IMG/VR virus record: IMGVR_UViG_3300009161_000212 | Location: 1-25,290 of that record | Strand: one strand, 5' to 3' | Length of the DNA: 25,290 bases | Source: a virus | In this document: positions 1-25,290 of the stretch, piece by piece | Layout of the letters: every line of letters starts with the position of its first letter | How positions within the stretch are numbered: the first letter of the stretch is position 1 | Position numbers and translations under genes: made by a program | Notes under the pieces: generated by a model | Database searches by the model: none | What the model was told of the DNA's origin: nothing | The model's input: the letters and a program-made list of their open reading frames with translations, nothing else

Positions 1-48
1 GCAGCCCTCGCAGCAGCCCTCGCAGCAGCCCTCGCAGCAGCCCACGCA
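1..48. repeat. 12-bp tandem repeat, four units
   Basis: Three identical units of gcagccctcgca are followed by a fourth with one substitution (gcagcccacgca). In the minus-strand gene that crosses it the repeat is in frame and encodes a repeated Ala-Ala-Arg-Ala unit. It reaches the window edge, so the true copy number is unknown. In-frame 12-bp units allow length change without a frameshift. Confidence 0.9.
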
Positions 49-347
49 GCATTCAACTCCGCATCTGTTGCCAGTCCGTCAGCATGTCTCTCCGACACGT
101 CCAACGCAGCCACACTGCGCGGATCAGTCATCAGATGCTGCACCTGACGCGCCGACCAAACCGCAAACTTCCGCAGCTCGCGATCCGTCAGTACACCCGG
201 TCGCGAAGCAACCCAGATCAACCAATCAGGCTTCAGCTTCGCCCACGCATCCTCCATCGACGCGCAGTTTTCCAACGCCCACTTGCGGCACTCGTCACAC
301 GCATCGTGCAGGCCACAGAACTCCTCAATACTCATAGTGTTGTTCAT
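1..347 (-). CDS. Conserved phage accessory protein, partial (3' end beyond the window)
   Basis: This frame opens with ATG at 347-345 in an ATGA overlap with the stop of the preceding gene and runs without a stop off the window edge, so 115 codons are visible and the C-terminus is missing. The N-terminal part has a Cys cluster (CGLHDACDEC, residues 11-20). It is followed by a Trp-rich stretch (DWLIWVASRPGVLTDRELR, about 41-59) and FAVWSARQVQHLMTDPRS (61-78). The visible end is an Ala/Arg repeat encoded by a 12-bp tandem repeat. The texture resembles small proteins common in phage accessory operons; I know no function for them. A second in-frame ATG lies at 335. Co-translation with the three preceding genes is inferred from the overlaps. 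Confidence 0.8.
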   Translation of the reverse strand, partial: MNNTMSIEEFCGLHDACDECRKWALENCASMEDAWAKLKPDWLIWVASRPGVLTDRELRKFAVWSARQVQHLMTDPRSVAALDVSERHADGLATDAELNAAWAAARAAARAAARA

Positions 348-640
348 TTGGTTTGTGTTGTTGAAATCTTTTGCGCCATCCATCGCTTCAGCTCACGCAA
401 CGCTTCCTTCACATCATCCGTCCCGAGCAACGCGGTGAACTCCTCCCGCAGCTTCCAGCTCAAATCCGCCTGCTGGCGTGCGCTGTCCCGCTCGGCGATG
501 AGTAGTCGAATCCGCTCGTTTGCATCCTGAAGCTCGCGTTCGAGCCTCCTGCAAAGCATACCGAGTTCGGCTACGTTGTGCGGTGTGCTGTCTGATATTG
601 GCGTCTCCACCATTTTGTTGCCGTCACCAATATGGTTCAT
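344..640 (-). CDS. Coiled-coil protein of unknown function (98 aa)
   Basis: The start is ATG 640-638, which overlaps the stop of the upstream gene as ATGA; longer forms starting upstream would read through that gene in another frame. Residues from about 20 onward are rich in charged heptads (LCRRLERELQDANERIRLL, then AERDSARQQADLSWKLREE), indicating a long coiled coil, followed by a short amphipathic tail (EALRELKRWM). There is no catalytic motif or membrane segment. It sits third in a four-gene co-translated string downstream of the recombination genes. Function is unknown. Confidence 0.75.
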   Translation of the reverse strand: MNHIGDGNKMVETPISDSTPHNVAELGMLCRRLERELQDANERIRLLIAERDSARQQADLSWKLREEFTALLGTDDVKEALRELKRWMAQKISTTQTK

Positions 641-870
641 CGCTTTGCCTTTCCATTCCTCTTCTCCCACCGCCGTACAGCCCGCCACAACGGATGTTTC
701 TCTCCCGGCCATGCACTCATGCTCATCGGCTCGCCGTCCTTCCTTAGCAAACCAAGCATCCCGTGGACGTACTCCCACCTCCACACCCTCCCTCGGATGC
801 GGGTCTGCCCACCTTCGTCAGGCATCGTGACGATGCAGGGGTTTCCAGCCATTACGGTGCGGATGGTCAT
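637..870 (-). CDS. Small basic protein of unknown function (77 aa)
   Basis: The start is ATG 870-868, in an ATGA overlap with the stop of the zinc-finger gene before it. The protein is basic and Trp-rich (RGRVWRWEYVHGMLGLLRKDGE, then WPGEKHPLWRAVRRWEKR at the C-terminus). The N-terminal half, with IRTVMAGNPCIVTMPDEGG, could form a small beta-barrel-like fold, but I do not recognise a family. Tight overlap on both sides supports it as a real gene in an accessory operon. Confidence 0.7.
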   Translation of the reverse strand: MTIRTVMAGNPCIVTMPDEGGQTRIRGRVWRWEYVHGMLGLLRKDGEPMSMSAWPGEKHPLWRAVRRWEKRNGKAKR

Positions 871-1121
871 GGGTTGATCTCCTTGGCTTTGTTCCATCGC
901 TCGACGTGTCTTTTCGCCGTCTCGTGCGTAGTGACCACCGCCAAATGCCACTCAGCCAACAGGTCGCCAGCAGACTCCAGGCGATTCACACGCGCCTTCA
1001 GCTGGCCAATCTCCAGCACCAAGCACGCCTTGCTGCGATGACCATTCCCATAACTTCCACACCGGAACGGCACAGGGTAGTCATCACGCGGCTCCAATCC
1101 GCAATAGGGACACTTGTTCAT
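867..1121 (-). CDS. Zinc-finger plus coiled-coil small protein (84 aa)
   Basis: The start is ATG 1121-1119, preceded by a GGAG about nine bases upstream; a GTG two codons earlier is too close to that ribosome binding site. The N-terminus carries a probable zinc site: C4 and C7 (CPYCG), then C21 and C33 spaced across GSYGNGHRSKAC. The remainder (about residues 36-80) is helical with coiled-coil character (LEIGQLKARVNRLESAGDLL). It is the first gene after the probable terminator at 1140-1190 and heads a four-gene overlap string. Nucleic-acid or protein binding is plausible but not shown. Confidence 0.75.
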   Translation of the reverse strand: MNKCPYCGLEPRDDYPVPFRCGSYGNGHRSKACLVLEIGQLKARVNRLESAGDLLAEWHLAVVTTHETAKRHVERWNKAKEINP

Positions 1122-1139
1122 AGTCACTCACTCCAACAA

Positions 1140-1190
1140 GCCAAAATCAAAACCCGCCGCCAGTCCGGTCCTTGAATTCGGACCAGCGGC
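1140..1190 (-). terminator. Probable intrinsic terminator after the recombination block
   Basis: Read on the minus strand, CTGGTCC pairs with GGACCGG (one T-G wobble) around an 8-base loop. Flanking GCCGC and GCGGC can extend the stem across an asymmetric internal loop. A T-rich tract (TTTTGATTTT) follows at about 1152-1143. It lies between the nuclease gene and the zinc-finger gene, one of the few real intergenic gaps here. The T tract is interrupted, so efficiency is uncertain. Confidence 0.5.
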
Positions 1191-1203
1191 AGGAACCTCC
1201 CAC

Positions 1204-2286
1204 TCAGGAGGAAAGTCTAACCAGCGACGGTGCGGTCGCATTGGTTTCGGTGCATCCGGCTAGAATTGACTCTAGTCGAACATCCAACGCCTTGCCCTTC
1301 TCTTGAGTCGCGGCCTTGACCGCATCCTTGAGCTTGCCCTTGGCGATTGAGACGCAGGACATGAACGCCTCGGAATTTACTCCGAGTGCAGCGGTGCGGT
1401 TATAGACGGTCGTCGCATCCTTGATCGTCTCACGCTCGCTGCCGGGTTTCAGCGTCCACCCAGGCACCACGTCTCCAGATTCAAGTCGGCGCTTGGCTTC
1501 GGCCTTGCACGCGTCAATCACGCGAGTCGCAAACTCGGCGCGCTCCAAAAACTCAGCCAGCGTCTGCGAGGTCAGCGTGGCCGCGATTGCGTCGGCAGTC
1601 GTACCTGCTGGCGTAGCCGCCACGGGCAGCGCCACCGAGGCTTCCCTAGCCTCTGGGCAATACGGCTTTGCTTTGCAGTATTTACACGCTTCTGGAGACG
1701 GTATCCTAGGCGCATTCGGTGCGTTGATGCGGTCGACGATCCGACCGATCTCGGCGCGTGCCACGATCAGGTCCTCAAACGTGTATTCGCAGACCGTCGG
1801 AGCACCTGCCAGCGGCTGGACGATCGCAACCGTCACCCTGGTTAGGCCATGATGAATACCGACCAGCACGGCCAGGGCGCGGAGTTGGAGGTTGCCCTCG
1901 GCGCTCGTCACCTCGCCGCGCCCGGTCTTGTAGTCGATCACCACACCGTCACCGCTCAGGCTGTCAATCGCGACCACGTCGGGCTTGCCGGACCAGTCCC
2001 GCCCCACCCAATACCGACGCTCGCGGATGATCTCGTCCCGGTACGGTAGCACGGTGTTCAGGATCGTTTCTTCTTGCTCGCGGCATCGCAGCGCGAGGTC
2101 TACCTCATCAGAGGTCAACGGCACGGTCATTGTCTCACCTGCGAGCCACGCATGGATGCGGTTGCCGGTCGCAGCGTCGTCTGATGTCTGATCGGGAATG
2201 CCCTGCTCCGCTTGCCATGAGCCAGGACAGAGTTGGTACCGACCCATGCTCGACGCCGAGGGCTTGTTGTTGCGCTCGTCACTCAC
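1204..2286 (-). CDS. Cas4/RecB-like PD-(D/E)XK nuclease (DUF2800-type), RecT partner
   Basis: The protein has 360 residues and a GTG start at 2286-2284 in a GTGA overlap with the gene before. It carries a PD-(D/E)XK core: H45 in GNRIHAW, D103 in SGKPDVVAID, D118 and K120 in VIDYKTG, and a Q-containing helix near 133 (NLQLRALAV). Four cysteines (C20 in LCPGSW, then C201, C204, C210 in CKYCKAKPYC) match the split Fe-S cluster arrangement of Cas4 and AddB nucleases. The likely role is a 5'-3' exonuclease that makes single strands for RecT. This is inferred from fold and position; substrate polarity cannot be read from sequence. Confidence 0.85.
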   Translation of the reverse strand: MSDERNNKPSASSMGRYQLCPGSWQAEQGIPDQTSDDAATGNRIHAWLAGETMTVPLTSDEVDLALRCREQEETILNTVLPYRDEIIRERRYWVGRDWSGKPDVVAIDSLSGDGVVIDYKTGRGEVTSAEGNLQLRALAVLVGIHHGLTRVTVAIVQPLAGAPTVCEYTFEDLIVARAEIGRIVDRINAPNAPRIPSPEACKYCKAKPYCPEAREASVALPVAATPAGTTADAIAATLTSQTLAEFLERAEFATRVIDACKAEAKRRLESGDVVPGWTLKPGSERETIKDATTVYNRTAALGVNSEAFMSCVSIAKGKLKDAVKAATQEKGKALDVRLESILAGCTETNATAPSLVRLSS

Positions 2287-2642
2287 ACTTCACCTCTCAT
2301 TCTTGCGGCGTGCTTGGCTTTAACCTCCTCGACGGCCAGCCGGTCCTCTTCCCGGAGCGGATCGAGCGGAAGTCCGGGTTGGTTGGGGTCGTCCATCGAC
2401 GCGGTGACCGTGAATTTGCGTCGCACGTTCACCGGCATGGACACAACCACGGCGGATCCATCAAGATCCCATTTGGCGGTGATCGCGAGCGACAGGACCG
2501 CTTTGCCTTCCTCCTTCTCCTGCGCCTCTTCCATGGTCGCGGTGATGGCCTCGGTGATGTTGTCCCGCGCCTCGTCGATCAAGATCGGAACCTGCGCGCA
2601 GATCACGCGTTTCAGTTCGTCGATGCGGTCTTGAGCGTTCAC
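2283..2642 (-). CDS. Unknown protein between RecT and nuclease genes (119 aa)
   Basis: A GTG at 2642-2640 overlaps the RecT stop as GTGA; this choice gives a tight operon, whereas the longer form would begin inside RecT. The N-terminal half is acidic and helical (IDELKRVICAQVPILIDEA and EAITATMEEAQEKEE). The middle is a beta-rich segment (KAVLSLAITAKWDLDGSAVVVSMPV). The C-terminus is charged (LREEDRLAVEEVKAKHAARMRGEV). Its place between an annealase and its nuclease suggests a recombination accessory, for example a single-strand-binding or bridging factor, but I do not recognise the family. Confidence 0.75.
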   Translation of the reverse strand: MNAQDRIDELKRVICAQVPILIDEARDNITEAITATMEEAQEKEEGKAVLSLAITAKWDLDGSAVVVSMPVNVRRKFTVTASMDDPNQPGLPLDPLREEDRLAVEEVKAKHAARMRGEV

Positions 2643-3562
2643 TTGCCACCTCCTTCGACCCACTTTTTAGCTTTCGAAACGACCGGCCCGAGATTGTCCG
2701 CGATGCGCCCGACCAGAGCCTCGTCGAGTTCCGCAAACGAGTCAGCCGCAACGTGGATCTTGCGGACCTCGACCATCCACCGGCGGAACAGGTCGAAACT
2801 CACGCCCACCTCGATGAACGCCTCGGCGATTGCCTGACGGCGCAGGTCCAGATCGGACGGGTGGGCGATTTCCTGCGTCGCCTCGGCAACCGGCGTTGGT
2901 TCTGGTGTTGGTTCAGGTTCCGGCGCCGGAGTCGCAAACATCGGCGGCGTAACGTTGCGCGCAGTCGCCACCGGATCGTCCTGGACCTCCTCGACCGTGC
3001 GCAGACCGCGCAGGGCGTCCCCAAATTGATCGCGCAGGGCAAACGAGCGAGCGCGATGTTTCAACATCCGGGCAGGGTACTGCGTCCAAGGGCCTGCCTT
3101 GCCCCACAAGTTAGCCCTCTTGGCGTCGGCCACGGAGAACGCAGTCTCGGCAGGCTCGTAGCCCTGACGCTGCACTCGGCAGACTGCCGTTGTCGCGTCG
3201 GTAAACGTCGCAGGGTTTCGCGGCAACCGTTTACCGGCCTCCTCGTACCACTCCTCAAACAGCGCCAACTCTCCGGTGCTGCGGACAACCGCAAGCTGCG
3301 CGTCTCCCCAGATCGCAGGACGACCGTTGATCACCGCGATGTTCTGCAAGGCAGCCATCATCGGGAGGCCAACCTCCAACCCCATCTCAAGAGCGACGAA
3401 GATCGCCTCTGGCGTCTCAATGCCTTTCGGCGCCAACCCGGATTTGCTGACCGCAGTCGCGAACCGATAGAGATCGTCCATGCTGGACGGCGCGATGCCT
3501 CGGTTGCCGATTGGCACCACCTGCTTGGTCGGCGGCTGCTGCGTTGTTAGTGCGTTGCTCAT
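2639..3562 (-). CDS. recT: RecT-family single-strand annealing protein
   Basis: The protein has 307 residues. ATG 3562-3560 begins two bases after the stop of the preceding mini-gene; an upstream ATG would overlap that gene. The RecT core is clear: residues about 29-90 contain DLYRFATAVSKSGLAPKG, ALEMGLEVGLPMMAALQNIA and VINGRPAIWGDAQLAVVRS. PARMLKHRARSFALRDQFGD follows, the conserved helical end of the core. A Pro/Glu-rich linker (PEPEPTPEPTPV) joins a C-terminal helical domain of about 90 residues. It anneals complementary single strands during phage recombination and is followed by a Cas4/RecB-like nuclease, the usual pairing. Family assignment is firm; the C-terminal domain is not recognised. 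Confidence 0.93.
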   Translation of the reverse strand: MSNALTTQQPPTKQVVPIGNRGIAPSSMDDLYRFATAVSKSGLAPKGIETPEAIFVALEMGLEVGLPMMAALQNIAVINGRPAIWGDAQLAVVRSTGELALFEEWYEEAGKRLPRNPATFTDATTAVCRVQRQGYEPAETAFSVADAKRANLWGKAGPWTQYPARMLKHRARSFALRDQFGDALRGLRTVEEVQDDPVATARNVTPPMFATPAPEPEPTPEPTPVAEATQEIAHPSDLDLRRQAIAEAFIEVGVSFDLFRRWMVEVRKIHVAADSFAELDEALVGRIADNLGPVVSKAKKWVEGGGK

Positions 3563-3564
3563 GT

Positions 3565-3708
3565 TTACTTGATTCGTGTGATCTTCAGCCACTTACGCAG
3601 GCTGTTTCGGCGCGTGTTGCGCTTTTTCTCAAACAGAGTGCCCAGCGTCAGGCACCCCAAAAAGAAGAGCAGCGTTGCCACTGCTGCGATGTGTGCTGGA
3701 GGATTCAT
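3565..3708 (-). CDS. Single-pass membrane mini-protein (47 aa)
   Basis: ATG 3708-3706 overlaps the preceding stop as ATGA, and the gene ends with TAA two bases before the RecT start. A hydrophobic segment at about residues 6-25 (IAAVATLLFFLGCLTLGTLF) is followed by a strongly basic tail (EKKRNTRRNSLRKWLKITRIK). This gives an inner-membrane protein with a cytoplasmic positive tail. It is too short for usual gene callers. The junctions on both sides are the main support. Function is unknown. Confidence 0.65.
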   Translation of the reverse strand: MNPPAHIAAVATLLFFLGCLTLGTLFEKKRNTRRNSLRKWLKITRIK

Positions 3709-3887
3709 CGCTTTGCCTCCAGTTCGGCGCGGAGCCGGAGGTTTTCGTCGTACAACCTCTTGGCCTCGTCCCTCATAGCCGCCAGCTTGCAGGCGAGGTC
3801 CTCAGCCCTGCGAATGGCGCACCACTGCGCCCAGATGGCGACTGCGGCCAGCGCGGCCAGCATAATTACAGCGATGGTGTTGCTCAT
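3705..3887 (-). CDS. Membrane-anchored coiled-coil mini-protein (60 aa)
   Basis: The preferred start is ATG 3887-3885; the longer reading frame runs into the previous gene. A hydrophobic segment spans about residues 4-22 (TIAVIMLAALAAVAIWAQW). It is followed by a charged heptad region (AEDLACKLAAMRDEAKRLYDE onward), which should form a coiled coil. Its stop overlaps the next membrane mini-gene as ATGA, so the two are probably co-translated and may act together. Function is unknown. Confidence 0.65.
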   Translation of the reverse strand: MSNTIAVIMLAALAAVAIWAQWCAIRRAEDLACKLAAMRDEAKRLYDENLRLRAELEAKR

Positions 3888-3906
3888 GGTGTCAGTTAGA
3901 AATGGG

Positions 3907-4155
3907 TCAGATGCTAGCAGCACTCCAGCACGGTTCGACGCCATCGTCGTCAGGCCCCAGGTACTCGCCGGTGTAGCTGTTGAAATACGCTTCAACCGTG
4001 CGGCCCTCTGCGTCGCAGTGGTTGCCTTGCGCGTTGCGCCATCCTGTCGGGGTGACGGTCACAGACGGGATGCCGTCCTGCTCGCGGATTGTGAGGTTCT
4101 CGCGTTGGGCGAGTCGGCGGGCATCAGAGCCGGTGATTTTGTAGGTCGTAGACAT
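3907..4155 (-). CDS. Early small protein of unknown function (82 aa)
   Basis: ATG 4155-4153 is chosen because the longer frame would overlap the repressor gene and run through the operator-like sites. The protein begins MSTTYKITGSDARRLAQREN. It has a beta-rich middle (LTIREQDGIPSVTVTPTGW) and a C-terminus with YFNSYTGEYLGPDDDG and one Cys-Trp pair. No family is recognised. It is the first gene downstream of the operator pair at 4207-4243 and would be the first product of the operon that those sites control. Confidence 0.65.
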   Translation of the reverse strand: MSTTYKITGSDARRLAQRENLTIREQDGIPSVTVTPTGWRNAQGNHCDAEGRTVEAYFNSYTGEYLGPDDDGVEPCWSAASI

Positions 4156-4206
4156 ATTCTCGTCAGTATTGGTTTCGCTTTCGACATGCGCAGTAAAGCC
4201 TGCCGA

Positions 4207-4220
4207 TTGCGCGGACGCAA
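4207..4220. promoter_or_regulatory. Operator-like palindrome, site 1
   Basis: The sequence TTGCGCGGACGCAA has perfect 5-base arms (TTGCG/CGCAA) around four bases. It lies just past the stop of the repressor-like gene and 52 bases upstream of the 82-residue gene. Three further copies lie within 275 bases. It is probably a binding site for the adjacent helix-turn-helix protein. Confidence 0.65.
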
Positions 4221-4223
4221 CAA

Positions 4224-4424
4224 CTATTTTTGCGGACACGCAAATTTCTTTTCGGCGCAAATCAACGCTTGGTACGTGCTGACGCTCGGAGTCTGCCCAC
4301 GTTCAAGAATGCGCCAGAGCGTGGTATGGCTCACGTCGGCTGCGCTGGCCCAGTCCTGAATGGTGACGTCCTGTTTAGCCAAGCGATCGCGGATTGCGCG
4401 GAGTTCGCGCTTAAAATCATGCAT
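4224..4424 (-). CDS. Small helix-turn-helix repressor-like protein (66 aa)
   Basis: ATG 4424-4422 is preferred over upstream starts because the extended N-terminus would be translated from the operator sites and has no domain character. The product is essentially one DNA-binding domain: RAIRDRLAKQDVTIQDWASA then AADVSHTTLWRILERGQTPS, a lambda-repressor/XRE-like helix-turn-helix with the recognition helix around SHTTLWRILERG. There is no C-terminal dimerisation or autocleavage domain, so it is closer in size to Cro than to full-length CI. Two palindromes lie just upstream and two overlap its 3' end or the gap after it, consistent with autoregulation and control of the downstream operon. That role is inference. 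Confidence 0.75.
   Translation of the reverse strand: MHDFKRELRAIRDRLAKQDVTIQDWASAADVSHTTLWRILERGQTPSVSTYQALICAEKKFACPQK
4230..4243. promoter_or_regulatory. Operator-like palindrome, site 2
   Basis: The sequence TTGCGGACACGCAA has perfect 5-base arms, extended by a further T/A pair to 16 bases. It overlaps the last codons of the repressor-like gene and starts 23 bases from site 1, about two helical turns. A lone half-site (CGCAA) lies at 4256-4260. Confidence 0.65.
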
Positions 4425-4445
4425 GGGCGGACCATGAGCACCGGA

Positions 4446-4459
4446 TTGCGTGGGCGCAA
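4446..4459. promoter_or_regulatory. Operator-like palindrome, site 3
   Basis: The sequence TTGCGTGGGCGCAA has perfect 5-base arms around TGGG. It lies 22 bases upstream of the preferred start of the repressor-like gene, where binding would block its transcription or translation. Confidence 0.65.
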
Positions 4460-4467
4460 GATTGGAG

Positions 4468-4481
4468 TTGCGCGGGTGCAA
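4468..4481. promoter_or_regulatory. Operator-like palindrome, site 4
   Basis: The sequence TTGCGCGGGTGCAA matches the other sites at nine of ten arm positions. It starts 22 bases from site 3, reproducing the spacing of the other pair (23 bases). No convincing -35/-10 pair could be assigned beside it. Confidence 0.6.
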
Positions 4482-4805
4482 TCGTTGTGCTGTTGACATC
4501 CTTTCAACCATTGGCATTGTCCAACCCGTCAGAGGGACCGAGGTCCCGCAGGTTTGAAACCCTGTGCTACATCGAAAGTGAGCTTTGCCGCCTGAGTGCC
4601 TACGGGCACACCCAAGTGTCCGAGGCTGTTCCCAAAGGAACGGAGTGGAAACTGGAGGGTGACGACAGCGCGCTTAGGCGTGGTGTCTTTACCCTTCGGA
4701 ACCGGGCTGAAACCCAAGGAACAAAGAGGAATCCGGGAACCTCAAGACCTTAAGGAAACCGGATAGTCCTTGGATGATCCCGAAATCCGTTTCGGGATGA
4801 TCCCT
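4482..4805. other. Gene-free stretch rich in inverted repeats; possible structured RNA or inserted element
   Basis: No convincing gene lies between the operators and the end of the Cys-rich gene. Many short perfect inverted repeats are visible: GGGACC/GGTCCC (4534-4547), GGTTT/AAACC (about 4551-4561), GTGCC/GGCAC (about 4597-4610), GTTCC/GGAAC (about 4628-4641), ATCCGG/CCGGAT (about 4731-4764) and the large hairpin at 4772-4803. Open frames exist on both strands (for example a TTG-started 62-codon frame at 4717-4529), but they have no domain character or junction support. It could be a noncoding RNA, an untranslated leader of the repressor, or a small interspersed repeat element. Confidence 0.45.
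4772..4803. other. Strong hairpin, 13-bp stem with one mismatch
   Basis: GGAT, a G-G mismatch, AT and CCCGAAA pair with TTTCGGG, AT and ATCC around a 4-base TCCG loop. The hairpin begins just past the 3' end of the Cys-rich gene (stop at 4806). No T tract follows on either strand, so it is not a standard intrinsic terminator; it may protect an RNA end or be part of a repeat element. Confidence 0.7.
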
Positions 4806-5027
4806 TCAAGCTTTGCGCGAAACCGGACACTCCTGAGGATGAGTCCACGGTGAAATTCTGTGAGCGCCACGCGGGCAGCCGTTGCGCGGATGGCAGCACC
4901 TGAACACCGATTCTTGGAACCACTCGCACGCTCCGCACATTTCCCGCGACGGGCCGATCACTCGACGGGTTGCGGTGACGGTCTCGCCCTGTGGTTGCCG
5001 GACCCGGCCTGTTACGCGGAATGTCAT
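4806..5027 (-). CDS. Cys-rich, probably zinc-binding small protein (73 aa)
   Basis: ATG 5027-5025 overlaps the stop of the ribbon-helix-helix gene as ATGA. The N-terminus is a short beta-like segment (MTFRVTGRVRQPQGETVTAT). It is followed by a cysteine cluster: CGAC at about residues 31-34, then CCHPRNGC and a late Cys in PQECPVS. This spacing suggests one or two zinc sites or a metal-binding knuckle. It forms a co-translated unit with the RHH protein and the zinc-ribbon frame upstream. Function is unknown; a role in early gene control or host takeover is only a guess. Confidence 0.7.
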   Translation of the reverse strand: MTFRVTGRVRQPQGETVTATRRVIGPSREMCGACEWFQESVFRCCHPRNGCPRGAHRISPWTHPQECPVSRKA

Positions 5028-5218
5028 GATGCCGCATTGAGCGTCCGCGTGACCCACTCGGAAAGTGGGAGCCCAGCGGAGCGAGACTTCGCAACCCATT
5101 GTCCCTTGGTCTCCATTGGGACGCGGATGTGCAGATGACCATCGGCTGGATGGTCGCCTTTTTGGCGAATGGCGTGACCCTTGCGGAACTCTCCGTTTTT
5201 TCGGTGGGTTTGTGTCAT
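5024..5218 (-). CDS. Ribbon-helix-helix DNA-binding protein candidate (64 aa)
   Basis: ATG 5218-5216 is in an ATGA overlap with the upstream zinc-ribbon frame. The first half is basic and probably flexible (MTQTHRKNGEFRKGHAIRQK). Residues about 28-62 fit a ribbon-helix-helix: a beta strand LHIRVPMETK, helix A GQWVAKSRSAG, and helix B LPLSEWVTRTLNAAS. This is the pattern of Arc/CopG-like regulators and of short antitoxin or mobilisation proteins. No toxin-like partner is adjacent. A phage regulator is the simplest reading. Confidence 0.7.
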   Translation of the reverse strand: MTQTHRKNGEFRKGHAIRQKGDHPADGHLHIRVPMETKGQWVAKSRSAGLPLSEWVTRTLNAAS

Positions 5219-5382
5219 GTTTTACGCCTTTGGTAGTCCGCCCGCTTTCCGCACCCGTCACACCGTTCCCCAATCATCACGGTATATTCCTGCCCAATTC
5301 CCTTTTCCAGTCTTTCCCAACACGCCAAGCAGTAGCCTCTTCCGATGCTATCTGCCGTCCAGTTCGGCGGTTGGGCAACTAT
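5215..5382 (-). CDS. Zinc-ribbon mini-protein with unclear start (about 55 aa)
   Basis: An open frame follows an in-frame TGA near 5406 and ends with TGA at 5217-5215, overlapping the RHH gene start as ATGA. It encodes two CxxC knuckles, GYCLACWERLEKGIG and then ERCDGCGKRADYQ, with 19 residues between them, the layout of a zinc ribbon. No ATG, GTG or TTG lies upstream of the first knuckle. The listed start is an ATA that forms an ATAG overlap with the preceding stop, so the start may be rare, misplaced, or the gene may be damaged. The C-terminal junction and the cysteine pattern are the support. Confidence 0.45.
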   Translation of the reverse strand: MVAQPPNWTADSIGRGYCLACWERLEKGIGQEYTVMIGERCDGCGKRADYQRRKT

Positions 5383-5537
5383 TCCCCCAGTCCGACGATG
5401 TGCTCAATAGTGCTGATGTCGAACTTCTGATTGCCCGTCGCTTCATTGAGCTTTTGGATTGCCCCTTGGAAGGTGTCGTCTTCAACCCGAATGTTTTTGC
5501 CGTTTACCGTCACGTGAATGATGTGCTTCGTTTTCAT
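5379..5537 (-). CDS. Small protein of unknown function (52 aa)
   Basis: ATG 5537-5535 is chosen because a longer frame would run back into the 1132-residue tail gene and has no protein-like character there. The product begins MKTKHIIHVTVNGKNIRVED, a beta-hairpin-like start. It continues with a helix (FQGAIQKLNEATGNQ) and ends FDISTIEHIVGLGE. There are no cysteines, membrane segment or known motif. It is the first gene after the tail operon and follows a palindrome at 5559-5584. It heads the cluster of small regulatory genes. Confidence 0.65.
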   Translation of the reverse strand: MKTKHIIHVTVNGKNIRVEDDTFQGAIQKLNEATGNQKFDISTIEHIVGLGE

Positions 5538-5558
5538 GCGCTGACAATGCACTCGATT

Positions 5559-5584
5559 TTCGCATACGTCAACACATATGCGAA
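5559..5584. promoter_or_regulatory. Perfect 8-bp inverted repeat between tail and regulatory blocks
   Basis: TTCGCATA and TATGCGAA are separated by ten bases. It lies 7 bases after the stop of the large tail gene and 21 bases before the 52-residue gene. On the minus strand the spacer and right edge contain TTGACG, a -35-like hexamer with only a weak -10 candidate (CATTGT) 17 bases on. No T tract follows. It may be an operator or an RNA hairpin at the operon boundary. Confidence 0.5.
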
Positions 5585-5590
5585 GAATTT

Positions 5591-8500
5591 TTACTCGCCC
5601 GCGAAGTCGACCAGCGCCACTGGAAACATGAACGCGTCCAGCGTCACCGGCTCGACGGTGCGACTCTCGTCCGTCGGCGAGGTGCAGCTTGCGCCCGCCA
5701 GGCTCTGGGATCCGTACATGGTGACACTGCCGAGGTCTGGCATCTCGACGGTTCCCTGCATCGGCAGAATTTCGCAGGTGCTGGTCACCTCCTCGATCGA
5801 TTCGACGAGCCACTCCTGCCCGGAAGGCAGCGGGTATCGGCTCGGACTCGGACCGCAGCTGGATCCAGCACCAGCGGCGACCACCGTCGCCCGATCGAAA
5901 TGGCGCGTGGTCGTGACCGTGAACAGCGTCTGACCGTCCGCGTTGAACTGCCCTCTCCAGTCCGGCGGGATCGCGTTCTCGGCGTCAGGGTCGACGAGGT
6001 CGAGCCAGTAGTCGTCCTGCTGCGCCACCTGGTCGAATGTGTGCGCGGATCCGGAGCAGACGTAGGGCGCGGATGGAACGCCCGACAGAACTCCGTACCC
6101 GGCGCTGTTCACGGCGCTCGCGTTCGTCGCGATTCCTCGAGGACTCACGACGGTCGTCGGGATCGTGGTTGGAACTCTCACGTTCGCCGACCAGCCCGTG
6201 CCGGTCGGGCTCGAACAATTGGCAGCCGTGCCGAGTGAGTTGATCGCGTTGCGCGCCTGGAAGCCGGTATAGGTGTCCGAGCGGCTTTCCGCTTCGAACT
6301 TCATCGGCAGCATGACCCGCACCCTGGTGAGCAGGTTCACCGCGGTCGCGAACTCATTCCAGATTTCCGCGCTCGTCATCGTGTTCGGCCACGGACCAAA
6401 GCTCTGCGGAAGGTCTGGGCGCGTGTCTTTGGCTCGCGTGTACGCTGTGGCCTCAGATGCCAGTGGGCTAATCCATTGGCCTTGGAACGCGTCGAAACAT
6501 AGGTTGGTAAACGTGTAGTCATACCATGACGAAATCCCGGACGAGCATGCGTATTCCTCGGAAGTCTTGCCGTCAATATAGCCTTCGCACATGGCGCGGA
6601 GGTAAAGCTCGGCCTGCGTGAGCGTGTCGTGCAATAGAGGCGTGTCCACGCTGTTCTGCGCGTCGTTGCCGTCCAGATATGGCAGTGGCATCAGCTTGGT
6701 CATGACAATCGTCGGAAACACTGTCCCGAATGGATTGTCGGCCAGAGAGTCGACGCCTGACCCGACCGCTGAGTCACCCGGTTTTCCAGCGATTGCGTTT
6801 TGGCCGGTGTTCGTGAAAACCAGATACTCACGAATGGCGTTTTCCGTCGACCTGTAAGCCTCGGCGCGGAGTGCGGTCACGTCCCACGTGGTCACGTCGC
6901 GGTCAATGGAGGACACGGCATCGTCAGAGTAATGCAGTCGGCCTTTGAGCGTGATCTTGACCACATCAACGCCGCCCTCTGTTAGTTCCTTGGCGCTTTC
7001 GACCTCGATGTCTGGCTCGTAGATGCGGCACGACTTGTAGCGGTCCACGTCGCCCACGGAGTTGTTCACGCCCTTGGCGTAGCGGTACCCAGGTGCGCCT
7101 TCAGGCGAAAGGCTCAGCGTCTGCCCGTAATCAAAGTGCTGCTGCAGATCGGACGGGTATGTTGGATGGTAGAAATGGCAGCGGTCGCTGAACGTAAAGT
7201 AGTCCGAGAACGCGGACGGCTTCCAGATAGACGACTCGCTCGGGTGGTAGGCTTTGAACTGAAAGCCCATCATCCATTCATTTGTGTATCCACGAGGCTC
7301 TGCTGCGTGCGCAATGCCACCGACACCGTTGACCGGCGCAATGCCAGCGAACGCGTCAGCGCGGATCGTGTTCTGGCGTACAAACCACAGGACGCTTTTG
7401 CCATCCTCCAGCGCGTACCCAATGAGCTGATTGCGCGAGAGGATGCGGACACATTGGGACATCCTGCGGAACGCGTCGTAGACGGCATTGCTATTGATGA
7501 CAGCGTCCTCGAACGGCAGTCCCGGACCTGGCACAATGCAGCCGTAGGCTTTGTAGCCGTCCCAGATCTCCTTGGCGGCCTCTTCCTCAAGACCGCTTCC
7601 GTGAACGGTGCCAGTCTTTGCTGACGCGACGCGAAGTAGGATGTAAGCGTCAGAGGCGTTTGGTTTGTATGGGTACAGTTCTGTGGTCTGAACGGTCAGT
7701 GTACCGGCACCACCAACAAAGCGCAGGGAAGCCGCAAGGCGCGCTCGGATTGCCGTCGGCGTGGCTGGACTAGGGAGCCAGTAGATTGCCTCCGCTACGC
7801 CGCCCACAGGAGCAGCGCTGACGGTTGCCAAGACGTTGTTGGCGTCGTCTAGGATTTCAACCGTCACCGGATCCGCAACATTGTCGGCGCGGATATAGAC
7901 CGCGTCCATGACGTACCCACTGGCGAACGCGTGGCCGGTGCCTGAGACGGTCCCGCTCGCTTGATTGCTCGTCCAGGTGAAGGTCGGGTAGGTCGCCGTG
8001 ATCTCGTTGCCGACCTGCTGGCCTCGGTTGGGCGCCAGACTGTATTGGCGAGTCAGGAACCGCTGGAAATCGAACGCGCTCTTATTCCATCCGCGCTCAC
8101 GCTGCGCTTCGGTGCCTCGGAAGTCCTTCGTGTACCTGTCGACGGCGCGATCCAGTTGCCCGCCCAGGTCCCGTTTCAGTGACCCGCCTCCGGTGTACGG
8201 TCCCTCGATCCACTCCGTCCGGCGGTAGTAGTCCGTGTCACCGTTGTTGAGGACGACGACGAATAAGTCCGACAGGCGCAGGATGTAGCCGACGTGCGTC
8301 GGTTCCTCCGGGCATGATCCTGGATATGTGACCTCCGAGCCGTCGATAAGGCTCGTGAACTTGTACAGGTAGTTGACGGGCGTGAACCCGTCCGCCGGAT
8401 CGCATGGCGTCGCGCCAAGCTCGGGGATCGGCTGGAATCCTCCGTAGCTGTTGCCGTAGGGACTGCGCACGCTGTACGCGATCCGCATGTGGAGCCGCGC

Positions 8501-8989
8501 AGCATCGAGGGCAGGCGATGCAATGGCGCCTGTGTCCGGGTCGATCGCTCCGCGTTGGAGTTGACCGAGCGTCCAATAGTCCGCGAGCGTCGCAGGCGCA
8601 GCGCCGTTGACCAAAAAAGCGACCGTCTCAATCCGGTCCGTCTCGTTGTCTATGTTGGCCGACTCGTTGCCAAAGACGAAAGCGCCGAGCGGGTTGCTGA
8701 CGTTGACGCCTTCAGGCGTTCCAGCGAATGAGTTTGGCCATTGGCCATCCTGCGGACGCAGCGACTGGTATTGCTCGAAGAACTCGCCCTGCGGAGGAAA
8801 CAAGGTTCCGCCGTCAGAGTTTCGGATCTGACGTGCGGCCTGAAATAGGTAGTACGGAATCCGGTAGGTCGCGTCACCAAGACCAGATCGGATCCGCGAG
8901 TTGAAGGCGTCAGCGAGCGATGCCAATTGGCGCGAGGTAATCGCGTCGCCTGGCTCAACCGTCTCCGCTCGCGTGAATGTGATCGGCAT
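5591..8989 (-). CDS. Large tail-tip/host-recognition-position protein (1132 aa)
   Basis: This is the largest gene in the window and the last of the tail block. It starts at ATG 8989 (MPITFTRAETVEPGDAITSR). The text is beta-rich, with many Tyr, Trp and Pro and scattered cysteines (for example GATPCDPADGF, YPGSCPEEP, EEYACSSG, CSSPTGTG, AGSSCGPSP), unlike a coiled fibre. There is no transmembrane segment or obvious enzyme motif. Position after the tape measure and three small tail genes corresponds to the tail-tip or central-fibre protein of siphoviruses, often the host-specificity determinant. I do not recognise a gpJ-type domain, so this role rests on position and size. Confidence 0.6.
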   Translation of the reverse strand: MPITFTRAETVEPGDAITSRQLASLADAFNSRIRSGLGDATYRIPYYLFQAARQIRNSDGGTLFPPQGEFFEQYQSLRPQDGQWPNSFAGTPEGVNVSNPLGAFVFGNESANIDNETDRIETVAFLVNGAAPATLADYWTLGQLQRGAIDPDTGAIASPALDAARLHMRIAYSVRSPYGNSYGGFQPIPELGATPCDPADGFTPVNYLYKFTSLIDGSEVTYPGSCPEEPTHVGYILRLSDLFVVVLNNGDTDYYRRTEWIEGPYTGGGSLKRDLGGQLDRAVDRYTKDFRGTEAQRERGWNKSAFDFQRFLTRQYSLAPNRGQQVGNEITATYPTFTWTSNQASGTVSGTGHAFASGYVMDAVYIRADNVADPVTVEILDDANNVLATVSAAPVGGVAEAIYWLPSPATPTAIRARLAASLRFVGGAGTLTVQTTELYPYKPNASDAYILLRVASAKTGTVHGSGLEEEAAKEIWDGYKAYGCIVPGPGLPFEDAVINSNAVYDAFRRMSQCVRILSRNQLIGYALEDGKSVLWFVRQNTIRADAFAGIAPVNGVGGIAHAAEPRGYTNEWMMGFQFKAYHPSESSIWKPSAFSDYFTFSDRCHFYHPTYPSDLQQHFDYGQTLSLSPEGAPGYRYAKGVNNSVGDVDRYKSCRIYEPDIEVESAKELTEGGVDVVKITLKGRLHYSDDAVSSIDRDVTTWDVTALRAEAYRSTENAIREYLVFTNTGQNAIAGKPGDSAVGSGVDSLADNPFGTVFPTIVMTKLMPLPYLDGNDAQNSVDTPLLHDTLTQAELYLRAMCEGYIDGKTSEEYACSSGISSWYDYTFTNLCFDAFQGQWISPLASEATAYTRAKDTRPDLPQSFGPWPNTMTSAEIWNEFATAVNLLTRVRVMLPMKFEAESRSDTYTGFQARNAINSLGTAANCSSPTGTGWSANVRVPTTIPTTVVSPRGIATNASAVNSAGYGVLSGVPSAPYVCSGSAHTFDQVAQQDDYWLDLVDPDAENAIPPDWRGQFNADGQTLFTVTTTRHFDRATVVAAGAGSSCGPSPSRYPLPSGQEWLVESIEEVTSTCEILPMQGTVEMPDLGSVTMYGSQSLAGASCTSPTDESRTVEPVTLDAFMFPVALVDFAGE

Positions 8990-8998
8990 GCGCCGACC

Positions 8999-9385
8999 TT
9001 ACTTCTCGACTGCGACGTAGAAAAGGCTTGGCGTGCCCGCCACGCTTTCAACGTACAGCGTGCCCGACGGAACGACCAGAAAGCACTCGTCTCCTGGAGC
9101 CAGCGTCGAGACGATCGACGTGATCGGGTCAGCGTTCGCATTTCCAATGCGGACATCCTCGCCGGAGGTCGTCGACAGGTTGCACAGGTAAATCCGGTAA
9201 GGCGCGGTGACAGCCCCGACGCTCAAGGCGGCGGTTGTCGTGGAAGTCGCGACCGTTCCAGAACTCATGTCGGCACCCGTCATGTCGTAGGACGCAGTAG
9301 CCGGACCAGTTGCGCCCACACTGTTGACGGAAGCCCCGCTTTTGCTCGCCGAAATCGACAAGCTGATCGTGATCTCGTTTGCCAT
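8999..9385 (-). CDS. Small structural tail protein candidate (128 aa)
   Basis: The start is ATG 9385-9383, four bases after the previous gene ends. The protein is Ser/Thr/Ala-rich and beta-strand-rich (ITISLSISASKSGASVNSVG; ATSTTTAALSVGAVTAPYRI; CFLVVPSGTLYVESVAGTP), typical of small virion proteins that form beta sandwiches. There is no signal peptide. It lies between the tail genes and the 1132-residue tail-tip protein, so a tail-tip or adaptor component is likely. No family is recognised. Confidence 0.6.
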   Translation of the reverse strand: MANEITISLSISASKSGASVNSVGATGPATASYDMTGADMSSGTVATSTTTAALSVGAVTAPYRIYLCNLSTTSGEDVRIGNANADPITSIVSTLAPGDECFLVVPSGTLYVESVAGTPSLFYVAVEK

Positions 9386-9388
9386 AAA

Positions 9389-9592
9389 TTATCCCCATCT
9401 TGGAACGCTGCCCGAACCGTTTCCGCGAGCCGACGGTTTGACCGCCATCGTGACGCCATTTGTCGTGGTGCTCACCGAGACGCTGGCGCTGTCACGCGGT
9501 TGGATCGTGCGCAGGTACTCAACGAGTTGGTTGAATGCTCGCCGAAGCTCAGGCTCCAGACCCTGCTCGGAAACTTTGTTCGGAATCCTCAT
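9389..9592 (-). CDS. Small tail-block protein (67 aa)
   Basis: ATG 9592-9590 overlaps the stop of the 270-residue tail protein as ATGA. The N-terminal half is helical (EQGLEPELRRAFNQLVEYLR). The C-terminal half is Ser/Thr/Gly-rich with strand character (DSASVSVSTTTNGVTMAVKP). It may be a small joint between the two flanking tail proteins. No family is recognised and the role is positional. Confidence 0.6.
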   Translation of the reverse strand: MRIPNKVSEQGLEPELRRAFNQLVEYLRTIQPRDSASVSVSTTTNGVTMAVKPSARGNGSGSVPRWG

Positions 9593-10401
9593 TGGATCAG
9601 TCGATAGATGCCTTGCAGAGCGGATCCTTCAGGCCATGCGTTCCAGCTACCAAAGCGCCATCCAAGGTTTTCGGTGACCTTAAGCGCGCTGCGCTCGCGT
9701 TGATAACTGAAGTCCTGACGCGACAGATACCAGCCCCAGACAAAGCCCTCAGGCAAAGCCTCGGCAGGATCCAGCGGGATGCGTTCGGAGAGCGGGGAAA
9801 TGATTCCAAAGTCACGCAGCAACGCCGCCCGCGTGTAGACCAAACCCTGCGTCACGACCCGGTGAGGCGTGCCGGTGTAGGTCAGGGAATACGTGCGGTT
9901 CCGGTTGAGCACCGGCATTCCACGCGGGTAAGTGTCGATGCCTTGGGAAAGCAGATTGTAGATGTACCAACCAACCGGGTATTGGGTCTGATCGAGAGGG
10001 TAGGCCTCGCCTCCGCGTGCCGCCTCCTCAATGTCTGATCGGTATTGCGCCTTGCTGACGTAGCCTTGGGCCTCTTCAACGGCGCGGTCCATTGAGAATA
10101 GGCTTACTTGGTATTCCTCCTGCGAGATCGACCAAGTGTCAAAAGTGGTCTCAGCCGCCGCCGGTTGCGTTGGGTCACGGACGAATGACGCGACAAGGCG
10201 CGAGACCGGACCGCTGTTATCAACCGTTGTCCTGGCTCCAGCCGCCTGCATGTCTGCGGCCTGCGTCGCAATCCCAGATGCCGTGCCCTCGTAAGTGTAT
10301 TCCCACGTGTTGCCGTTGCCTTGGTCGAAGACTGGGCGCGTCGAGACCAGCGTGATGCCAGATGCGACAAACGATGGTGAGCCTTGAGTGTATGCGCTCA
10401 T
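9589..10401 (-). CDS. Tail protein downstream of the tape measure, distal-tail position (270 aa)
   Basis: ATG 10401-10399 overlaps the tape-measure stop as ATGA. It begins with a beta-rich section (SPSFVASGITLVSTRPVFDQ, then NTWEYTYEGTASGIATQAAD). A helical middle follows (SMDRAVEEAQGYVSKAQYRS), and it ends in an aromatic-rich domain (VWGWYLSRQDFSYQRERSAL, GWRFGSWNAW). No signal or catalytic motif is visible. In siphoviruses the gene after the tape measure is usually the distal tail or a minor tail protein; I assign it only by position. Confidence 0.55.
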   Translation of the reverse strand: MSAYTQGSPSFVASGITLVSTRPVFDQGNGNTWEYTYEGTASGIATQAADMQAAGARTTVDNSGPVSRLVASFVRDPTQPAAAETTFDTWSISQEEYQVSLFSMDRAVEEAQGYVSKAQYRSDIEEAARGGEAYPLDQTQYPVGWYIYNLLSQGIDTYPRGMPVLNRNRTYSLTYTGTPHRVVTQGLVYTRAALLRDFGIISPLSERIPLDPAEALPEGFVWGWYLSRQDFSYQRERSALKVTENLGWRFGSWNAWPEGSALQGIYRLIQ

Positions 10402-11354
10402 TGATCGACGTTCTTAGCCAGGATCTCGAAGGTTTTAATGTTGGCTCGCGCAGCCTCAAGGATTAGCGCGTTTTGGTCTTGAGGCATTGGATTGCCGCGA
10501 TTCCCAGGCAACGGCAACGCAGAATATTTGCGCCCTTCCTCAGACTGCATCCCTAGCAGGCTCATTGATTCGAGTTCCAACCGCTTTCTGAAGTCGATTT
10601 CACCGCGTGAGTACATGCCGCCAATTTCGTTTTGGCGCTCTCTGTTCTGACTGTTGAGCATGTTGAGCACTCCGGTAGCACCTTGAGCCAAGGTTGCCAT
10701 AAGCGGAGCGCCTGCAATCTTCATCTGCCGAATTGCCTCCTCCTGCTTTTTGATTGCGCTGTCGATGGCGTCTAGCTGCTCTTGATCAATAAGCTTGATT
10801 GGACCGAGCCTCTGAAGCTCTTCCATCGTCAGCTTTAATCCAGTCACCTTTTTCCCAACCAACTCAAACGCTGCCGCGTTCTCCTGCGCTCCACGTGAGG
10901 ATGCGTCAATTGCAGCTTTGAGGATTTCAATCCCGGATCCTTTTGATGGATCAATCCCAAGCAGCGCAAAGATCCCGACCGCCCGCTTGTCTCCGGTCAT
11001 CGCCTGCGCTCGCATCTGCTCGATCCGCTGGAACGCGTTGACTACGCTTCCGAAGTTTTGCCCAGCTTCTGCGGATGCTTTTTGCAACCGTTGCACCTCG
11101 TCCGTCGACACGCCGAGGAGTTCGGACATGTCTTTGATCTCGTCGACGATGTTCTTAAGGTCGCCGAAATAAGACTTTGCCGCTGACACCGTGAACATGC
11201 CAGCAAGCGCGCCTTTGATGCTGTCGTTCTCACGCTTCAGGCTTTCCGAGATGCCTTTGCCTAGACCAGACGCGGACGATTGCGCACGCTTGATTCCGGT
11301 CTGAAAGTCCGTCGTGTCTAGGCCGAGCTTTGCGAGAAATGTGAAAATGGCCAT
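10398..11354 (-). CDS. Tape measure protein, unusually short (318 aa)
   Basis: It starts at ATG 11354-11352, one base after the upstream gene ends. The N-terminus (FTFLAKLGLDTTDFQTGIKR, then ASGLGKGISESLKRENDSIK) is the usual opening of tape measure proteins. Long amphipathic helices follow (LKNIVDEIKDMSELLGVSTD; EEAIRQMKIAGAPLMATLAQ, a weakly hydrophobic segment). Tape measure proteins are helical proteins that set tail length at about 1.5 angstrom per residue, so 318 residues implies a tail of only about 50 nm. Most siphovirus tape measures are 600 residues or more. No peptidase domain is visible. Confidence 0.75.
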   Translation of the reverse strand: MAIFTFLAKLGLDTTDFQTGIKRAQSSASGLGKGISESLKRENDSIKGALAGMFTVSAAKSYFGDLKNIVDEIKDMSELLGVSTDEVQRLQKASAEAGQNFGSVVNAFQRIEQMRAQAMTGDKRAVGIFALLGIDPSKGSGIEILKAAIDASSRGAQENAAAFELVGKKVTGLKLTMEELQRLGPIKLIDQEQLDAIDSAIKKQEEAIRQMKIAGAPLMATLAQGATGVLNMLNSQNRERQNEIGGMYSRGEIDFRKRLELESMSLLGMQSEEGRKYSALPLPGNRGNPMPQDQNALILEAARANIKTFEILAKNVDQ

Positions 11355-11355
11355 G

Positions 11356-11898
11356 TCAGTTCCTTGATGAATACTCCTCGCACATGCGCAGGTAATCGCG
11401 TTGCCGATCGCTTACGAACTCGACCGCACCACTCGCTTCAAGCCTTGCGGCCACGATAAGCGACAAAGTCCGCAAAGGCATCACCAAGGCATCCTGATAA
11501 CTGATACCTGCCTCCAGTGCCTGCGACAGCCTATTGAGCCACCACGGGGCGGCTAGCTCGGTCTTTCGGCCTTTGCTGTCCGTGGTCCATGTCTCAGGAA
11601 TTTGGATTTGCGACCTCAGCCAATCCATGAACCGTTCTGCGTCGCCGTTGGGTGCCCAAAACTTGCCCCAGAGTTTGAACACCAGCGGGCACCATCGAGA
11701 GGACAACAAATCTCGCGACTTGCCAGCAGGCCACGCGCAAACGAACGCAGCCAGCGCAACGTCCCCAATGGTGACCAGCCCGCCAGTCACCACAGGGGAA
11801 TCGACCTCAGCAAGCAATAGCACATGAGCCAGCGTCACGGGCTCGCGCAAGGTAAGCCCGAGAACGCGTGTCGGCTGAATGGCTGTTGCCCAGTCCAT
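11356..11898 (-). CDS. Tail assembly chaperone-position protein (180 aa)
   Basis: ATG 11898-11896 overlaps the tail tube stop by one base (TAATG). The protein is mostly helical (PTRVLGLTLREPVTLAHVLL, LLSSRWCPLVFKLWGKFW, NRLSQALEAGISYQDALVM) with no signal peptide. It sits exactly where gpG/gpGT-type tail assembly chaperones lie, between tail tube and tape measure. There is no room for a frameshifted second product, because the tape measure begins one base later, and I see no slippery heptamer near its end. Chaperone function is positional inference. Confidence 0.45.
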   Translation of the reverse strand: MDWATAIQPTRVLGLTLREPVTLAHVLLLAEVDSPVVTGGLVTIGDVALAAFVCAWPAGKSRDLLSSRWCPLVFKLWGKFWAPNGDAERFMDWLRSQIQIPETWTTDSKGRKTELAAPWWLNRLSQALEAGISYQDALVMPLRTLSLIVAARLEASGAVEFVSDRQRDYLRMCEEYSSRN

Positions 11899-12416
11899 TA
11901 GATCACGATTGCAGCGCCACCAACAATGCCAGGGTAACGGCGCAAGGTGATGCTGCCGGTGCTGGTGCCAGTCGACGTGCGGCGGATGGTCATGCCAGGC
12001 ATTGGATGCCAGCGGCTGGTCTCTGGAGCGGATCCGCCAGCGACGTTAATCGCGTCAGTAAAAGATCCCATCGAACGAACCGGCGCTCCTGAAATCACAA
12101 TCGTCGAACCCGGCGGAAAACCGCGCTCCGCAAGCGCAAGGTTGGCCTCGCTTGATCCAACGAAAACCAAATCGCACGACATTTCCAGATACTCACCATG
12201 CACGGTGTGAGAATCGTAGTCTCCGTTGCCGAGACGCGTATTGGAGGTCTCGTAGTTATGCGTCAGCGTGAATCCGTCGACCGTGGGCATAACAAACCCA
12301 GCGCCGAGCGATGTGTTGCTGGCGTTGTACACGGTGAAGCTGACAGGCGTCCTTGATCCTGCTGTTCCTCCGTATGTGCCGAATCCGTTAGCTGCACCCT
12401 GCGTTTGTGAGGCCAT
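11898..12416 (-). CDS. Putative major tail tube protein (172 aa)
   Basis: ATG 12416-12414 follows the tail terminator candidate by ten bases. The protein is almost wholly beta-rich: SFTVYNASNTSLGAGFVMPT, then FTLTHNYETSNTRLGNGDYD, EYLEMSCDLVFVGSSEANLA, PPGSTIVISG, and a C-terminal strand pair SITLRRYPGIVGG. Length and composition fit single-domain tail tube proteins, and the location after the head-tail block and before the tape measure agrees. No direct family signature was recognised. Confidence 0.6.
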   Translation of the reverse strand: MASQTQGAANGFGTYGGTAGSRTPVSFTVYNASNTSLGAGFVMPTVDGFTLTHNYETSNTRLGNGDYDSHTVHGEYLEMSCDLVFVGSSEANLALAERGFPPGSTIVISGAPVRSMGSFTDAINVAGGSAPETSRWHPMPGMTIRRTSTGTSTGSITLRRYPGIVGGAAIVI

Positions 12417-12425
12417 GTGTATCCT

Positions 12426-12875
12426 TTAGCTGATGTCGGACGGCGCTGCCGTCAGTTGAAACTCGAACCGCGTGACCCACTTGCGACCCATCTGGTCGAA
12501 GCTTTGGTTCACGTTTCCACGACCGAATGCCGTGAAACCAGAATACGCACTCAGATCCGAAATGAATGAATCTCCGTGAATCCAATCCGCGACCTCAGCC
12601 ACGGATTGCAGATGATCATCCGGCGTGCTGTCGTCGGCTTGGTGTCTAACCTCTACGGAGACGGCCACCTCAAAGTTGGCAATCTGCGGCGTGATCTGGG
12701 ATGCCGTGCTAGCGTTGGCGATGATCGAAGGAAGCGGATTGCTGGCAGGCGATGCCGTTTCGTCGTCGTCCAGCGGTCCCCGCGAAATCCCGGCGCGGAT
12801 AGACGCTGGCCACGTCCAAGCCTTGGCCTCCATTGCGTCCCTAAACGCAAACATGGTCTTGCTTAGGATGCTCAC
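12426..12875 (-). CDS. Putative tail terminator / minor tail protein U-like (149 aa)
   Basis: A GTG at 12875-12873 overlaps the protease stop as GTGA. An N-terminal helix (ILSKTMFAFRDAMEAKAWTW) precedes a loop and then alternating strands and helices (NFEVAVSVEVRHQADDSTPD; HLQSVAEVADWIHGD; RKWVTRFEFQLTAAPSDIS). This arrangement, with an early helix, a strand and a late beta hairpin, resembles tail terminator proteins (gpU family). It is placed right before the tail tube. The assignment is by size, secondary-structure pattern and order. Confidence 0.5.
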   Translation of the reverse strand: MSILSKTMFAFRDAMEAKAWTWPASIRAGISRGPLDDDETASPASNPLPSIIANASTASQITPQIANFEVAVSVEVRHQADDSTPDDHLQSVAEVADWIHGDSFISDLSAYSGFTAFGRGNVNQSFDQMGRKWVTRFEFQLTAAPSDIS

Positions 12876-13663
12876 AGGTTAATCCCCTCCAGAAATGATT
12901 TGATCGCCTCTTCGCGAGTCACAAACACGCCATCCAATAGACCGAGTCTAACACCATGCTTTCCGCTAACGGCGCGACCGTCAAACACGTCAACGTCGAC
13001 GTTGTCCCGGTAGGTTGTGACCCAATCCGCAAAGTCGCTGCCAACCTCGGACACCATTGATTGGAAATGCGCGGCTTCAGCCTCGGACAACGCAGTGCCT
13101 GGATAACCGGCAGCCTTGAGCTCTCCGCTGCGGAAGACCTGCACCTTGATGCCGGACTGATCCAGCATTGACGAGTAGTCGTAGAACGCGAGGACGCATC
13201 CAACGGACCCAACGACCGAGGACGGCGTGGCGTAGATCACGTCCGCGCTTGCAGTGATCCAGTAAGCAGCGCTGCAAAGCTCGCCTTCGGTCCACACCAT
13301 GAGAGGCTTGGAAATGCGCGCAATACGCTCGGCGGCTTCGGGCGTGCCGTTGACGGTTCCGCCTGGGCTGTCCATCTCGACGATGATGGCGGTCACGTTA
13401 GCGTCTGCGTCCGCCTCTTCGATCTCCTCGGCAAGCTCGTCCAGATCGCAGCAGCCAAACCAACCGTCAACGTTGAGCGCCAAAACGCCACGGGCCTTGA
13501 TCACGGCAACGGACATCTCCATGCCCGTCATTTCATCCTCAAACTCAATCAATTCGTAGGGAGGCGTGGAAACCGGCTCGTCTTGGCACTTCTTCGGCCG
13601 CAGAGCCTCGACAGCCTCGGACGTGACCTCTGGGCGAATCGCGAAAATCTTGTGTTGGCTCAT
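12872..13663 (-). CDS. S49-family capsid maturation protease, gpC-like (263 aa)
   Basis: ATG 13663-13661 overlaps the portal stop as ATGA; the longer frame would begin within portal. It has an SppA/ClpP-like fold. AIIVEMDSPGGTVNGT (about residues 93-108) is the oxyanion strand region, the catalytic Ser is S131 in ELCSAAYW, and K183 in RSGELKAAGYPGTALSE is the probable general base. The 52-residue spacing of Ser and Lys equals that of B. subtilis SppA (S147, K199). It follows portal as lambda C follows B and should process portal or scaffold. No embedded scaffold (Nu3-like) C-terminus is present, since the gene ends soon after the peptidase fold. Confidence 0.9.
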   Translation of the reverse strand: MSQHKIFAIRPEVTSEAVEALRPKKCQDEPVSTPPYELIEFEDEMTGMEMSVAVIKARGVLALNVDGWFGCCDLDELAEEIEEADADANVTAIIVEMDSPGGTVNGTPEAAERIARISKPLMVWTEGELCSAAYWITASADVIYATPSSVVGSVGCVLAFYDYSSMLDQSGIKVQVFRSGELKAAGYPGTALSEAEAAHFQSMVSEVGSDFADWVTTYRDNVDVDVFDGRAVSGKHGVRLGLLDGVFVTREEAIKSFLEGINL

Positions 13664-15177
13664 TGGTTTTCCTCCGGTGTCTGCTGACCTCCGGGAGCGC
13701 CCGGTTGCGGGATTGATTCCGGGTCCGGCTGGACGGCCGCTTGCAACTGGTACGTGGTCTTGGCCGTGGTCGCGATGAGTGACGGATCCACTCCGGCCTC
13801 CTTGCACCGCTTCTGCAACCTGACCCAATAATCGATCTTCTGATCCATCACGTGCTCCCAGTCGTTGCCAATCTGCGCAGCCTCGATCTGCGGTGAAGAC
13901 AATCCGCGTTCCATTCGGATCTCAGAGACCTGCGCGGCGTATTTGGCGTCGGCTGTGATGTTGGCCGCGCCTTGGTAGCGCCACCGGTACCAGTCATCAG
14001 ACGGCGGCAGGATGCCCTCCTTGATAGCCTTTGCGATGCGCCACGCGTCAACCGAACGAGCCAGCGGGAACAGGCATTGGTTGCGCATCATGCCGACATG
14101 ACGATTGATGCGCTCAACCACAACACGCATGGCAGCGCCACCAACCTTAGACGGATCCAGGAAGTAGTCGATTGACCATCCCATCCCTGCCATGGCCTGA
14201 CGGATGATGGAATCCGCAAACTGCTGTTGCGCGGGAGTGGGTCGGTCAGCCTTGAGCGCCTCCAGCTTGCCTCCGGTTCCGCTGCGGAAGTATTGGATCT
14301 CGCCGCCACGCATTGAGTGCATGGCGAGATTTGCGTCTGGGTTAGTCTCGGTCGAATCCTCGCCGAGCAGGCTTTCCGCAGTCGCTGGAGGAAGTCCGGT
14401 TTCGTTGGTCTCAGCGAGGACGATCGAAGCCGCAAGCTTCTGCGCGATCAGCTCAAAACGCCGAACCTCGTCGACATCCTGAAAGTCCGTCATGGCGCAT
14501 CCAAGCGCAGAGAATCCGCGCACCTGGTCGGCGTACCGAGGCAGGAAGCGCACCTTCATATCGACGGCGCTGATGTCCTGATAGGTCGTCCTAGCGTCGT
14601 CGTATACCCGGTAAGCAAGCGGTCGCCCCACGTCATTGACGATCACTCCGTCAACGATTCGATAGCCTGCCCAAGGCGAGTCGGAGCCAGCGGTTCCAAC
14701 TCCATTGTCCCGGATGCGATGCGCTGGGATCGTCTGCAAAAGAGGGTATCCACCAGCGCCCTCGGTAAAGATAACGCCTACGTCTCCGTCGCGGATGATA
14801 TGAAGCATCCATAGGCGTTGCAAAGTCTGCATCGGGTACAGGTCCCCGCGCACGTCGCAGAGTCGGTCGTGATCCTCCAGCCATTGTTCCGCCAGCATGC
14901 CCCACTCGGAGTCAGACCCGGAAAATTGCGGCGTGAGTTCGCCAGACACAATTGCGGCCTGATCGTCGACTGATCCAGCCACCAGCGAGTTGTTTGCGTA
15001 AAGCCAGCGCCCCATCGACATCAGCAGCAGGCGATCTGTGCCGCTGTACAGGTTGGCCGAGTCGCGATCAAATCCAGTGCGAGCCCTCCGTTGCTGCGAG
15101 CCGATGGCAGCAGTGCTGATCCGGGTCGGCATTAGCCGCCCGAACTGGTCAAAGAGTCTGACGGGTTGCGTGGCCAT
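13660..15177 (-). CDS. Portal protein, lambda gpB-type (505 aa)
   Basis: The start ATG at 15177-15175 overlaps the stop of the gpW-like gene by one base (TAATG). The text matches the lambda portal family: FDRDSANLYSGTDRLLLMSM with RWLYANNSLVAGSVDDQAAI (roughly residues 37-80), QTIPAHRIRDNG, then VKFLPRYADQVRGFS-like and the late WSIDYFLDPSKVGGAAMRVV. The C-terminus is disordered and Pro/Gln-rich (PDPESIPQPGAPGGQQTPEE). The portal forms the dodecameric ring at the packaging vertex that docks the terminase and connector. Neighbours TerL, gpW-like and S49 protease are in lambda order, which strengthens the call. Confidence 0.92.
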   Translation of the reverse strand: MATQPVRLFDQFGRLMPTRISTAAIGSQQRRARTGFDRDSANLYSGTDRLLLMSMGRWLYANNSLVAGSVDDQAAIVSGELTPQFSGSDSEWGMLAEQWLEDHDRLCDVRGDLYPMQTLQRLWMLHIIRDGDVGVIFTEGAGGYPLLQTIPAHRIRDNGVGTAGSDSPWAGYRIVDGVIVNDVGRPLAYRVYDDARTTYQDISAVDMKVRFLPRYADQVRGFSALGCAMTDFQDVDEVRRFELIAQKLAASIVLAETNETGLPPATAESLLGEDSTETNPDANLAMHSMRGGEIQYFRSGTGGKLEALKADRPTPAQQQFADSIIRQAMAGMGWSIDYFLDPSKVGGAAMRVVVERINRHVGMMRNQCLFPLARSVDAWRIAKAIKEGILPPSDDWYRWRYQGAANITADAKYAAQVSEIRMERGLSSPQIEAAQIGNDWEHVMDQKIDYWVRLQKRCKEAGVDPSLIATTAKTTYQLQAAVQPDPESIPQPGAPGGQQTPEENQ

Positions 15178-15437
15178 TAGACAGCAGCGCCCATGACCGC
15201 CACCGATCTAGTCGGTGGAATCTGGGAAAGCGGATACAGATCCGGGTTGATCGCGAACAGTGCCTTTTGGACCAAAACAAACCGCTGGAACGGTCCCATC
15301 TGGATAATGGATGACGCCTGAACGTCGCCAGCGGACGAGGACTGCAGTTGCGATCCAGACAGCATTTCGGTCTGGATGCTCCTGCGAGCAGCCAGCAACT
15401 CCGCCTCAGTAAGTCCGACGAACGTGTTGAACGCCAC
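15177..15437 (-). CDS. gpW-like head-tail joining protein candidate (86 aa)
   Basis: It uses a GTG start at 15437-15435 and lies 25 bases after TerL and one base into the portal start. The early helix LTEAELLAARRSIQTEMLSG resembles the first helix of gpW-type joining proteins, and the middle is Ser/Gln-rich (GSQLQSSSAGDVQASSIIQM). The second half (FQRFVLVQKALFAINPDLYP) is a second helix. Lambda W is 68 residues and sits between A and B, the same position as here. Family assignment is positional plus helix pattern. Confidence 0.6.
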   Translation of the reverse strand: MAFNTFVGLTEAELLAARRSIQTEMLSGSQLQSSSAGDVQASSIIQMGPFQRFVLVQKALFAINPDLYPLSQIPPTRSVAVMGAAV

Positions 15438-15462
15438 ACCTTAACCTGTAACCGCAACACCG

Positions 15463-17217
15463 CTACGCAACGCCCTTTGCCATTGCGGCAAAAACTTGCA
15501 TGCGTGCCACGTCCCACGCGTGCGGTTCACATCCAACTTGCTCCCACGTTTCCGGCTCTCCGGGTTTCTTTCGGATCTTCATCATCGAGTTTAGCTGATC
15601 CGTGTAGTCCTGTTCCGCCTTTGTCATTGGCTCGATCTTGGGCTCGACCCATAGCCCAGAATCACGCAGCGCTTGCAGACGGTCAGCGGTCGATGGTTTG
15701 GAGATGAAGAAAGCCAAAGCCTTTTTACCCTTGCTGGTCAGCCCGTTGGAGTCCGGGTCACCCCACCAAGACAGGCTCCACGGTTTCTCCACCCACGTCG
15801 GAGCTTTACCAGGCTCAGCAACCTTATGCTTCCACGCCCTGCGAGCGTCACCACGGATGCAGACCCAATCGTAATTTGCCGCCCACGTGTACACCATGCG
15901 AGCATTCCAAGCCGCGTCAATGATCACGCATCGCGGCTTGATGTTCATCGCGATTCTCAGCGCCTCAATCTCCTCTGGCGTTTTGACCTGCCCCCAATGC
16001 AGTCGGCGGCTTTCACCGGTCTTAGACCAAGCCCTAGCCATGACGTGGAAATGGCCGTGCTGCGTGTCGACTGACATGAATCGGAAAGCCTCGTCAGGCC
16101 ATTCCTCTGAAGCTGACATTTCGACGCGCTGCAACGGGTTTTCCGATTCGGCAACGGTCCGTTCATTGGCGAACTCCGCCAGTTGCTTCTGGGTGAAATC
16201 CACCAGAGGCTTCCAATTGCCACGCTTGGACTGAACTCGGGCAGCGAGAAACAACGCGACAAGATCGCGCCACTGGGCGCAGATGACATCGTTCCAATGG
16301 TATGAATGCGACTCCGAGGACCCACCCTCGACACGAGCGTATCGACCCAGGGCATTCCATCGGCCTTGCGTCTGCTTGCATTCCCTGTGCTCGTGCCCGC
16401 AGAACTGGCAGACGTAACGCGTCGACGCTTTGGCGCCCTCGATGTCGTAGGATCCGTCTGCCCTTTTGTCGGCTGCAAACACGATTCCGTAGCGGCTTTC
16501 ATTGTCGTGCTTGCCCGAAAAAACAGGTCGCTGATAGACGCCGCATGCGTCGCACGGGACTTCCCACTCATGCACGGTCCCGGCTGTGTATTGCTGCCAC
16601 CATTCCCCGCCAGTCTCTCCGCCTTGGGAAATGCCGAGGAACTTGTCGGACTGATTGCGCCTGAAGTCTCCAAGCCGCGTCTTTGCCTGTCCCAGTCGCC
16701 CATGAGGCCAAAGCCAAAGCTCGTCGCCGATGAGGTAGCGATAGCCTCGCGCTTGTAGATTGCCAAATGCCGGACCCTTTACGTGGACCGGGTAGCCATT
16801 GGCCAGTTGGATCTCGGTTGATCGGTCCTTGTGCCGGTTTTCGGGCAGCAGCGACTGGACGGCCTCGCACGCGTGCAGAATTGGCATCAGGCGCGTTTCG
16901 CAATGCAGTCTGGCCTGATCATCCACGGCGAAGACCCAAAGCAACGGACCGGGGTCTTGGGCGATTGCCCACGGTGCAAACACGTCCGCGATCAAAGTCT
17001 TTCCGGTCCGAGGCGGAGCCAGAATGTTAACCTCTCGCACTCGATCGGATTTGAGCGAGTCCAACGGCGCGATAAAGTGACGCGAGATCGACGGATCAAA
17101 CTTGCCAGAAAACGTCAGCGTTGGAGGCAACGTCACGTTATCCGCCGCCCACTCCGAAATGGGCCTTCGGTCAGGCACCCACTGTATTCTCCGCCACTCT
17201 TCTGCCAGATCAATCAC
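15463..17217 (-). CDS. Terminase large subunit, GpA type (584 aa)
   Basis: ATG 17217-17215 overlaps the upstream stop as ATGA. The N-terminal ATPase has a Walker A-like APPRTGKT (residues 67-74) and Walker B YLIGDE (161-166). A zinc-binding insertion follows with C222/C225 (CDAC) and C270/C273 (CQFCGHEHREC), as in lambda GpA relatives. The C-terminal nuclease shows D384 (FMSVDTQHG), D434 (VIIDAAWNA) and a final Asp in HAWDVARMQ. It cuts concatemers and drives DNA into the prohead. Unusually, it lies about 7.5 kb from the small subunit and downstream of capsid, fibre and lysis genes. Confidence 0.95.
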   Translation of the reverse strand: MIDLAEEWRRIQWVPDRRPISEWAADNVTLPPTLTFSGKFDPSISRHFIAPLDSLKSDRVREVNILAPPRTGKTLIADVFAPWAIAQDPGPLLWVFAVDDQARLHCETRLMPILHACEAVQSLLPENRHKDRSTEIQLANGYPVHVKGPAFGNLQARGYRYLIGDELWLWPHGRLGQAKTRLGDFRRNQSDKFLGISQGGETGGEWWQQYTAGTVHEWEVPCDACGVYQRPVFSGKHDNESRYGIVFAADKRADGSYDIEGAKASTRYVCQFCGHEHRECKQTQGRWNALGRYARVEGGSSESHSYHWNDVICAQWRDLVALFLAARVQSKRGNWKPLVDFTQKQLAEFANERTVAESENPLQRVEMSASEEWPDEAFRFMSVDTQHGHFHVMARAWSKTGESRRLHWGQVKTPEEIEALRIAMNIKPRCVIIDAAWNARMVYTWAANYDWVCIRGDARRAWKHKVAEPGKAPTWVEKPWSLSWWGDPDSNGLTSKGKKALAFFISKPSTADRLQALRDSGLWVEPKIEPMTKAEQDYTDQLNSMMKIRKKPGEPETWEQVGCEPHAWDVARMQVFAAMAKGVA

Positions 17218-18002
17218 GCGCCAGTTATGGCCTCGTCGGCAGCTTGCGCAAGCTTGTCCGCAAGGTGCTTCTCCATCTCAATCCGCTCATCCCGGAATGC
17301 GCGCGTGGCAGCAGCCGTGTAAATCGCGTTGACCCGCTCCAATTGGTTATCGGTGATGCCAATTGACAAATTCATCCACGCTTCCGTCTTCGAACCAGAA
17401 AATCCCGGCTTTGCAGTCCAGACCTGAAACTTTGCGCCTCTGTGTCTTGCCACGTTTCCGGTTCCCTCAAGCCCTCCGTATTCGCGGACCAGTCTCATGA
17501 ACGCGGCATTGCCGGAAATCTGCTTACCCTTGGACTTCTTAGACGAGCCGCCAAACTGCGTGAAGTGCCCTTGGAACTTTCTGATGGCCCCAATTAATCC
17601 CGATTTGAGGTAGCCCACTGAGCCGATAGATTTGCGCCTAAGCGAGGCGGCAGCCTTGGCCATTCGGGCTCCGTAAAGTCCTTTTGAACCTTCTCCCTCA
17701 GTCGGCATTTTTGCCCTGCGAGCCTGCGCGATTAGGTGAACACGCCGAAGCTCTCGCGCTCGACCCACCTTTTTCCCAGTCTTCTTGTCCATGCGCCGAT
17801 CGCCAATCGGCTGGTTAAGATAGGCTCGAATCTCGTCCCGCTTCTGCTGCACCCGATGCGGCGGAATCAGGACAAACATCCGCATCAAAAGAAATGCCAT
17901 GCGCGCATTTACTGCCACGGACATTTCGCGGCTGGTCGTCACCAGCCAGCGCTTCATGACCTCGTTGAACCTCTCCGTCTCAATTGTGAGTTCGGCTCTC
18001 AC
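17214..18002 (-). CDS. Tail completion / minor tail Z-like or gp10-like connector protein (262 aa)
   Basis: It uses a GTG start at 18002-18000 in a GTGA overlap with the preceding gene. The N-terminus (AELTIETERFNEVMKRWLVT, then SREMSVAVNARMAFLLMRMF) is the helix-rich opening of lambda Z/HK97 gp10-type proteins that join head and tail. The middle is strongly basic (DKKTGKKVGRARELRRVHLI; RRKSIGSVGYLKSGLIGAIR). The C-terminal helix is charged (ATRAFRDERIEMEKHLADKL). The size exceeds gp10 (about 120-150) and is nearer to lambda Z (192). It follows the FII-like gene as Z follows FII in lambda. The assignment is moderate. Confidence 0.55.
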   Translation of the reverse strand: MRAELTIETERFNEVMKRWLVTTSREMSVAVNARMAFLLMRMFVLIPPHRVQQKRDEIRAYLNQPIGDRRMDKKTGKKVGRARELRRVHLIAQARRAKMPTEGEGSKGLYGARMAKAAASLRRKSIGSVGYLKSGLIGAIRKFQGHFTQFGGSSKKSKGKQISGNAAFMRLVREYGGLEGTGNVARHRGAKFQVWTAKPGFSGSKTEAWMNLSIGITDNQLERVNAIYTAAATRAFRDERIEMEKHLADKLAQAADEAITGA

Positions 18003-18370
18003 GCGTTGGCATCAGCACACATTAGGATGATGTACACGTTGTCAGGGGAAAACGCGGTCTTCACGATTCTGCGGGTCGATCCCTGGTAAATGATTGTCTT
18101 GCCCGTCACCGGAGTCGGTCGGTCATTATCCATGGTGTAGAGTTCGGAATCCATGGTGATTAGCGTAGAGTCTACAGTCAGGAACTCTTCGCGATCTACA
18201 AACAGCGTCAACGATACCGTCATGTCGTAGCCGCCGTCGGCCACGATTGATCCCACGCCGAGCGTATTAGGCACACACGGGACCGGCAGCGACTTCCAGG
18301 TAAAAGTCGGCGATTCCAGAAGCGTTCGCAGGCTCGAAAGACCTGCCCTTGTCATGTTGGCAATGCTCAT
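17999..18370 (-). CDS. Head-tail attachment protein, FII-like candidate (123 aa)
   Basis: ATG 18370-18368 overlaps the stop of the overprinted gene as ATGA; an upstream start gives a 15-residue extension over that gene. After an N-terminal helix (IANMTRAGLSSLRTLLESPT) the protein has strands typical of head-tail stoppers: VSLTLFVDREEFLTVDSTLI, then GKTIIYQGSTRRIVKTAFSP and VYIILMCADA at the C-terminus. This resembles the short beta-barrel tail attachment fold of gpFII. It sits just ahead of the Z-like gene. The call rests on fold-like pattern and order. Confidence 0.5.
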   Translation of the reverse strand: MSIANMTRAGLSSLRTLLESPTFTWKSLPVPCVPNTLGVGSIVADGGYDMTVSLTLFVDREEFLTVDSTLITMDSELYTMDNDRPTPVTGKTIIYQGSTRRIVKTAFSPDNVYIILMCADANA

Positions 18371-18666
18371 CGCATCAGCTTGTAGACTGCCTCCTTTTCC
18401 GCCATTGAAAACCACTCAGGCACAATGCCTGAATCCGCAGCGTCAATAAGCTGCTGCGCGGTCGCCCTAGCGGATCTTCCCAAGAATGGAGTCGAGCGCT
18501 TCAAGGGCTCGGACTGCGTTAGTTCCGCTGGATTCCTGGGCGAGGCTTCCGACGCTTGCTCCTTGCTGCTTTTCGGTTTGGCTGGCTCGGAAGTTTGCGA
18601 GTTGCGACCGAGACGTGAAGAGCGTGGAAGCCGAGACGATCGTGCTGACCTTGGTAATCTGTCCAT
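18367..18666 (-). CDS. Small overlapping gene, out of frame with the lipoprotein gene (99 aa)
   Basis: The stop overlaps the FII-like start as ATGA, and the last 33 codons (ARATAQQLIDAADSGIVPEW, then a MAEKEAVYKLMR ending) are the only plausible coding in the gap before that gene. ATG 18666-18664 has AAAGG about seven bases upstream, so translation could begin inside the lipoprotein gene, overprinting about 200 bases. The overprinted part is Arg/Ser-rich (PRSARSSRLPRSSRLGRN) with rarer codons such as AGA, AGG and TTA, as expected for a second-frame product. A TTG start near 18483 would give a much shorter protein. The role is unknown; head-tail or lysis function are both possible. Confidence 0.5.
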   Translation of the reverse strand: MDRLPRSARSSRLPRSSRLGRNSQTSEPAKPKSSKEQASEASPRNPAELTQSEPLKRSTPFLGRSARATAQQLIDAADSGIVPEWFSMAEKEAVYKLMR

Positions 18667-18754
18667 CTGGTGCCTTTCGTTCGTCGATCTGGGTCGTCTT
18701 AAATCTAGCGCAACCAACCATGGCCAGCGCTACAATCAGTGCAATGCGTTTCAT
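18467..18754 (-). CDS. Small lipoprotein, outer-spanin candidate (95 aa)
   Basis: ATG 18754-18752 overlaps the holin stop as ATGA. The N-terminus MKRIALIVALAMVGC is a lipoprotein signal with lipidated Cys at residue 15 (MVGC; the usual lipobox ends in an L-A/S-G/A-C type). The mature part is soluble, Ser/Gln-rich (KTTQIDERKAPDGQITKV; QTEKQQGASVGSLAQESS), without domains. Position next to a holin and close to a membrane/coiled-coil protein suggests the Rz1-like outer-membrane subunit of a spanin pair. Its 3' two thirds are overlapped by another frame. This implies a Gram-negative host. Confidence 0.65.
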   Translation of the reverse strand: MKRIALIVALAMVGCARFKTTQIDERKAPDGQITKVSTIVSASTLFTSRSQLANFRASQTEKQQGASVGSLAQESSGTNAVRALEALDSILGKIR

Positions 18755-19026
18755 TTCTTGATGATCTCGGTGTTGCCCGTCCGACGCTTAACGTCGTCCG
18801 CTGCGCCCTTGACGCCTTGGTGAATGCCGGTGGCACCTAGGCCAGCCACAAATCCAGACACCACGTTGAGCGCATCCCAGCCGCACAACGCGGGCACCAG
18901 CACAGCGCCAGCGACCGCAGCCAGCGTCGGGATGTAGGCGTTTGGAAACTTCGGCCAAGACTTGGCCAATGCCCCGAGACCAAGGCTTGCCGTGGTCGCC
19001 AATGGTATAGCTTCAGCGAGTGTCAT
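18751..19026 (-). CDS. Holin candidate (91 aa)
   Basis: ATG 19026-19024 is preferred to a TTG at 19053; both overlap the preceding gene. Two hydrophobic stretches are visible, about residues 6-20 (IPLATTASLGLGALA) and a stronger one with AYIPTLAAVAGAVLVPALCG. DALNVVSGFVAGLGATGIHQ follows as a possible third, and the tail is charged (KGAADDVKRRTGNTEIIKK). The FPNAYIP...GIHQGVKG texture recalls Hol44-type holins. It should permeabilise the inner membrane at lysis. It lies between a TM/coiled-coil gene and a lipoprotein gene, a lysis-like grouping. Confidence 0.65.
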   Translation of the reverse strand: MTLAEAIPLATTASLGLGALAKSWPKFPNAYIPTLAAVAGAVLVPALCGWDALNVVSGFVAGLGATGIHQGVKGAADDVKRRTGNTEIIKK

Positions 19027-19261
19027 ATTTTGCGATTCCGGTTTTGGCTTCAATTTTGATCAATCGACGCTCGTGGTCCTCAAGCCGAGTGTTGAACGAC
19101 TCCAGCTTGCGCTCAATGCTGGCGATGCTCCGCTTGATCTCAGACAAGTGGTTGAAGGTTGCCGCCAACCAAAACCCTCCAAATCCGACGCTAAACAGAA
19201 TTGCCCATAGCAATCGAAGAGGAAGGTTTACCCGTGTGCCTTCGTCGATCTGATTCTTCAT
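19013..19261 (-). CDS. Single-pass membrane coiled-coil protein, inner-spanin candidate (82 aa)
   Basis: ATG 19261-19259 starts three bases after the fibre gene ends. A transmembrane segment at about residues 14-34 (PLRLLWAILFSVGFGGFWLA) is followed by a coiled coil (HLSEIKRSIASIERKLESFN, then RLEDHERRLIKIEA). N-terminal anchor plus periplasmic coiled coil is the layout of Rz-type inner spanins, though at 82 residues it is shorter than lambda Rz (153). With the lipoprotein gene nearby it may form a two-component spanin separated by the holin. It overlaps the holin start. Confidence 0.55.
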   Translation of the reverse strand: MKNQIDEGTRVNLPLRLLWAILFSVGFGGFWLAATFNHLSEIKRSIASIERKLESFNTRLEDHERRLIKIEAKTGIAKYDTR

Positions 19262-19264
19262 ACG

Positions 19265-20359
19265 TCAAGCAACTGTAAGCGCTGGCTGCGCAGTAATTTT
19301 GCCGGAAGCGTTCCTGGTTACAAGCGATTGAGTCACGGTCTTGGAGCTTGCCGTGTGCGTGATGGTGTAAGCGTCAATCGTAAGAAACGTCGAATTCTTG
19401 TTGGTCCGATTGAAAGTACCAGCGCTGCCGTCAGGCCATGACACAGTTGCGACTGTAATCACGTTGTCTCCGTCCAATGTTGCCGATGTCAACGTGTAGG
19501 CCATTGACGCTGCCCAAGCCTTCAAATCGATGCTTGGATCGTTCTTCCAAATTTGCGTTGAAGAATCGTACCGCAGCGATTGGCCATTTACTGGAGACGC
19601 GATCGTTACGTCATGCAATTCATCAAGCTCGTAACCGTTCTGAATGCGGATGAACGCTGACCCGTTGCTGCCGTTGCTGGCGTTGATAACGCGTCCGAGA
19701 TAGACGCCATTGGCCGGATCCGCTGGAGGCGTTGTCTGCCAACCACCAGCGGTTGAGGAAAGCCAAAGAGACGCACCGTTTGAAAACGTCGAAGATGGCA
19801 GGTTGCTTAGTCCGGTAAGCAACCCTTCAACAATCACGTACCCCTCGGTTGATGCCGTGATGGTTTCAGCGGCAACACCGAACGTTTTTGAAGACGCGAT
19901 TTCAGTGTCTGCATCCGCCAGTTCGACTTCCAGATGCGATCCGGTCGACCCGGTGATGTAAACCACCTGGCCCTTGGTGATCGTGCCAGCGGATTGCTTT
20001 CGGCAGGAGCGCAGCAAAGCCTCGTTGACGTTGCTTGCGTAGGATCCAGTGACAACGCCGATGCCCTGCAACGTGCCGCCGGTCAAATTAACAGCATTGG
20101 CATTCTGTGTCGCGACAGTGCCAAGTCCGAGCTGGGTACGAAGGTTGGCAGCATCAGCAGCAACACGGGCAGAAAGCGTGCTAGGCGTGTCCAAGACTCC
20201 ACCAGTGACCGACACAAGCCCAGTGCCGGAAGGCGCAGGGCCAGTAGGCCCAACGACGCCGTTGGCGACCACGTTCAGCGTCAATGGAAGCGTCTGCTCG
20301 GTCTTGGAAAATTCCAGACCGCTCGCACCATAAACCACAGACACATTCACGTCGCTCAT
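19265..20359 (-). CDS. Tail fibre-like protein (364 aa)
   Basis: ATG 20359-20357 overlaps the upstream stop as ATGA. A short collagen-like GPTGPAPSGTG (residues 36-46) leads to a fibre-type segment (LRTQLGLGTVATQNANAVNL, then TGGTLQGIGV), a wording common in phage tail fibres. Residues about 120-190 form a small beta domain (KGQVVYITGSTGSHLEVELA, GYVIVEGLLTGL). The C-terminal domain is beta-rich (SPVNGQSLRYDSSTQIWKND and later FLTIDAYTITHTASSKTVTQ). It is probably a trimeric receptor-binding or shaft protein. It sits between capsid and lysis genes rather than after the tail block. Confidence 0.7.
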   Translation of the reverse strand: MSDVNVSVVYGASGLEFSKTEQTLPLTLNVVANGVVGPTGPAPSGTGLVSVTGGVLDTPSTLSARVAADAANLRTQLGLGTVATQNANAVNLTGGTLQGIGVVTGSYASNVNEALLRSCRKQSAGTITKGQVVYITGSTGSHLEVELADADTEIASSKTFGVAAETITASTEGYVIVEGLLTGLSNLPSSTFSNGASLWLSSTAGGWQTTPPADPANGVYLGRVINASNGSNGSAFIRIQNGYELDELHDVTIASPVNGQSLRYDSSTQIWKNDPSIDLKAWAASMAYTLTSATLDGDNVITVATVSWPDGSAGTFNRTNKNSTFLTIDAYTITHTASSKTVTQSLVTRNASGKITAQPALTVA

Positions 20360-20718
20360 AGATTCGTTGGTCCGTCAGCCAGCTTAATCAAATAAGTCTT
20401 GGTTGCGGACTTGGTCACGGAGTTTGCCCAGAAGAAAAAGTCCACGTAATACGTTCCAGCTTCAAGCATCCCGGTCGTGGCGCTCGGAATCAGAATGGTG
20501 GCACTTGCTGCTCCAGACCCGGCAACCGTTGCCGAGACATTGCCGGAATCCCAAATCAATTGATCAGACGAGTTTCGAAGCTGTCCCTTGATTGTAAGCC
20601 CCGTCCAGCTAACAGACGCAGAGGCAGCAAACGAAAAGGCGAACGAGATGTCCTCCCATCGCTTTTTGTAGATCGGATTGGCTGAGTCTACGCTGAGACC
20701 TGACGTCGTGAGTGGCAT
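20356..20718 (-). CDS. Small baseplate/fibre-associated beta protein (120 aa)
   Basis: ATG 20718-20716 lies 15 bases after the previous gene. Residues are beta-sandwich-like: DISFAFSFAASASVSWTGLT, IKGQLRNSSDQLIWDSGNVS, then SATILIPSATTGMLEAGTYY with VDFFFWAN. The pattern of polar strands ending in a G-x-Y-x-x-D-like turn resembles BppU-type N-terminal or Ig-like phage domains. It probably connects the two fibre-like proteins that flank it, with which it is tightly linked. Family recognition is tentative. Confidence 0.55.
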   Translation of the reverse strand: MPLTTSGLSVDSANPIYKKRWEDISFAFSFAASASVSWTGLTIKGQLRNSSDQLIWDSGNVSATVAGSGAASATILIPSATTGMLEAGTYYVDFFFWANSVTKSATKTYLIKLADGPTNL

Positions 20719-20733
20719 AGATTGTTGGATTGT

Positions 20734-22443
20734 CTACGGGAGAAGAAAGACAACGTCTAGCCACATCGTGAATGCCCCAAAGTTATCAACCGCAGTGTGG
20801 TCCTGAATGAGAGTGTCCACGGTTCGCGACCATGTCACCTGTAGGTTGCTGGCCGGGCTCAACGCCTCAAGCGCGGTCTGATCCATGATCACTCCAGTCG
20901 TCGGATTCACGAACCGAATGTAGAATCCTGTGGTTGCCGGTTGGTACGCAGCCGCAGTAAACGGAGACACTTGGAAATTGGGCAGAATTGGGCGGATTGA
21001 TTCTGAGTTTGCAAGAAGGACAGGAGGGGGCCAAGTCGACGCGCTCCTAGATCCTTGAGTTGGCAGCTTGTTGTTTGAGTGCCCGATGACCAGAGCGTTG
21101 ATGGTGGACCCAACAAAAGACGCAGATGTCGCGTCACCTTCCTTTACCCAGTTGGCATTAGCCGTTACTCCGCCTCCAGTGGTTGTCCCGTTCCAGTAAA
21201 CACGCCCTCCGACAGTCTCCTGGTGCCTGAGTTGCACGTTGACCGTGTTAAGCCCCACTCCGTTCAGGATTGGCCAAATCTTACCTTGGGCAGAATTGGC
21301 GTGATTTGCCATCGTGGCAGCCAAGACCTTTGCGCCGACAGCCACCGTGTCCCAACTGATCGTGATTTGGGATGCGCTAATGGATTGGATGAAAGGGTTT
21401 CCCCAAGGGGCGTGCCCGCTGTCAGACACAACTTCCCAGCCTGCCGTATAGGATGCTGTTGTTGACTCCGTTGCGGTAGGAACATTTGTTCCAGCAAGGG
21501 TGTACGTGAATTGATTGGTAGCGGTGACCGTTATGACAGCTTCGGTCGCGTTGAGCACGGAATTGGTTGCAAACACGGTGTTGAACTTTTGCCCGTTGAT
21601 TGCTCCGTGCGCTTTATCCAGTTTGACGGTGACGACGTTGGAGGTCCGCCCAGTCTCGGTAACAAGCCAAGTGTTCCGTCCTTTGATCAACAGGAAGCTG
21701 CGATCTAATCGCTTCAGGTTTGCGCGTGCAATGTCAACCTGAGCAACTGTTAGCGATTGGTTCGTTGCGAAGCTCACATAGTTGCCGTCAAACTCGCCAA
21801 CCCTTGCAGGTTGATACCAAGTTCCAGACTCATACATTTCATTGCGTCCGGTGGTTGTGTTGTATCGGACCATGCCGACGGCTGGGCTTCCAGGACGGGC
21901 AGCAGTTGTTCCAGACGGGAGCGTGAGCGATGCGCCGTACAGCACCAGGTTCGTCGGGTTGAACGAACCACCTCCGCCGCCGGAAACCGTCTGGAACTCG
22001 ACAGTCCCTTCAACGGCATCAGTCAGCACGAGCGCCTGCCCGCTGGTAGCCGTTCCGGCGGTAACGGCTGGCGTGATGATGTTCAGGTTTGTGAACCCGC
22101 GGAGGGTCGTGATTCCGCCATCAATAAACAATGTCTTTACCCCAAACAAACCGCTGTCGATTCCGTCAAGCGTTAGCGTGGAAATATCTCCAAGCTCAAA
22201 GCTGTTAGTTAGGTTGCCATCAAAAACCGTCGGCCCAGTTAAAATGACGTTGGTCCCAATCTTTGCGACTCCGTTGGTGTAGACCGAAGCCCACAAAGTG
22301 GCAAAGTTGGTGTTTGATTTCAGCCCAAAGGTCCGAAGCGTGTCTCCGGTTCCGTCGTTTGGATTTGTGCCGGTATTGATAACGGCACGCGTTTGGCCAA
22401 GCAGGCACAACGGAAAAAGCAAAACCAGCAAGAGTTTGTTCAT
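20734..22443 (-). CDS. Fibre-like structural protein with apparent signal peptide (569 aa)
   Basis: ATG 22443-22441 opens a Sec-type signal peptide: MNK, a hydrophobic LLLVLLFPLCLLG and a possible cleavage after QTRA. Then comes NTGTNPNDGTGDTLRTFGLK with SNTNFATLW (about 23-51), a motif found at the N-terminus of many phage tail and baseplate proteins. Later parts are fibre-like: GTATSGQALVLTDAVEGTVE, a Gly run SGGGGGS, and TAARPGSPAVGMVRYNTTTG with NEMYESGTWYQPA. A signal peptide on a virion protein is unusual. The terminator at 22455-22482 lies just upstream, so the transcription source is unclear. Alternatives are an exported phage-encoded adhesin. Confidence 0.7.
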   Translation of the reverse strand: MNKLLLVLLFPLCLLGQTRAVINTGTNPNDGTGDTLRTFGLKSNTNFATLWASVYTNGVAKIGTNVILTGPTVFDGNLTNSFELGDISTLTLDGIDSGLFGVKTLFIDGGITTLRGFTNLNIITPAVTAGTATSGQALVLTDAVEGTVEFQTVSGGGGGSFNPTNLVLYGASLTLPSGTTAARPGSPAVGMVRYNTTTGRNEMYESGTWYQPARVGEFDGNYVSFATNQSLTVAQVDIARANLKRLDRSFLLIKGRNTWLVTETGRTSNVVTVKLDKAHGAINGQKFNTVFATNSVLNATEAVITVTATNQFTYTLAGTNVPTATESTTASYTAGWEVVSDSGHAPWGNPFIQSISASQITISWDTVAVGAKVLAATMANHANSAQGKIWPILNGVGLNTVNVQLRHQETVGGRVYWNGTTTGGGVTANANWVKEGDATSASFVGSTINALVIGHSNNKLPTQGSRSASTWPPPVLLANSESIRPILPNFQVSPFTAAAYQPATTGFYIRFVNPTTGVIMDQTALEALSPASNLQVTWSRTVDTLIQDHTAVDNFGAFTMWLDVVFLLP

Positions 22444-22450
22444 GGGAATG

Positions 22451-22482
22451 AAAAGGGCCGATCTGGATAAGCAGACCGGCCC
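22451..22482 (-). terminator. Intrinsic terminator after the capsid gene block
   Basis: On the minus strand GGGCCG pairs with CGGCCC, a G-T wobble follows, and TCTG pairs with CAGA around a 6-base loop (11-bp stem), then TTTTC. It lies 37 bases after the cement gene and only 7 bases before the fibre start codon. It would end transcription of the capsid block or reduce read-through into the fibre genes. Confidence 0.75.
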
Positions 22483-22519
22483 AGTGTGACCAATGAGCGG
22501 TAAGGGCCGAACGGTAAGA

Positions 22520-22915
22520 TTACGTATCCAGGCGGATGCCAGCAGTGATCGCGGTCAGATCGCCAGTCGTCGCCGACATCGCGATGTTGACCCGAATGTA
22601 GCGGCGAACCGTGGACGGCAGACGCCAGCGGCGGGTGGTCGCGGCGGTCGCGTTGGAAGCGCCAGTGAGCACCAGCGTCGCAAGCTGCGAGACGGCAGCG
22701 AAGGAGCTGTTGTCAGCGCTGTCGTTGATCGTGAACGTGATGGTTTGACCAGTCGCGCAAGTAGTCGCCGGGACAGCGATCACAAGCTCGGACTGCTCAC
22801 CGACGTATTCAGGCAGCGCCACGCCCAGGTCGATCGACGAGGAGTTGGCGTTGGTGTTCTGAGCGGGCAGCACGCGGCTGACCGTAAGGAGTGCGTCCTG
22901 AGTTTGACGAGGCAT
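22520..22915 (-). CDS. Capsid cement protein, Bbp16-like (131 aa)
   Basis: ATG 22915-22913 has AAAGGAA about ten bases upstream and follows the capsid gene by 27 bases. The order of elements matches Bbp16-type cement proteins: SSSIDLGVALPEYVGEQSEL, VIAVPATTCATGQTITFTIN, DSADNSSFAAVSQLATLVLT, then RRWRLPSTVRRYIRVNIAMS and a final DLTAITAGIRLDT strand. Such proteins trimerise on the capsid surface and stabilise it. Immediate linkage to the major capsid gene supports this. Length is typical of the family. Confidence 0.75.
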   Translation of the reverse strand: MPRQTQDALLTVSRVLPAQNTNANSSSIDLGVALPEYVGEQSELVIAVPATTCATGQTITFTINDSADNSSFAAVSQLATLVLTGASNATAATTRRWRLPSTVRRYIRVNIAMSATTGDLTAITAGIRLDT

Positions 22916-22942
22916 GGTATTGGTTCCTTTCGGGCAGTTGCG

Positions 22943-23905
22943 TTATTCGATGGAGTCCGTGATGCCGATGTTGTCGGACAGCACGATGGGGATTCCGTCC
23001 CAGTCCTGCACGCGGCTCGCGATGTTTGGCGTGGTGCGCGCAGCGTTGGGCGCGACACCGGCCTGCGAGAAGATCGTGACCGAGCGGGACCGGGCAAGCT
23101 GGCCAGCGGACCGGCGCGACATGAAGAGCACGTCCGGCGTATAGCCGACCGGGAACTTCTCAATCAGCTGCGAGATCAGCGAGTCGCTCGCCGTCTTGCC
23201 AGAATCGGCAGTGACGTTCAGGATTCGGCCCACACAGTTGACATTGCCAAGCTGAAGCCCGACGTGAGCGGTCAGGTCAGCGACCCGGCCACCGTACTTA
23301 TTGCCGGAACTATCGGTGAGCTGCTGGTCCCGGAACTCGCCAAGCTGGAGCGTGTTTCCGTTGCCGAACACAAGATGCGCGTCCTGGAGTCCGAACTTGA
23401 CCGCGTAGATCGAGGACGCCGTGGTCGCCGTGGTGCCGGTGGCATCCACAACGATCGCCGACGTGCCGGACGTGGCGGTCTTAGGCGTGAACGCCTTCAT
23501 TCCACCGAAGCCAGCGGTCGAAGTGCCGTTGAAGATCTGACCGCCAAGCGTGATCAACGCGGAGCGAGTCACGCGGCTGGCCTCAATCATTTCGAGATCA
23601 GGCAGGCCAAGACCTTCGGAGGCTCGCGAAACGGCAAGGTCAATTTCAACCGCGCCTCGGAAGATGAAGCACTCGGTCAACCGCTGGTCGAAGGTCGACC
23701 GGCTGGGCGCAATGCCTTGGTTGGCGGCCGTGAAGCCGGTGGTAGGCAGCGTGGTGGCGACTGCGGTCTTGTACTGCGTGCCCGGAATAACTCGGGACAG
23801 GAAGGACATGACCTCAGGCGCGAAGGTCTGATTCTCTTCGATCAGGCCAACCGCCACGTCGTTGCCGGTAAGCTTGGCAACATCGAGCAGGGTATGAACT
23901 GGCAT
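22943..23905 (-). CDS. Major capsid protein (HK97-fold candidate, 320 aa)
   Basis: ATG 23905-23903 follows the coiled-coil gene by 14 bases. The N-terminal region is MPVHTLLDVAKLTGNDVAVG then EENQTFAPEVMSFLSRVIPG, consistent with an N-arm. A middle section AVEIDLAVSRASEGLGLPDL with MIEASRVTRSALITLGGQIF resembles the spine helix of HK97-type capsids. A late PVGYTPDVLFMSRRSAGQLA with QDWDGIPIVLSDNIGITDS is the typical P/A-domain ending, where the target residue I(P)IVxSDN recurs in this family. The coiled-coil gene before and the cement gene after fit a capsid assembly unit. Confidence 0.85.
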   Translation of the reverse strand: MPVHTLLDVAKLTGNDVAVGLIEENQTFAPEVMSFLSRVIPGTQYKTAVATTLPTTGFTAANQGIAPSRSTFDQRLTECFIFRGAVEIDLAVSRASEGLGLPDLEMIEASRVTRSALITLGGQIFNGTSTAGFGGMKAFTPKTATSGTSAIVVDATGTTATTASSIYAVKFGLQDAHLVFGNGNTLQLGEFRDQQLTDSSGNKYGGRVADLTAHVGLQLGNVNCVGRILNVTADSGKTASDSLISQLIEKFPVGYTPDVLFMSRRSAGQLARSRSVTIFSQAGVAPNAARTTPNIASRVQDWDGIPIVLSDNIGITDSIE

Positions 23906-23919
23906 CGTGTGTTATTTGG

Positions 23920-24357
23920 TTAGGGTTTGGCGGACGCGGCGCGGGCGGCCTTAGCGCGCGCCAGCCCCGTAAGGGTAGGGTCAATCGTCTTCTTCACCGG
24001 ATTGGCCGACGCGCCGGAATCGGCGGCGGCAGCCGGATGGCCGACCGTCCCGAGGATTGCGGCAGCCTGGGCAGACGGACTGGCAGTCAATCGGCTCGCC
24101 TCAAGCTTGAGCGATTCGGCGGCAGCGTTAGCCTCTTCGGCGGTCTTGGCAGCAGCAGACGCAGACGCCTTTGCGGTCTCGACCTCGCCAGTAAGACGCT
24201 GGACTTCGGCATTCAGCCGGTCCCGGTCTTGGGAAACAGACGAGAGATCGGAAAGCGCTTTGTCACGCTCGCCAGTGAGTGCCGCGACCTTGGACGCGTG
24301 CTGCTCGGCGGATCCGAGGAGCGCGGTGGCGCGGGCAAAAAATTCGCCTACGTTCAT
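23920..24357 (-). CDS. Coiled-coil protein, possible scaffold (145 aa)
   Basis: ATG 24357-24355 is used, with a TTG one codon earlier and AGGG upstream. The middle is a long heptad coiled coil (VAALTGERDKALSDLSSVSQ, DRDRLNAEVQRLTGEVETAK, then Ala-rich AAAKTAEEANAAAESLKLEA). The C-terminus is Ala/Ser-rich and basic (PTLTGLARAKAARAASAKP). It has no catalytic motif. Its place directly before the major capsid gene is the usual scaffold position, and long helices suit a scaffolding protein, but no scaffold family is recognised. Scaffold is inference. Confidence 0.6.
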   Translation of the reverse strand: MNVGEFFARATALLGSAEQHASKVAALTGERDKALSDLSSVSQDRDRLNAEVQRLTGEVETAKASASAAAKTAEEANAAAESLKLEASRLTASPSAQAAAILGTVGHPAAAADSGASANPVKKTIDPTLTGLARAKAARAASAKP

Positions 24358-24401
24358 CAACCCTATGTTCTAACCGCAACACAGTGTTGATGGTTGGACC
24401 G

Positions 24402-24776
24402 TCAGGCATTGCGTTTTCGTCGATGCGTCTTTGTTATACCCGGCGGAAGTCCAAGCTTTTTGACCACTCCAGCAGCCATTCGGCGAATTGCCTGACCAGA
24501 CATGCCGCACAGTTTTCCGATGTGCTCGAGCGAGTACAGAGTCTCATGCCCTGGAATCCGCAGGACGTAGACCGCAATCATTACGCGAGCCTGGGCAGCC
24601 CGACGGTATCGCGCATGAAAGCTTGGCGTGGTAGACAGCAGGACAAGCGACGCAAACGCACGGGCTCCGCGTTCAACGGCTGCGCGTTCAAGCTCGTTGT
24701 TCCAGCCTTGGGGCTGTGTCTCGCCTAAACCGCGCTCCACCTCGTCTAGGTCAAAGTCTACGGATGGTTCGTTCAT
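24402..24776 (-). CDS. Helix-turn-helix protein of unknown role (124 aa)
   Basis: ATG 24776-24774 overlaps the terminase small subunit stop as ATGA. The N-terminal 30 residues are acidic (EPSVDFDLDEVERGLGETQP). Residues about 56-75 form a helix (RYRRAAQARVMIAVYVLR). A helix-turn-helix lies at about 82-108 (SLEHIGKLCGMSGQAIRRMA, then AGVVKKLGLP), with a basic tail (THRRKRNA). The layout resembles sigma-region-4-like or terminase-associated binding domains. It may regulate late genes or assist packaging; the close link to TerS favours the latter. Confidence 0.7.
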   Translation of the reverse strand: MNEPSVDFDLDEVERGLGETQPQGWNNELERAAVERGARAFASLVLLSTTPSFHARYRRAAQARVMIAVYVLRIPGHETLYSLEHIGKLCGMSGQAIRRMAAGVVKKLGLPPGITKTHRRKRNA

Positions 24777-25258
24777 TTGGATTTCTCCTCAAACTCAACC
24801 GCGCAGGAAGCTAGCACATGGCCGATTGCATCCCAGACCTTCCGCACCTCCTCGCGGATCTCGGCAACGTCTTTGCCCACCATGCGGAGCGGAGCCTGGG
24901 ATTCGGATTGCGTCCTAGCCTCGGCGATCTTTGATGCGATGCGACCGAAAGCGCCAGCGACCAGTGAGCGTTCAACTAGCGTCCCGGCTTTGCGGTCGTT
25001 GATGAGCTTGAGCTGCCGGATCTGCTCTTGGAGCTTTTGGTCTTTAAGCGGGCCTGACGATGCGCGTGATCCTGCGGCTTCAAGGGCAGCGCGAGATTGG
25101 GCCTCGGTCCACATGGCGTGCCCATCGCTTGATTTGGCTGCCGGTGTCACATTCACAAGCGCAGCGTGCAGCGCTTGCTTTCCAACCTTCAGCGCCCTGG
25201 CAAGGTGCGCGATTGACCGCGGCACATCCGCGGAGGTGGTTTGGTTTGATTTTGCCAT
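24773..25258 (-). CDS. Terminase small subunit, Nu1-like (161 aa)
   Basis: ATG 25258-25256 is the first start after the gene-free upstream edge. Residues about 16-35 (IAHLARALKVGKQALHAALV) are a winged-helix-type helix-turn-helix such as that of lambda Nu1. A helical region follows with LKDQKLQEQIRQLKLINDRK and GTLVERSLVAGAFGRIASKI, as in Nu1 family members where it mediates oligomerisation. It binds the packaging site and recruits the large subunit. TerL is about 7.5 kb away, unlike the adjacent order in lambda. No cos or pac site was identified upstream in the short visible edge. Confidence 0.8.
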   Translation of the reverse strand: MAKSNQTTSADVPRSIAHLARALKVGKQALHAALVNVTPAAKSSDGHAMWTEAQSRAALEAAGSRASSGPLKDQKLQEQIRQLKLINDRKAGTLVERSLVAGAFGRIASKIAEARTQSESQAPLRMVGKDVAEIREEVRKVWDAIGHVLASCAVEFEEKSK

Positions 25259-25290
25259 GTTTAGACGGAGGTCGGTCTGCTGCGGTCACC

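Follow-up and report, generated by a model that had tools for sequence, protein, structure and literature searches.

Two pairs of palindromes around a small HTH gene

The window, the whole stretch of DNA analyzed here, is the 25,290-base IMG/VR virus record IMGVR_UViG_3300009161_000212, from an uncultured tailed phage. It contains a gene for a 66-aa helix-turn-helix (HTH) protein, which lies downstream of late genes for terminase, portal, protease, head and tail. The early operon codes for RecT, exonuclease, SSB, helicase and primase functions. Four palindromic sites, arranged as pair A and pair B, accompany the HTH gene. The features of the region are as follows.

4468..4481, minus strand: predicted operator A1, the distal site of pair A, reading TTGCACCCGCGCAA on the coding strand; its outer 4+4 bases do not vary among six phages
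4460..4467, minus strand: linker A, CTCCAATC; CTCCAA[TA]C in six of six phages
4446..4459, minus strand: predicted operator site A2, proximal, TTGCGCCCACGCAA; would overlap a putative -35 (4459-4454)
4431..4436, minus strand: putative -10 CATGGT, 17 nt from TTGCGC of A2 and 6 nt before the HTH ATG
4224..4424, minus strand: 66-aa HTH (XRE/lambda-repressor-like) regulator gene, an open frame with ATG at 4424 and stop at 4224-4226; five homologues
4230..4243, minus strand: predicted operator site B1, distal, TTGCGTGTCCGCAA; within the final codons of the HTH gene
4207..4220, minus strand: predicted operator site B2, proximal, TTGCGTCCGCGCAA; just past the HTH stop; would overlap a putative -35 (4220-4215)
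4192..4197, minus strand: putative -10 TTTACT, proposed for the early-operon promoter; 17 nt from TTGCGT of B2
3907..4155, minus strand: first gene after pair B, 82 aa, without known family; unrelated small genes in this slot in relatives
2639..3562, minus strand: RecT-like annealing protein of the early operon (phrog_561, E 6.5e-39)
1204..2286, minus strand: DUF2800/PD-(D/E)XK exonuclease of the early operon (phrog_69, E 5.1e-44; DUF2800, E 2.4e-26)
25259-25290, minus-strand start of the window: start shared by three records, before the small-terminase-like gene; corresponding 14 nt at L176 1-14 and L177 18676-18689

The original prediction described three exact copies and one near-exact copy of a palindrome in two pairs, and the sequence confirmed these positions: TTGCG-N4-CGCAA was exact at 4207-4220, 4230-4243 and 4446-4459, and had one mismatch at 4468-4481. 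When read on the coding strand, TTGCR-N4-YGCAA fits all four sites, and this form was found in the whole window at 4207, 4230, 4446 and 4468 only. The sites are spaced by 22 bp in pair A (4446/4468) and by 23 bp in pair B (4207/4230). Pair A ends 21 nt upstream of the ATG of the HTH gene, while pair B spans its stop codon, with the site at 4230 in the last codons and the site at 4207 beyond the stop. Because the HTH gene is read from the minus strand, pair A is the upstream pair, and pair B is at the 3' end, ahead of the next genes. The placement of one pair upstream of the gene and the other over its 3' end was thus borne out and clarified, and the genes around the HTH gene are indeed on one strand, in line and with no divergent promoters, as had been proposed.

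The cluster had also been judged too dense for chance, and resampling agreed with this judgment. Over 300 Markov resamplings, exact TTGCG-N4-CGCAA averaged 0.06 copies per window, with a maximum of 1. When clusters of the same arm within 300 bp were counted for any arm and any gap, the largest contained three in the real window and two in 60 resamplings, so that no resampled cluster was as large. With two mismatches allowed, the motif was found 16 times against 22 expected window-wide. This lack of excess indicated that the signal is confined to the local cluster.

Fold of the 66-aa protein

Sequence searches of the 66-aa protein returned sub-threshold HTH matches only. Pfam gave weak matches to HTH_31 and HTH_3, with HTH_31 at 21 bits, below the cut-off of 27. 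The BcepMu gp16 family (TIGR04111), which likewise comprises phage-associated small HTH proteins, matched the window protein with E 0.001 and the protein of a second phage record, L020, with E 0.002, but these matches (19 and 18 bits) were far below the family cut-off of 34. A tblastn search of 50,697 phage records with the HTH protein gave no match. A sequence profile search of PDB gave mainly pentatricopeptide matches, which were judged spurious.

The AlphaFold2 model (mean pLDDT 87) contains helices at residues 4-17, 22-28, 33-42 and 48-61, forming the compact helical HTH fold of XRE or lambda-repressor-like proteins. Structural matches of the model were XRE regulators with Z of about 7-8, including controller (C) proteins of restriction-modification systems, DdrO, P22 c2 and Aca10. 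The comparison with Aca10 (7xi5) gave Z 6.8 and rmsd 2.4 over 56 residues. Eukaryotic HNF-1, at the top of the structural list, was ascribed to the generic POU/XRE-like fold. As modeled, the 66-aa protein is a single domain of the lambda-repressor type, without an extra oligomerisation domain. In the predicted recognition helix (33-42), H33, T35, L36, W37, R38, I39 and L40 are invariant, which would fit an unchanged DNA target.

Conservation of the protein and the sites in related phages

Scanning viral contigs with the protein yielded four close HTH homologues with 89-95% identity. The 24-kb record L020 was recovered independently, by the paired-palindrome DNA pattern alone, and encodes at the same place a 72-aa protein with 50% identity to the window HTH protein, accompanied by both pairs with the same spacings. 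The viral scan with the paired pattern yielded 15 stretches under strict settings and at least 119 under relaxed settings. Once L020 and the close relatives are set aside, the pattern matches listed were without the HTH protein, and those examined were coding repeats or unrelated genes. Among the matches listed, by pattern or by protein, double pairs 200-300 bp apart were confined to these phages. Paired sites were also absent from more distant RecT phages without the HTH protein.

Each of the six records with the protein has two pairs and no more, one spaced by 22 and the other by 23, and both are placed around the HTH gene. The original prediction suggested looking for the motif in related phages and regarded a relative with a similar protein but without conserved palindromes as evidence against it. 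The opposite was found, since protein and sites were together in six of six phages.

The sites were conserved to different degrees in their parts. In every site the outer eight bases agreed with those of the window, at 32 of 32 positions in each of the five relatives, and the half-sites read TTGCR in 48 of 48 cases in the six phages. Identity to the window was 14-19 of 24 in the site centres and down to 98/181 in the HTH coding sequence (L020); in four relatives, the stretch upstream of pair A agreed with the window at 8-10 of 24-29 bases. Site B2 was identical in the window and the four close relatives and differed by one base in L020. The distance from A2 to the HTH ATG was exactly 21 nt in all six phages; in L020, an interval of exactly 21 nt also separates the proximal B site from the next ATG. 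Since only one of the five relatives is a distant phage, part of this conservation reflects close kinship.

Linker A was kept as CTCCAA[TA]C even in L020, though the groups have unrelated sequences on the upstream side of pair A. Translation through pair A, with a possible TTG start in A1, was considered, as the frame is open in six of six phages, and was set aside. A constraint at the DNA level was preferred because the third-codon positions of the linker are constant, L020 included, and the groups have no related sequence ahead of A1. Looping between the pairs gained no support, because their distance changes from 238 bp in five phages to 256 bp in L020 and the helical phase is therefore not kept.

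The RecT of L020 belongs to phrog_148 and that of the window to phrog_561; the two phages also differ in their tape-measure and tail genes. The presence of a homologous protein and the same operators beside another RecT family and other tail genes suggests that they were exchanged together, and the regulator and its predicted operators probably travel between phages as a unit.

Promoter geometry and proposed regulation

A strict sigma-70 scan of the region returned no promoter, and the proposed -10 hexamers match two to four of the six consensus bases. The position of the weak -10, which ends 6 nt before the ATG, suggests that the mRNAs would be leaderless.

We concluded from the sequence comparison that the 66-aa HTH protein very probably uses the four sites as operators. 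The best explanation as a whole, to which we give a probability of about 0.66, is that the HTH protein would act as a negative-feedback regulator of itself and of the early operon through the paired operators. One HTH dimer would bind each 14-bp site, reading two TTGCR half-sites, and two dimers would sit side by side on each pair, about two helical turns apart. Cooperative binding of the dimers within each pair is plausible; the spacing of 22/23 bp does not vary among the phages. Pair A would serve the promoter of the regulator itself, and pair B that of the early recombination/replication operon on the same strand. As the proximal site covers the putative -35, its occupancy should exclude RNA polymerase. 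Both promoters would be active early in infection, and the accumulating protein would then silence itself and the early genes. With an early operon of recombination and replication functions, the expected effect is feedback on the regulator and the early genes. Such an outcome may be likened to feedback of the Cro or Aca type, in an apparently lytic phage.

A small autoregulating HTH protein of a phage is a familiar kind of biology. Little is known of gene control in such uncultured phages, possibly of Verrucomicrobiota, for which the locus provides a candidate regulator-operator pair with a defined motif and promoter layout.

Genome ends, lifestyle and alternative explanations

The window and the records G001 and G002 begin at the same base, 32 nt before a small-terminase-like gene, with GGTGA[AC]CGC[TA]GCAG. 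G001 is 35,689 bp long, and its terminal 14 nt are the same as its initial 14 nt. The 14-nt repeat probably marks a cos site whose cohesive ends are 14 nt long, and its presence at both ends makes G001 probably a complete cos genome of about 35.7 kb. The cultured verrucomicrobial phage P8625 (32.9 kb) was described as lytic (PMC4642752). Its layout is similar, with genes on one strand, RecT in mid-genome, and primase and helicase last. P8625 and Akkermansia phages were among the weak matches, from which a host in the phylum Verrucomicrobiota may be guessed.

The palindromes had originally been taken as parts of a compact immunity switch. A small phage HTH protein of the repressor type, with paired operators at its own and the early promoters, would suit a lysogeny or immunity repressor that keeps the early promoters off in a prophage or plasmid-like state. 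However, tyrosine integrase (PF00589) was found in none of the five records searched, and resolvase/serine integrase (PF00239), rve transposase (PF00665), ParA-type protein (PF13614) and the CI/S24 domain (PF00717) were found in none of six records. Some of the searched records are fragments; the complete-looking G001 was among those in which integrase, rve, ParA and S24 were not found. Nor was a second HTH_3-like gene found in the six records, where the annotated neighbours are on one strand, leaving no divergent gene or promoter. In addition, scans of 84,980 species genomes, one for each of two alignments, found no relative of the HTH protein, and P8625, the cultured phage of similar layout, has been described as lytic. 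The lack of lysogeny genes in the records searched, the complete-looking G001 and the reportedly lytic P8625 led us to reject the immunity switch as the leading reading, and we regard it as very unlikely.

The paired sites before the gene might instead operate a timer like that of C proteins, in which the distal site is filled first and activates, and the proximal site over the -35 is filled later and represses. The layout is that of restriction-modification controllers, in which a small HTH protein has two operators before its own gene (PMC4321490). Several C proteins appear in the fold comparison, and weak promoters such as those proposed here are expected where activation is needed. On the other hand, no restriction enzyme gene follows the HTH gene, the gaps between C-protein sites are about 4 bp or 18-25 bp against 8-9 bp here, and the centre of the distal site would fall near -52. 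We regard such a timer as unlikely.

Palindromes may also serve as replication iterons, partition sites, targets of a host regulator or RNA hairpins. Unrelated phages do have tandem TTGC-N6-GCAA arrays with 21-24 bp spacing within genes that look like replication genes; those at L060 7271-7383, L018 1077-1134, L079 721-823 and L024 7039-7156, spaced by 21-23 bp, are possibly replication iterons. The sites studied here, however, co-occur with the HTH protein at a fixed distance from the start codon, and there was no Rfam match. Their arms show no compensatory change; positions 5 and 10 form A-C or G-T pairs while the half-sites stay TTGCR, which points to reading of the DNA by a protein and not to RNA pairing. 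We consider these other roles highly improbable and retain negative feedback by the HTH protein as the preferred reading.

Comparison with known regulators

In published work, Aca proteins repress the operon by way of one or two inverted repeats that lie within the core promoter and overlap promoter elements (PMC9410906, PMC9410881); exclusion of polymerase from the proximal site is proposed here by analogy. Like the Aca repressors Aca2 and Aca10, the protein described here is a small HTH protein encoded by a mobile element, and its predicted operators would likewise lie in the promoter. The layout fits promoter repeats of the Aca type, and the sites predicted to mediate repression are conserved across the six phages. 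The differences are that the regulator here precedes the cargo genes, whereas Aca is usually downstream, that two double operators serve two in-line promoters, and that no known anti-CRISPR gene was recognised, the small neighbours being without family. None of the family searches named the window protein an Aca protein.

In lambdoid phages, sites for HTH dimers of comparable size stand in tandem about two helical turns apart. The present locus resembles the Cro/CI system in such tandem sites and in the predicted control of both the early genes and the regulator's own synthesis. It differs in having no divergent promoters, second repressor, S24 domain or integrase, and in having two sites per promoter instead of the three of the lambdoid switch.

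The C proteins C.AhdI, C.Esp1396I and C.Csp231I are also small single-domain XRE proteins with paired operators ahead of their own gene (PMC4321490), and C-protein folds matched the model with Z 7-8. Here, in contrast, no restriction-modification genes adjoin the regulator, the recognition sequence and spacing are different, and a second operator pair lies inside and after the gene.

A variable slot after pair B and other features of the window

The slot after pair B was occupied by four unrelated kinds of genes in the six phages (3907-4155 in the window; L004, L005, L006 and L007 from 6270; L020 1992-2210). These small genes matched nothing in Pfam, PHROG, NCBIfam or PADLOC above cut-off. Their diversity at one position suggests an exchangeable early slot, which the regulator and its operators would mark and which may hold anti-defence genes. 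As a tentative extension, we doubtfully suggest that the regulator and its two double operators might form a transplantable cassette for early expression, with the second promoter driving an exchangeable slot of anti-defence genes. If this were true, the four unrelated kinds of genes in the slot would make the operator sequence usable as bait for new anti-defence genes in this group of phages, possibly phages of Verrucomicrobiota.

Upstream of the HTH gene, the region 4530-4850 contains several strong hairpins, for example GGATGATCCCGAAA/TTTCGGGATGATCC at 4772-4803, and a similar hairpin was found upstream of the HTH gene in L007. This region gave no Rfam match and is possibly the end of the late operon. 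At 3-383 on the minus strand, the window encodes a protein whose end consists of alanine-rich AWAAARAAARAAARA repeats. It is within this repeat that the record stops, and the break is probably an assembly stop.

Follow-up and report, generated by a model that had tools for sequence, protein, structure and literature searches.

Two groups of phage RNAs provide the closest described comparisons for a gene-free segment beside a phage repressor gene. ROOL and GOLLD occur in phages and prophages, are elaborately folded and have no known function, and ROOL has several predicted pseudoknots; one ROOL example is 659 nt long, and many GOLLD RNAs exceed 800 nt and often lie near tRNA islands (PMC12286853). 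Others act by pairing: sar of phage P22 pairs as antisense with the antirepressor message, and c4 of P1 and P7 acts by antisense pairing (PMC12197685).

The locus described here is in a virus record of 25,290 bases that carries phage genes; this whole stretch is called the window. Between the repressor gene and a small Cys-rich gene lies a variable cassette, and we propose with moderate confidence that the phage has here, from 4483 to about 4771, an accessory gene for a noncoding RNA that is read on the plus strand and acts in trans. Such an RNA would be like ROOL and GOLLD in being phage-encoded and in its elaborate (here, predicted) fold. It would differ from the forms described in that source in its length (about 245-280 or 500 nt), its place beside a repressor and the lack of an Rfam family match. 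Like P22 sar and P1/P7 c4 it would be a phage-coded RNA tied to immunity functions; unlike those two, as that source presents them, the cassette resembles no other part of the window strongly enough for long antisense pairing, and it has no Rfam match at the gathering score.

The phage and its close relatives

The genes for an exonuclease, RecT, a head protease, the portal and the large terminase are all on the minus strand of the window. A RecT search of viral contigs leads to 30 loci, including four close relatives (L002, L003, L004 and L005) that are 84-88% identical to the window over the parts compared. The window and these four are the five phages of the five-way alignment used below. 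Another locus, L047, belongs to the same phage record as L004, and its alignment to the window covers 12,587 bases.

The terminase has only weak relatives, with 20.9-23.7% identity for the 15 that were listed among 45 records. RecT has three relatives on genome contigs, from Sphingobium, Sphingomonas and Novosphingobium, with 41-42% identity, which may hint at the host. The integrase family PF00589 is found in none of 10 records, which may be fragments, and the control is found in 14 of 14; there is thus no sign of a temperate phage, as far as possibly fragmentary records can tell. ARAGORN also reports a tRNA-Arg (CCT) at 2841-2933 on the plus strand, inside the RecT gene of the opposite strand, which is possibly a false call.

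A variable cassette between two conserved genes

The main features of the site, in window coordinates, are:

4224-4424 (start at 4424), minus strand: small HTH regulator (the "repressor"), 66 aa; the frame starting MHDF is intact in all five phages
4483-4759 (approximate), plus strand: variable cassette; 275 of 277 positions identical in L004, absent from L002, L003 and L005
4772-4803, no strand assigned: shared hairpin, a possible two-way transcript end with no T run, in all five phages
4806-5027 (start at 5027), minus strand: Cys-rich 73-aa gene that runs towards the cassette; frame intact in all five phages

The earlier note had singled out 4482-4805 as a structured segment. The segment is real, and its edges need correction: the variable part is the cassette, from about 4483 to 4759, and the hairpin at 4772-4803 belongs to the shared flank.

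The cassette occupies one site in two of the five phages, and both flanking genes are kept in all five. At 99.3% identity between the window and L004, it is the best-conserved 277-nt stretch of the 12,587 bases aligned to L047 (the next best has 97.1%), and its flanks diverge more, with 94% identity at 4429-4482 and 83-85% at 4760-4805. This high identity could reflect recent exchange rather than constraint. At the same site L002 has about 22 other bases, and L003 and L005 have about 106 nt (L003 5015-5120, L005 5000-5105) that are nearly identical to each other, unrelated to the cassette and not set apart from shuffles by their folding energy (z -0.42 and -0.10). The site looks like a swap point for noncoding DNA.

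The 13-bp hairpin reported earlier is indeed present, with 13 of 14 pairs and the loop TCCG. It adjoins the Cys-rich gene in all five phages, with 13 of 14 pairs in four of them and 12 of 14 in L002, and its loops are TCCG, CAGA or CAAA. The terminator scan lists no site at this hairpin; it does list a terminator-like site within the predicted RNA (4669-4682, plus strand), which counts against an RNA gene. The 73-aa gene has at its 3' end a 16-nt stretch (4819-4834) with an 88% identical counterpart across the hairpin, at 4755-4770, and by eye the likeness extends about ten bases more.

Likely operators and a promoter-like start

Two further elements lie between the repressor start and the body of the cassette:

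4446-4459 and 4468-4481, no strand assigned: pair of 14-bp palindromes, TTGCG-N4-CGCAA, likely operators, from a motif search
4493-4520, plus strand: promoter-like TTGACA-N16-CATTGT, with TG before the -10, as read from the sequence

The longer, 97-aa form of the repressor frame matches HTH_31 at E 0.00097, below Pfam's cut-off, and the weak PHROG matches are led by a family named repressor (E 0.0091). Allowing one mismatch, the window has four copies of the palindrome, with a pair at either end of the repressor gene; the second pair is at 4207-4220 and 4230-4243, the last site overlapping the 3' end of the gene, and within each pair the sites are 22-23 bp apart, start to start. L005 has palindromes at corresponding places, and two more one-mismatch sites elsewhere in its locus. 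Four sites in the window is within chance (16 of 100 shuffles have at least four), and it is the position of the sites at both ends of the repressor gene in the window and L005, not their number, that makes them likely operators. The repressor gene is thus likely a switch with two operator pairs.

The TTGACA (4493-4498) begins eleven bases past the last palindrome, and the candidate -10, CATTGT, follows 16 bases on; the latter is poor, matching the consensus at three of six positions, and a promoter scan with a stricter rule lists nothing at 4493-4520. Between the repressor start and the shared hairpin, TTGACA is present in the window and L004 and in none of L002, L003 and L005.

Predicted fold of the cassette

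Folding calculations single out two elements:

4527-4771, plus strand: predicted structured RNA body of 245 nt from a presumed start; z -4.03, against -1.71 on the minus strand
4652-4699, plus strand: longest helix of the predicted RNA, 20 pairs, from pair probabilities

None of 200 shuffles is as low as the RNA body on the plus strand, and nine of 200 are on the minus strand. With the shared hairpin included, 4527-4805 on the plus strand has z -5.50 (again 0 of 200), and 4520-4880 has z -4.53 on the plus and -1.34 on the minus strand. Stretches of 180 nt were also scanned along the window, 340 in all, of which 336 lay on a grid and four were added by hand inside the segment. Its three lowest z-scores are all on the plus strand of the segment: -4.91 at 4620 (added), -4.49 at 4651 (the lowest of the 336 grid stretches) and -3.79 at 4520 (added); the lowest elsewhere is -3.56. 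Part of the signal is also present on the minus strand (-3.14 for the added stretch at 4620, -2.37 at 4651), and the plus-strand grid stretch at 4501 reaches only -1.48. The strand contrast is clear, yet incomplete. The cassette thus has structure beyond that of shuffles and stronger on one strand, the pattern sought for a noncoding RNA, with a weaker signal at 4620 on the minus strand.

The closing pair of the 4652-4699 helix has probability 0.94 in the window, where an inner pair has 0.99, and 0.62 in L004. By our reading, four substitutions between the window and L004 that precede the shared hairpin lie within predicted helices: pairs are broken at 4566 and 4754, the pair at 4763 is kept as U-G, and the change at 4771, next to a 1-base insertion where a helix ends, cannot be placed. 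Having only two copies of the cassette, with two differences in 277 bases, counts against the RNA-gene reading.

The six short perfect inverted repeats that drew attention to 4482-4805 are there (stems of at least 5 bp, loops of 3-12), and their number is within chance: shuffles average 3.05 and have at least six in 48 of 500 cases, as do 47 of 250 stretches taken from along the window. There are two perfect complementary arms of at least 7 bp against 3.13 expected, which is no enrichment. The inverted-repeat count, being within chance in both comparisons, was dropped as evidence of structure.

The long form in L004

One feature separates the two copies of the cassette:

4609-4613, plus strand: site of 223 extra bases in L004, with ACC on either side, from the alignment with the window

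In the long form, two crossing 9-bp helices can form, TTGAAACCC with GGGTTTCAA and GCCGCCTGA with TCAGGCGGC, the 3' strands adjoining each other. A crossing pair as good as this one arises in one of 200 shuffles; two perfect 9-bp arms of any kind arise in seven of 100, which counts against an RNA gene. Both 3' strands of this predicted pseudoknot lie within the 223 bases absent from the window, so either the window copy has been trimmed or the L004 copy has been enlarged. The long form is less far from its shuffles (z -2.35; its 5' part -1.86). An 11-pair helix of the window, 4598-4626, has pair probability 0.0 in the L004 fold, and forcing it costs 10 kcal/mol. The notion of an insertion or deletion in a conserved hairpin loop was dropped, the predicted L004 fold being without that hairpin.

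Coding potential

The longest plus-strand frame in the window's cassette, from a GTG at 4487 to 4753 (88 aa), spans nearly all of it. Its first approximately 42 codons are open in both the window and L004, with one residue differing; the second half is unrelated in L004 because the 223-nt difference shifts the frame. On the minus strand, the repressor frame of L004 is open through the cassette (238 aa), and in the window the first start codon of that frame is at 4517 (97 aa). As these comparisons read, the longest cassette frames do not survive the 223-base difference.

Profile searches agree with the earlier statement that the segment holds no supported gene, as does the frame comparison with L004. 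Among the frames tried, the only Pfam match up to E 1 is the HTH of the repressor itself, within the 238-aa frame; PHROG gives two weak matches, at E 0.22 and 0.31, both to one minus-strand cassette frame. The 88-aa frame has no Pfam or PHROG match at E ≤1 in either phage, and tblastn with the window's version returns nothing at E ≤1 from 50,697 phage records. A codon-usage test was dropped as being without power here, the conserved 73-aa gene scoring like noise.

Searches for further copies and RNA families

No Rfam family matches the window at its gathering score. Up to E 10, the window stretch has three weak Rfam matches (best E 2.8) and the L004 stretch two (best E 2.6), and none is to a group I or II intron family in either form. 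The covariance models thus place neither form with ROOL, GOLLD or another Rfam RNA. The longest exact matches of the cassette elsewhere in the window are 12 bases (E 0.39) and suggest no long antisense pairing.

In viral contigs, exact words of 20-22 bases match only L004 (the window's own record may be left out of this set), as does a 19-base word of the L004 insert; one 21-base word finds nothing in genome contigs. Two looser words reach 11 further loci in viral contigs without convincing extended similarity. The loci L056-L066, considered as distant relatives, share only the searched words of 17-19 bases and weak extensions (best nhmmer results: L058 at E 0.069, L065 at E 0.24) and are taken as chance.

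With blastn, the window stretch has no phage match at E 1e-5. Its matches at E ≤10, to 16 plasmid records (best E 0.1) and three phage records (best E 0.4), cover 5-7% of the query each and are likewise taken as chance. The L004 form has one phage match, at E 6, and none at E 1e-5 in plasmids or E. coli. Among the whole records of the 30 relatives, nine have some match at E ≤10; those below E 0.01 in L002, L003 and L005 are to the shared hairpin part only (query 460-501), and the L008 record has one 19-base piece at E 0.009. Two of five further records have matches, the best at E 0.015. The hairpin part of the query, 460-501, also matches twice in L004.

A covariance model, R1, returned from 42 sources without L004 the window's own match, two on its reverse strand (E 0.00023 and 1.1), and weak matches in L023 (E 0.073) and L024 (E 9.6); over 32 phage records it returned only L004. 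It matches none of 385 genomes of one class, chosen around the Sphingomonas genome behind L050. The cassette itself has no match at E 1e-4 in 398 genomes from the phylum of that same genome; as neither sample includes a genome known to match, these empty results show nothing by themselves. At E 1e-5 it is also missing from the 72,556 plasmids and the 5,426 E. coli genomes searched. It is found once in each of two phage records, the window and L004. The check for multiple bacterial copies that had been proposed earlier, by BLAST and covariance model, therefore came back empty for the genomes, plasmids and E. coli sampled.

Weighing the explanations

Three options had been offered for the segment: a phage noncoding RNA, a regulatory leader for the repressor, and a repeat element of host origin. 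The noncoding RNA fits best, given the plus-strand fold energy, the lack of a surviving frame and the promoter-like start beside the likely operators; the other two do not fare as well. We prefer an RNA gene because of the strand contrast, the lost frames, the promoter-like start and the placement between the operators and the shared hairpin. Its main rival is a relic or passenger: noncoding DNA of foreign origin, such as the remains of an intron or the end of a transposon, that the two phages recently exchanged and that is folded by ancestry but no longer works; the window copy would then be a 223-nt deletion of it. We regard this as possible, at a clearly lower probability. The 3-bp ACC repeat flanking the 223-nt difference and the loss from the window of the 3' strands of the L004 pseudoknot would suit a deletion, a near-identical cassette beside more diverged flanks fits recent exchange, and three relatives do without the cassette. 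Set against this, the lowest z-scores in the scan belong to the window form despite the 223-nt difference, Rfam offers neither an intron nor any other family except for weak matches up to E 10, and the searches give no real match elsewhere.

The remaining explanations are far less probable. A REP- or MITE-like DNA repeat from the host, inserted beside the repressor, would account for inserted noncoding DNA at one site in two of five phages; we think it improbable, with a single copy per phage record, no match in the sampled genomes, plasmids and E. coli, and neither terminal repeats nor a target duplication seen by eye in the alignment. The genomes sampled need not include the host, so these results only weaken this reading. 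The cassette does lie upstream of the repressor gene, and the 238-aa frame of L004 and the window start at 4517 could suggest that the cassette serves the repressor on the minus strand, as a 5' leader or as an N-terminal extension. That idea fits badly with the weak minus-strand fold over the whole cassette (z -1.34 and -1.71), with likely operators between the cassette and the 66-aa start, with an extended frame not kept between the window and L004, and with three of five phages that keep the repressor and lack the cassette; we judge it very unlikely. So, too, a short plus-strand protein gene: the 88-aa frame is open through nearly all of the window's cassette and its beginning is open in both phages, and yet the frame shift and the empty protein searches speak against it.

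A working model and its meaning

If the cassette is an RNA gene, its own promoter, with the TTGACA at 4493, would drive it on the plus strand, away from the repressor. The transcript would start near 4527 and end around the shared hairpin at 4772-4803. The resulting compact RNA would measure about 245-280 nt, or about 500 nt in the L004 form, where the extra 223 bases would allow a pseudoknotted 5' domain. The folded RNA would most likely act in trans during infection, and the neighbouring repressor operators may time its expression.

More tentatively, the cassette may be the first of a new class of RNA "morons" in phages. Such an RNA gene would be self-contained, bring its own promoter and sit next to the operator pair of a repressor; it would exist in two forms, one of 500 nt with a pseudoknot and one trimmed to 280 nt, and its folded RNA would be active in infection. 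It could also be a mere passenger. Phages carry folded RNAs of unknown use, and if this is an RNA gene, the cassette would be a convenient test case: phages with and without it can be set side by side that are otherwise about 84-88% identical where they were compared, and the natural 223-nt variant separates two possible domains of its RNA.
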